Counted from the first letter of the stretch, positions 1-51,828 are shown. The stretch: DNA of 51,828 bases from Methanobacteriota archaeon (GCA_016841625.1 JAENYU010000025.1:1-51828), one strand, 5' to 3'. Notes: generated by a model not told the origin, from the sequence alone. A program made the numbers and translations.

Positions 1-1
1 A

Positions 2-55
2 ATGGACTCCGGCCGCATCCCCGGCTGGATGGAAAAGAACTGGCCACCCAAATAA
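2..55 (+). CDS. 3' end of an upstream gene (partial)
   Basis: The first bases are GC-rich like the coding DNA of the window and read open in one frame to a TAA at 53-55, ending in a peptide with the motif SGRIPGWMEKNWPPK. The sequence turns strongly AT-rich immediately after the stop, as expected for a gene end. GRIPGW faintly recalls the C-terminal part of citrate synthases, but the piece is far too short to name the protein. Another frame also stays open to about position 98, so even the frame is not certain. Confidence 0.35.
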   Translation: MDSGRIPGWMEKNWPPK

Positions 56-366
56 GTCCAAAGTTGAACAAAATACAACGGCGTCCGTGTCACCCTGACA
101 CGGATTCTTTTTTTATTTTTTAGTCCTTTTTTCAAATCCAAAAAACGAATCTAAAAACGAACCTCCATTTTTTTCACAATAATTTCCGGATAAAATATCC
201 CTGCTCGTGCAAGGAGCTCTGCCCGTACAAGGACTGGCTCATGCAAAGGGACTACTCCTTACAGTTAAATAGTATAACCGTACTTAAACTGGTGAATCGT
301 TCAGGTTTCCGTTTAAGCCTTCTTTCCCGAACGAAAAGCCAAAGGACATTTTAGCAAGGATTACAG
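56..366. other. Intergenic leader region upstream of the NMD3-like gene
   Basis: An AT-rich stretch without a convincing gene. It contains T-runs at about 110-135 that could end the upstream transcript. An AT-rich segment around 262-275 (TTAAATAGTATAA) could serve as a TATA box for the gene starting at 367, which would give a leader of roughly 70 nt. Short direct repeats (GTGCAAGGA, GTACAAGGA, TGCAAAGGA) lie at about 208-250. Confidence 0.4.
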
Positions 367-1431
367 ATGAATTATTTAATATGCCCGAAATGCGGCAAAG
401 AATGTGAGAAACTCCTTGATTCCGTTTGCAGGGACTGCTTCTTTGAGAACTTTAAACTCATCGAACTGCCCCTTGTCCTGCACTTAAGGATCTGTTCCCG
501 CTGCGGTGCGTATTTTCATAAAAGCCGCTGGGAAGATTTCGGCAAACTGGAAGAAGCGGTGGAAAAAGTTGTAGAAGACGCCCTCCTTATCCACGCAGAA
601 GCAGAGGATATTGAACTCTACCTTGAACCCAGGCAGCTTACGCCTTACATATATATGGTGAGGGCGGAGGTCGATGCCCTGGTAAGGGAAGAGCCTTTAC
701 ATGCCCAAGCCGAAACCGAGGTAAGGGTCCGCAGGGAAGCCTGCGACATGTGCAGCAGGGAGGCCGGAGGGTATTTTGAAGCTATTATCCAGGTCCGGGC
801 AGCAGGGCGGCTCCCCACCGAAGAAGAGAAGAAACGTTCCCTTGCAATAGCGAGGGAAACCATGCAGCAGATGAAGAAAAAAGGGGACCGTATTGCCTTC
901 ATCACCCATACCCTGGAAATCAAAGAAGGAGTAGACCTTTACATGGGTTCTATGAACGCCAGCAAACAGGTCTGCAGGCTCATCTCCTCGGAACTGGGGG
1001 GCAGCTATTCCGAATCCCCGAGCCTTGTGGGAATGAAAGACGGAAAAAACGTCTACCGCATAACATATTCCATGCGCCTGCCCGAGTTTCGGCCCGGGGA
1101 CGTAATAAGGCACAGGGAAAAAGTAATCGAAATCAAGAATTCCGGGAAAAGGATTAACGGCATATGCCTGGAAGACGGGTCTCGTTTCACAATCCCCGCG
1201 GAGGAACTGAAAGGTGCGGAAAAAGTGGCGCATATCAGTGATGCGGTCATGACCGTGCTGGTCTCCATCGAAGAACACGCAATCCTGGTGCTTGACCCCA
1301 GGACCTATGAAACCGTTGCCATAAAAAAGCCGGTTTCCTTCAGTGCCAGAGCAGGGAGTGAGATCCCGGTCCTGAAGACCTTGTACGGGCTTTTTGCTCT
1401 GTCAGGCCACGAATTTCCTCGCAAAAAATGA
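367..1431 (+). CDS. NMD3-like archaeal protein (ribosome biogenesis related)
   Basis: The N-terminus carries the zinc-binding Cys pairs of the NMD3 family: C6/C9 and C13, C21/C24, then C43/C46 and C126/C129 (CDMC followed by GGYFEAIIQVR, a typical NMD3 segment). In eukaryotes NMD3 is the 60S subunit export adaptor; archaeal homologues are thought to act on the large ribosomal subunit, but their exact role is not settled. The 354-residue length fits archaeal members, which lack the eukaryotic export tail. The stop overlaps the next ATG by 4 nt (ATGA at 1428-1431), so it is probably cotranscribed with the ATP-grasp gene. The family call is confident; the function is inferred. Confidence 0.85.
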   Translation: MNYLICPKCGKECEKLLDSVCRDCFFENFKLIELPLVLHLRICSRCGAYFHKSRWEDFGKLEEAVEKVVEDALLIHAEAEDIELYLEPRQLTPYIYMVRAEVDALVREEPLHAQAETEVRVRREACDMCSREAGGYFEAIIQVRAAGRLPTEEEKKRSLAIARETMQQMKKKGDRIAFITHTLEIKEGVDLYMGSMNASKQVCRLISSELGGSYSESPSLVGMKDGKNVYRITYSMRLPEFRPGDVIRHREKVIEIKNSGKRINGICLEDGSRFTIPAEELKGAEKVAHISDAVMTVLVSIEEHAILVLDPRTYETVAIKKPVSFSARAGSEIPVLKTLYGLFALSGHEFPRKK

Positions 1432-1469
1432 AAGACGGAAAAAATAAGAGGAAAGATAAAGGGAAAACC

Positions 1470-2708
1470 ATGCAGAATATCCTGGTTATCGGCTTTGACA
1501 CCCGCAACATCGTATGTTCTGCAAAAAGGGCAGGGTATACTGTCTGTTCCATTGACGCCTTCAGGGACCAGGACCTCCGGGGATGTGCAAACGCTTCGGC
1601 CCTGCTTGAGTGCAGGGACCCGGGGGAGCTTCGGAAACTTGACCCTGCCAGGCTCCTGGGCCAGACGGAAGGCTTCGGCCTGGATTTCGATGCTCTGGTC
1701 CCGGGATCGGGGCTTGAATGCCTTGACTACCGAAATTTCCCCTACCCCGTGCTTGCCAGCAGCCCCAAAGCGGTAAAAGAAGCTTCTGACAAGCGGCGCC
1801 TGGCAAAAAGGCTTGAAGCCCTTGGAATCCCGCACCCGACATGCTATTTCCCGGAAGAGACCGATGCAATCGAATTTCCGGTAATGCTCAAGCCTGCAGC
1901 AGGAGGGGGAGGCATTTTCAACAGGGTTGCCAGAAACCGGGAAGAGTTCCGGGGCGTGCTCGAGGAGTTTTCACACCTGGACCCGACCGGAGAAACGGAC
2001 ATAATGGTGCAGGAATTCCTTGAAGGAACCCCGGCAAGCGTTTCCTTACTTGCAACGGAAAAAGAAGCCGTGTCCCTGGCTGTAAACGAACAGCTTATAG
2101 GGGTTCCCTGGCTTTCGAGAATGCCTTTTGCCTACTGCGGGAACGTGACCCCGTTCAGGACGGAACATGCAGGGGAAATGGAAAAACTGGCAGAGGAACT
2201 GGTGCTCGAATTCGGGCTTCTGGGCTCGAACGGCGTGGATTTCCTGCTTACGGAAAAAGGGCCGGTGGTGCTTGAAATAAACCCCAGGTTCCAGGGCAGC
2301 CTGGACACGGTTGAAAGGGCCACGGACCTGAACCTTTTCGAAGCCCATGTCAACTGTTTCCGGGGGGAAGTTCCGGAAAAACCCGCAGCAAAACGTTTTG
2401 CTGCCAGGGGAGTTCTCTATTCGGATCGAGAACTTTTTATAGACCGAACGCTCATGGACGTCATCCACGGGGAAAAAAGTGCGGATATCCCCTGTCCGGG
2501 ATCCGTTGCCGAGCTTGACGGGCCGCTGACGTCTCTCTTCGCATGTGCCCCGATCAGGGAAGAAGCCCTGGACGCCCTTAAAGCGGGGGCAGAGAGAATA
2601 AAAGCTTTCATTGACAGAGAAATGAAAAAAACAGGGGGAGTACCTGAGCCCTGCCGAAAAGACCTGAAGCAGGGGTATGCTTCTGCATACCGGAATATCC
2701 CGGGCTGA
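1470..2708 (+). CDS. ATP-grasp superfamily ligase, predicted carboligase-like
   Basis: The protein begins MQNILVIGFDTRNIVCSAKR, a Rossmann-like preATP-grasp N-domain. An ATP-grasp core follows with FPVMLKPAAGGGG (ATP-binding lysine and glycine-rich loop), MVQEFLEGTPASV, and VVLEINPRFQGSLD, the metal-binding E-x-N-P-R motif. It resembles the archaeal 'predicted ATP-dependent carboligase' group (COG2232-type) whose substrate is unknown. An upstream in-frame ATG at 1428 overlaps the NMD3-like stop and would add a Lys-rich 14-residue extension. I prefer 1470 because the conserved fold starts there. Translational coupling with the preceding gene suggests one operon, but a functional link is not obvious. 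Confidence 0.75.
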   Translation: MQNILVIGFDTRNIVCSAKRAGYTVCSIDAFRDQDLRGCANASALLECRDPGELRKLDPARLLGQTEGFGLDFDALVPGSGLECLDYRNFPYPVLASSPKAVKEASDKRRLAKRLEALGIPHPTCYFPEETDAIEFPVMLKPAAGGGGIFNRVARNREEFRGVLEEFSHLDPTGETDIMVQEFLEGTPASVSLLATEKEAVSLAVNEQLIGVPWLSRMPFAYCGNVTPFRTEHAGEMEKLAEELVLEFGLLGSNGVDFLLTEKGPVVLEINPRFQGSLDTVERATDLNLFEAHVNCFRGEVPEKPAAKRFAARGVLYSDRELFIDRTLMDVIHGEKSADIPCPGSVAELDGPLTSLFACAPIREEALDALKAGAERIKAFIDREMKKTGGVPEPCRKDLKQGYASAYRNIPG

Positions 2709-2787
2709 GGAAAGCTCCGGAAAATGATCCGGAATGTAAACTTTAATACTGGTATGTCCCATTCTTATAAGGATTCACGAGGTGAAC

Positions 2788-3285
2788 ATGTTGGTCGACT
2801 TTAATGATAGGGTTATTCGAGGGTACCTTATGAGCCTTATAGGGGAAGAAGGGCTCAAGATGATTGAGAACATGCCCGAAGGCGAAGTTACGGACGAAGA
2901 AATTGCGGAAACAAGTGGGGTTTTACTAAATACGGTAAGAAGAACACTTTTCATACTTTATGAAAATAAATTTGCAATAGTTGCAAGGGAGAGGGATTCC
3001 AACAGTGGTTGGCTCACATACCTCTGGCACCTCGACTTTTCGGACATCGAGCACCAGCTGATGAGGGAAAAGAAAAAACTGATGAGGAGCCTGAAAACCC
3101 GCCTGGATTTCGAAGAAGGAAACGTATTTTATGTCTGCCCACAGGGCTGTGTTCGCCTCCTCTTTGACGAAGCCATTGAAACCGAATTCCTCTGCCCGAT
3201 GTGCGGAGAAGACCTTGTCTTCTATGACAACAGCGTCTTTGTAGAAACTCTTCAAAAACGCCTGGATGCCTTGATTTCTTCCTGA
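2788..3285 (+). CDS. tfe: Transcription factor E (TFIIE-alpha homologue)
   Basis: An N-terminal winged-helix domain (about residues 1-85, with EIAETSGVLLNTVRRTLFILYEN as the recognition region) is followed by a charged helix (LMREKKKLMRSLKTRL). A C-terminal zinc ribbon follows, with CPQGC and CPMCGEDL pairs. This is the TFE architecture. TFE stabilises the open promoter complex of archaeal RNA polymerase together with TBP and TFB. The ATG at 2788 is preceded by GAGGTGA (2779-2785), a good Shine-Dalgarno; a GTG at 2782 lies inside that site and is unlikely to be used. A TATA-like ACTTTAATACT lies around 2739-2749. The HD-domain gene follows after 15 nt. Confidence 0.93.
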   Translation: MLVDFNDRVIRGYLMSLIGEEGLKMIENMPEGEVTDEEIAETSGVLLNTVRRTLFILYENKFAIVARERDSNSGWLTYLWHLDFSDIEHQLMREKKKLMRSLKTRLDFEEGNVFYVCPQGCVRLLFDEAIETEFLCPMCGEDLVFYDNSVFVETLQKRLDALISS

Positions 3286-3300
3286 AAGGAGTCTTGCGTA

Positions 3301-3813
3301 TTGATCTCAAGAGCAAGAGCAATCAGGATACTCGAAGAGGCAGGTTGTGCTCCAAAAGTAATAGAACATTGCGAGACGGTAGCTTCACTGGCCGTTGAAA
3401 CCGCTGAGAAAATCAAGGCGAAAGGGAAAGAAGTGGACGTTCAGCTGGTGGAGGCTGGAGCCCTTCTGCATGATCTTGGGCGCTGCAAGACACACGGGAT
3501 TTCCCATGCTGTTGAAGGGTTTGGGCTGGCCAGGGAACTGGGACTTGACCCGAGACTTGCCGAGATTATAAAAAGGCATATAGGAGCCGGGATCTCGGAA
3601 GAGGAAGCCGGAGAGGTGGGGCTTCCAACTGATGATTATTTTCCACGGAGCCTGGAAGAAAGGATCGTTGCTCATGCAGACAACCTGGTCCGGGGCACGA
3701 AAAGAATAACTATTGAAGAAAGGGTTACCCGCATGCGGAAAAAGCATGTCGGCGAAGAAGTGACCCGGAGAGTTGAAAAACTCGCAGAGGAAATAGAGGA
3801 AATTTCCCGTTAA
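3301..3813 (+). CDS. HD-domain phosphohydrolase family protein (TIGR00295-like)
   Basis: A 170-residue protein with the HD signature: LLHDLGRC supplies the central HD pair, IKRHIG a later His, and HADNL the final Asp. Small stand-alone HD proteins of this archaeal family are putative metal-dependent phosphohydrolases; the substrate is unknown. The start is TTG at 3301, with AAAGGAG at 3285-3291 as the ribosome binding site. The gene follows tfe by only 15 nt, so cotranscription is likely. The C-terminal helix is rich in Lys/Glu/Arg. Confidence 0.8.
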   Translation: MISRARAIRILEEAGCAPKVIEHCETVASLAVETAEKIKAKGKEVDVQLVEAGALLHDLGRCKTHGISHAVEGFGLARELGLDPRLAEIIKRHIGAGISEEEAGEVGLPTDDYFPRSLEERIVAHADNLVRGTKRITIEERVTRMRKKHVGEEVTRRVEKLAEEIEEISR

Positions 3814-4168
3814 TTATAGCGGTGAATACGCTTCTTTCAGGTTTACCTGCCTGCGGGAATGAGGGCTGTATTTGCGGAAAAAAGAAAAAAATAAGGGAAG
3901 TATTTTTCCGCAGCCACGTCACGATTATAATATAAAAACGACATTATCAAAAATGCAGAGGAACAGTTATATATATCGAAATTAATAATGAGATAATGGA
4001 TTGCTAAATACTGCGATTCAGCTAAAAATTGGATTGTTGAATTCTACAGTTAAGCTAAAAATTGGATTGCTAAATACTCTGCAATTCAGTTAAAAATGCT
4101 CACCTCAACCAAAACATTTTTTTTAGCAACATTTTCTCATTTTAAAGTTTAATTATGAGGGTATGTTT
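3814..4168. promoter_or_regulatory. Promoter and long repeat-bearing leader of psmB
   Basis: A strong TATA-like sequence, GTTATATATATCGAAA, lies at about 3965-3980 and would start transcription near 4000, leaving a leader of roughly 165 nt before psmB. Most of that leader is the three-copy repeat at 3998-4097, annotated separately, followed by T-rich sequence. No gene is evident. Confidence 0.5.
3998..4097. repeat. Three tandem copies of a 33-35 bp repeat upstream of psmB
   Basis: Copies start at 3998, 4031 and 4064, each opening with GGATTG(C/T)T(A/G)AAT and closing with (G/A)(C/T)TAAAAATT or a close variant. They are imperfect: the middle copy differs most. They lie between the likely TATA box and the psmB start, so they would be transcribed as part of the leader. 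Confidence 0.8.
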
Positions 4169-4801
4169 ATGGATAATGAGAAATATTATAAGGGCACAAC
4201 GACCGTAGGAGTAGTCTGTACTGACGGTATCGTGCTCGCAAGCGAGCAGAGAGCCACAATGGGGCATTTTATCGCAAGTAAAACTGCAAAGAAAGTTTAC
4301 CAGATAGATGACCTGGTTGGGATGACAACTGCCGGTTCGGTTGGTGACGCCCAGCAGCTCGTCCGGCTGATCAGTGTGGAGTCGAAACTCTACAAGATGC
4401 GCAGGGATGAAACCATGACAATCAAAGGGATCACCACGCTGATGTCCAACTTCCTGAGTGGAAACCGCTATTATCCGATGATGGTTCAGCTCCTTATCGG
4501 TGGCATGGACAAAAACGGGCCTTCCATTTATTCCCTGGACGCGATGGGAGGGAGCATTGAAGAGTCAAAGATCTCTGCCACCGGTTCCGGATCTCCTATG
4601 GCATACGGAGTACTTGAAGACCACTACAGGGAAGACATGACCGTAGAAGAAGGTCTTGACCTTGCAGTGCGGGCAATCCACAACGCAATGAAAAGGGATT
4701 CCGCTTCCGGGGAAAACGTTGATGCTGTGGTAATTACGAAGGATACTTTCACAAGGCAGGATCCGGAAGTTATAAAGGCCAAGAGGGCGGAATTTAACTA
4801 A
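4169..4801 (+). CDS. psmB: Archaeal proteasome beta subunit
   Basis: The precursor begins MDNEKYYKG followed by TTTVGVV. The bond between Gly9 and Thr10 is the expected autocleavage site that exposes the catalytic threonine. [12 protein letters not shown] and [10 protein letters not shown] supply the conserved Asp and Lys of the active site, and the [12 protein letters not shown] region is typical. The sequence is, as I remember it, very close to the Methanosarcina thermophila beta subunit. Beta rings form the proteolytic core of the 20S proteasome; the alpha subunit is not in this window. I choose ATG 4169 over ATG 4163 because the GAGGGT site (4157-4162) abuts the earlier codon and is well spaced for the later one. 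Confidence 0.96.
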
Positions 4802-4916
4802 TAAAATTATTAAACTGTTGGTTTTTTATTTTAAAATATAAACTAACATCTTTTTAATCAATTTTTTTCCAGCATCCATATATTTTTTGATTTTTTGACA
4901 AAAAGGAAGATTTTTA
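4802..4916 (+). promoter_or_regulatory. U-tract-rich spacer between psmB and aCPSF1
   Basis: In RNA this 115-nt gap contains at least five runs of five or more U (about 4821-4827, 4852-4856, 4862-4868, 4885-4890 and 4893-4898). U-rich tracts are the termination signal recognised in archaea, and the downstream gene encodes aCPSF1, the factor that cleaves at such tracts. The gap probably terminates psmB. The start ATG of the next gene follows AAGGAAG at about 4902-4908. Confidence 0.5.
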
Positions 4917-6830
4917 ATGCCTATTGAAGACGTGCTATCAGACCTCAAAAAGAAAATTGAGAGAAATCTGCCGGCAGGAGTTACAATAACCGACGTCGAA
5001 TTTGAGGGGCCTCAGCTCGTACTCTACACCGAAGAACCCCGCAAATTCGCTGACGACGGGAACATCATCCGCAACCTCGCAAAGGAACTCCGGACGCGCA
5101 TTGCCATGCGCCCGGACCCTAAGGTGCTTGCAACTCCTGAAGACTCTATTTCTATCATCGAAGAAGTTGTTCCAAAGGAATCCGTAATCTCAAGCTACTA
5201 TTTTGATCCTGACTCCGGAGAAGTGATCATCGAAGCTGAAAAACCGGGTCTTGTAATTGGAAAACACGGCGCAACCCTCCGGGAGATTACAAAACAGATC
5301 GGGTGGATCCCCAAGGTTGCCAGGACTCCGCCCATCAAATCCCGAACTGTTAAAAACGTTAGAGAATTCATGAGAAACAACCTCAAGGAAAGAAAGGAAA
5401 TCCTGAAATCCGTGGGGAGAAAGATCCACAGGGAGTGTACCTCAAAAGACCAGTGGGTCAGGGTAACCGCACTCGGGGGATGCAAGGAAGTTGGAAGAAG
5501 CTGTTTCCTGCTCTCGACCCCGGAGTCCAGGGTCCTGATTGACTGCGGAGTCAACGTAGGTTCCGACGAGAACATGACTCCTTACCTCTATGTCCCTGAA
5601 GTTTTCCCCTTAAACCAGATCGATGCAGTGATAGTTACCCACGCTCACCTGGACCACCAGGGCCTGGTCCCGCTACTTTTCAAGTACGGTTATGAGGGAC
5701 CTGTCTACTGTACTCCCCCCACCAGGGATCTGATGGTGTTGCTCCAGCTCGACTACATCGACGTGGCAGCAAAGGAAGGGAAGAAGATCCCCTACGAGTC
5801 AGGGATGATCGCAAAGACCCTGAAACACACTATCCCCCTGGACTACGAAGAAGTCACGGACATTGCCCCGGACATCAAACTGACCTTCCACAACGCAGGT
5901 CACATCCTGGGCTCAGCCATTTCTCACTTCCATATTGGGGACGGGCTTCACAACGTGGTCTTCACAGGGGACTACAAATACGATAAGACCAGGCTCTTCG
6001 ACCCTGCGGTCAACAGGTTCCCACGGGTTGAGACCGTCATTACGGAAGCCACATACGGGAATGCAAATGCCTTCCAGCCAGCTCTCCGGGACGCTGAAAA
6101 GAACCTTCAGCGGTTCGTAAAGGAAACCATTGAGAGAGGCGGGCTTGTCCTGATCCCGGCTTTTTCGGTCGGACGCAGCCAGGAAGTCATGATCGTGCTC
6201 GAGGAGTCCATAAGGAAAGGATTAATTCCCAATGTCCCTGTCTACCTGGACGGGATGATCTGGGAAGCCACTGCGATCCATGCGACTCACCCCGAGTACC
6301 TGAACAACGACCTGAGGAAACTGATCTTCCAGAAGGGGCAGAACCCCTTCCTTGCAGAGTGTTTCAAGCCTGTGGACTCCCACGATATGCGCCAGAAGAT
6401 CATCCAGAACCCGCAACCCTGTGTTATCCTCTCCACTTCCGGTATGATGAACGGCGGGCCGGTCATGGACTACTTCAGGAATTTTGCAGAAGACGCCCGC
6501 AATACCCTTGTGTTCGTCGGGTATCAGGCTGACGGGACCACCGGGCGCCGGATCCAGAAAGGATGGAAAGAAATCCCCATGACCGGAAAGAACGGAAGCA
6601 CCGAAATCCTCAAGATGAACATGGAAGTGCAGGTCGTGGACGGTTTCTCCGGACACTCGGACAGAAGGCAGCTCATGGACTACATCAAGAAAATGCAGCC
6701 CCGTCCCGAAAGGGTCTTTACCGAACACGGGGACGAAAAGGCCTGTGTCGATCTTGCAAGCTCGATCTACAAGAAACTGAAGATCGAGACCAGGGCGCTT
6801 ACAAACCTGGAAACCATAAGGCTGCTGTGA
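4917..6830 (+). CDS. aCPSF1/FttA: KH-domain beta-CASP ribonuclease, transcription termination factor
   Basis: A 637-residue protein with N-terminal KH domains (about residues 1-150, including [14 protein letters not shown]), then a metallo-beta-lactamase domain with the zinc motif HAHLDH at residues 242-247. A beta-CASP domain (about 390-520) follows, with [11 protein letters not shown] and the C-terminal histidine motif region ([13 protein letters not shown]). This is the archaeal CPSF73 homologue (aCPSF1, also called FttA), which cleaves 3' ends at U-rich tracts and terminates transcription. Full length and all catalytic motifs are present. It is preceded by unusually many U-tracts, which raises the possibility of self-regulation. 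Confidence 0.93.
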
Positions 6831-6931
6831 CCTCCCTTTGGGAGAGTCACCACTTTTCTTTTTCCTTAAAAACAGAATTTTTACAAAAATAATATTTTAA
6901 GGGATATTAATTCTAACTGTTTTTAAAAATA

Positions 6932-7591
6932 TCACATTGGCTGGTAAGAGTCCAGGCCCAGCAGATGCTCCATGAGTTCCCTGTGGTCCTCTACCACAAG
7001 GTCAGCCCTATCCAGCTGCTCAACATCGACATATGTGGGGACTCCGATGCAGTAAATGTCCGCCCTCTTTGCCGCTTCCACCCCTAAAATGGCATTTTCG
7101 ATCACCAGGCACTCTTCTTTCCTTACTTGCAGGAGTTTGACAGCTTTCAAGAAAGGGTCGGGATGGGGTTTTGCATAGATGACATCATCTCCGGTTATCA
7201 CGGCATCGAAGACTCCCGGAAAAAGTTCGTCCAGGATTCCGTGAACGATCAACCTGTCCGAGCCCGAGACCACAGATAGGAGGAAACGGCTTTTCAGGGT
7301 TTCAAGGCATTCCTTCAGCCCCTCGAAAGCCTTTAGCTCAAAGATCTTCCCAAACTCCTGCCGGTAGATTGCGGTGATTTCCTCTAAATCAAAGGCTTCG
7401 GGATCTTCTCCCGCACACCTGATAAGAATGGGCAAACCGCTGCCAGGGTTTGAACCCTCGATTGCATAGATATCTTCATCCCGGATTACCATGCCCATTT
7501 CCAGAAAAGCCCTTTTCCAGGCAGCTGCGTGAAAGGGCATTGAATCCACGAGGACGCCGTCCATATCAAAAATTAACGCTTTTAACACCAT
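6932..7591 (-). CDS. HAD-superfamily hydrolase, beta-phosphoglucomutase-like subfamily
   Basis: Motif I is FDMDGVLVDSMPFHAAAW near the N-terminus, with DxDGV as nucleophile and acid/base and a helical cap starting at PFHAAAW. Motif II is SVVSGSD, motif III the Lys of AKPHPDPF, and motif IV VIENAILGVEAA. In motif IV the usual E-D is E-N, a variant seen in this family. These enzymes are cytosolic phosphatases or phosphomutases for small sugar phosphates; the substrate cannot be read from sequence. The gene is convergent with aCPSF1 and stands alone. Its ATG at 7591 is far from any neighbour on the right. Confidence 0.85.
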   Translation of the reverse strand: MVLKALIFDMDGVLVDSMPFHAAAWKRAFLEMGMVIRDEDIYAIEGSNPGSGLPILIRCAGEDPEAFDLEEITAIYRQEFGKIFELKAFEGLKECLETLKSRFLLSVVSGSDRLIVHGILDELFPGVFDAVITGDDVIYAKPHPDPFLKAVKLLQVRKEECLVIENAILGVEAAKRADIYCIGVPTYVDVEQLDRADLVVEDHRELMEHLLGLDSYQPM

Positions 7592-8411
7592 TTTGCCTCA
7601 TAGGGAAGTATTTAGATAATGTAAAAATAGTTTTCAGTTTTAAAGCTTTTCCGGATTATTATTTGAAGTCTTACATCTAAATTTTCACACAATTCCAATT
7701 TGAGCATGGTGACATTTTCACGCTATTTTACATTTTCACACTATTTTGTATCTCCGCACGATATTTACACCTGGACGTGGAAGGCGCACCCCGGATACCT
7801 GGTAATATAATTTGTGAATGATGTGTGTAATAAAATGGGGGCGTTGAGCCGTAATTTATTGCAACTGTAACTCATTTTTGGAAAAAAATATTTTTATCAA
7901 AGAATCTAACATTATCTAAAAAAATTGAAAGAAATTCTTCAAATTTTTGGTAGGTACCGAAAAAGATATAAATTGAAGGATTCTATTTAAATACAATTAA
8001 TATTAGCAAGCTCCTCAAATTGAAATTTGGGACTGAATTTCCCCCGAATTTGATTGATAATATGATTGTTAATATATATAATATATAAATGAACCTTTGA
8101 TATATAAATAAGCTCACAAACAAAAAATTTGCCCTGACAGGTCAGGTCAGCAAAATTTTTCCTGAAAAATGAGATTTTCACGAAAGGTTTCGACAATTGA
8201 ATATAAACGTTTCGGCACATTTCAGGATTATGTTATCCGAAAATCCCTGGTTTCGGGGTGGGAAAAGGAAATACTTATAAAACTTATGGGAGACATATAT
8301 AAACTTGATATACAATTTAAGTATAATCCTTAAATATGTCCAAAATATTTAAATTAAGTTGAGTGTTAACCTTTTAAAGATAACGGATAAAATTCTTTTT
8401 GGAGGTTTTTA
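7592..8411. other. Long AT-rich region upstream of ftsZ, no convincing gene
   Basis: About 820 nt with no ORF that looks coding. It contains imperfect repeats of ACATTTTCACxCTATTTT at about 7710-7748, several TATA-like stretches (about 7965-7975, 8073-8110, 8274-8303), a long hairpin at 8122-8160 and, at its end, the leader of ftsZ. The TATA-like ACATATATAAAC at 8292-8303 could drive ftsZ with a leader of about 200 nt. A small RNA gene could hide here, but I cannot show one. Confidence 0.5.
8122..8160. terminator. Long hairpin flanked by A and T runs
   Basis: AAAAAATTTGC (8122-8132) pairs with GCAAAATTTTT (8150-8160) with one mismatch. Inside, CCTGAC (8133-8138) pairs with GTCAGG (8141-8146), with TCA bulged at 8147-8149. 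The T-run on either strand would make this a bidirectional terminator-like structure, or part of a structured RNA. Confidence 0.55.
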
Positions 8412-8453
8412 TTGGTTGTCTCTCAGAATCCACTCAATAGTATTCCTAAATAA
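8412..8453 (+). CDS. Possible 13-codon leader peptide upstream of ftsZ
   Basis: A perfect Shine-Dalgarno GGAGGT at 8401-8406 is followed after 5 nt by TTG at 8412 and an open frame reading VVSQNPLNSIPK after the start, ending at TAA 8451-8453. The ribosome binding site is stronger than that of ftsZ itself, 73 nt downstream. ACCTCC at 8458-8463 is the exact complement of GGAGGT, so the site could be masked by pairing. No protein homology can be judged at this size; it may equally be the remnant of a longer gene. Confidence 0.35.
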   Translation: MVVSQNPLNSIPK

Positions 8454-8526
8454 TTGACCTCCTGAACGCAAAATGGGGAGTTGAAGGAACACAATTATTA
8501 ATAAAATATCCAGCCGAGGGGATGAA

Positions 8527-9693
8527 TTGCAATCTATAGTACAGGAAGCAATGAAATATACCGAAAAAGAGAAGGAATTCCGTAAAAACGCGGCATCTGA
8601 GGGAGATTTTGAAGAATTCGGCCAGCCGCGGATCATGATCGTAGGATGCGGGGGTGCCGGGAACAACACCATAAACCGTCTCTACAATATCGGGATTGAG
8701 GGAGCGGAAACCGTCTGCATCAATACTGACAAGCAGCACCTGGACAATGTGAGGGCTGACAAGAAGATCCTTGTGGGAAAAACTCTCACCAGGGGGCTGG
8801 GAGCCGGCGGTTACCCCGAAACCGGAAAGAAAGCCGCCGAACTTGCAAGAGGCACTCTTGAAGAAGTATTAAAAGACGCTGACCTCGTATTCGTTACCGC
8901 AGGTCTCGGTGGAGGTACCGGGACCGGAGTTGCCCCCGTGGTCGCAGAAGTCGCAAAAGAGCAGGGTGCCATCGTAGTAGGCATGGTCTCCAGCCCCTTC
9001 AGGGTTGAGAGAGCCCGCATCGTCAAGGCAGAGGAAGGACTTGAAGACCTCCGCCGGGCAGCGGACACCGTGATCGTCCTGGACAACAACAGGCTGCTCA
9101 ACTACGTCCCCAACCTTCCCATCGACCAGGCCTTCTCCGTCATGGATCAGCTCATTTCCGAAACCGTAAAAGGCATAACCGAGACCATCACCGTGCCTTC
9201 CCTTATCAACCTTGACTACGCCGACATCAGGACCATCATGAGCTGTGGCGGGGTTGCCGTAATGCTTGTGGGCGAGTCCAAAAGTCAGGACAAGAGCACT
9301 GAAGTGGTGCGGACTGCCCTGAACCACCCCCTGCTCGACGTCGATTACAAGGGTGCAAGCGGAAGCCTGGTGCATGTGACCGGAGGCCCGGACCTGAGCC
9401 TGAAGGAAGCCGAAGAAATCGCCTCCATGCTCACCTACGAACTTTCGTCCAATGCCAATGTCATCTGGGGCGCAAGGATCAGGGATGATTACGAGGGCAA
9501 GGTCCGTGTTATGGCAATCATGACCGGCGTCCAGTCAGCTCAGATCCTCGGACCCCAGGCAGGTTCCGGGATTCTGGAACCCCAGAGCGAAGCCGATGCC
9601 TTCCGGGCAAAGAGGTTAGGAAGACTGAACCAGGGGCAAATGGGCGAAATCAGGAAAAAGAACGACAATTCGATCATTGACTTCATAAACTAA
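8527..9693 (+). CDS. ftsZ: Cell division GTPase FtsZ
   Basis: The tubulin/FtsZ GTPase signature GGGTGTG is at residues 128-134, the N-terminal nucleotide loop is [17 protein letters not shown], and the T7 synergy loop is NLDYAD (228-233). The 388-residue length is normal. The C-terminus [10 protein letters not shown] is set off by a polar linker and is the likely anchor-binding peptide; in archaea SepF is the membrane anchor and sepF is in this window at 22356. The start is TTG at 8527 with GAGGGG at 8516-8521; an in-frame ATG at 8551 is the alternative. Methanosarcina can carry more than one FtsZ-family gene, and I did not subtype this one. Confidence 0.95.
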
Positions 9694-9712
9694 AACAGGT
9701 TCAGGCAAAAGC

Positions 9713-9735
9713 CCGGAATCCCGCTTCGGGTCCGG
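9713..9735 (+). terminator. GC-rich hairpin downstream of ftsZ
   Basis: CCGGA (9713-9717) pairs with TCCGG (9731-9735), and CCCG (9720-9723) with CGGG (9727-9730) around a CTT loop, leaving AT bulged. It begins 20 nt after the ftsZ stop. No T-run follows directly, so it may protect the 3' end rather than terminate. Confidence 0.5.
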
Positions 9736-9871
9736 ACGATCCCTATCCCGGCAACAATTCAAAGGTAAAAAAGCCGGGAAAATTCTTTCGAACAGGGGAG
9801 CGTCTGCAAGCGGGAGTACGGGTTTTTCCTGAATAGATACTCTTTTTTATTAGCTGTTCTATGTAAAAAAC

Positions 9872-11353
9872 ATGGACACTTTAATTGCAACCGGAAGGCT
9901 TGCAGAAAATACCGTTAAAAAAGCGGTCGGGAAAAAAGCCGATGTCCTTGTTGTTGACATAGACATCGCCGCTTTCATCACCCCGAAAAAACTATTAAAA
10001 GCCTTTCAGGATGCGAATTTTTCAACAAAAATCGAGCTGATCCTGGTTCCGGGGCTGGTTGCGGGAGATTTTTCAAAAGTTTCTGAAGAACTCGGGTGCA
10101 AAATCCGGCTCGGCCCGAAGCACGCCTACGACCTGGGCTTCGTGCTCCCCTTTGCCGGGAAAGTGGAGTTTTCGAAAACCGTCCCTGCCTGTGAACTTCT
10201 TGCGGATGTACGGAGGGAAATGGCCCTGAAGCTTGTCAGGGAAGCCGAAGAAAATGCCCTCCCTCTCCTGACCCTCAGGGAAGTAAAACTCGGAGGCGGG
10301 GCTCGCATGAAGGTCATGGGGGAAATTGTGGGAGCTACCGAGCTTGACCCCGGAACCCTTGAGAAGAGAATCGAAGCTTTTATCGCCCGGGGAGCGGATA
10401 TCATCGACCTTGGAGCCTCCCTGAACACCGAAGCAGGGCAGGTTGGCAGGACGGTCGCACTGGCAAAAGCCCGGACAGGAGTCCCGATTAGCATCGACAC
10501 CCTCGACCCCATACTTATAAAGGAAGGAATCGAAGCCGGGGCTGACCTGGTCCTGAGCCTGAACGGGACGAATATGGAAAGCGCAGGGCCCGCAGTGGCA
10601 AAAGCCGGAGCTACCGCCGTGGTAATCCCGGATGAAGGGGAAAGCCTGGAAAGCCTTGTCCGGAACATCGAAGCAGCTCGCAGGCTGGGGATTGAAAAAA
10701 TAATTGCAGACCCTGTCCTTGACCCCATCGGGCACAACATCACGGAGTCAATTGTCCGCTACCGGGAGTTCCACAGGACCTGCCCTGAAATCCCCGTATT
10801 CTTCGGGGTGGGAAACGTAACTGAGCTGATGGACGTGGACACCATAGGCGTCAACGCTGCCCTCTGCGGGATCGGAGCCGAAGTAGGGGCAAGCATCCTC
10901 TTCACCCCCGAATTCAGTGACAAGGCTCAGGGTTCCATCGAAGAGCTGAAAAGGGCTTCCGAGATGATGCAGCTTTCAAAGATAAGGGAAAGCTCCCCCA
11001 AGGACCTGGGACTAGACCTCCTACGGATCAAGGAAAAACGCAGGCGTCCGGACGGCCCTTATCCTGAAAATGTAATTCGGGCAAAGGCTTCGAAAAACTG
11101 GCGCGTAGACCCCGCAGGCCCCATCCGCATCTGGATCGTGCCGGACCGGGTTCGCGGAAACGGCGGATTTATCGTGGCTGAGCATGAAAAAACCTCAGTG
11201 GCAGGAAAAAGCGCCCGGGAAGTCATGGATACCCTGCTCGAACTCAAACTGGTCTCCCGCCTCGACCACGCAGCCTATCTCGGTGGGGAACTTGAGAGGG
11301 CGGAACTGGCGCTGCGCTTTAACAGGAGCTACGCCCAGGACGACGTGTTCTGA
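9872..11353 (+). CDS. Dihydropteroate synthase-like protein (TIGR00284 family)
   Basis: A 493-residue archaeal protein. About residues 1-145 form an N-terminal domain of unknown function. A pterin-binding TIM-barrel domain follows ([60 protein letters not shown]), matching the order of dihydropteroate synthase motifs. A C-terminal domain of about 120 residues (from RESSPKDLG) is specific to this family. Methanogens make methanopterin rather than folate, so a role in methanopterin synthesis is often proposed, but the reaction is not established. The gene stands alone downstream of ftsZ with its own 178-nt spacer. Confidence 0.8.
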
Positions 11354-11678
11354 ATCGAAAAGTAAGGATTATATTCTGACATAATCAACAGATAATTCCG
11401 GAACGAATTCCAAACATCTTCCAAAAAAGGTCCACAGAGGTCCCGGAAAGGTTTTCATCGACACAATTCCCAAAATTAAATCCCCTCTTACCGATAAAAC
11501 TGTTCAAACGTGACCTTCAAACGTGACCTTCAAAATGACTTCAAACATGACTTCAAACATGACTTCAAATGTGACTTCAAATGTGACTTCAAATGTAACC
11601 TTCAAATGTGCCCTTAAAACATGACCTTCAACGTGCCCTGTTCGACATGGACCGAATACTGATATTGCAGGTGTGAAA
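11354..11678. other. Intergenic region dominated by a 12-bp tandem repeat
   Basis: The first half is AT-rich with nothing recognisable. From 11503 to about 11639 it is filled by the repeat annotated separately. On the minus strand the repeat gives an open frame of TFEV/MFEV tetrapeptides, which I take as a by-product of the repeat. Confidence 0.6.
11503..11639. repeat. Degenerate 12-bp tandem repeat array
   Basis: About eleven imperfect copies of TTCAAA(C/T)(G/A)TGAC run head to tail, drifting in the third quarter of the unit and with small indels. The array sits immediately before the start of the small gene at 11679. Confidence 0.85.
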
Positions 11679-12137
11679 ATGAAACTCGAATACGAAGACA
11701 AGCAGGCAATCTTTGAGATCGTGGCAGCCCGCTATTTCACGACGCAGAAATGGAAATGGGTAAACCTGAGAACCGAAATCAACAAGATATTCAAAGCTCA
11801 CGATGAAATGAACGAACAGTACGCTTCCTATCCCTACGTAAGCCGGGACTGGTACGTGGAAAACATGGGCTCCAAGAACACCCACATGTGCAGTAGCTGG
11901 GAAGAGCTGAAAAACCTGGTCGCTTTCCTGAATACCCATGCAGAAGTCTTTAACTTCCTGGTGAACACGGGAAGCAGGAAATCTTTCTGCATAGTAAGCG
12001 ACTTAAAAAACCTGACCGAACCCCAGGCAATGGCAATCAAAGAGGTCCGGAAACTTGGCTACAACACCTTTGTCTTTCTGGCCACGGTCCCCGACGAAAT
12101 AGAATTTCAGCTGCTCCAGGTAAGGGGCGTGAACTGA
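11679..12137 (+). CDS. Conserved-looking hypothetical protein, 152 aa
   Basis: I do not recognise a family. The sequence is soluble, mixed alpha/beta and coding-like, with regular codon use and charged helices: MKLEYEDKQAIFEIVAARYF at the start, then TQKWKWVNLRTEINKIFKAH. A C-terminal half follows with alternating hydrophobic strands (FCIVSDL, TFVFLATV), which could be a small Rossmann-like or nuclease-like fold. ATG 11679 is preceded by GGTGTGA (11670-11676); a GTG at 11673 lies within that site. It is convergent with the pyrophosphatase gene on the right and has no operon partner. Confidence 0.6.
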   Translation: MKLEYEDKQAIFEIVAARYFTTQKWKWVNLRTEINKIFKAHDEMNEQYASYPYVSRDWYVENMGSKNTHMCSSWEELKNLVAFLNTHAEVFNFLVNTGSRKSFCIVSDLKNLTEPQAMAIKEVRKLGYNTFVFLATVPDEIEFQLLQVRGVN

Positions 12138-12472
12138 AACGTGCCCGTCCCCTGAAAAAAGGGGACCTCCAGTAAAGTCCATAGACTTTTCATCCCGCTC
12201 AATAATTCTGCATAAAGAAACGTCCTCTCCCCCCGGGGCAGGAGAAAATGGAGCAGGAGATGGAAAATCCGGCGTTCCCCCCGGCCACACCCAGACCCCC
12301 TACCTTCGATACTTTCAGGGCTCAAGCGAAAACTCACGAAGCGATAATTTTCACCGCTTACCCTCAGAAATAATATTTTTCAGCCCTTATCCTTAAAAAT
12401 AACAGTTTTCACCGCTTGCCCCGGGACTCCATAGTTTTACCTTTTTTCGATACACTATCATCTAGCAGAATT

Positions 12473-12492
12473 AATTTGCCTTTGGGCAAATT
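12473..12492. terminator. Hairpin, likely bidirectional terminator
   Basis: AATTTGCC (12473-12480) and GGCAAATT (12485-12492) form a perfect 8-bp stem around TTTG, with extra T after the stem. It sits between two convergent genes. Confidence 0.55.
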
Positions 12493-12545
12493 TTGGATCT
12501 GATATTTTATTGAGTCTGGAGTTTAAGCGAATGATATCGGGAAAT

Positions 12546-12635
12546 ATCCGATCTGGGAATGACCTCTGGAAAAAATCCAAACATCTGGGAATGACATCAG
12601 AAAAATCCGAACATCAGGGAATGAACATCGATAAG
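12546..12635. repeat. Three imperfect copies of a ~30-bp repeat
   Basis: Copies begin at 12546, 12575 and 12605, each with ATCC(G/A)A, then ATC(T/A)GGGAATGA, then a C/A-rich tail and A-run. They lie just downstream of the minus-strand pyrophosphatase gene. Confidence 0.7.
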
Positions 12636-12677
12636 GGCTAACTTTGGAAAAATAAAAAAAAAGGAAAATGGGGGAAA

Positions 12678-14723
12678 TCACACGATAAACAGGGGTGCAA
12701 ACACAACAGCCACAATTGTCATGAGCTTGATGAGGATGTTGATTGCAGGACCTGCTGTGTCCTTGAAGGGATCTCCCACAGTATCGCCGGTGACACCTGC
12801 CATGTGGGCACCGGAACCTTTTCCACCGTAGTTTCCGAGTTCAATGTACTTCTTTGCATTGTCCCATGCGCCTCCGGCGTTGGACATTGTGATTGCAAGC
12901 ATGAAACCTGAAACCACTGAACCTGCAAGGAGTCCGCCAAGTGCGGCGGGGCCAAGTATAAATCCAACTAAAAGCGGGGCTACAACGGCCAGCACACCGG
13001 GTGGGATCATCTCTTTCAGGGCAGAGTGGGTTGAGATTGCAATACATTTCTCGTAATCAGGGTCAGCTGTTCCTTCCATCAGGCCTGTGATCTCTTTAAA
13101 CTGCCTTCTCACTTCAACTACGACCTCACCTGCAGCTTTTCCGACTGCCAGGATAGTCATCGAGGAGAAAAGGTACGGAAGCATAGCCCCGATCGTAAGC
13201 CCGATGAACACATTGGAGTTCATGACATCGATAGATTCGAGACCCACTGCAATCCCATATGATGAGAAGAGGGCAAGTGCGGTGAGAGCTGCCGAGCCAA
13301 TTGCAAAACCTTTCCCGATAGCTGCAGTGGTGTTCCCTACCGCGTCAAGAGTGTCGGTGATCTCACGGACTTCTTCTTTCTGGTGGGACATCTCTGCAAT
13401 GCCGCCAGCGTTATCCGCCACCGGACCGTATGCATCGACCGAGAGTGAAATTCCGAGGGTTGCAAGCATTCCCACGGCTGCAATAGCTATCCCGTAGAGG
13501 CCGGAGAGCTGGAATGCAATATAGATTGTAACAGAGATAATGATTACAGGCCATACAGTTGATTCCATTCCCTTTGCAAAACCTGTGATGATGTTTGTAG
13601 CTGAGCCTGTTTCACAGGAATTTGCAATCATAAGAGTCGGCTTCCTATCATATGATGTGTAGTACTCGGTGATCTGCCCGATTAGGAAACCTGAGAGAAG
13701 TCCTGCAACCGTTGCAAAGAATACATTCAATCCGTATTCCCCGAGAAGCATATCCGTAACGAAGTATGATGCAATGACTGCAATGGCGATTGCAGATATC
13801 AAACCGGCATTAAACGCCCGGTGGATTGCGGAAGACTCGGTCTTGTTTGTACGGACGAAAAAAGTACCGACGATGGATGCAAGAATTCCAAGGGCCGAGA
13901 TTAGCAGCGGAACCAGAATAACGTTCTGGACCGAGATTCCGGGGAAAGTAGTTGCTGCTGTTGCTGCTGCAAGAAGCATTGTCGCAAGGATCGAACCGAC
14001 ATATGATTCGTAGAGGTCGGCGCCCATTCCGGCAATGTCTCCTACATTATCTCCGACGTTGTCGGCAATTACGGCAGGGTTTCTCGGATCGTCTTCGGGG
14101 ATTCCGACTTCGACCTTTCCTACAAGGTCTGCCCCGACATCAGCAGCTTTGGTAAATATTCCGCCACCTACACGGGCAAAGAGAGCAATAGAGGAAGCTC
14201 CGAGTGAAAAGCCTGCCAGAATGTTCACTGTGGTTAAGGTGTCCAGGTCTGTAAAAACACTTGTGAGAAATATGAATAAAGAGGATAATCCGAAGAGCCC
14301 GAGCCCTACTACACTCATTCCCATAACAGTACCCGATGCGAATGAAACCTTAAAAGCCGGACCAATACCCCTTGTGGCTGCATTCGTGGTCCTCCCATTC
14401 GCACTGGTAGCCGTAAACATCCCTATATATCCGGCCGTCGCAGAAAGCACTGCACCGAGAACAAAACATAATGCAGTGAGGGCGCCGTTTGGCAGAATTA
14501 ATGCAATTACAATTGCAAGTATAACGACAAAAACAGCGATTGCACGGTATTGCCTGTTGAGGTAGATCATGGCACCCCCGTGGATCGATGCAGTTATTTT
14601 TTTGATTAAATCGTTGCCTTCGCCTTCTTTTTGGACATTTTTGTAGGATACTCCTGCAAAAATCAGACCAATTAGGGCACATATTGGTGCAAGGTAAATT
14701 AACATATCCATAAGTTCAACCAT
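12678..14723 (-). CDS. hppA: Membrane-bound pyrophosphatase, K+-dependent type (probable Na+ pump)
   Basis: A 681-residue polytopic protein of about 16 membrane helices with the catalytic motifs of membrane PPases: [29 protein letters not shown], and [14 protein letters not shown] with [14 protein letters not shown] near the end. The cation-dependence site reads GNTTAA (residues 463-468). Ala at the fifth position marks K+-dependent enzymes, and in Methanosarcina mazei an enzyme of this type pumps Na+. It hydrolyses cytosolic pyrophosphate and stores the energy as an ion gradient. It is divergent from the second pyrophosphatase across a 1.1-kb gap. An alternative start lies at the internal Met6. 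Confidence 0.95.
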
Positions 14724-15896
14724 CCTGCCGGAGAACTACATAAAAAATATTTGGGTTTTAAACGCTCCGAAGTACTTATTGTTGTACTATAATTAAGTCT
14801 TAGTGTATTAGATTCGGATTCGCTTTTTTGATCGAAAATCCAAGGAAACTGTCCATTTCAGTTCCTTGCGACACTTAATGTTTCACCATGAGCACAGACG
14901 TAGTTACAATTATCTTATTTATATCTTATCTTGACATCATCATCCAAATATTTTTATAAATTGTTGTTGTGTTTTTCTATTTTGTTTACCGTTGCTGCAT
15001 TTTTGTAATGATCTTGAGGATGCACGCAGGGTTAAGGGGCTTTATCCGTCTTCGGGGGGAAAATATAGCATCTTGTTACCGATCTGATGGTATATATAAA
15101 TATCCAAAAATGAGGTCTGTCAAGAGCGAAATTGTTTCCCCTGTAACCATTTTATGCCCATATTCTCAGTCCCCCGCATTCCTCACCTCCTGTATATATT
15201 TGGGCAAAACAAAAAGTGCCAAAAAAATTTCGTGTAAATCGGGTAATATCTAACGACCCCGGATTTAATCCTCAAACAGGAAGTTCTTTTTTCCAGAGTT
15301 AGGGCCTGGCAGGACTGAGTAGTCATTTAATCCTTAATCTCTTCGTCTAACGTCCAATCCGTAACATCTCGGTCTAACATCCAATCCGTAACCTCTTCGT
15401 CTAACATCCAATCCGTAGCCTCTTCGTCTAACATCCTTATTTTCCCATTCTTCACTCCTGCCTCCTCTCGAATTAATAACCTGGACATAAGTATTTTAGC
15501 TGCCTGGAATCCAATTCATTAAAATAAGGTCGTGGGGGTCAGTCATTGAAAACCGGTTGCAGAAGAACTTCTACAAATATGCCTAACAAAGCTGAATGTG
15601 TCTGTTTTCCCAATCATGATCAATGACTCACGGACACAACCCTGACTATTTGCGCAATGCCTCTTAAATGAGGCTCAGACACTAAATATAATCCGAAAGT
15701 TGCGCACAAATTAATAAAAATAATACTAAATTATCGCCGGGATTAATTATAATATTAAATAAATGTATTTGTGAAATAATAATTGAATTAATGAAAAGAT
15801 AAGAGGGAAATTAAAGCTAAAGGACGGGAGCTTTTGAAGAGATGTAAAAAAAGATAAAAGGTGAATGAATGGCATAAACCGAAGGACAGGAAATTT
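14724..15896. promoter_or_regulatory. Divergent 1.1-kb region between the two pyrophosphatase genes
   Basis: No convincing gene; a 94-codon frame at 14969-15253 has random-looking composition. A TATA-like TTAATTATAG on the minus strand (about 14784-14793) could serve the K+-dependent enzyme. AT-rich stretches at about 15715-15800 could serve the other gene. A 27-bp tandem repeat occupies 15340 to about 15435. Confidence 0.5.
15340..15435. repeat. 27-bp tandem repeat, 3.6 copies
   Basis: Copies start at 15340, 15367, 15394 and 15421 (partial). The unit is TCTTCGTCTAACATCCAATC followed by CGTAACC, with only a few substitutions between copies. Confidence 0.9.
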
Positions 15897-17912
15897 ATGG
15901 AAGGTTTAATATTTATTGCTCCTTTAGCAGGTGTACTAAGTCTGGTCTTCGCCGCTTATTTCGCAAAAGGCGTCCTGAAGGAAGATGCCGGCAGCAAGAG
16001 AATGCAGGAGATCGCCGGAGCAATTCAGGAAGGGGCCATGGCTTACCTGAACCGCCAGTACAAAACGATCGCAGTGGTTTCGATCATTCTTGCGTTCTTC
16101 ATTCTCTTTTTGCTTGATGACGGCATGAAAATAGCAGTCGGGTTTCTTGCAGGTGCCATAAGTTCGGCTGCTGCCGGCTATATAGGAATGAGCGTCTCGG
16201 TCAGGGCAAACGTCCGGACTGCTCATGCCGCCTCAAGCGGGCTTGAAAAGGCGATGTCCGTTGCGTTCCGCGGGGGGGCTGTGACAGGACTTGCAGTTGT
16301 AGGGCTTGCCCTGTTCGGGACAAGCAGCTTTTACATCCTCTACGAGGACGTGGACCTGGTGGTAGGATTTGGTTTCGGAGCCAGCCTTATCAGCTTCTTT
16401 GCAAGAGTTGGAGGGGGGATTTTCACGAAAGCCGCGGATGTGGGTGCAGACCTCGTAGGCAAGATCGAAGCTGGAATTCCCGAAGACGACCCGAGGAATG
16501 CCGGAGTCATTGCCGACAACGTCGGGGACAATGTGGGGGACTGTGCAGGAATGGGGGCAGACCTCTTTGAGACCTATGTGGTGACAGCCCTGGCTGCCAT
16601 GCTTCTCGGCTCCCTCATCATTGACACTTTCGAAAATGCAATTCTCTATCCCCTAATGCTTGGTTCGGTCGCAATTTTTGCCTCCATCCTTTCCGTCTTC
16701 TTTGTAAAGATAGGAAAGGACGGGGACATCATGCGAGCCCTTTACAAGGGTGTGGGCGGTTCTGCCCTGATCTGCCTGCTTGCATTTTACTTCGTGACCG
16801 ATGCCCTGATGGGAGACGTCAGGCTGTACTATGCATCCGTAGTAGGTGTCGCCATCATGGTACTCATAGTGATAATTACTGAGTACTACACCTCCACCAG
16901 GCACAGGCCCGTGGAAAGCATCGCAGCTGCATCCGAGACCGGGGCTGCGACCAACATGATCGCAGGATTGTCCATAGGCTTTGAAAGCACCCTCATGCCC
17001 ACGGTAGTGATCGTAGTCGGGATTCTGGCTTCATACTTTGTCGTAGGAGGGGGTGCAGACCCCAGCATAGGGCTTTACGGGATTGCCATTGCAGCCGTTG
17101 CAATGCTCTCCACTACAGGCATGATCGTTGCCCTGGACTCCTACGGCCCGATCACAGACAACGCAGGAGGGATCGCGCAGATGGCAAAGCTTCCCGCCGA
17201 TGTTAGGAAGCTTACGGATGACCTGGATGCCGTAGGCAACACCACAAAGGCAGTTAGCAAGGGATATGCCATAAGTTCGGCTGCCCTGGCTGCACTTGCG
17301 CTTTTTGCGGATTACCGCAGCAAGGTGAACCTCGGAGAGCAGGCCCTGAGCCTTGGTGACCCCCTCGTGCTTGTCGGGCTTTTCCTCGGTGCCCTGCTAC
17401 CTTTCGTGTTCAGTGCGGTGACCATGAGTGCGGTCGGAAAAGCTGCTTTTGAAGTCGTCAAAGAGGTCCGCAGGCAGTTTAGGGAAATCCCCGGCATCAT
17501 GGAAGGGACGACAAAACCCGAATATGGGCAATGTGTCGATATCGTAACAAAGGCGGCACTCCATGAGATGGCAATGCCTGGTTTCCTGGCAGTGTTAGTG
17601 CCCCTGCTCGTGGGAGTGGTCCTCGGCCCGAAAGCCCTTGCCGGACTCCTGATCGGTATCATTGTCGTAGGGTTCATGTTAGCTCTCATGATGGACAATG
17701 GTGGAGGGGCCTGGGACAATGCGAAAAAACTCATTGAAGACGGGGCATACGGCGGGAAAGGCTCGGAAGCTCACAAAGCTGCCATTGTCGGAGACATCGT
17801 GGGTGACCCATTAAAAGACACCTCGGGGCCTGCCCTTAACGCCCTGATCAAAGTCGTAAACATGGTGGCAATCCTCTTCTCCTCCCTGATCATCGGAGGA
17901 GGCGTCTTCTAA
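15897..17912 (+). CDS. hppA: Membrane-bound pyrophosphatase, K+-independent type (probable H+ pump)
   Basis: A 671-residue paralogue of the minus-strand enzyme with the same catalytic motifs ([57 protein letters not shown]). The selectivity site is GNTTKA with Lys451 replacing the Ala; this lysine substitutes for K+ and marks K+-independent, H+-pumping enzymes. The pair therefore represents two enzyme classes, not a recent duplication. I start at ATG 15897 ([12 protein letters not shown]), where the first membrane helix begins, behind AGGACAGG; a GTG at 15861 would add an unlikely polar 12-residue extension. Function: PPi-driven proton translocation. Confidence 0.95.
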
Positions 17913-18369
17913 AGGCGAGAGGATAAGGATTCCAAAATACCATGGCTTTTGCCCGCCGCCTCACCTCCTTTTTTACCCGTGAAAGCAAAAATCAAAATTT
18001 AAGAGCACAGCTGCTATTTTTCAACAGGTCTCTTATTGCAGATATTCTGCTCTACAGTAGAACTTTTGGAACCGAATTTTCTACAATATTTCCATAAAAT
18101 ATTCTAAAGTATTTGCCCCGTAAATGACAACATCACCCTATCCTGGATGTAAAAAAGTACTCCGGATTAAGGGGGGGGTAAGGTCAGGAATCTTATACGT
18201 AACACCAACTCTATAATAATATTAAATATGTGTTTTCCGTCCGGAAAGGTAAAAAATAACTAAAAAACAATCGGGTTCTGAAAAAAGAAGTACCTTGAAA
18301 TCGGTTTAATTTTGACCAACCCAAAGTTTAACTTTTGTTAAACTTTAGTAAAGGGATTGTGAGCGGGTT

Positions 18370-18401
18370 GGGGAGTGGGGGGTCATATGGGGAGTGGGGG
18401 G
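18370..18401 (+). other. Potential G-quadruplex (four G-runs)
   Basis: Four runs of G4, G6, G4 and G6 at 18370, 18377, 18389 and 18396 are separated by AGT, TCATAT and AGT. The unit GGGGAGTGGGGGG occurs twice. This stands out sharply from the AT-rich surroundings. Confidence 0.6.
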
Positions 18402-18732
18402 TATGGTATGTGAAAAAAGTTTCCCGCTCACAATATATCCTATGCAGATTTATTATATAAATAGCTATCCATTTTCTTCAATCTATTATAATATTAAGAA
18501 TATCATGAACCAAACTGACTACAAAATTAACAATTTCACTGATATATTTATTTGATGTGTTTGGATTAAACCGATTCTGCTTTTTACTCAAAGTCGAACA
18601 TGTTTATAAGCATTATGTGTTCAACATATGTATAATAATGAATCCAAATAAAATCAAAAGTTTATATTTATTTTAAAGGTGTTATAATATGTAATAATGC
18701 ATAAGTTCCTATTTATATTTATAATTTAAAAA

Positions 18733-18790
18733 ATGTCCCATGTCGGACATATTTTGATTTACTTTACACTCATAAATCGGGATGTCCGAC
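18733..18790. promoter_or_regulatory. Operator-like inverted repeats ATGTCC-N6-GGACAT plus third half-site
   Basis: ATGTCC (18733-18738) and GGACAT (18745-18750) form a perfect inverted repeat with a 6-bp spacer. A further ATGTCCGAC at 18782-18790 is the exact reverse complement of GTCGGACAT at 18742-18750. They lie 120-180 nt upstream of the transporter gene at 18911 and may bind its regulator. Confidence 0.5.
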
Positions 18791-18910
18791 GCGGGATGCT
18801 GAAATCATAAACGCATTCAAGCAAGGGCTGCAGAGAGAGCGCAGTGAAAAAAAAGAATAAATAAGAGCAAGCGAAAGGATTATTTACCCTGTCAGCGGGG
18901 TTTAAGTGCC

Positions 18911-20041
18911 ATGGACCCTAAAAGGTTTTTGATATATTCAACGGTTTTCGCAGTCATGGGGCTTTCAAATGCCGTTATCCCTATCCTCCCGGAACTTGCA
19001 GCCCGGGACCACGGTAGCGTCGGGGCGTTTGCATCCAGCCTTCTCTTTTCGGCTTACTTCCTTGGAGCCCTTGCAACAATGCTCCCTTTCGGCATCCTTT
19101 CTGACAGGTTCGGAAGCCTCAGGTTCATAGGGCTTGGCATCCTCCTTACAGCCGGTTCGGGTCTGACCATGTTGCTCTCCGAAAACCTCTGGGTCCTTCT
19201 GCTCGCAAGGTTTGTGGAAGGTTTGGCCTGCGGGGCGTTTTTCCCGGCAGCCTTTTCCACCCTTTCGGAATACCGGAACCCCAGGCGCTGCATGGGAGAA
19301 TTTACCTTTCTGCTCAACGCCGGCCTGGCCGCAGGCACCCTTTCATCTGGACTGCTGGCTGAAACCCACCTGAAAGGAGCAATTTTCATCTTTACCTTCA
19401 TTGCCTTTCTCCTGATCCTTCTCCTCCTTCCCAGGTACCGGGAACTAACAGGACCCGATCGGAGGGGGCAGGGAGCCACATGGGACAGGCCGGATGTCCT
19501 GTCCGATTCCTTCAAGCATGCCTTCGGCACCATTAACACCGTTCTCCTGGGACGGCATTCCAGAATACTGCTCCTTTCCGTGCTCTTGAACGGAGGGGTA
19601 GGGATTCTCATAGCTTACTACCCGGACTACAGTGCTGACTTCCTGACAAAAGCCCAGCTTGGAAGTTCCATCTCAAGCCTCTACATCTGTGCCATGATAA
19701 CTTCAATCCTTATAGGCCGTTTTTCCATAGGCGAAGGAAACATGGTAAGGATAGGGATTGGTTTTTCCGCACTTGGAGCCTTTCTTGCAATCCAGTACCC
19801 ATTCCTCGGTTTCGCCTGCCTCGGAGGGGGCTCCGGGATTGCCATTGTAGGGTTCTCCCTGGCCTTTGCCCGTATGGACATAGACAGGGGACTTTCCATG
19901 GGACTATTTAATACCACGATCTATGCAGGGCTTTCCCTTGCCCCGATCGCAGCAGGACTTTTTACAGGCACCCTGAGCCTGGAAGAAATCTTCCTGGCAA
20001 ACGGTTGCATCCTGGCAGGGGCTTTTTTCCTGAAAGAATGA
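18911..20041 (+). CDS. Major facilitator superfamily transporter
   Basis: A 376-residue, strongly hydrophobic protein with about 12 membrane helices and the MFS motif A in the loop between helices 2 and 3 (PFGILSDRFGSLRFIGLG). Charged segments around residues 180-210 form the usual central cytoplasmic loop. MFS carriers are secondary transporters in the cytoplasmic membrane; the overall look is of a drug or metabolite exporter, but the substrate is unknown. It starts with ATG 18911. A close paralogue follows at 20280, and operator-like repeats lie upstream. Confidence 0.85.
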   Translation: MDPKRFLIYSTVFAVMGLSNAVIPILPELAARDHGSVGAFASSLLFSAYFLGALATMLPFGILSDRFGSLRFIGLGILLTAGSGLTMLLSENLWVLLLARFVEGLACGAFFPAAFSTLSEYRNPRRCMGEFTFLLNAGLAAGTLSSGLLAETHLKGAIFIFTFIAFLLILLLLPRYRELTGPDRRGQGATWDRPDVLSDSFKHAFGTINTVLLGRHSRILLLSVLLNGGVGILIAYYPDYSADFLTKAQLGSSISSLYICAMITSILIGRFSIGEGNMVRIGIGFSALGAFLAIQYPFLGFACLGGGSGIAIVGFSLAFARMDIDRGLSMGLFNTTIYAGLSLAPIAAGLFTGTLSLEEIFLANGCILAGAFFLKE

Positions 20042-20116
20042 AAAATAGCAGTGAAAAATAGCAGTGAAAAATGAAAATAGCAGTGAAAAATGAAAATAGG
20101 AATGAAGAATGAAATA
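20042..20116. repeat. Short A-rich tandem repeat between the MFS genes
   Basis: Repeats of AGCAGTGAAAAATGAAAAT and shortened forms (AGCAGTGAAAAAT) follow directly after the stop of the first transporter and decay rightward into AGTGAAAACTG. Confidence 0.75.
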
Positions 20117-20279
20117 AATAAAAGTGAAAACTGAGATCTTTGCCCCCTGACGGCGCAAGTTATTTATTCCCCGGCATTTCAGAAGTTTTTAGAAGTTTTC
20201 ATAAATATTCCTTAACACCAAACCCAACCGGGATATAAAAAACCGGATAGACAAAGAATTGAACATAAATGAAAAATCC

Positions 20280-21437
20280 ATGAACTCCAGAAAACTCATA
20301 CTCTACTCCTCGGTCTTTGCAGTCCAGGGGCTCTGCAATGCAGCAATTCCTGTTCTTCCGGAACTTGCAGGAGGGAGCGGAAACTCTGCCGCAGCCTCGA
20401 ATCTTATCTATTCCGGATATTTCATGGGGGCTTTTCTCACCCTTCTTCCTTTCGGGATCCTTGCAGACAGGATCGGAAACCTGAAAGTTGCGGGACTCGG
20501 AATTCTGCTGACCGCCCTCTCGGGCCTTTCCATATTCCTATCGGACAACCTCTGGGTCCTCGGGACATCCAGGTTTGTGGAGGGTATGGGTTGCGGGGCA
20601 TTTTTCCCGGCAGCCTTTTCCATGATAGCCGAATGGAAAGACAGTAAAAGCAGCTTGGGGGAGTTTAATTTCTTGCTAAATGCCGGGCTTGCAGCCGGGG
20701 TTCTTTTAGCAGGGCTGCTCGCGGGACAGGGCATTAAGACCGCAATCGGAATCTTCACCCTGCTTGCAGGGCTTTCCACCGCCTTCCTTCTCACAGAAGC
20801 CCAGGAACTGCTGACCTTCAGGGGAAATGCAATAAACCAATCCGTGGATTCCCAAAAAGCCGGCTCTGCCAAAAGAAAACAGGGGATGTCATTTTTTTCA
20901 GAATTTGGCCGGCAGCTGAAAAAAAGCAGCGAAGAGCTTTTCAAAAAGAGCTTCGGGAAAATCTGGGGCACTTCGGTCCTGCTCTACGGGACCACCGGGC
21001 TGTTGACTGCAAATTTTCCTGAATACAGTGCGGACTTCCTAACAAAACCCGAACTCGGGCTTGCGATTTCCGCTTCATACCTGGCCGCAATGCTGGGTTC
21101 CCTTGTCGCAGGCAGGACTAAGGCAGGACATAATAGTATAATCAAGACTGGGATAACCTTTGCAGTTGCCGGGATCCTGCTTTCCGTAAAGGTTCCCCTG
21201 CTGGCTTTTGCCCTTATAGGGGCCGGAGGGGGAGCCGCAGTAGTGGGCATGGTCACGGCCGTATCCCGGATCAGCTCCAGCGGCTTTGCAATGGGGCTTT
21301 TCAATACCGGAATCTATGCCGGGTTGGGTCTGGTCCCCGTGTTAGGGAGCCTCTTCCTGGGCCATTTTAGTTACGAAGAGGTTTTCCTGGGCAGTGCCCT
21401 GGCACTCCTAATGATGCTTTTTGTAAGGCTTGATTGA
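20280..21437 (+). CDS. Major facilitator superfamily transporter, paralogue of the preceding gene
   Basis: A 385-residue protein with about 12 membrane helices. It aligns with its neighbour throughout: MNSRKLILYSSVFAVQGL against MDPKRFLIYSTVFAVMGL, PFGILADRIGNLKVAGLG against PFGILSDRFGSLRFIGLG, and a shared segment RFVEG..CGAFFPAAFS. The central loop (about residues 185-225) is longer. The start ATG 20280 is chosen by that alignment; a TTG at 20259 is possible but lacks a clear ribosome binding site. Tandem duplication followed by divergence suggests related but not identical substrates, which cannot be named from sequence. Confidence 0.85.
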   Translation: MNSRKLILYSSVFAVQGLCNAAIPVLPELAGGSGNSAAASNLIYSGYFMGAFLTLLPFGILADRIGNLKVAGLGILLTALSGLSIFLSDNLWVLGTSRFVEGMGCGAFFPAAFSMIAEWKDSKSSLGEFNFLLNAGLAAGVLLAGLLAGQGIKTAIGIFTLLAGLSTAFLLTEAQELLTFRGNAINQSVDSQKAGSAKRKQGMSFFSEFGRQLKKSSEELFKKSFGKIWGTSVLLYGTTGLLTANFPEYSADFLTKPELGLAISASYLAAMLGSLVAGRTKAGHNSIIKTGITFAVAGILLSVKVPLLAFALIGAGGGAAVVGMVTAVSRISSSGFAMGLFNTGIYAGLGLVPVLGSLFLGHFSYEEVFLGSALALLMMLFVRLD

Positions 21438-21642
21438 TGGCTTGATTGATGGCTTTAGTGAATAAAAGCAAAAGCTCCGGGGCAAAAAATACCAGGGGGG
21501 AAATAAGGAACTCCGGGAACGGAAACGAGAATTTTTATCCGTGAAGGAAATAAGAAAGTTGCAAAAACTTCGCACAAACTTTAAAAAGCCAAAAACCCCT
21601 ATGCTATAGCAATATAGGATTTTTTGACATTTGGGTGATTGG

Positions 21643-22128
21643 TTGAAGATAAAAGCCAGAGTTCAACTGAGGAAGAATGCGAAGAACAAACTTGTAAAGG
21701 AACTTGTCTCTCTTTTCGGGGACGGAATTAGCGGACTTGCTGACAGCAGCTTCGAAAAGATCAACACGGACGAATACACCCTCATCCTGGTGGGGGGCAA
21801 ACCCCTTATTTTTGAAGTGGACGGACAGCTTTTCCCTACCGTCCGCGGAGCCCTTGAACTGGAGCTGACACAGCGTCTTGTTGTCGTGGATAAAGGGGCA
21901 GTTCGCTTTGTTTCGAAAGGTGCGGACATTATGAGCCCCGGAATCGTAAAAGCGGACCCGGAAATAAAGGCAGGGGAACTGGTGGTCATCGTGGAAGAGA
22001 CCCACGGAAAAGCCCTTGCAATAGGGAGAGCCCTGATGGACGGGCTCAGGATGAAAGAAGCAGATTCCGGAAAAGCCGTCAAGTCAATTACCTATGTTGG
22101 AGATAAACTCTGGAACCTGGATGTATGA
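21643..22128 (+). CDS. PUA-domain RNA-binding protein
   Basis: A 161-residue protein. The C-terminal PUA domain (from about LVVVDKGAVRFVSKGADIMSPGI to the end, with KAGELVVIVEETHGKALAIG) is the strand-rich RNA-binding fold found in pseudouridine synthases and MCT-1/Tma20-like factors. The N-terminal part (KIKARVQLRKNAKNKLVKEL) resembles archaeal COG2016-type proteins. A translation or RNA-modification role is likely but unproven. I start at TTG 21643 because GGTGAT at 21634-21639 is a perfect Shine-Dalgarno for it; the earlier TTG at 21631 lacks one. Confidence 0.8.
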   Translation: MKIKARVQLRKNAKNKLVKELVSLFGDGISGLADSSFEKINTDEYTLILVGGKPLIFEVDGQLFPTVRGALELELTQRLVVVDKGAVRFVSKGADIMSPGIVKADPEIKAGELVVIVEETHGKALAIGRALMDGLRMKEADSGKAVKSITYVGDKLWNLDV

Positions 22129-22355
22129 GAAGTCCCGGCTCCCACGGCATACGGGGTGAAGGGCTCCAGAAGAATACCTGAAAACGACAAGACCTGATAA
22201 CGACCAGACCTGAAAACGACCCGGACACAACCCAAAAAAAGATCATCTTATGGTAAAGGGGATCAGGGCCTTTTTTAACAGCAAATTTAATTAATTATAG
22301 ATTTCAATATAGGCAGTACTATCTAAATTAAAAAGAATAGAAAAGGCGTGCATAA

Positions 22356-22736
22356 ATGGCGAAACTCATAGACAAGATCCTTGGCGGCAACGTAAAAAGT
22401 ACGACCAGTGCCAACGACTACACGGAAATTGACCTCAGCAAGTATGAGGAGGTCCTTGAGGACGAACCTGCGGAAACCTACATAAAAATTGCAGAAATAA
22501 CGAACATCAACCAGGTAGCCGCACTGAAACAGGAAGTTTACAACGGGAACATCCTGATGATCGACATTTCGAACATCAAGAGTGATGAGTTGCTGAGGGA
22601 CAGGGTTTTAAAAGAGCTCAAAGATGTAGTGATTGACGTCCACGGAGACATTGCAGGAGTAAAAGGAAGTACTGTGATCGTAACTCCCACAGGCGTAAAA
22701 ATCGATAGATCCAAACTCATTGGTGGAAGATTTTGA
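22356..22736 (+). CDS. sepF: Archaeal SepF, FtsZ membrane anchor
   Basis: A 126-residue protein. The N-terminus MAKLIDKILGG is a short amphipathic helix suited to membrane binding. A flexible acidic linker follows, then the SepF core (TYIKIAEITNINQVAALKQE, GNILMIDISNIKSDE, VVIDVHGDIAGVKGSTVIVTPTGVKI), with the conserved G(D)IAG turn near the FtsZ-binding face. In archaea SepF tethers FtsZ to the membrane at the division site. Its partner ftsZ is at 8527. The stop overlaps the next start by TTGA, so it is translationally coupled to the ZPR1-like gene. Confidence 0.92.
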   Translation: MAKLIDKILGGNVKSTTSANDYTEIDLSKYEEVLEDEPAETYIKIAEITNINQVAALKQEVYNGNILMIDISNIKSDELLRDRVLKELKDVVIDVHGDIAGVKGSTVIVTPTGVKIDRSKLIGGRF

Positions 22737-23377
22737 ACAAGGATTTTTTTACACAAGAAAGTTTTGAGACCCGGGTCTCCTGTCCACTCTGTCACAGCGA
22801 ATTGGTGATGAACTGGCAGAGGGATAACATCCCCTATTTCGGGGATATCATGTACATAAGCGCGAATTGCAAATGCAGTTTTCGCTTTGCAGACACCATG
22901 ATCCTCACAAGCAAGGAGCCCATTCGTTATGAACTGATAGTTGAAAGCCCGGAAGACCTGGACGCAAGGGTCATACGTTCATCCTCAGGCACCATCCGCA
23001 TCCCGGAGATGGGGATCAATATCGAGCCTGGCACGGTTTCGGATTCATATATAACGAACATCGAAGGCGTGCTGCAGCGGGTCCGTGGTGTTCTGGAAAT
23101 GGCCGGCAGAATGGTGCAGGATGAGGACGAAAAATTTTCCCGCAGCCAGGAACTTCTCCGCATGCTCGATGAAGTGATCGAGGGCAAAAGGACGATTACG
23201 GTCATAATCGAAGATCCCATGGGGAACAGTGCGATAATTTCAAAGAAAGCCAGGGAATACAAACTCTCAAAGGAAGAGGCTGAAAAGCTCCACACAGGTA
23301 TGGTCGTATTCGATGTAGATAAATCCGAACTGGAAATGGACTTCTCGGACAATGTCAAGCCTCTTGGAGGAAACTAA
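22733..23377 (+). CDS. ZPR1-like zinc finger protein
   Basis: A 214-residue protein with one zinc finger (CPLCHSEL then CKCSF) followed by the ZPR1 core (EPIRYELIVESPEDLDARVIRSSSGTIRIPEMG, EGVLQRVRGVLE). Eukaryotic ZPR1 has two such units and acts as a chaperone in folding elongation factor eEF1A; archaeal members have one unit and an unproven role. The start is TTG at 22733, overlapping the SepF stop. The pairing of sepF with a ZPR1-like gene is seen directly; whether ZPR1 affects division is unknown. Confidence 0.85.
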   Translation: MNKDFFTQESFETRVSCPLCHSELVMNWQRDNIPYFGDIMYISANCKCSFRFADTMILTSKEPIRYELIVESPEDLDARVIRSSSGTIRIPEMGINIEPGTVSDSYITNIEGVLQRVRGVLEMAGRMVQDEDEKFSRSQELLRMLDEVIEGKRTITVIIEDPMGNSAIISKKAREYKLSKEEAEKLHTGMVVFDVDKSELEMDFSDNVKPLGGN

Positions 23378-23831
23378 TTCTTTTTTCCCTATTATTCAGT
23401 AGTTCGGAAAGGGGCCAGGGGACCAGGGAACCCGTATAGTTATGATATAGTGCTCGCGCAGTACTCATATATTCCCTATGTCGTACCCGGATGTCTCCAG
23501 TATCTACCCGGACAGTTATCAACTTTTATCCCTGTATACCAGCTTTTATCTAAAAACAAAACACTAGATTTGTCCCTATGCGTGCTTGCACCCTTCACGA
23601 TTAAGCTTGCGCCCCCTAAAATTACTCTCATACTCCCTAAAATTATGCTTATCCCCCCACACAATTACGTTTACATCCCCTTTAAGTAACTTTAAACCTC
23701 TTACGATTCAAATTGAGAATCCCTGTACACTTTCCAAAATTACATTTGAATCCCTTAATATCACGTTTACACCCTTCACAATTTGAATCCATCATAAGAA
23801 TTAATTGATATTACGGTAATACGGTGAAGCT
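23378..23831. other. Intergenic region with degenerate repeats upstream of proS
   Basis: From about 23600 to 23790 the sequence is a drifting series of units resembling AAAATTAC followed by TT, C-runs (CCC, CCCC, CCCCCC) and ACGTTTACA, with spacing near 25-27 nt. No gene is convincing; short frames here have repeat-driven composition. Confidence 0.45.
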
Positions 23832-25274
23832 ATGGCAGAAAGCGAAAAAGAAGCAGCACTCCCTCCAAAAGAGGAATTTAGCGATTGGTACAACGAACTC
23901 CTGTGGATGGCCGAGATCATGGACGTCCGCTACCCGGTAAAGGGGCTCTACGTCTGGTACCCCTTCGGCTTTGCCATTCGGAGGAGCACGTACGGGATTA
24001 TCCGGGAAATCCTTGACGAAAGCGGACACCAGGAAACCCTCTTCCCCCTGCTGATCCCCGAACACGAGTTCATGAAAGAAGCCGAGCATATCAAAGGCTT
24101 CGAGAATGAGGTTTACTGGGTGACCCACGGAGGAAAAGACCCCCTGGACGTTCCCCTGGCGCTCCGCCCCACCAGCGAGACTGCCATTTACCCCATGTAC
24201 AGGATCTGGATCAGGTCCCACGCGGACTTCCCCCTCAAGCTCTACCAGGTAGTAAACACCTTCCGTTATGAAACAAAGCACACCCGTCCCCTGATTCGGC
24301 TCAGGGAGATCACCTCCTTCAAGGAAGCCCACACCGTGCACGCCACCTGGGAAGACGCCGAAGCCCAGGTAAAGGAAGCCGTGGAGCTTTACACCGAGAT
24401 ATACAGGAGGCTTGCGGTCCCGGTACTTCGTTCAAGGCGCCCCGAATGGGACAAGTTCCCGGGAGCCGACTACACCGATGCAATTGACGCCGTGATGCCG
24501 GACGGAAAGACCCTCCAGATAGGGACCTGTCACCACCTTGGGGACAACTTTGCCAAGACCTTTGACATTACCTATGAGGACCCCGAAGGGGAACAGCGCT
24601 ATGCCCACCAGACCTGTTACGGGATTTCCGAGCGGTCCATTGCCGCGACAATCTCCATCCACGGGGACGACAAAGGGCTTGTCCTGCCCCCGGAAATCGC
24701 CCCTGTCCAGGCAGTAATTATCCCGATCATTTTCAAGAAAGGGGCAGAAGAAGTCATGGCAGCCTGCAAAGACGTCCAGGCCCGGCTGAAGAAAGTCGGC
24801 GTCAGGGTAGAAATCGATGCAAGCGACCTTCGTCCCGGAGCGAAGTACTACAGGTGGGAAATGAAAGGCGTACCCCTCCGCATTGAAATCGGACCCCGCG
24901 ACCTGCAGAACAACGTGGCAGTGGCAGTCCGGAGAGACACGGGCGAAAAAGAGCAGATCCCACTCCCTGAAATTGAATCCGGAGTGCTCTCCAGGTTCGA
25001 GGCAATCCACGCCAGCCTCTACGAAAAGGCGAAAACAGAACTTGAAAGCCGCATCTTTGCCTGCTCAGACCTCGAAGAAGTCAAGGAAACACTCCAGAAA
25101 GGCGTGCCCACAATCCACTGGTGCGGCAAGAAGGACTGCGGACTTGCCATGGAAGACCGGATCGGAGCCGGAATTCTCGGGATCCCTCTGGACCAGGAAG
25201 GAACAGATAAAGGGAAATGCCCGATCTGCGGCGAAGAGACCGGGACCCGCGTGTACGTGGCAAGAACCTACTGA
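23832..25274 (+). CDS. proS: Prolyl-tRNA synthetase, archaeal/eukaryal type
   Basis: A 480-residue class II aminoacyl-tRNA synthetase. Motif 2 is [17 protein letters not shown] and motif 3 lies in [20 protein letters not shown]. The proline-binding region is [19 protein letters not shown]. An anticodon-binding domain follows, and the C-terminal zinc-binding domain (WCGKKDCG and CPICGEETG) ends in a Tyr (VARTY), typical of the archaeal/eukaryal form. It charges tRNA-Pro with proline in the cytosol. The start ATG 23832 is preceded by GGTGA (23823-23827). An inverted repeat with T-run lies about 85 nt downstream of the stop. Confidence 0.96.
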
Positions 25275-25356
25275 AAAAAAAACTTTTTATTTCTACTGCT
25301 TGCCCCGGAAAACCGAGGTCATGCGGAATCTATTATAGAAACCTGGGATTGAGGGT

Positions 25357-25399
25357 GTCCTCCGGAGGACCTCCCTATCCACGGGAAAACCTCTTTTTT
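25357..25399 (+). terminator. Palindrome followed by a T-run downstream of proS
   Basis: GTCCTCCGGAGGAC (25357-25370) is a perfect 14-bp palindrome, able to form a 5-bp stem with CCGG loop, and a run of seven T follows at 25393-25399. The distance between stem and T-run is longer than in a bacterial intrinsic terminator. Confidence 0.4.
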
Positions 25400-25965
25400 T
25401 AAATGTTGGTATTTGTCCATGACTTTGAACATATATAAGCATATATAATTAAAAACTGTTATGTAACTCGAAGAACTGCTCTTTTAATGTATACAATTTG
25501 GGAGATTATTATTTTATCGGCATCAGTCCACCGGAGTCAGTTCTTGGGTCAGTGAGTAAGTTCGGTAGGAGAAATCGGGCAGGCAGGGAGAAATAAGACG
25601 GATAACCAGAAGACAGGAAGGTCAAGGGGAAAGAAGGGTACAGACCAAAAGAATACTTGCCAGAGGGATGCTGACCAAAAATACTAAGCAGAAGAATACT
25701 GACAAAGGCACTTACAAAAAGTATACGCAATTGATCTTTATTTGACGTTAAAATGAAATTAGTCTCATGAAGTCGGAATTAAACAAAAATAAAGTAAAGT
25801 TAACTTGAGCAAGAGCAAATTTTATTTTATTGTTGATTAATATTAAATATTATTTAGTCGATAAATCCTTCCTATATTTATCAGATTTGTACTCGCCCTT
25901 CAAGCGCTATTCAAAAATCACATCATTAAATCACACTATTAGTACGAAATATCACATATTTGTTG

Positions 25966-25988
25966 AAAATTTACCCGAGGTAAATTTT
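25966..25988. promoter_or_regulatory. Perfect 10-bp inverted repeat just upstream of the CobT-like gene
   Basis: AAAATTTACC (25966-25975), a CGA spacer, and GGTAAATTTT (25979-25988) form a perfect inverted repeat ending 19 nt before the ATG at 26008 and just upstream of its AGGAGA ribosome binding site (25996-26001). It could be a repressor operator or an RNA hairpin next to the ribosome binding site. Confidence 0.6.
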
Positions 25989-26007
25989 ACTATAAAGGAG
26001 ATATGAT

Positions 26008-27054
26008 ATGGCCTGGATTGAACCGGAATTACCCGAAAAACCTAAAAAACCGTTGTTCTTATGCGTGCTTTCGAACACGAAGACCGCACACATCCCGAAG
26101 CTCTCAGCCGCAGGAAAAACTGCCGAACTCACGGACTATACGCCTGCAGGGGACGCGGAACTCATGGAAACCGGGAACATTATCAGTGTGCCCGTGCTGC
26201 CCATGACGCCCCCCTATGACACGCCGACCCCTGCGATCATGACCCGTTCGGCGCTGAAGCTCACCGGGGTTCCTTACCATTTCGTAAATTCCGGCCTTAT
26301 CGTGACCCCGGAGGTCCCCTGCATCGACCTGAAAGCAAAACCCGGAGAAGACGTCAGGGAAGAGATTGCTGTCAGGGATGTGCAGGGAATCTACGAACGC
26401 GCAAAGTACCTTGCCAAGAGGCTCAGGGACCACACCGATCATGTGGTCATAGGGGAAAGCATTCCTGGCGGGACGACCACTGCCAAGGGAGTCTTAAGCG
26501 CGCTTGGTTATAACGGGAACGTTAGCAGCAGTGCAGACGAAAATCCGCTGGAACTTAAAAACCGGGTAGTTGCGGAAGGTATGGAAGCCTCGGGCCTGAC
26601 CTTCGGCTGCCTGAAAGATGACCCCATGAAGGCCATTGCCTGTATGGGAGACCCCATGATGCCTGCGGTAGTCGGCCTTGCTGCAGGGTTCCAGGAAAAA
26701 GGTGTTAAGGTAGTACTCGGAGGAGGGACCCAGATGGCAGCAGTCTATGCCCTGATCAAGCACCTGGGAATCAACACCGAAAAAATCTCCATTGCTACCA
26801 CCCGCTATGTGGTAGAAGACAAATCAGCAAACTTCATGGAACTTGCCGAAACCCTGGGCGTGGCCGTCCATGTCGCAGACCCCGGGTTTGGGAAGTCTTC
26901 CCTCAAGGGCCTTCACAGGTACGAAGCGGGCACAATCAAAGAGGGGGCAGGGGCAGGAGGAGCCATGTACCTTGCAGGTCTTCTCGGAGTCAGCCAGGAC
27001 GAGTTCAGGGGCGAAGTAGAAAACGTCTGCAAAGTGCTCAAGGCAGGGGAATGA
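26008..27054 (+). CDS. CobT-like nicotinate-nucleotide phosphoribosyltransferase family protein (TIGR00303/UPF0284)
   Basis: A 348-residue protein of the archaeal group related to CobT, the enzyme that activates the lower-ligand base of cobamides with nicotinate mononucleotide. Visible conserved segments are [48 protein letters not shown] and [11 protein letters not shown], giving a glycine-rich nucleotide-binding fold. Methanogens need large amounts of corrinoid for methyl transfer, so a cobamide role fits, but the exact substrate of this family is not settled. It starts at ATG 26008 behind AGGAGA, with a perfect inverted repeat immediately upstream suggesting dedicated regulation. Confidence 0.8.
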
Positions 27055-27099
27055 GATTTTCTAATTCTCATGCCCTTCACCTTTTGCAAAGTATGAATT

Positions 27100-27129
27100 C
27101 ACACTAATTTTCTTCACACTAATTTTCTT
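27100..27129. repeat. Two exact copies of a 15-bp repeat
   Basis: CACACTAATTTTCTT occurs twice head to tail, starting at 27100 and 27115, in the 3' region of the CobT-like gene. Confidence 0.7.
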
Positions 27130-27308
27130 CAGACATTTCCCTGTCCACTCTTTTTTTTAATGAAGTTCAAAAGGATAAGAGGCGCTAAATGAAGAGAGAA
27201 CCTCAAAAAAGTTGAAAAAAAGATTGAGAAGCAAGAACCTGTTAAGGCTCATCTTCAAAACTATTTTATTTTTCGATCGGGCCGAAATGTATGATATATT
27301 TTCCGGAA

Positions 27309-27542
27309 TTAATTTTCAGTCACAAATTCCGGATTACTCTCAGTGCATTCCATATTCGTAAGAGCGATAATCCCGCTTACACGCGCCTGCTCCTTAAGTA
27401 CACTGGACGTTTCAAACAGGCAGGCAGCCGAACTCATGCGTCCGCATTTACGGCAGTAGTAGAGAACGTTTGAACCTACTACCTGGCGCTTCAGGCGAGT
27501 TTCGCATGTGCTGCAGCAAACGGAGGCATTGAATTCATCCAT
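27309..27542 (-). CDS. Small zinc-ribbon protein, 77 aa
   Basis: Contains a two-pair cysteine ribbon: CCSTCETRLKRQ then YYCRKCGRMSS about 16 residues later, with a further Cys. The rest is a short helix and an acidic tail. Such mini zinc ribbons often bind nucleic acid or other proteins; no family is recognised. It lies 10 nt downstream of a second mini zinc-ribbon gene on the same strand, so the two are probably one transcript. It is convergent with the CobT-like gene. Confidence 0.6.
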   Translation of the reverse strand: MDEFNASVCCSTCETRLKRQVVGSNVLYYCRKCGRMSSAACLFETSSVLKEQARVSGIIALTNMECTESNPEFVTEN

Positions 27543-27552
27543 TTAGGGCCCC

Positions 27553-27762
27553 TCATTCATAAATCATAATCGAGTCAAGTCTTGCAGTGCCTACTCTTGT
27601 CCAGTATTTGCAGATCGGACAGTACTGGCGTTCTCCACTTGTACTCAGTTTCAGTTCGGCATTACACTTTGGGCATTTTTTAAGAGACTTCGTTTGATAA
27701 ACCCCCTTAGATACATTTTTAAAGGTCGGACCGGAACATGACCGTAAAGCTCGAAACAGCAC
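27553..27762 (-). CDS. Small zinc-ribbon protein, about 69 aa
   Basis: CPKCNAELKLSTSGERQYC followed by PICKYW gives a clear CxxC-x14-CxxC zinc ribbon with the look of a rubredoxin-like or ribosomal-type finger. The first 28 residues are basic, and the exact start is unsure because no closer in-frame start exists. It is followed by the 77-aa zinc-ribbon gene. The pair is distinct from its surroundings and not part of a recognised operon. Confidence 0.55.
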   Translation of the reverse strand: MLFRALRSCSGPTFKNVSKGVYQTKSLKKCPKCNAELKLSTSGERQYCPICKYWTRVGTARLDSIMIYE

Positions 27763-28319
27763 GGAAAAAAGCCGTATACTGCTCTAAGCGAAAAGGTCAC
27801 ATCGCTCTGAAACAGCACATGAAAGTGCCAGAGCAACATTGTCCCCACGTACCTCAACTGTTCAAAAGGTTTGCGCAGGCTTTCCCTGGTCCCACACGAT
27901 TCAAATTCCCCCGGGCAGGTTTTAGCATAAAGCAGATTAAATTGACCGGAACAAAACTGTTCCGAGGTCGAACCTGTCCATTCCGTTGCACATCACTGCA
28001 AACGTGATCTGATATATTGTTCTCAAAAGCATATAAGGTTTGGTATGCAGTTAGGGAACCTGAACTTAAAGGACGGAATTCAGGTACATCCCCCCCATTC
28101 ACGAAAGCGAATGGCAAAAAATTCAGAATAGATTCCAAAGAGAGGACAGGCTAGAATTCTTCCACGATCCACACATTTTAGCAGTCTAAACAGCAGTCTG
28201 AAGTTGTTTGGCCGAAATTTTCCATGACAGGCCCCCCAAGGCGCAATATATAAATACTATTATCGCTTTAGGAATGTTCGCGACAGGGTGCGCAAAAAAG
28301 GGCACACCCGATACCAAGA
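27763..28319. promoter_or_regulatory. Intergenic region with tRNA promoter
   Basis: Frames on both strands here (about 27738-28007 and 27854-28138) have no coding character. GCAATATATAAATACTATT at about 28242-28260 is a strong archaeal TATA box about 70 nt before the first tRNA, so the tRNA transcript probably starts near 28275 with a short 5' leader. Confidence 0.6.
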
Positions 28320-28392
28320 GCCGCCATAACTCAGTTGGTAGAGTGTCTGGCTGTTAACCAGAATGTCGTAGGTTCGAGCCCTGCTGGCGGCG
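28320..28392 (+). tRNA. tRNA-Asn (GTT), copy 1
   Basis: The acceptor stem GCCGCCA pairs with TGGCGGC, and the anticodon stem TCTGG/CCAGA encloses CTGTTAA with anticodon GTT (28353-28355). The T-arm has GGTTCGAGCC. The discriminator is G, and CCA is not encoded. The gene is identical to the copy at 28679. Confidence 0.95.
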
Positions 28393-28455
28393 TAAATCTG
28401 TTACAATTTTTATAACGATTTTTCAAGCAGTTCAAAAACTATCAAGAAGCGCTGG

Positions 28456-28533
28456 GGGCCTGTAGCTCAGTCCGGTTAGAGCGCTCGGCTCATAACCGAG
28501 TGGTCGCTGGTTCAAATCCGGTCAGGCCCACCA
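28456..28533 (+). tRNA. tRNA with anticodon CAT (elongator Met or Ile2)
   Basis: The acceptor GGGCCTG pairs with CAGGCCC, and the anticodon stem CTCGG/CCGAG encloses CTCATAA, with anticodon CAT at 28491-28493. The T-loop is TTCAAAT. The discriminator is A at 28530, with CCA encoded at 28531-28533. The body (GGGCC acceptor, GGCTCATAACCG) resembles archaeal tRNA-Ile with C at position 34, so this may be the AUA-reading tRNA-Ile2 modified with agmatidine rather than tRNA-Met. An initiator would need three consecutive G-C pairs below the anticodon loop, which are absent. Confidence 0.9.
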
Positions 28534-28580
28534 TAAACTATTTATTGAAAAACTCAATAGTACGAGCCTGAAAAACATCC

Positions 28581-28640
28581 GTACGGTTCAAGTCTGTACG
28601 ATTCAAGTCTGTACGATTCAGGGCAGTACAATTCAAGGGA
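28581..28640. repeat. 15-bp tandem repeat between tRNA genes, 4 copies
   Basis: Four units of GTACGATTCAAGTCT or variants start at 28581, 28596, 28611 and 28626. The last two have diverged. Confidence 0.85.
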
Positions 28641-28678
28641 AGAGCTTCCTTTCAAGGAGCAAGTTTCTCGAGCGGAAT

Positions 28679-28751
28679 GCCGCCATAACTCAGTTGGTAG
28701 AGTGTCTGGCTGTTAACCAGAATGTCGTAGGTTCGAGCCCTGCTGGCGGCG
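28679..28751 (+). tRNA. tRNA-Asn (GTT), copy 2
   Basis: Base-for-base identical to the tRNA-Asn at 28320, with the same following GTAAAT. Anticodon GTT is at 28712-28714. The two copies flank the CAT tRNA and could be cotranscribed with it from the promoter at about 28245. Confidence 0.95.
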
Positions 28752-29385
28752 TAAATTCTTTTTTGTTATTGTTTTTACTATTTTATGATCCTGTTTTCCA
28801 TTCTGAAACCCACTCCCCATTCTTATGGTCCCATTTTCTTCTATGCTGAAACCCATTCCCCATTCTTATGGTCCCATTTTCTTCTATGCTGAAACCCATT
28901 CCCCATTCTTATGGTCCCATTTTCTTCTATGACCACGTTACCATCCTATGACCATGTCACTTTTCCATTACCACATTAGCCCCTCGACATAAACAATATT
29001 TATATCAACTGAATCTGTTTTCAAACTCCCGAAATGCTTAATAATTCCGAATTGAATATTCATAATGTAGATAAGTGGGGATATTAGGAAGTCATTGACA
29101 TTCATAAACGGGCAGCAAGAGGAATATTTTAAAGAATGTCACGGGGATTTTACCCGGCCAGCCTTAAATTCATAGTTCCATTACCAGAACCATAATCCCA
29201 TTACCGGAAAACCGACTAAAACCCCTTTTTGCTTCCGGCTCTGACCCTGATTATTAATACAGAACAGCTTTTGCAAAAATAATAAAGGCAGTTGGAAAGA
29301 TATAGATAAATACGGTTTCAAAGTATCTACTAACATCAATCTTACAAAGTATCATAGCAGCATCAATCAACTGAGGTTTACAGAC
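28752..29385. other. Intergenic region: 43-bp repeats, then aldolase promoter
   Basis: The left part is the three-copy 43-bp repeat. The right part is AT-rich, with AAAGATATAGATAAATAC at about 29295-29312 as a possible TATA region and a repeated AAAGTAT(C)...AACATCAATC/GCATCAATC just before the aldolase start. No gene is seen. Confidence 0.5.
28803..28931. repeat. 43-bp tandem repeat, exactly 3 copies
   Basis: Units start at 28803, 28846 and 28889. Each opens with CTGAAACCCA(C/T)TCCCCATTC and ends with TTTTCTTCTATG or similar. The copies differ by about one base, indicating recent duplication. Confidence 0.92.
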
Positions 29386-30309
29386 ATGATTTCAATTAAA
29401 AGTGAAGATGTAATTGTACCTTTAGACGTGCCAAAAGCAATGCGCGAAACATACGTAAAAAATGTAATGGAAATCACCAGGAACACCGGCAGGCTCATGC
29501 TCTTTGCAGGGGACCAGAAGGTTGAACACTTAAACGACGACTTTTTCGGGGAAGGCATCCCTGAAGACGACGCTGACCCCGAGCACCTCTTTAAGATCGC
29601 AGCCGGAAGCAAGATCGGAGTCTTTGCAACCCAGCTCGGCCTGATTGCCCGCTACGGGATGGACTATCCCGACGTACCCTATCTCGTGAAGGTGAACTCC
29701 AAGACCCACCTCATGAAAACCGAACAGGTAGACCCCTTCAGCAACCTCTGGCTTGACGTTGACCAGGTTGCCGAGTTTAAGAACAACAGCGAGCTCAAGA
29801 TCATGGGAGTCGGGTACACCATCTACCTGGGCAGCGAGTTCGAAGCCGAGATGCTCGCTCAGGCCTCCCAGGTCGTATATGACGCCCACCAGCACGGGAT
29901 GCTTGCAGTGCTCTGGATCTACCCCCGCGGGGAAGCCGTGAATGACGAAAAAGACCCGCACCTCATCGCTGGGGCTACCGGGGTAGGAGCCTGCCTGGGT
30001 GCCGATTTCGTGAAAGTCAACTACCCGAAAAAGGATGGAGAATCCTCTGCCGAGACTTTCAAGGAAGCTGTAAAGGCAGCAGGGCGCAGCAAAGTGGTCT
30101 GTGCCGGCGGTTCAAGCGACGACCCCGAAGCTTTCCTGAAGAAACTCCACGCCCAGATCCACATCTCGGGAGCCGAAGGAAACGCAACCGGCAGAAACGT
30201 CCACCAGAAATCCCTGGACGAAGCTATCCGCATGTGCAACGCCATCTACGCAATAACCGTGGAAAACACCAGCGTTGAAGAAGCTCTGAAGATCTATAAA
30301 GGCGAATAA
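29386..30309 (+). CDS. Archaeal class I fructose-bisphosphate aldolase family protein
   Basis: A 307-residue TIM-barrel of the archaeal class I aldolase (DhnA/FbaB) family. Visible landmarks are LMLFAGDQKVEHLNDDFFG near the N-terminus, LWIYPRGEAVND, and GADFVKVNYPKK, where the Lys is the likely Schiff-base residue; GGSSDDPEAFLKKL forms the phosphate-binding end. The enzyme condenses or cleaves fructose-1,6-bisphosphate in glycolysis/gluconeogenesis. The related archaeal enzyme that makes the aromatic-amino-acid precursor ADH is an alternative assignment. Pyruvate kinase follows on the same strand after about 165 nt, which favours the glycolytic role. Confidence 0.85.
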   Translation: MISIKSEDVIVPLDVPKAMRETYVKNVMEITRNTGRLMLFAGDQKVEHLNDDFFGEGIPEDDADPEHLFKIAAGSKIGVFATQLGLIARYGMDYPDVPYLVKVNSKTHLMKTEQVDPFSNLWLDVDQVAEFKNNSELKIMGVGYTIYLGSEFEAEMLAQASQVVYDAHQHGMLAVLWIYPRGEAVNDEKDPHLIAGATGVGACLGADFVKVNYPKKDGESSAETFKEAVKAAGRSKVVCAGGSSDDPEAFLKKLHAQIHISGAEGNATGRNVHQKSLDEAIRMCNAIYAITVENTSVEEALKIYKGE

Positions 30310-30475
30310 TAAAAACGAATAATAAAGCAACAAAAAAGAAAAGTAATAAAAAAATAGCTGTCAGATGAAAGCTTCAAATGACAGTTTCCAGTTAATGCCC
30401 GAACCTTAAGGGTATCATACTTGAAACGAACAATAATTCCAAAAACGGCTCTGAACATTGATAGGCCGTGAAAAT

Positions 30476-31909
30476 ATGCAACTTCCGGACCACAAGACAA
30501 AGATCGTATGCACCATAGGCCCTGCTTCCTCTTCCGAGGACACGCTCAGGGAAATGGTTCTAAAAGGCATGAACGTGGCAAGGGTCAACTTTTCCCATGG
30601 GGACTTTGAGAGCCACAGGGAGATTATCCGGCGAGTCCGCAAAGTCGCGGAAGAGCTTGACCGGACCGTGGCCATCCTTGCGGACCTCCCGGGCCCCAAG
30701 ATCCGTATAGGAAAGCTTGAAAAAGAACCCATTATGCTTTACAAAGGGCAAAGGATCATCCTGACCGTCGAAGACGTCAAGAGCACTGCAGAACGCATCC
30801 GGGTCAACTACGAACAGCTCCCCGAGAGTGTGGAGAAAGGAAGCCTCATCTACCTGAGGGACGGCTTCCTCCAGCTCCGCTGTCTCGAGGTTTCCGGAAA
30901 GGACGTGCTTTGTGAGGTCCTTATAGGTGGGGAACTCTTTTCCCACAAGGGACTCAACCTGCCCGGGGCAAAGATTTTCATGGACACGGTAACGGAAAGA
31001 GATCTTGAAATAGTGGAGTTTGCCCTTGAGGAAGGAGTGGACACCTTCAGCGTCTCTTTCGTGGAAAAAGCCGAGGACATCCGGAAGGTCCGGAACTTTG
31101 CGGCGGAGAGGGGAAAATCCGTCGACATTATAGCCAAAATCGAACGCGAGCAGGCAGTCAGGAACATTGAAGAAATCCTTGAGGAAGCCGACGGCCTGAT
31201 GGTCGCCCGGGGAGACCTCGGGGTGGAAATCCCTATCCAGGAAGTGCCCTCAATCCAGAAAGAACTTATCTACAGGGCAAAGCTCCAGGGAATCCCGGTT
31301 ATCACGGCTACCCAAATGTTGATATCCATGACCGATAACATCCGCCCCACCCGGGCTGAAGCAACGGACGTTGCCAACGCCATCCTGGACGGTACGGACG
31401 CGGTAATGCTCTCGGAAGAAACCGCAGTCGGAAGCTATCCGGTAGAAACCGTGGAAATGATGGCAAAAATCGCAAAAACCACCGAGAACTGGCGCATCAA
31501 GACGAAATGGGGGCTCGATACGATTCTCCAGGGCATCCTGGCGAAGGAAATGTCCGTGGACGAAGTGATCACCCTCCAGGTCCACGAAGCGCTCCATAAA
31601 CTTCCCGTGGCAGTCATACTTACCCCAACCCGGAGCGGGGCAACCCCGCGCAGGATCTCCCGTTTCAAGCCCGAACCCTGGATCCTGGCTTTCAGTCGTT
31701 TCCCGAAAACCTGCAGCTTCCTCTCCCTTTCCTACGGGGTCTACCCTATCGATGTGAAAGGCCCGATTGAAGATTGGGAGGAGAAAGCTACGGAGACGGC
31801 AAAAGAGCTCGGGTTAGCAAAAAGTGGAGACCTTGTGATCTTTACCCAGGGCCAGACCTCCGGAAAACCGGGGGGCACCAACATGCTAAAGATACTCACC
31901 TTGGATTAA
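30476..31909 (+). CDS. pyk: Pyruvate kinase
   Basis: A 477-residue protein with the classic start KTKIVCTIGPASSS, the substrate-binding R-x-N-F-S-H segment (MNVARVNFSHG), the signature IIAKIEREQAVRNIEEI (catalytic Lys), GLMVARGDLGVEI, and the C-terminal domain with PTRSGATPRRISR. It converts phosphoenolpyruvate and ADP to pyruvate and ATP in the cytosol. Start ATG 30476 is preferred over TTG 30458 because homology begins there. With the aldolase upstream it suggests a local cluster for sugar or glycogen metabolism. Confidence 0.95.
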   Translation: MQLPDHKTKIVCTIGPASSSEDTLREMVLKGMNVARVNFSHGDFESHREIIRRVRKVAEELDRTVAILADLPGPKIRIGKLEKEPIMLYKGQRIILTVEDVKSTAERIRVNYEQLPESVEKGSLIYLRDGFLQLRCLEVSGKDVLCEVLIGGELFSHKGLNLPGAKIFMDTVTERDLEIVEFALEEGVDTFSVSFVEKAEDIRKVRNFAAERGKSVDIIAKIEREQAVRNIEEILEEADGLMVARGDLGVEIPIQEVPSIQKELIYRAKLQGIPVITATQMLISMTDNIRPTRAEATDVANAILDGTDAVMLSEETAVGSYPVETVEMMAKIAKTTENWRIKTKWGLDTILQGILAKEMSVDEVITLQVHEALHKLPVAVILTPTRSGATPRRISRFKPEPWILAFSRFPKTCSFLSLSYGVYPIDVKGPIEDWEEKATETAKELGLAKSGDLVIFTQGQTSGKPGGTNMLKILTLD

Positions 31910-32147
31910 ATTCGGGGAGGCCAAAACCCATAAACCTTTATATCTAACTTTAGCTTTTGACTCTTACCTTTATTTTTAGCTTTAATTTTTAGGTTTTAAC
32001 TAAAAGACAATTCAAATTATCAATTCAAACTATCAATTTCTGAATTCAAGAAAACAAATACGAAAAATTTTTCATGCCAATAAATTTAATACCATCTGTA
32101 TGTTTTTACCTTCAGAGCAATTCACCTGATTTTATGAGGAGTCACTA

Positions 32148-33053
32148 ATGAAAAAGAAGAAGGACTCAGCTACAAGAAACCAGAGATATATGGCCCTATT
32201 CCTGGCCGCAACGATGTTTCTGTCAATCTTTATGATCTATTTCACAGCCAGTTCGGGCAGTGATGATGATATTCCAGTTCCGGGAGAAGGAACGGAGGAA
32301 CCCCCGATTATCGCATTCAACCAGGTCCCTGGAAAGCAGGTCCAGCATGAATTCAATTCCCTTGCCGACGGGCTGGAAATGTCGCCCGGAGGAACGGCCA
32401 ACGCCCTCTATGTTGACCTGCAAAAAACTAAAGGTACTCCCTTTGAAATGGCCCTAGGAGACATGGAAATGATGAATTCCTTCTACGGTGCTGAAATTAC
32501 GAAAAGGTACAGTGCAAATTACGCCGACGGGGAAGGTTTCGAATTGCACCAGATCCCTGAACAGGAAATCATCATGCCCTGGGGCGCGGTCGATTACAGC
32601 GGCTACCAGCTCCTTGCCAGGACCAACAATACTTACGACATCTGGAACGTTGTCGGAAGCCCCGTAATCCTCGGTCCCCGCCAGAGTGTTGAAAACGTAA
32701 TCGACGTCCTGGAAGGAAACGCAACTTCTGCCCACGAATACGACCAGCTCCTGAACCTGGCGTCCCCGGAAGGCAGCATCTACCAGGAAGTCTTCACAAA
32801 CACAGGGTTTGAAGAGGTTCCCTTCGCCCAGTACTACAAAGACCTCAGAAAACTCGATGACGGGAGTTACAGCCAGACAAACCTCTTCCTGAACCCCGAA
32901 CCCGAATTCACTGAAAAGATTGCGACAATGCAGGCAAACTGCAGTGAACGCAATGTCAGCTATGAAGTGACCAGCGAAGGTGACATTACCAAACTCATAA
33001 TAAGCGCAGACTTCATGAACCTGAACAGCGAAACCAGCCTGCTTTTGGCATAA
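32148..33053 (+). CDS. Membrane-anchored hypothetical protein
   Basis: A 301-residue protein. A basic N-terminus (MKKKKDSATRNQRY) is followed by one membrane helix (about residues 15-34, MALFLAATMFLSIFMIYFTA), then an acidic, Pro-rich linker and an external domain of about 240 residues. The topology is N-in with the bulk outside. The external domain is alpha/beta with several Asn-x-Ser/Thr sites. I do not recognise the family. The start ATG 32148 has GAGGAG nearby (about 32136-32141). It stands alone between pyruvate kinase and the kinase/TPR island, with a convergent kinase gene on its right. Confidence 0.7.
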   Translation: MKKKKDSATRNQRYMALFLAATMFLSIFMIYFTASSGSDDDIPVPGEGTEEPPIIAFNQVPGKQVQHEFNSLADGLEMSPGGTANALYVDLQKTKGTPFEMALGDMEMMNSFYGAEITKRYSANYADGEGFELHQIPEQEIIMPWGAVDYSGYQLLARTNNTYDIWNVVGSPVILGPRQSVENVIDVLEGNATSAHEYDQLLNLASPEGSIYQEVFTNTGFEEVPFAQYYKDLRKLDDGSYSQTNLFLNPEPEFTEKIATMQANCSERNVSYEVTSEGDITKLIISADFMNLNSETSLLLA

Positions 33054-33185
33054 AGCAGGTTCAATTTTTTTCTTTTATTATTTCTTTTCCCTTTTTTTGT
33101 AAGTCCGCTTGAGCGAGCGCAGCGACCGAAACGGACCGCGCACTGCCGAGCCGCAACTCGGCTGGCGCAACTCGGCTGGCGCAAC

Positions 33186-33275
33186 CCGGGCAAACTCAAC
33201 CTTGGCAAACTCAACCCTGGCAAACTCAACCCTGGCAAACTCAACCCTGGCAAACTCAACCCTGGCAAAAACAAC
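33186..33275. repeat. 15-bp tandem repeat, 6 copies, between convergent genes
   Basis: Units of CCTGGCAAACTCAAC start at 33186, 33201, 33216, 33231, 33246 and 33261; the middle three are identical. A separate 14-bp direct repeat (GGCGCAACTCGGCT) lies just left at about 33150-33185, and a GC-rich GAGCGAGCGCAGCGACCG motif at about 33112-33128. Confidence 0.9.
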
Positions 33276-33290
33276 TCCGTAAGGAGCCGC

Positions 33291-36122
33291 TTATTCTTTC
33301 CGTATATCCCCCTCGATCCTGTCGAGCAGGACTTTGAGGCTTTCTTCGAACTCCTTTCCTACGGGGATCCCGTTCCTGACCATGTACTCTAGCTGGGAAA
33401 CCGCACTGTCAAGTTCCGATATGTTTTCCCCTGCATAGCCCCGGAGGTCTTCAAGAGCCCTCAAAAGCTCGGGTTTCTCGTTGACCCCGGCGTAGAGGAG
33501 AGCTACTTTGGATGTTTTTTCGACCACTTCACAGGTGATCCTTTTTATCTCTTCCCGGCTCGTGCTTATTTTGAGGGTCTGTTTTGTCTTTTCCAGGCTC
33601 TCTTTCATTTCCTCTTCTTCCCGGTCAAGCCTTTCGAGAGCGTCGAGGGCTGCAAGGAATTCCGGGACTTCCTGGTACCTGTCCGCTTTTTCCTGGGCAA
33701 GCATCTTTTCAACAATACCTTCATAATGACTCAGGGAAGGGTTTGTTTCTGAAAGAGCCTCGGGTCTTACATCCTTTGAGAGGATTTTTCCGAGCACTGC
33801 CCCCATCGAGCACCCGGAATAAGGAAGTTTTCCCGTAAGGAGTTCGTAAAAAATCATCCCGAGCTGGTAGATGTCTGTCCTCTGGTCAGGTTTCCCGTAC
33901 AGCTTTTCATCAAGCTGTTCGGGAGCTGCGTAGAGGGGAGAATAAGCGTTGTGGGTGGTCAGGGAGTTTCTTGCCCCTATTTTCGCAAGCCCGAAGTCCG
34001 TGATCTTCGGGTTCAGGTCGCTCTGGAGGAGCACGTTCAGGGGTTTTAAGTCGTGGTGGTAGATCCCCCGGGAATGGGCATGGGAAAGCCCTGCCGCAAT
34101 CCCCCGGATAAGCTTCAAAGCTCCGGCTTCAGGCAGGGGTTTCGGGTACTTTTCAAGTTCCAGGACCGAAATGCCGTCTTTTTCCACCCCTTCGATATAT
34201 TCCATCTCCAGGTAGGGCACGGGCAGGAGGTCTGACTTATAGAGCTTTACGATGTTTGGGTGGTTCAGGTTGTACCAGGCAGCCACTTCTTTTATGAAAT
34301 AGGAGCTGGTCTTCTCGTCGATCCGCGGAATCTTCAGGGCCAAAATTTCTTCATCAGTCTTCCTCTTTGCCTTGAAAACAGCTGCAAACCCGCCTTTCCC
34401 GAGCAGCTCAAGGGGCTCGTATTTTGAAAGAAGCCCCACCGGGAAACCTTCAACCGGGGAGACCAAACCGTCTCCGGGAAGGGAAACCTTCTCTTCGGCT
34501 GTTATGTCTACTAGTTCTTCTACCTGCTGTATCCCACTCAAAGGCGCAGGAGGAGATGAAGGTGAAGGCGAAGGCGAAGGTGAAGGCGAAGGTGAAGGCG
34601 TGGATGCCGCAGTTGGTGGAACCGTATCCGTTACAGGAGGTGCCGCATCAACTGGAGAATCCGGACCATCCATCCATTCCGGTTCAGGCTCACTTTTAAT
34701 CTCGGGAGCCGGGGCATCAACATTAAACGTGGAATTCATAGTAGCTTCGTTTCTCGAAGCAGAAACTCCCTTATCCCCGGGGATTTTTTCTTTTTTCAGC
34801 TTTTTCCAGCCAAAGCTCTTTTTCTCACTTTTATTGTCCATTTTCTTATTTGCTTCGGTTTTACTGTCCTTGCTTTTATCGTCTTTACTCTTATTGCCCT
34901 TGCTTTTGTCAGCTGATTTCTTTTCAGAATTCGCTGCCTTGACGGGACCGAAAGGCCCTGAAGCCCCGGAAGGACCAGAATTACCGGAAGAACCGGAAGG
35001 ACCGAAAGAACCGGATGGGTCCGGTGAACCCGGAGATATAGCGGCTGCAGCCTTCTTTTTTGATTTTCTCCGCTTCAGCAAAAACAGCCCACCTACAATT
35101 AAAAGCAGGAAAAGGAGTCCTCCTCCCCCTCCGGATGAGCCGTCAGGGTTTTCCAGCGCCACCTGACCTGCAGAAGAACTCTGCGCTCTCTCGGACATTT
35201 CCCCGGCAAAGTTCAACCTCTCTACCGGAAAGTCCCAGAAAAGTTCCCTGGAAACCGCGTAGCCCTGTATAAACTCATCTTCGGGATAGTAAATCCAGAA
35301 AAGGTCTTCAGTCGGGTCATATGTCCAGACGATTCCGAGCTCTCCTTCCCTTTGCCAGGCAACGTTTCTGGCTTCAAGCTCCCCGTAGACTCGCCACAGG
35401 TCTTCCCGGGGTTCATAAACAGCCAGCAGCCCGTTGTAAGGGGAGTACATCAGGAACAGGTCTCTTGGAGGCGCATAACTCCAGAAATAGCCCTTGTTTT
35501 CAGTCCTGTGCCAGACCAGCCCGTCAACCAGTTCTTCATTAGTGAGGAAAGGCTCTGATTCGGACGAAAGTGAAGAATCTACCCCCTCTTCTACGGCCCA
35601 ATCCTCGGCCCACTCCTCGGCCCACTCCTCAGCCCAATCCTCGGCCCAGTCTTCAGATTCGACACCGTCAGCAACCCCTGCATCAGGAAACATTTCCCCT
35701 GCCTCAACATAGTCCCAGACAAGCCCCGGGTCAGGTTCATACGTCAAGTAGGCTGCGTTGTAGGAGTCATACAGAAAAATCTGGTCATAACCGGGATCAT
35801 AGGCATAAATTTCGTATTCCGTTGCCCCCTGAACCCAGACAAGATCATAATAACCGGATGGATCGTTATTCAGGTCGTAATTTATCGAATATCCGGTAAG
35901 CCCTGAAATTTCTCCATTATACATATCCAGTTTCCAGAAGAGGTCGTCGAGCGGGTCATATACCCAGAAAACATCGTTTATCCCGTCGTACATCCCGTAG
36001 ATGCCGTTGGTGGGTTCGTAAGCCCAGGGATTCTCATCACCGGACCCGGCTGCTGCGGACTGGACCATGCAGCCGAGAAGGATCAGAATTAAGAACAGTT
36101 GCAGGGGGGGTTTTCTAGTCAT
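33291..36122 (-). CDS. Transmembrane Ser/Thr protein kinase with aromatic-repeat sensor domain
   Basis: 943 residues from ATG 36122 (a TTG at 36137 is possible). A signal peptide (MTRKPPLQLFLILILLGCM) leads into an external domain of about 300 residues built from motifs like YDPLDDLFWKLD and YDPTEDLFWIYYP, with an acidic insert of repeated EDWA/EEWA. One membrane helix is at about 330-347, then a Lys-rich, Ser/Pro/Gly-rich linker. The kinase domain has GKGGF 575-579, Lys597, HHDLKPLN with Asp691, and DFG with Asp709, so it looks active; the usual HRD is HHD. The last 90 residues resemble the C-terminus of the TPR protein encoded upstream. It probably senses an external signal and phosphorylates cytosolic partners; the signal is unknown. 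Confidence 0.88.
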   Translation of the reverse strand: MTRKPPLQLFLILILLGCMVQSAAAGSGDENPWAYEPTNGIYGMYDGINDVFWVYDPLDDLFWKLDMYNGEISGLTGYSINYDLNNDPSGYYDLVWVQGATEYEIYAYDPGYDQIFLYDSYNAAYLTYEPDPGLVWDYVEAGEMFPDAGVADGVESEDWAEDWAEEWAEEWAEDWAVEEGVDSSLSSESEPFLTNEELVDGLVWHRTENKGYFWSYAPPRDLFLMYSPYNGLLAVYEPREDLWRVYGELEARNVAWQREGELGIVWTYDPTEDLFWIYYPEDEFIQGYAVSRELFWDFPVERLNFAGEMSERAQSSSAGQVALENPDGSSGGGGGLLFLLLIVGGLFLLKRRKSKKKAAAAISPGSPDPSGSFGPSGSSGNSGPSGASGPFGPVKAANSEKKSADKSKGNKSKDDKSKDSKTEANKKMDNKSEKKSFGWKKLKKEKIPGDKGVSASRNEATMNSTFNVDAPAPEIKSEPEPEWMDGPDSPVDAAPPVTDTVPPTAASTPSPSPSPSPSPSPSSPPAPLSGIQQVEELVDITAEEKVSLPGDGLVSPVEGFPVGLLSKYEPLELLGKGGFAAVFKAKRKTDEEILALKIPRIDEKTSSYFIKEVAAWYNLNHPNIVKLYKSDLLPVPYLEMEYIEGVEKDGISVLELEKYPKPLPEAGALKLIRGIAAGLSHAHSRGIYHHDLKPLNVLLQSDLNPKITDFGLAKIGARNSLTTHNAYSPLYAAPEQLDEKLYGKPDQRTDIYQLGMIFYELLTGKLPYSGCSMGAVLGKILSKDVRPEALSETNPSLSHYEGIVEKMLAQEKADRYQEVPEFLAALDALERLDREEEEMKESLEKTKQTLKISTSREEIKRITCEVVEKTSKVALLYAGVNEKPELLRALEDLRGYAGENISELDSAVSQLEYMVRNGIPVGKEFEESLKVLLDRIEGDIRKE

Positions 36123-36213
36123 CGGGATCAACCACAAACTTTATTGTAAATTATATAAGGAAACAATATTAATATCTTTGTTAAAAGTTCTTTGATTCTC
36201 TTTTGGAGTTCGC

Positions 36214-37176
36214 TTACTCTCCAGTCCCCCTTTCTATTTTCTTAAGCAGAACCTTCAATCCTTCTACAAAATTATCCCCTATGGAAACATCATGCTTCAA
36301 CATGTACTTTAATTGGGACACGGAACTTTCAAGTTCTTCATCACGATTCCCCATATAGTTCTTTAAATCTTCTAGCTTAGTGAGTACTTCAGGCCGATCA
36401 TTCATTTCTGCATAAAGTAGAGTTAAGTTTACTAGATTTTTAACAAAATGCAGGTTAACCATGTCATTCCTTTTTTCAACATCGCGATGAGAATTCAAGC
36501 ATTCATTTAAACAATCTTCTGCACATTTTCTACCTTTTTTTGCTTCATCCAATTCAGGTTTTAATTTCAACACATTCTCATAACAGATTATTGCTTCATC
36601 ATATCTTTCAAGTTTACAGAGAGAATTCCCCTTACCTAACCATGAGTAAAAAAAGATAGGATCAATGTCAATGGCCACCTCAAAAGAATTTATTGCTTCT
36701 TCATAAAAACCAAGTTCATAAAGCACAAAACCTTTACCGTTCCAGGGAAATGAAAGATCTTTCTTTAGTTTGCTTGCTTTGTTATAACATCTGATGGCAT
36801 CTTTATATTGGGCAAGTTCTCGAAGAGCATCCCCTTTCCCATTCCAGGCATAGGCGTTGCCAGGGAAAACGGAAATCGATTTATCATAACATTTCACAGC
36901 GTCCGAGTTTTGCATCAATCTTCTAAGCGTATTTCCTTTCCCAACCCAGGCTTTGGCAAAATTATATTTTATGCAGAGTGCACTTTCATAGCACCCCAAC
37001 GCTTCATCAAAACGACCAAGGGTATATAGCACATTTCCCTTGCCATTCCATGCATAAGCATAATTCGGAGACGTTTTTAAAGCTCTTTCATAGCAATACA
37101 ATTTTTCTTCTTGATTGGGGGCTTTCTTCCCCCGCTCAAACCATCTTTTAGCGATTACTCTTTTATCGCTTCTCAC
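36214..37176 (-). CDS. TPR protein with kinase-shared C-terminal module
   Basis: 320 residues from GTG 37176. Six consecutive 34-residue tetratricopeptide repeats (for example EEKLYCYERALKTSPNYAYA and DEALGCYESALCIKYNFAKA) occupy residues 18-225. A C-terminal module of about 90 residues follows (LLYAEMNDRPEVLTKLEDLK ... SVSQLKYMLK ... EGLKVLLKKIE) that matches the C-terminus of the neighbouring kinase without gaps over about 64 residues. TPRs bind proteins, so it may be an adaptor or substrate of the kinase. Its DNA is visibly more AT-rich than both neighbours, suggesting separate origin. Confidence 0.85.
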   Translation of the reverse strand: MRSDKRVIAKRWFERGKKAPNQEEKLYCYERALKTSPNYAYAWNGKGNVLYTLGRFDEALGCYESALCIKYNFAKAWVGKGNTLRRLMQNSDAVKCYDKSISVFPGNAYAWNGKGDALRELAQYKDAIRCYNKASKLKKDLSFPWNGKGFVLYELGFYEEAINSFEVAIDIDPIFFYSWLGKGNSLCKLERYDEAIICYENVLKLKPELDEAKKGRKCAEDCLNECLNSHRDVEKRNDMVNLHFVKNLVNLTLLYAEMNDRPEVLTKLEDLKNYMGNRDEELESSVSQLKYMLKHDVSIGDNFVEGLKVLLKKIERGTGE

Positions 37177-37200
37177 CCCTGCTAACCCCCTGAACTACTC

Positions 37201-39147
37201 TTAAGCCCCTTCTCGCATCATAACGAGCCCCACATCCTCAACAAACTGGACCTTCAGGCTCCTCTCATCCGCATAATCGTAAAACAGAGACTTCAGGGCA
37301 GGAGTGTTCCCGAAGCTTTTCATGAGGTCATCAAAGACCGCGTAATCTTTTACGAGCAGCCCGTCTTCGATCGCTTTCCTGACCGTGAGTTTCAATTTTT
37401 CGCTCTTTTCGGTTTCGGTTTCCATCTCACAGATTCCTGCAAATTCTTTTGCGAGGGCATCGTGAGGGTTGTAGAGCTGCTTTCCGGTTTCAAGGTCAAG
37501 GAGGCAGACAGAGAGGTATTTTGAGAGGAAGTTCCGGTGGAAGTCGTCACTGCTGACGTAGCTGCCCACGGCATCTTCAAAGCCGGTAGGGGAGGCAAGG
37601 CAGAGGAGCGCGGATTCTCCATTTTCCCTGGCTTCGTCCCGGGCGTCCACCAGGTAGGCGTTGAAGTCTTTGAGTTCCAGGGGGTCCGTGTCGTAACCTG
37701 ATTCTGCGTACTTTTCCACCCGGGCGGAAAAGAGGGCTTTGAGCTTGTACCTTTGCTTTTTCCCGAGGAGTTTCTTTTCCACTAAAGAGGCAAGCAGGGC
37801 ACGGTTTTCGGGGAGGTTTTTCAGGTCCCTTTCGGAGAGCCCGAAGCTTTCAGCAAAGCGGGAGGTGTCAACCTGTTTGATCTCCTGGGGGGAATCCACT
37901 TTATAGCTTTTCCCGCCGAGGGTGACCGAGTTTCCGAGCTTGTGTTCGATCCTGCCAATGAAATTCAACTCGTACTGCTTGACTTCTTCGAGTTTGACGT
38001 ACCTGCTGCCCTTTCCTTCCATCAGGGCTTTTTCTTCCGAAAGCCGCCTGAACTTTTCTTCAACCTTTGTCTTATCGGCAGCCATTTCACTGGCCTGTTT
38101 CTCAGCAAGCTCTTTTTCAGCGGCGAGGGCCTGTATCTGCTCTTCAACCTGTGCTTTTTCGGACTCAAGGGCCTTTATCTGGTCTTCGCTTCCTGACTTT
38201 TCGGCCTGCATCTCCCTGAGCCTGGACTCGGCTTCAGCTTTCTGGGCGGCAATTTCCTGCAGCTGGGACTCGGTCCTGGACTTTTCTTCAGCCACCACCT
38301 GGAGAAGGGACTCGGCTTCATCCCTCTTTTCGGAGAGCTGCCTGACCCTGGCATCTGCGGCTTCTTTTTCGGAAGAAATGCCCTGAAGCTGCTCATTTGC
38401 ACGGGCTTTTTCAGCCTCTGCCTGCTTCAGGCTTTCTTCTGCGAGGGCTTTTTCCGTGCCCAGTTTTGCAAGCTCGGCTTCGGCAAGTTCCCTTTCTGCC
38501 TCAGCCCTTTCTTTTTCCGAACCCAGCTCCCTTGTGCTCGCTTCGACCTTTGCTTCTGTTGCAAATTCCCAGGATTTGATGAGGGATTTGAGCCAGTCCA
38601 GTTCAAGAATCGAAGAACTGACAGCCGTGTTAAGCTTTTCCTTGTAACCGTCCCATTTTTTCTTCAGGTAGTAGCGGAGAGTGAGCCTGAGGGAAGGGTC
38701 ATCGAGCTGCTCGCTTACCCAGGAGTCCATGGAAACGTAGTAGTCCCTGAGAAGCTCGAGTACAGTATCGTCTTTCTGGATGAGTTTTTTCCTGATATCG
38801 TCTGCAGAGAGGATTTCAAAAAGGTTGTAGCGCTCAATTTTTTTGTAAAGCGCAACTTCTTCGGCACTGAAGATGTTTGCGGCTCCGAAAAATTCCCCGT
38901 TTTCCCTGAAACTTGCCGCAAGCACCAGGAGCGCCCCGTCGAAAAGGGAGCAGAAGTGCTGGTCCAGGTCTTTCAGGAACGTCCCGCATTCCTCATCCAG
39001 GTAGCTGTCGTAGTTCATCCGGATTTTATTCCAGAGATCGACTCTTCGCTCAAAGGCGTCGTGTTTTATGGGCATCCCTACTTTCAGCACCCTTTTTGCG
39101 GGTTTCAGAAGTTTTTCAGCGCAATCGATATTTCCCTCTGCAAACAA
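37201..39147 (-). CDS. Large coiled-coil protein of unknown function
   Basis: 648 residues from TTG 39147 behind GGTGAG. Three parts: an alpha-helical N-terminal domain (1-205), a long continuous coiled coil (about 205-385) rich in Glu/Ala/Lys/Gln with phrases such as EKALAEESLKQAEAEKARA, and a C-terminal domain (about 390-648) that starts KYVKLEEVKQYELNF-like and is mixed alpha/beta. No membrane segment is seen. I do not recognise the family. The coiled coil suggests a scaffold or dimer-forming role. It is followed by the TPR gene after 24 nt on the same strand, so the two may form an operon with the kinase. Confidence 0.75.
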   Translation of the reverse strand: MFAEGNIDCAEKLLKPAKRVLKVGMPIKHDAFERRVDLWNKIRMNYDSYLDEECGTFLKDLDQHFCSLFDGALLVLAASFRENGEFFGAANIFSAEEVALYKKIERYNLFEILSADDIRKKLIQKDDTVLELLRDYYVSMDSWVSEQLDDPSLRLTLRYYLKKKWDGYKEKLNTAVSSSILELDWLKSLIKSWEFATEAKVEASTRELGSEKERAEAERELAEAELAKLGTEKALAEESLKQAEAEKARANEQLQGISSEKEAADARVRQLSEKRDEAESLLQVVAEEKSRTESQLQEIAAQKAEAESRLREMQAEKSGSEDQIKALESEKAQVEEQIQALAAEKELAEKQASEMAADKTKVEEKFRRLSEEKALMEGKGSRYVKLEEVKQYELNFIGRIEHKLGNSVTLGGKSYKVDSPQEIKQVDTSRFAESFGLSERDLKNLPENRALLASLVEKKLLGKKQRYKLKALFSARVEKYAESGYDTDPLELKDFNAYLVDARDEARENGESALLCLASPTGFEDAVGSYVSSDDFHRNFLSKYLSVCLLDLETGKQLYNPHDALAKEFAGICEMETETEKSEKLKLTVRKAIEDGLLVKDYAVFDDLMKSFGNTPALKSLFYDYADERSLKVQFVEDVGLVMMREGA

Positions 39148-39299
39148 TTTAACTCACCCTACCTTCTAAGAAATCTACTCATCTTCCCTGTTGCTACTCT
39201 TAAATTATCTTCAACACTTACTAATTTTATCGTATTCTTACCTAACTTTAATCGAATTCTTATCTAACTTTAATCAAATTCTGCATTCATTTTCCTTTA

Positions 39300-39833
39300 T
39301 TACCCAAGGAAAATTCTCATTTCCTCATCAAGCCTATCGGCAACAAAATCAACAACGTTTCCGTATCCTTCGACGCTGATTACAAACCGGAGCACCCTTT
39401 CTTCCTCTTCATCCCCGCAAGCACAACCGATCCAGCGGATTTCAAGCTCTGCCTGCCCTTTTTTCGTGTAAGCGGTGTAGTAACTGGCACTCTCGGTGGA
39501 ATACTCAAAGCTGGCCCCAAGCTTGCTCATTAGATAATTCAAAAAGCTCTGGATGGCTTCAAACCTTTCAGGGCTCTCATAAACAAGTTTTCGACTCTGT
39601 TTTTCAACGGATGGTTCATATGGCTCAATCCTGTAGATCTCCACCTTTCCGGCCTCGACATCTAGCCGAGAGTAAAGGTCTTCGATGAACTCGTCCACAT
39701 CAGGGCCTTTAAAGAGCAGCACTGCGCCCCTGGGCTTTTTTACCTTTGCCCTGTCGCCCCACCGCTCGACAGTGTAATCGATCCGTTTGCGTTCAGCGTC
39801 CGAACCATAGTCAATGGTAAACAGATATTCCAT
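39300..39833 (-). CDS. Hypothetical protein divergent to the ESCRT-like operon
   Basis: A 177-residue soluble protein, MEYLFTIDYGSDAERKRIDY at the start, with alternating strands and helices, a CACGDEEEE motif and an acidic end. No family is recognised. The TATA element on the minus strand (39856-39875) would place the transcription start only a few bases before ATG 39833, so the transcript is probably nearly leaderless. The same element, mirrored, precedes the operon on the + strand, suggesting shared control with the ESCRT-III-like genes. Confidence 0.65.
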   Translation of the reverse strand: MEYLFTIDYGSDAERKRIDYTVERWGDRAKVKKPRGAVLLFKGPDVDEFIEDLYSRLDVEAGKVEIYRIEPYEPSVEKQSRKLVYESPERFEAIQSFLNYLMSKLGASFEYSTESASYYTAYTKKGQAELEIRWIGCACGDEEEERVLRFVISVEGYGNVVDFVADRLDEEMRIFLG

Positions 39834-40164
39834 CTTTTAAGAGTAGGGGGGGAGTCCTATATAAATTTATCTCCGTTTTGGATGTATCAAGTATTCAGGA
39901 AATTTATTAAAATCCGGATTTTAGGAAATTTGGAGTTTCCCTCCAATTCGGAGGTAAATTTATATAGGGAATACTCACTAACAATATATCAGGACTTAAA
40001 GTCATATTAACTCGGAAAAAAGGCAAAATTTCCCATAAAACAACTTAAAAAAAATAAAATATAACAACTAAAACAATCAAATAGACATTACAAATTAAAC
40101 TTGAAAATAGACATTACAAATTAAACTGGAAATCAGGCCAGAAATAACTCCGCAGGTGATGAGC
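39834..40164. promoter_or_regulatory. Divergent control region of the ESCRT-like operon
   Basis: Contains the minus-strand promoter element CGGAGATAAATTTATATAGG (complement of 39856-39875), and its near-copy CGGAGGTAAATTATATAGG on the + strand at 39950-39968. An inverted repeat TTGGAG-TTTCC-CTCCAA (39931-39947) sits just upstream of the + element, and copies of AGGAAATTT lie at about 39897 and 39924. The + transcript would start near 39990 and have a leader of about 170 nt containing a repeated ATAGACATTACAAATTAAACT (copies near 40081 and 40107). Confidence 0.65.
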
Positions 40165-40776
40165 ATGGGAATCAAGGACATAATGGACACTTTTAAGAAG
40201 AACCCGGTTGACAAACTGAACACTAGAGACCTCCAGGAAGAGGAGATCCGCCTGAAGAACCGTATGGAAAGGATCAGGAAAGACATCAACAAGATCGAGA
40301 AGGACAAGAAGCAGAAGTTCCAGGAAGGGGTCGGGGCAGACATGATGAAAAAGAAGATGCTCGCCCAGGAGATCAAGCAGCTCGACACCGAAGCCCGGCT
40401 CAAGCTCAAGAACTTCACGACCATCAACAAGCAGTACATGTTCGTCTCCAACCTGACCGTGGTCAAGAAGTATGAACAGGACCTCAAGAAGAACAAGATC
40501 TGGGACAAGATAGGGGAAATCGGCTCCGACAACTTCGAAAGTGCCCTCATCAACACCAGTCTTGTAGGAAAAGACTTCGATGAAGTCCTGAATGACCTGA
40601 ACAGGGTCTTTGAAATGGACATCACGGACTTTGAAGCCGGGGAAGACGAAGCCGAGTCCCAGCTCCTGGATGCCTGGAGCAGCGTGGAATCCGGGGCAAT
40701 GGACGTGGAAGAGGTCGAGCAGACCATTTCCCTTGAAAAGAGCCTTGAAAAGGACAGGGAAGAGACCGAGTTTTGA
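40165..40776 (+). CDS. ESCRT-III-like coiled-coil protein A
   Basis: 203 residues from ATG 40165, chosen because AGGTGAT (40154-40160) is its Shine-Dalgarno and the paralogue also starts MGI. The N-terminal half is a basic helical hairpin (EEEIRLKNRMERIRKDINKI, then DMMKKKMLAQEIKQLDTEAR). The C-terminal half is acidic and helical, ending in a segment with SQLLDAWSSVESGAMDVEEV. Basic-then-acidic helices of about 200 residues are the hallmark of ESCRT-III/CdvB/Snf7 proteins. It aligns with the next gene along its length, including VSNLTVVKKYEQDL against VSNMLILKEHQADL and IWDKI against VWDKV. The fold call is an inference; a PspA-like protein is the alternative. Confidence 0.65.
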   Translation: MGIKDIMDTFKKNPVDKLNTRDLQEEEIRLKNRMERIRKDINKIEKDKKQKFQEGVGADMMKKKMLAQEIKQLDTEARLKLKNFTTINKQYMFVSNLTVVKKYEQDLKKNKIWDKIGEIGSDNFESALINTSLVGKDFDEVLNDLNRVFEMDITDFEAGEDEAESQLLDAWSSVESGAMDVEEVEQTISLEKSLEKDREETEF

Positions 40777-40845
40777 AAGGCATGAAGCCTGCAAGATAAG
40801 AAGCATCACAGCACAGGAGCCTAAAAAACCAGAGGAAGGGAAAGG

Positions 40846-41445
40846 ATGGGCATCTTTTCAAAACTGTTCGGAAGCAAGGACCCTATTGACTCCATGAAGA
40901 CCGAAGAACTCCGGGTCATGGAAATCAAACTGAACCGCAAGATCGAAGACCTCCAGGCTGAAGTCAGGGCAACGGAAAGTGAGGTAGCTAAACTTTTCGA
41001 AAAAGCTAAAGCCGCCAAATCAAAAAGTGAAGAACTCACCCTGGCCCGCAGGATCAAGACCGTTTCCCAGAGAAAGGAGATGAAAATCGCCGCCCAGGCG
41101 AAACTCGACAAGGAACTCCGGGCCGTTTCCAACATGCTGATCCTCAAGGAGCACCAGGCCGACCTCCAGGCAACCGGCGTCTGGGACAAGGTCAAAAAGC
41201 TTGAGCCCGAAAAGCTCGAAAACTGGCTTGTCAACCAGAACCTGGAAGCTCAGGACCGGGATGAGATTGTCTCTTCCATTGTAGACATGACCTCCACGGC
41301 AATGCTGACCGGAGTCGAGCAGGAAGAGGACCTGGACGACATCCTGAGCGCGATCCGCGCTGTAAAAGACGGAGACCTTGACCCGGATGAGGCAGAAGAA
41401 GTCGTGAATGATAATAAGGAGTACAGACCAAAGGACCTGGAGTAA
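40846..41445 (+). CDS. ESCRT-III-like coiled-coil protein B
   Basis: A 199-residue paralogue of the preceding protein. An amphipathic-looking N-terminus MGIFSKLFGSKDP could insert into membranes, as in CdvB/Vipp1 relatives. The central helical hairpin (ELRVMEIKLNRKIEDLQAEV and following) is positively charged, and the C-terminal third is acidic with EEDLDDILSAIRAVKDGDLD, reminiscent of an MIT-interacting motif. ATG 40846 lies 69 nt after gene A. A TPR gene and a Vps4-like ATPase follow on the same strand. In the ESCRT model these proteins polymerise on membrane and the ATPase remodels them. Confidence 0.65.
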   Translation: MGIFSKLFGSKDPIDSMKTEELRVMEIKLNRKIEDLQAEVRATESEVAKLFEKAKAAKSKSEELTLARRIKTVSQRKEMKIAAQAKLDKELRAVSNMLILKEHQADLQATGVWDKVKKLEPEKLENWLVNQNLEAQDRDEIVSSIVDMTSTAMLTGVEQEEDLDDILSAIRAVKDGDLDPDEAEEVVNDNKEYRPKDLE

Positions 41446-41500
41446 ATCCGGCATGCAAATCCATGTAAACCCCGCATAAAAAATTCCGGGAGGCAGAGCT

Positions 41501-41830
41501 TTGGGACTGAAAGGATTCTTAGAACAAATATTTACGAAAAAAATAGACGGAAAAAACTCCCAGGAATGGTTCAACCTGGGAGCAATGGAAAGGGACCCGG
41601 CAAAAAAGGTGGAATATTTCGGCAACGTGGTAAAGTTGAAACCGAACTTTGTAGGTGCTTTGAACCTTCTGGGAAATGCCCACGTCGAACTTGGCGAATA
41701 TGAAAAAGCCCTGGAATGCTATGACGAAGTCCTTTCCATCAGGCCCTCCTACAGGGAGGCACGGAACAACAAGGAAAATCTTGAGAAAAAGATGAAAGAA
41801 ACCGGGGCAGAAGCCGGTGAAGGGGAATAA
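41501..41830 (+). CDS. Small TPR protein, 109 aa
   Basis: Starts at TTG 41501 behind GGGAGG (41488-41493). MGLKGFLEQIFTKKIDGKN is followed by SQEWFNLGAMERDPAKKVEY and two TPR units (FVGALNLLGNAHVELGEYEK, ALECYDEVLSIRPSYREA), ending in a charged tail. A paralogue with the same layout is at 45875. The hydrophobic-basic N-terminus resembles that of ESCRT-like protein B and may contact membrane. It lies inside the operon between gene B and the ATPase, implying a role with them, perhaps as adaptor. Confidence 0.75.
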   Translation: MGLKGFLEQIFTKKIDGKNSQEWFNLGAMERDPAKKVEYFGNVVKLKPNFVGALNLLGNAHVELGEYEKALECYDEVLSIRPSYREARNNKENLEKKMKETGAEAGEGE

Positions 41831-41931
41831 AAGCCCGGGAAATACGTTCCGGAACACGGTAGCAGGAAAATAAAAGCCGGAAAAAAGCTACTAACAGCTT
41901 CTAATCATTCAACCGCCGTGAGGTAAACAAT

Positions 41932-43182
41932 ATGAAAGTGGATCTGACAGGCCCCCTGTACTCCTCCCTGGAAATCGCTACAAAAGAGTACAAGCAGGCA
42001 AAAGCCGAGGGAAACGCAGGGAAAGCAAAGAAAAAAGCCCTGGAATGCGCGAAAATAACTAAAGTCCTGGCCGAAAAAGTCCCGTCCCAGAAAAATGCCT
42101 ACCTTGAAAAAGCCGAAAAGTGGGAAAGGATTGCCGATAATGTGGAAAATTCCATCCGGGCACAAAGGGAAGGGTCTTCACGTTCCGGAAAATCCAGGGG
42201 AAGAACTGGGAGCGGTCCGGGCAGGACAGGAGGAGGCGGAAGTGGAAGCGGGGGTGGAAGTTCCGGAGGAGCAGAAGTCGAAAACGAAGACGAATTGCTC
42301 GCTCAAGCCGAAGCTCTTATTGAGAAATCTTCTGTCCGCTGGGACGACATCGGCGGCCTTGAAGAAGTCAAGCGCCTCATGAAAGAGACCATAGCCATTG
42401 CCGGGCTCCAGAAACCAAGCTCGGTCAAACCCTGGAAAGGGATCATGCTCTTCGGGCCCCCGGGGACCGGAAAGACTCTCCTTGCCGCCGCTGCCGCAGG
42501 GAGCCTTGACGCCGATTTTTTCAATGTGAAAGCTGACAATGTGCTCTCCAAGTACTTCGGGGAATCCTCGAAGCTGGTTTCCGCCCTCTATAAAGCCGCC
42601 CGGAACCATGCCCCATCGATTGTTTTCATTGACGAGTTTGACTCCATCAGCCTCTCCCGGGAAGGCGAAACCAGCGAGTCCTCCCGCCGCCTGCTCTCGA
42701 CCCTCCTCGCGGAACTTGACGGCCTGCAGGACAAGAAAAGCGACAGGCTAATGCTTACCCTGGCAGCCACAAACACTCCCTGGGACCTTGACGCAGCCGT
42801 CCTCTCAAGGTTCCCACGCCGCATCATGGTCCCCCTCCCGGACAAAAGCGCCTGCAAGGAGATTATCAAGATCCACATAAAGGACCTTGACTCCTCAAAG
42901 CTCGACATTGACAAACTCGCTTCCACCTGCGTTGAAAAGTTCTACGCCGGCCGCGACCTCCAGAACCTCTGCCAGCAGGCTATGTGGAACATGATCCGGG
43001 AAGAGAATAAAGACCTGGACAAGCTTGCGGAACTTCCCTATAAAGAGCTTGAGAAACGGAAGCTGAATGTAACTTCCCTGAAGTTCGATTATTTTGAAAC
43101 GGCGTTCGAGAAGATCAGGTCTCCGCTTACGAAAACACAGCTTGGGAAGTATGAGAAGTGGAACGAGGAGTTCGGAGGCTGA
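41932..43182 (+). CDS. Vps4/CdvC-like AAA ATPase with MIT-like N-terminus
   Basis: 416 residues. Residues 1-78 form three helices (YSSLEIATKEYKQAKAEG, KAKKKALECAKITKVLAEK, NAYLEKAEKWERIADNVENS) like an MIT domain. A Gly/Ser-rich linker (about 80-115) leads to the AAA domain with WDDIGGLEEVK, Walker A GPPGTGKT (175-182), Walker B IVFIDEFDS (Asp234, Glu235), sensor TNTPWDLD, and RFPRRIMVPLPD, closely matching Vps4. The C-terminal segment KYEKWNEEFGG corresponds to the Vps4 C-terminal helix. This clade (Vps4, CdvC, katanin, spastin) pulls ESCRT-III or other polymers apart. Start ATG 41932 has GTGAGGT upstream. Confidence 0.85.
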   Translation: MKVDLTGPLYSSLEIATKEYKQAKAEGNAGKAKKKALECAKITKVLAEKVPSQKNAYLEKAEKWERIADNVENSIRAQREGSSRSGKSRGRTGSGPGRTGGGGSGSGGGSSGGAEVENEDELLAQAEALIEKSSVRWDDIGGLEEVKRLMKETIAIAGLQKPSSVKPWKGIMLFGPPGTGKTLLAAAAAGSLDADFFNVKADNVLSKYFGESSKLVSALYKAARNHAPSIVFIDEFDSISLSREGETSESSRRLLSTLLAELDGLQDKKSDRLMLTLAATNTPWDLDAAVLSRFPRRIMVPLPDKSACKEIIKIHIKDLDSSKLDIDKLASTCVEKFYAGRDLQNLCQQAMWNMIREENKDLDKLAELPYKELEKRKLNVTSLKFDYFETAFEKIRSPLTKTQLGKYEKWNEEFGG

Positions 43183-43266
43183 CCCCCCTCAATACATTAA
43201 CACATTATAACATATGCAAGTGAAAAGCAGGCTTTATCAACTATAAACCCTCTTCCGATCCGGAAA

Positions 43267-44214
43267 GTGATCCCTCTGGCAAAGGAAAGCAAAAAAACCG
43301 GCACCCTGACAGCTGATGAATGGTTTGAGCTGGCTTACGAAAAGGAAAAGCCTGAAGAAAAACTCCGGTGTTATGAAAAAGCCCTGGAACTGGACCCTTA
43401 CCACATAGATGCCTGGTTTGAGATCGCAGGTGTTTACCTGGAGCTTTGCAAGTTCGATAAGGCTATCGAAGCCTATGAAAAGACAACGGAACTTGACCCT
43501 GAGCACTACGAAGCCTGGCTTAATGAGGGCAATATCTTTGCGGCTTTCGGGGTTCCGCGTCAGGCTATCGGATACTATGAAGAAGCCCTGGAAATTAACC
43601 CTAAAATGGCCCCTTTGTGGGTAAACATGGGGTCAGCTCTCATGGACCTGGATGAAGTTGAAGAAGCCCTCAAATGTTTTGACAAAGCCCTGGAACTGGA
43701 CCCGGAAATAGGAGGGGCCTGGATCTCTAAAGCCAATGCCCTCTACCTGCTTGACAGAGATGGAGAAGCCCTTGTATATTATAATAAAGGGCTTTAAATG
43801 GAGCCTGAAGACGTGGGGGCCTGGACCAACCGGGGAAATGTGCTTTACCTGCTTGAACTGTTTCCCGAAGCCCCTGAGTCCTGCGAAAAGGCGATTGAGC
43901 TTGACCCGGAATATGGAGAAGCCTGGAATTCAAAAGGCCGGGTCCTGGTCGAACTTAAAAAGTTCAGGGATGCCCTCAAGAGCTTCGAAAAGGCTATAAA
44001 ACTCGATTATGAGGATGAAGAAGTCTGGCTAGGGAAAGGAAATGCTTACGAAGGGCTCGATAAGTATGAAAAGGCTCTTGAGTGTTATAGCATGGCCATT
44101 GCCTATAACCGTGGGTTTGCAGAAGCCTATAAAAAGAAAGGGGATGTGCTTATGGCCCTTGGAATGTTTGATGAAGCTGTGGACTACTATGAATGGTATC
44201 AAGAAATACCTTGA
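43267..44214 (+). pseudogene. TPR gene interrupted by one in-frame TAA
   Basis: Two halves (176 and 138 residues) lie in the same frame with no gap: ...YYNKGL, TAA at 43795-43797, then MEPEDVGAWTNRGNVL. Together they make about eight and a half continuous TPRs, and the stop falls exactly where the repeat expects Glu, so a single GAA-to-TAA change explains it. The start is GTG 43267, followed by TADEWFELAYEKEKPEEKLR, the N-terminal signature shared with the other TPR genes here. TAA excludes pyrrolysine readthrough. It may be a recent nonsense mutation, a sequencing error, or two proteins with the second starting at ATG 43798. Confidence 0.75.
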
Positions 44215-44598
44215 ACCTGGGGAAACCCTGGATATTTTTTGGTGAAACTTTGTTTTATCCCGAAATAATTTCGCTTTTTTAATTTCTTTTATTGTAGTTG
44301 TATATCAGACGCATATGACCTAATATTTCACTTTAACTTCAAATTTATGTTCTACATTCGGCAGGTGGTTTGTATTTTCGGAATAATTTATTCCAATCCC
44401 ATTTTTTTTCCGTATTTCAGAAGTATAACATCTCACCTTTGAAAAAGTCTTATTTTCGCAGAGTTACCCGGGAAAGACCTATGTTTAAGTGGTCCGGTTT
44501 GATTTATTTTTTGACTCCCTGGTCAGAAATAAGATGAGGAGCTACAAGTTAGATCGGATTTTAAGAAATTATAGACGAAAATAAAAAGTTTTAAAAGG
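44215..44598. other. AT-rich intergenic region
   Basis: No gene or strong repeat. T-runs at about 44234-44290 and 44404-44412 may end the upstream transcript, and TTTTAAGAAATTATAGAC near 44559-44576 could be a promoter for the next TPR gene. Confidence 0.4.
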
Positions 44599-45795
44599 TT
44601 GAACCCCATAAGGGGCATATTAAGAGAGCCGTGCTTGGCTTTTGGGGAATGTATCAATGGGGTGAATATCATTCGTCGAAGAACAAAAAATGGGGAAAAT
44701 GGAAGTAAAATCACTAATCTTAAAAGAGCTAAAGAATGGTTTGTGATGGGCCTGAACACGTCAGACCCGGAAGAAAAATTGCTGTATTACGCCAGAGCCT
44801 TAAAAAGCAATCCTGAGTATGTTGAAGCCTGGATTGAGAAAGGAAATGTCTTGCTGGAGCTTGGGGTTGCAGAAAGTGCAAGCAAATGTTACGGCAGGGC
44901 TCTTGAAATCGGGCCGGACTCCCTGGAGGCGCTGGCTTATAAAGGAAATGCCCTTTTCGCTGCAGGCAAGTACGGAGAGGCAGTTGAATGTTATAAAAAG
45001 ATCCTTTCCCGGGAACCTGAGACTGCCGGGACCTGGCTCAATAAAGGAATTGCTTATGCCAGAATGGGACAAGTGCAAAAAGCCCTCGACTGTTTTGAAA
45101 GAGCCGTTGACATTGAACCTGAATTTGCAAAAGCCTGGCTTTTCATGGGAGATGCCCTGGTAACTATCAGGAAGTATGCAGAAGCGCTTGAGGCTTATGA
45201 TAAGGGGCTTGCAATAGACCCTGAAGTCGCTCCTTCCTGGACCAGCAAGGGAAAAGTACTCCGCAAACTTAATAGGCATCAAGAAGCCCTCGAATCCCTC
45301 AACAAAGCCCTCAATCTGGACCCGGAATCTTTCAGGGCCTGGGGCAGTATGGCAGGTTCGCTCTATATGCTTGGGAGGTATGAGGAAGCGCTTGAAGCCT
45401 GTGACGGAGCCATTGAACTTGAACCGGAGTTTGGGCCCTGGAATGACAGGGGCATTGTTTTAGTTAAGTTAGGAAGGCTTGAAGAGGCCCTTGAAGCATA
45501 TGAAAAAGCGCTGGAATTAAAGATGGACAATGCGAAAACCTGGTTCAACATGTGCGACGTCCTTGCCGCCCTCGGGAGATACGAATATGCCCTGGGGTGT
45601 TATAATAAAGCCCTCAAGCTCGATCCCAGCTCAAAAGTTGCCTGGAATGAAAAAGGAAATTTTCTCCAGAAATTCGGAAGTCTCGGGGTAGCCCTGAAAG
45701 CTTGAAAAAGCGCTGAACCTGGCAAGAACAAACAGAAACCGGGATTCAATAAACATACTTGAGGCAGCCTTAGCTCCCAAAAAAGAGATTTGAAG
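44599..45795 (+). pseudogene. TPR gene with C-terminal frameshift
   Basis: The open frame runs from TTG 44599 to TGA 45703-45705 (368 residues) and holds about nine TPRs after the signature AKEWFVMGLNTSDPEEKLLY. It ends abruptly in the middle of a repeat (GVALKA). A shift of frame at about 45702-45704 restores the repeat as EKALNLARTNRNRDSINILE up to TGA at 45793-45795, as if two bases of a Tyr codon (TAT) were lost. Seen directly: the broken repeat and its continuation in another frame. Inferred: a 2-nt deletion or sequencing error. The true start may be GTG 44662, since the first 20 residues look non-coding. Confidence 0.7.
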
Positions 45796-45874
45796 ACATC
45801 AAGACCGGCATTACCTATTTCTGTCACCACCCTTTTCTGCCTGTAAAGCCTATGTTTAACAGGGAGTGATGCCG

Positions 45875-46219
45875 TTGGGATTTCTGGACAAACTGCTTAA
45901 AAGGAAAATCGAAGGCAAGACCGCACACGAATGGTACCAGCTTGCGGTTGCCGAACCCGATCCCGTTAAAAAGATAGAATGCCTCGACAAAGTGATCGAG
46001 CTAAAGCCGGACTTCGCCGGGGCCTGGAACCTCAAAGGGCTTGAATATGTGGTCCTTAAAAAGTACGAAGACGCCATTGCCTCCTTCGACAAAGCGCTTG
46101 AAATAAAGCCGGGTTACCCGGAGGCTAAGTATAACAAAGAAGATGCCGAAACCGAGTTAAGGAAAATGGGAAAAGGTGAAGGAGAAACAGCTGTTGAAGG
46201 TACTGCAGCAGAAGCCTAA
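45875..46219 (+). CDS. Small TPR protein, paralogue of the one at 41501
   Basis: 114 residues from TTG 45875 (GTG 45866 and ATG 45869 are possible), with GGGAGTGAT at 45862-45870 as a well-spaced ribosome binding site. MGFLDKLLKRKIEGKTAHEW parallels the start of the 41501 protein (GFLEQIFTKKIDGKNSQEW), followed by PDPVKKIECLDKVIELKPDF and two TPR units (AWNLKGLEYVVLKKYEDAIA, SFDKALEIKPGYPEAKYN) and an acidic/Ala tail. It closes the run of + strand TPR genes that begins beside the ESCRT-like genes and is convergent with the reductase gene. Confidence 0.75.
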   Translation: MGFLDKLLKRKIEGKTAHEWYQLAVAEPDPVKKIECLDKVIELKPDFAGAWNLKGLEYVVLKKYEDAIASFDKALEIKPGYPEAKYNKEDAETELRKMGKGEGETAVEGTAAEA

Positions 46220-46249
46220 ACTGCAATTTCCCCGCCAATCCTCATTTGT

Positions 46250-47440
46250 TTACTTTTTCTTCCGGTCCAGGGCCTGCAGCCCCATTTTTACGGCACGAGG
46301 CATTTTTCCGCACTGCATGGCTTTCATCTGGTCGGGGGAGATTAACTTGAAAGCCGCGTTCATCAGGGCATCGGATTTCATGATCCCGTCCATGAGCTGC
46401 CTTGCCTGAACCGAAGTTTCAAGCCCCTTCCCGAACTGCTGCCTCCAGCGCCGGTCGTATTCTTCAAGTTCGCATTTCCCGGCAGCAAACTCTGCAGCGG
46501 TTTCCCCGGCTATTTTTCCGGCAATCATGGCAGGGGGGATTCCGCCTCCGTTTGTTGCGATGACGTGCCCGGCTGCGTCGCCAACTATCAGGGAGTCTTC
46601 GGTCGCAGTCCTTTCAGGGGCCCCGTTTACGGGAATAATGCCTGCGATAACGTTCATTATGATGGCGTTTTTCAGCTTCGGGGCTGCCAGGGGGTGCTCG
46701 CGCATGAAGCGGTGCAGGTACTCTTTTGCAGAGACCCCCTTTTCAGCCATTCCGCTCCTGATCCCTATGCCGACATTTGCCCTGTCCTTGCCTTCGGGGA
46801 AAATCCAGGCGTAGCCCCCGGGGACGAAGTCTTTTCCGAAATACATCTCCAGGGCATCGGGGTCGATATCAACGTTCCTGACCTGGTACTCGATGGCTAC
46901 GGAGGTTTCTTTTGAGCCGGGTTTCCAGGCAAGGCCTTTTGACTTTGCGACCAGGGAATTGGGGCCGTCGGCTCCGATGATTGCTTTTGCGTGAATTTTG
47001 TGTTTCCCGAAGGTCCCGGAGGTCTCGATCGTCGTTCCTTCGACCTTTGTCACGCGGGTCTTTACCATCAGTTCCGCCCCTGCCCGGGAAGCCTGCTCTG
47101 CCAGGAACTGGTCATAGCGGCAGCGGTCGAGGACAGCCCCTTTGACAGGAAATTCCGTCACGCTGCCGTTCGGGGGAATTATGCGCTGGGTTTTGATTGG
47201 CTGGAGGACGCAGGAACCAGGGTAGTTGTCAAGGGTTTCAGGCAGTTCGGCATCCGGGAGGAGAGCCCGGACTTCGCCCGCGTCGGGAAGGAAACCTGCG
47301 CACTGGATGGGGGTTCCGATTTCCTGCTTCTTGTCGATTAAAAGGACTGATGCGCCGTTTCTTGCGGCGTACATGGCGGCGGTGGAGCCTGCCGGGCCTG
47401 CACCCACCACGAGGATGTCATAGGAGGCTTCGGGGATCAT
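46250..47440 (-). CDS. Geranylgeranyl reductase family FAD-dependent oxidoreductase
   Basis: A 396-residue flavoprotein. The N-terminal dinucleotide fold is YDILVVGAGPAGSTAAMYAA with a following acidic strand end (LLIDKK). A second FAD motif is LIVGDAAGHVIATNGGGIPP, and a YAWIFPEGKDRANVGIG segment is typical of geranylgeranyl reductases. In archaea such enzymes saturate the isoprenoid chains of ether lipids or of quinone-like carriers. Methanosarcina has several paralogues, so the exact substrate (phospholipid or methanophenazine precursor) is uncertain. Start ATG 47440. The methyltransferase gene lies upstream on the same strand but 180 nt away. Confidence 0.88.
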   Translation of the reverse strand: MIPEASYDILVVGAGPAGSTAAMYAARNGASVLLIDKKQEIGTPIQCAGFLPDAGEVRALLPDAELPETLDNYPGSCVLQPIKTQRIIPPNGSVTEFPVKGAVLDRCRYDQFLAEQASRAGAELMVKTRVTKVEGTTIETSGTFGKHKIHAKAIIGADGPNSLVAKSKGLAWKPGSKETSVAIEYQVRNVDIDPDALEMYFGKDFVPGGYAWIFPEGKDRANVGIGIRSGMAEKGVSAKEYLHRFMREHPLAAPKLKNAIIMNVIAGIIPVNGAPERTATEDSLIVGDAAGHVIATNGGGIPPAMIAGKIAGETAAEFAAGKCELEEYDRRWRQQFGKGLETSVQARQLMDGIMKSDALMNAAFKLISPDQMKAMQCGKMPRAVKMGLQALDRKKK

Positions 47441-47620
47441 GTCTTGGTCTTCTGTATTTATCCATAGTAAATAATTGTTGTTAAAGTAAAAGTCAAGCTA
47501 AGGCTTAAACCAGAATCCGGTTCAAAGTCAAATCAGGTTCGAAACTAAAATCAAACAGGAATCCGGGCCAAAGTACAAGCAGATTAGAGACCGAAGTCAA
47601 AACCGGAGCAAGCACCAAAA

Positions 47621-48505
47621 TTAAAGATCCCTTTTTAATGCTCTCAAAACCACAGCCCCAGGCTTGCTTTCCATCTCCGTCTCAAACCCCGCCTCTTCGA
47701 AAAGCTCTTTCCAGCTTTCCGCCGAAAGCATGGGACCGTGGTCGTGATGCTGAATAAGCGGTTCGACAGTTATCAGTTCTCCTCCGGCTTTCAGGACTCT
47801 TTTGATTTCAGAGAGGGCATGGCGGATATCTTCAAGGTGGTGGAGCATGAAAAAGCAGGTCGCTGTTTCAATTGAGCCAGTTTCAAAGGGCAGGGCATAG
47901 GCACTTCCGGTCCTGAGCTCAACGTTGGGGACCCCCTGGACATTGGCGTCCATCTGTGCCTGGGCGATCATGGAGTCATGGATATCGATGCCGTAGACCT
48001 TCGAGCCGGGATTGTTCCTTGCGATTTCCATTGCGATGCCGCCGAAACCGCAGCCGACGTCCAGAACCGTTTCGCCTCTGATTCCGGGAAGGACTTCAGG
48101 AAGAATCCCGGCTCTCACCTTGCCCATCCGGTCTTCGGGGAACTTTGCCAGCTCCGCTTTCCCCGCGTCTATCGAGGTGTATGGGAGGATCGCATAGACT
48201 TTTGAGCCGTTAACAGCCATCAGGCCTTTCACGTAGGCGCTGCTCTCCTCGGCTTGCACCAGTTCCACAAGCGAAACCCCCACATCCCTGGAAAAACGAA
48301 GGTTCCATTCCTCCCTTTTTTCCGGATACCGGATGGAAAGAGGGGTATGGACAACGATGTAATGCGAGTACTTCGGGTTGAAATATGTGGATGCGGATTC
48401 CGGCTCATTCAGGCGGATTTCACTGATGCTGTCCCTGAAGAGAGCAAGTAGCCCGAGGGCTTCTGCATCGGCCTCGCTTCTTACACTGCCTATTTCTTCA
48501 AACAT
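47621..48505 (-). CDS. Class I SAM-dependent methyltransferase
   Basis: A 294-residue protein. The N-terminal 135 residues are an extra domain without recognised motifs. The methyltransferase fold begins at ETVLDVGCGFGGIAMEIARN (motif I), followed by KVYGIDIHDSMI (acidic residue binding the ribose), VELRTGSAYALPFETGSIE and FMLHHLEDIRHALSEIKRVL, typical of UbiE/Coq5-type enzymes. The substrate is unknown; its neighbour, a geranylgeranyl-reductase-like protein on the same strand, makes a role in lipid or methanophenazine modification conceivable. Start ATG 48505. Confidence 0.82.
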   Translation of the reverse strand: MFEEIGSVRSEADAEALGLLALFRDSISEIRLNEPESASTYFNPKYSHYIVVHTPLSIRYPEKREEWNLRFSRDVGVSLVELVQAEESSAYVKGLMAVNGSKVYAILPYTSIDAGKAELAKFPEDRMGKVRAGILPEVLPGIRGETVLDVGCGFGGIAMEIARNNPGSKVYGIDIHDSMIAQAQMDANVQGVPNVELRTGSAYALPFETGSIETATCFFMLHHLEDIRHALSEIKRVLKAGGELITVEPLIQHHDHGPMLSAESWKELFEEAGFETEMESKPGAVVLRALKRDL

Positions 48506-48667
48506 ATTTCTGAATTCGCTTTTAGGGAATAAAAGCCCTCGTATGAGAAAAACTTATGAAAAAAAAGTCGAAAATAAACAAAAAAGGATTCAGGTGAGCG
48601 TTTGAAAAAAAAGAAAGTTGAAAAAAATGAAGAAAAGTGAAAAGTGCAGATAAAGAGTTACCTGCAC

Positions 48668-49861
48668 TCAAATGTTGTATGCGGCTTCTCCATGTTGTGT
48701 CTTGTCAAGTCCGATGTTTTCCTCGCTCTCGGAAACCTTGAACCCGATGGTCTTCTGGAGAACGACTCCTATCAGGAGCGTGCAAACAACTGAATAAACA
48801 ATCGTAAGAATAACTCCTTCGACCTGGAGGAACAACTGGTGTGAGTTACCAAGGAGAAGGCCTGTGGCACCCACACTTGCGAACACTCCCGTTAAGATAG
48901 CGCCGGTTATTCCGCCGACCCCATGGACGCCGAAAGCATCAAGTGAGTCATCATACCCGAGCTTGCCTTTGAGCATCACAGCCTCGTAACATATGACCCC
49001 TGCGATTAAACCCATTATTATCGCTGCCATTGGCGTGACAAAACCGGCAGCTGGAGTGATTACGACGAGTCCTGCCAGGATGCCTGTGGCAAACCCGAGG
49101 GCGGTTGGTTTTCCTGTGTGCATCCATTCTATCGCCATCCAGGAAAGGCCTGCTGCTGCGGGAGCAACGAATGTTGTAATAAATGCAAGGCTTGCGACCT
49201 CATTTGCGGCAAGGGCCGATCCGGCATTGAACCCGAACCATCCGAACCACAGAAGCCCTGTGCCGAGAAGGGTGAGGGTAACATTGTGCGGTTTAATCGA
49301 ATCGAGACCGTATCCCTTTCTCTTTCCGAGGAAGACCAGAATTGCAAGGGAGGAAATACCTGATGTTATGTGGACAACCGTACCGCCCGCAAAGTCAAGG
49401 GCTTCTCCGGTAAGAAAGCCGCCGCCCCAGACCCAATGACAGACCGGTGCGTAGACGATGAGGCCCCAGAGGGCTATGAAAGCGATGTATGAGCTGAATT
49501 TGGCACGCCCGACAATAGCCCCAGAGATAAGAGCGGGCGTAATTACGGCAAACATTCCCTGAAACACAACAAATGCGTATGTGGGAATGGTACCTGATAC
49601 CGAGTAAAGGTCAATTCCCCTCAGGAATGCGTGATCAAGGCTGCCTATGAACCAGTTTCCGTCTCCAAAAGCAAGCGAGTAACCTATTACCACCCATTCT
49701 ATGGTCATAATGCCCATTGCGACAAAGGAGTGCATCATGCTGCTCAGGACATTCTTACGCCTGACCATCCCCCCGTAGAATAAAGCAAGCCCTGGAAGCA
49801 TGAATAATACAAGTGCGGATGAAATCAATACCCAAACAAGGTCTGCTGCTACAATAGCCAT
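48668..49861 (-). CDS. amt: Ammonium transporter, cotranscribed with glnK
   Basis: 397 residues and about 11 membrane helices. Amt signatures include MLPGLALFYGGMVRRKNVLS, the first pore histidine in GGTVVHITSGISSL and the second in DAFGVHGVGGITGAIL, with WFGWFGFNAGSALAANEVA between. It conducts ammonium/ammonia across the cytoplasmic membrane under nitrogen limitation. It begins 12 nt after the glnK stop, so the two form an operon, and GlnK is expected to plug the channel when nitrogen is plentiful. The order glnK-amt is common in methanogens. Confidence 0.95.
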   Translation of the reverse strand: MAIVAADLVWVLISSALVLFMLPGLALFYGGMVRRKNVLSSMMHSFVAMGIMTIEWVVIGYSLAFGDGNWFIGSLDHAFLRGIDLYSVSGTIPTYAFVVFQGMFAVITPALISGAIVGRAKFSSYIAFIALWGLIVYAPVCHWVWGGGFLTGEALDFAGGTVVHITSGISSLAILVFLGKRKGYGLDSIKPHNVTLTLLGTGLLWFGWFGFNAGSALAANEVASLAFITTFVAPAAAGLSWMAIEWMHTGKPTALGFATGILAGLVVITPAAGFVTPMAAIIMGLIAGVICYEAVMLKGKLGYDDSLDAFGVHGVGGITGAILTGVFASVGATGLLLGNSHQLFLQVEGVILTIVYSVVCTLLIGVVLQKTIGFKVSESEENIGLDKTQHGEAAYNI

Positions 49862-49873
49862 ATTTATCTCACC

Positions 49874-50218
49874 TCAAATAGCATCAGATCCGGTTTCACC
49901 TGTGCTGATCCTGATGACATCTTCAAGCGGGAGCACGAAGATCTTGCCATCTCCGATCTGACCACTATCGGTCTTTGCTCCTTTCCGGATTGCCTCAACT
50001 GTCGGTTTCAAAAAATTATCGTTTACTGCGATGTCAAGCCTTATTTTTTCAAGGAGGTTTACTTCAAGTTCCAGTGCCCTATAGACTTCCAGATGCCCTT
50101 TTTGCGCACCGTATCCGGAAGCTGCCGATACTGTCAACCGGTTTACTTCAACTTTCTGTAGCTCTCGTTTGACCGACTCGAGCCGTTCCGGTCTTATTAT
50201 TGCTATTACATATTTCAT
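49874..50218 (-). CDS. glnK: PII signal protein GlnK
   Basis: 114 residues from ATG 50218 (MKYVIAIIRPERLESVKREL); GGTGGT at about 50224-50229 is its ribosome binding site, and the TTG at 50230 is not needed. The T-loop region is GYGAQKGHLEVYRALELEVN. The Tyr51 uridylylated in enterobacterial PII is not present at the RALEL position, so regulation is probably by ATP/ADP and 2-oxoglutarate only. The C-terminal signature GDGKIFVLPLEDVIRISTGE is intact. It regulates the Amt channel encoded next, and in Methanosarcina also glutamine synthetase. Confidence 0.94.
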   Translation of the reverse strand: MKYVIAIIRPERLESVKRELQKVEVNRLTVSAASGYGAQKGHLEVYRALELEVNLLEKIRLDIAVNDNFLKPTVEAIRKGAKTDSGQIGDGKIFVLPLEDVIRISTGETGSDAI

Positions 50219-50224
50219 TGTGAC

Positions 50225-50315
50225 CACCAATAGGTAACTTATTTCCTAGTTACTTCTTAATTAATGGATATCTCACTGTAACCACCAGTAGGTAACTTAC
50301 TTCTTAGCTAATATA
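50225..50315. promoter_or_regulatory. Twin NrpR-like operators and glnK promoter
   Basis: Two copies of a roughly 35-bp direct repeat (about 50224-50258 and 50276-50316, each with ACCACCA(A/G)TAGGTAACTTA) lie 58 nt apart. Each contains an NrpR-like site: GGTA-N6-TTCC at 50233-50246 and GGTA-N6-TTCT at 50291-50304. NrpR represses nitrogen genes in methanogens and, as I recall, binds GGTA-N6-TACC-like sites in Methanosarcina. A minus-strand TATA (TTTAAATATATTAG, complement of about 50306-50319) adjoins the distal site, so the first site would fall at the transcription start and the second in the leader. The proximal copy includes the glnK ribosome binding site. Confidence 0.65.
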
Positions 50316-50434
50316 TTTAAACGTTCCGATCAAGCTCAAATAAGGCTACCGATATCGATTAGTTTAAATAACAAAAAATCGGAAAAAGGAAGGATATATT
50401 TGGTTTCCTGGTTCTCATATAAGAAAGGGATGAT

Positions 50435-51655
50435 ATGATGTTTGATACCGGTTCGACTGGTTTTATGCTGCTTGCGACAAGCCTGGTGATGCTTATGACC
50501 CCCGGGCTGGCCTTCTTCTACGGAGGGCTTGCCTGCAAGCGCAATATTCTTGGTATAATGATGCAGAGCTTTGTCTCTCTGGGAGTTACGACTATTTTGT
50601 GGTTTATAGTCGGCTACTCCCTCTGTTTCAGCGGGGGAGAGGGAGCCATCATAGGCAACCTGGACAAGGCCTTCCTGCACGGAATTACCCCGACAAGTGC
50701 TTTTGGAGACGGGAGGTTTCCGGAAATCGTTTTCGTGGCCTACCAGATGATGTTTGCGATCATCACCCCGGCCCTGATAACGGGGGCTTTTGTTAACAGG
50801 GTCACCTTCAAAGCCTACATGATCTTCCTGGTGCTCTGGCAGCTTTTTGTCTACTACCCCTTCGTCCACATGGTCTGGGGCGGAGGCCTGATGGCCGAAT
50901 GGGGAGTCCTGGACTTTGCGGGAGGAATCGTGGTGCATGCGACAGCAGGGTTTGCGGCCCTGGCAGCCGTTTCCTTCGTAGGTTCAAGGAAATTCAAGGA
51001 TAACAAGCCCAACAGCATACCCTTAATGGCTATAGGTACGGCACTCCTCTGGTTCGGGTGGTACGGGTTTAACGCCGGAAGCGAACTCAACGCGGATGGG
51101 ATTACGGCCCTTGCCTTCCTGAACACCGACATCGCGGCGTCTTTTGCGGCAATCACCTGGCTGATCATTGAATGGTACAATGAGAGAAAGCCTAAGTTCG
51201 TGGGCTTCATGACCGGGGCTGTTGCGGGACTTGCTACCGTCACCCCGGCAGCAGGTATGGTTTCTATGCCTGTGGCAGCCTTCATGGGCATCATGGGAGG
51301 TGTCGTCTGCTACTTTGCGGTTCATCTTAAAAACAGGATGGGCTGGGACGATGCCCTGGACGTATGGGGTGTGCACGGCATGGGTGGAGTGACGGGAACC
51401 ATCCTGCTCGGGCTCTTTGCCTCGACCGCCGTAAACCCCGCGGGAGCGGATGGGCTGCTCTACGGGGGGGGCACCTTCTTTATCAAACAGTTCATGGCAG
51501 TCGTCGGGGCTTCAATCTATGGCTTCGTCTTCACCTACCTCATGCTGGTCCTGATCAACGTGATAACCCCTGTCAAGGTCTCCGATGAAGAGGAGGAGGC
51601 AGGCCTGGACCTCTCAATCCACGGGGAAACGGCCTACGACATCGGTTTTATATGA
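50435..51655 (+). CDS. amt: Second ammonium transporter
   Basis: A 406-residue, about 11-helix Amt protein. The first pore histidine is in GGIVVHATAGFAAL, the second in DVWGVHGMGGVTGTIL, with WFGWYGFNAGSELNADGIT between. It is a diverged paralogue of the minus-strand Amt rather than a recent copy, with a different cytoplasmic C-terminus. It starts at ATG 50435 or ATG 50438, behind GGGATGAT. It has no glnK partner downstream in this window. A TATA-like GGATATATTTGG lies at about 50391-50402. It is likely expressed under nitrogen limitation like its neighbour, possibly sharing the control region. Confidence 0.94.
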   Translation: MMFDTGSTGFMLLATSLVMLMTPGLAFFYGGLACKRNILGIMMQSFVSLGVTTILWFIVGYSLCFSGGEGAIIGNLDKAFLHGITPTSAFGDGRFPEIVFVAYQMMFAIITPALITGAFVNRVTFKAYMIFLVLWQLFVYYPFVHMVWGGGLMAEWGVLDFAGGIVVHATAGFAALAAVSFVGSRKFKDNKPNSIPLMAIGTALLWFGWYGFNAGSELNADGITALAFLNTDIAASFAAITWLIIEWYNERKPKFVGFMTGAVAGLATVTPAAGMVSMPVAAFMGIMGGVVCYFAVHLKNRMGWDDALDVWGVHGMGGVTGTILLGLFASTAVNPAGADGLLYGGGTFFIKQFMAVVGASIYGFVFTYLMLVLINVITPVKVSDEEEEAGLDLSIHGETAYDIGFI

Positions 51656-51691
51656 GTGGAAGAAATCCTGCACAGGATATTTGAAAGGGCT

Positions 51692-51828
51692 TCAGGGGAA
51701 ACCCTGACCCAAACTTATTTCCTTTTTTGTTTCCTTTTTAGCTTTCTTTTTAGTTTCCTTTTTAGCTTTCTTTTTAGTTTCCTTTTTAGCTTTCTTTTTA
51801 GTTTCCTTTTTAGCTTTCTTTTTAGTTT
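51692..51828 (-). CDS. Lysine-rich C-terminal tail of a gene entering from the right edge (partial)
   Basis: The 24-bp repeat that fills 51728-51828 is open on the minus strand and reads as repeated TKKKAKKE octapeptides, ending TKKEISLGQGFP and TGA at 51692-51694. A lysine-rich octapeptide tail of this kind fits a nucleic-acid-binding protein, but no globular part is visible. The other strand also stays open in one frame as hydrophobic repeats, so the coding sense is a judgement from composition. If real, the gene is convergent with the second amt and most of it lies outside the window. Confidence 0.45.
   Translation of the reverse strand, partial: TKKKAKKETKKKAKKETKKKAKKETKKKAKKETKKEISLGQGFP
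51728..51828. repeat. 24-bp tandem repeat, at least 4 copies, running off the window
   Basis: The unit is TTTCCTTTTTAGCTTTCTTT followed by TTAG, with near-perfect copies and an exact 24-bp (8-codon) period. It continues to the last base, so its full length is unknown. Confidence 0.93.

Follow-up and report, generated by a model that had tools for sequence, protein, structure and literature searches.

ESCRT machinery pinches membranes in eukaryotes. In archaea, vesicles of S. islandicus are made by ESCRT, whereas a Ras-like GTPase is used instead in halophiles (PMC12134362). The closest described system is the 'Main' euryarchaeal ESCRT clade of Makarova et al. (2024; PMC10936438), which comprises Vps4, ESCRT-III, arCOG09748 and arCOG08177, often together with a membrane Ser/Thr kinase. 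In the text of that study, arCOG09748 is described as having a helical N-terminus, a coiled coil, a globular domain and a C-terminal winged helix, arCOG08177 as a Cas2-like domain plus a TBP-fold domain, and the kinase, common but not universal, as carrying a small C-terminal helical, PCI-like domain; the hosts named are Thermococcales, Methanococcales, Methanomicrobiales, Halobacteriales and 'several other archaea', and vesicles and protein sorting are argued to be the role of euryarchaeal ESCRT. A study of 2022 concluded that the Cdv domains of Euryarchaeota do not make up a common functional system (PMC8970359).

The locus described here lies in a window of 51,828 nucleotides from a Methanobacteriota archaeon (GCA_016841625.1 JAENYU010000025.1:1-51828), the window being the whole stretch of DNA that was analysed, and its core (40165-43182) consists of four plus-strand ORFs in the order A, B, T and V (Table 1). 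Taken as a whole, the locus is probably a member of the 'Main' clade that serves in membrane remodelling other than division. As in the description of that clade (PMC10936438), a Vps4 with an MIT domain, ESCRT-III, arCOG09748-like and arCOG08177-like proteins occur together in an FtsZ-bearing host, and the kinase of the window has a TM segment, a kinase domain and a C-terminal helical module. It differs from that description in having two ESCRT-III paralogues of one ancient duplication, TPR genes both inside the core and surrounding it, and a helical module common to the kinase and a TPR protein; furthermore, Methanosarcina-type hosts are not named in the part of the study available. The novelty implied by the first-pass annotation has to be given up, a system of this type having already been published in 2024. 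What is new here is the A/B duplication, the helical module that the kinase has in common with a TPR protein, and a DisA-like fusion in relatives.

With the Cdv system of TACK archaea (CdvA-CdvB-CdvC) the locus shares ESCRT-III-like hairpin proteins, an MIT-AAA ATPase and the adjacency of their genes, but here A and B have no MIM2, the host has FtsZ-family genes, a receptor-like kinase is present and no CdvA was recognised among the locus neighbours. Common to the locus and to eukaryotic and Asgard ESCRT-III-Vps4 are the predicted hairpin fold, the MIT domain, the arginine-finger deletion and two ESCRT-III classes, whereas no ubiquitin-linked or ESCRT-I genes were recognised at the locus and the similarity of A and B to those ESCRT-III sequences is below detection.

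Table 1. Features of the candidate ESCRT locus (positions in the window)
Feature	Position	Strand	Evidence
Receptor-like Ser/Thr kinase	33291-36137	-	Pfam Pkinase 1.2e-41; TM, module
TPR protein with C-terminal helical module	36214-37176	-	Pfam TPR; module identity
C, 648 aa, arCOG09748-like	37201-39147	-	Recurrence, alignment A7
G, 177-aa protein, arCOG08177-like	39300-39833	-	Size, layout, position; recurrence
A, ESCRT-III-like subunit, 203 aa	40165-40776	+	AF2, Foldseek, alignment A3, tree
B, second ESCRT-III-like subunit, 199 aa, paralogue of A	40846-41445	+	Identity to A, tree
T, small TPR protein, 109 aa	41501-41830	+	Pfam TPR_1 E=5.5e-12
V, Vps4-like AAA ATPase, 416 aa	41932-43182	+	Pfam AAA 1.4e-36, arginine-finger deletion, tree
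MIT-like three-helix domain of V, residues 6-82	41947-42177	+	AF2, Foldseek
Downstream TPR genes	43267-44214 (two frames), 44599-45705, 45866-46219	+	TPR similarity to T

The ORFs of the core are separated by 69 bp (A-B), 55 bp (B-T) and 101 bp (T-V). A and B had been annotated as two paralogues of about 200 residues with basic N-terminal and acidic C-terminal halves, with which the ORFs, the identity and the pI values agree: they share 25% identity (E about 1e-17) and are hence paralogues, their first 110 residues are basic (pI 9.8 in A and 9.5 in B) and their C-terminal parts are acidic (pI 4.05 and 4.09, respectively). The small TPR protein noticed in the operon corresponds to T, as its TPR_1 match confirms, and locus comparison revealed that its position is preserved in the closest relatives of the window's locus.

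The structure of A, the one of the two subunits to be modelled, was predicted by AF2 from alignment A3, which holds 40 class-I rows. The model (pTM 0.69) shows a helix at residues 3-11, a hairpin at 20-55/60-102 with pLDDT above 90, and shorter helices afterwards; together with the pI this gives a layout of amphipathic helix, long hairpin and acidic tail, and a long alpha1-alpha2 hairpin plus shorter C-terminal helices is the arrangement of the ESCRT-III superfamily. The helical hairpin, on which the first-pass annotation had staked its ESCRT-III reading, is thus present in the model, with CdvB, CHMP and Vipp1 among the nearest folds. The top Foldseek match of A in the PDB was a CdvB2 filament (prob 0.87, E 0.6), and members of the ESCRT-III superfamily (CdvB2, CdvB, Vipp1/PspA, CHMP2A/CHMP3) made up 16 of the 50 best PDB rows. 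As every E-value was 0.6 or worse and TM was about 0.4, the fold match is to be read as support and not as proof; other coiled coils, e.g. TRIM5 and UvsY, were found in the list as well.

Neither Pfam nor NCBIfam gave an informative match for A or B. Snf7 was absent among the Pfam families listed for the 40 class-I members, and PspA_IM30 among the library families listed for A, B and the class-I members. Pfam Snf7 is an unfair test, since the positive control S. acidocaldarius, which divides by CdvB, also registers with it below the cut-off. The class-I profile matched S. islandicus CdvB at E=0.093, aligned across the hairpin. Simple patterns for MIM1 and MIM2 were not found in the tails of A or B; MIM2 is reported missing in Euryarchaeota (PMC8970359) and is therefore not required of euryarchaeal members. 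The proposed homology of A and B to ESCRT-III rests on predicted fold and context, with no significant sequence similarity. A mixed alignment, A1, had merged class I with a Methanolobus-type class II, and matches to class II were not counted for A and B. As profiles built from A3 only do not reach the class-II ESCRT-III-like proteins (E=0.41; hhalign probability 15%), the two classes were kept apart.

V contains a single AAA domain with intact Walker and sensor motifs, and the two motifs on which its initial assignment was based were located at residue 292 (SRFPRRIMVPLPD) and residue 406 (KYEKWNEEFGG). The sequence of V before the arginine finger is D-A-A-V-L-S-RF and lacks two residues present in the RPGRF form, which is found in Cdc48 and the class-II ATPases. 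Such a shortened arginine-finger region is the form of Vps4 and katanin, and PDB katanin chains align as far as the final residues of V. Phylogenetic analysis, which had been proposed as a check, set the class-I ATPases apart from the genome's own Cdc48 as a 100/100 clade on a long branch. An 86/82 branch separates class I and yeast Vps4 from Cdc48 (the outside group) and class II; the yeast sequence being approximate and on a long branch, its placement is a lead only. Vps4_C was dropped as a Vps4 marker: it scores 24.1 bits in V, above the cut-off, and carries no weight because a Cdc48 of the same genome scores alike (22.3) and passes too.

The N-terminus of V (first 85 residues), modelled by AF2, is predicted to form a three-helix bundle (helices 6-26, 29-49 and 51-82; pLDDT 88.6). 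In Foldseek it superposed on the Sulfolobus Vps4 MIT domain 2v6y (TM 0.71/0.80, rmsd 1.9 Å) and on 2w2u (rmsd 1.8 Å), and 4a5x matched likewise, in line with the three-helix MIT domain that had been suggested for this region. The TM-scores of the archaeal MIT matches are among the best in the list, yet E-values are 1-2, and three-helix bundles are common. A Pfam MIT match was obtained for 4 of 27 relatives (best 9.6e-7), the V of the window not being among them, and the MIT-alignment profile retrieved from the PDB mostly designed bundles and ribosomal S20, with VPS4B at E about 2.

Divergently upstream of the core (37201-39833) lie the arCOG09748-like gene C and the arCOG08177-like gene G, and the view that TPR adaptors stand in for the accessory proteins could accordingly not be maintained. 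Both were assigned to these families by architecture, size and position and not by arCOG profile. C has a helical N-terminus, a coiled coil and a conserved C-terminal domain, and found no library match (Pfam, NCBIfam); G likewise had no library match, and neither the G profile against the PDB nor the members of alignments A6 and A7 against the libraries retrieved a Cas2 or winged-helix domain. In the receptor-like kinase, a hydrophobic start and repeats were seen together with a TM segment near residue 336 and the kinase domain at residues 573-821. Its C-terminal helical module shares 42% identity with the end of the neighbouring TPR protein; we infer that this module may serve both proteins as a common docking module. 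TPR genes recur near ESCRT loci in a comparison of 20 loci, and it is uncertain whether the TPR genes downstream of V are part of the system. The helical module was also seen on genes adjoining ESCRT loci elsewhere (L081, L087, L126, L128, L129, L137 and L153).

The four genomes of the genus to which the window belongs have close orthologues of A and B, as do a few neighbours, and class-I relatives were also found in families of the order and phylum that are further removed; the tally of 45 out of 393 genomes given by the mixed alignment takes in class-II proteins. V lies near class-I ESCRT-III-like (S) genes in almost all loci having enough flank, and S-V pairs occur across the phylum, often accompanied by the C family (17 of the 20 loci compared) and the G family (14 of 20). 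The gene order, the conservation of which was in question, thus recurs phylum-wide, with S-V adjacency far above chance. This conserved gene set, together with the 2024 study (PMC10936438), argues against the 2022 view that there is no common system (PMC8970359). In the tree of alignment A3, A and B each form one clade spanning families (95/99 and 99/96, respectively), so that the tandem pair goes back to a single old duplication; in some lineages there is just one S gene. Conservation of the pair points to an early origin of a two-class ESCRT-III polymer in this euryarchaeal line. Within the Methanosarcina-containing genus to which Methanosarcina sp. KYL-1 and UBA289 belong, A and B were detected in only 2 of at least 20 genomes, and a role in sarcina packing, also put forward by the first-pass annotation, was rejected because of this distribution.

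One genome with the full locus has a second class-I Vps4-like ATPase (L097:284-1468; G079:C247); it is followed by a repeat-protein gene, and there is no S gene on that short contig. In three other class-I Vps4-like ATPases (L084:10708-12504, L094:932-2722 and L095:2918-4708), which are about 600 aa long, the C-terminus is extended. The extension of L094 matches the DAC (DisA) diadenylate-cyclase domain at E=1.7e-16, and those of L084 and L095 align to it. The catalytic motifs appear as DGV and RHS where DGA and RHR are usual, so the DisA-like domain may lack activity. No report of a Vps4-DisA-like fusion was found in a literature search.

These data were weighed against other explanations. 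It is unlikely that A and B are unrelated coiled-coil hairpins which, in a locus of signalling or conflict type without membrane remodelling, serve a Vps4-like unfoldase as its substrate or adaptor. The lack of significant sequence similarity to ESCRT-III, the weak Foldseek E-values with TRIM5 and UvsY in the same list, the kinase and TPR genes close by and the DisA-like domain on the ATPase of some relatives would all fit such a locus; on the other hand, the nearest folds of A are strongly enriched in CdvB2, CdvB, Vipp1 and CHMP, V has an MIT-type N-terminus, and the published ESCRT clade has a matching gene set (PMC10936438).

The host genome has three FtsZ/tubulin-family genes, and the proposal of a diverged ESCRT-III/Vps4-like system in an FtsZ-bearing methanogen stands, the hairpin, the separation from Cdc48 and the gene order all holding. 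The FtsZ-family genes and the patchy distribution make a division role unlikely, and with FtsZ present, non-division membrane remodelling is the likeliest function of the putative system. That the same ESCRT-type machine helps FtsZ divide, in late scission or daughter separation as in TACK archaea, is distinctly improbable: Cdv systems do divide TACK cells, and the fold and the ATPase are of that type, but the genome has its three FtsZ-family genes, near relatives of the host are without A and B, which, given their presence in so few genomes of the Methanosarcina-containing genus, cannot be required for division in general, and sorting or signalling is suggested by the accessory genes and the receptor-like kinase. 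The locus bears on what ESCRT does in FtsZ-dividing archaea. Methanosarcina is a genus with established genetics, and a complete kinase-linked locus in and near it would allow a direct test of a non-division role. One of the three FtsZ/tubulin-family genes is located inside the same window (8527-9690).

A descent of A and B from PspA/Vipp1-type envelope-stress proteins obtained from bacteria is highly improbable: bacterial-type PspA is reported for some Methanosarcinales (PMC8281802), and Vipp1 rows among the Foldseek matches of A reflect a shared fold superfamily, but there is no sequence match, PspA_IM30 being absent among the families listed, the ATPase partner is of MIT-Vps4 type and not PspF, and the pair is old and common to several archaeal families, so that neither the library scans nor the A/B tree support such an origin.

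In the preferred reading, a non-division ESCRT system, the gene content, the conserved gene order, the predicted folds, the intact ATPase motifs and the ancient A/B duplication are results of the analysis; polymerisation, MIT-tail contact, kinase coupling and biological output are inferred. A and B would be membrane-binding ESCRT-III subunits and would form a joint polymer at the inner face of the cell membrane, the basic hairpin facing the membrane and the acidic C-terminal tail acting as an autoinhibitory and recruiting arm. C, with its coiled coil, and G may nucleate or position the polymer, while the receptor-like Ser/Thr kinase and the TPR proteins could link assembly to an outside signal or to phosphorylated cargo. 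The MIT domain of V would dock on the tails of A and B, and V would extract subunits using ATP, whereby the membrane might be constricted or cut. The output is likely to be vesicles, protein sorting or membrane repair sooner than cytokinesis. A more specific version, offered tentatively and somewhat doubtful as a whole, is a signal-gated membrane cutter, in which A and B, the products of one split that preceded the divergence of several families of the phylum, would be obligate partners switched by the kinase, with its module also on a TPR adaptor, and in which Vps4-DisA-like proteins would add cyclic-dinucleotide wiring in some relatives.

A second, separate pairing was observed in other genomes of the phylum (L098:9728-11533, L093:8970-10693, L129, L142, L153 and L154). 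Its ESCRT-III-like proteins match Pfam Snf7 weakly (13 of 15 members, best 1.2e-4), and at several such loci the Snf7-matching protein adjoins an AAA ATPase with RPGRF that lies nearer to Cdc48 in the tree. Two genomes, G353 and G390, have both pairings.
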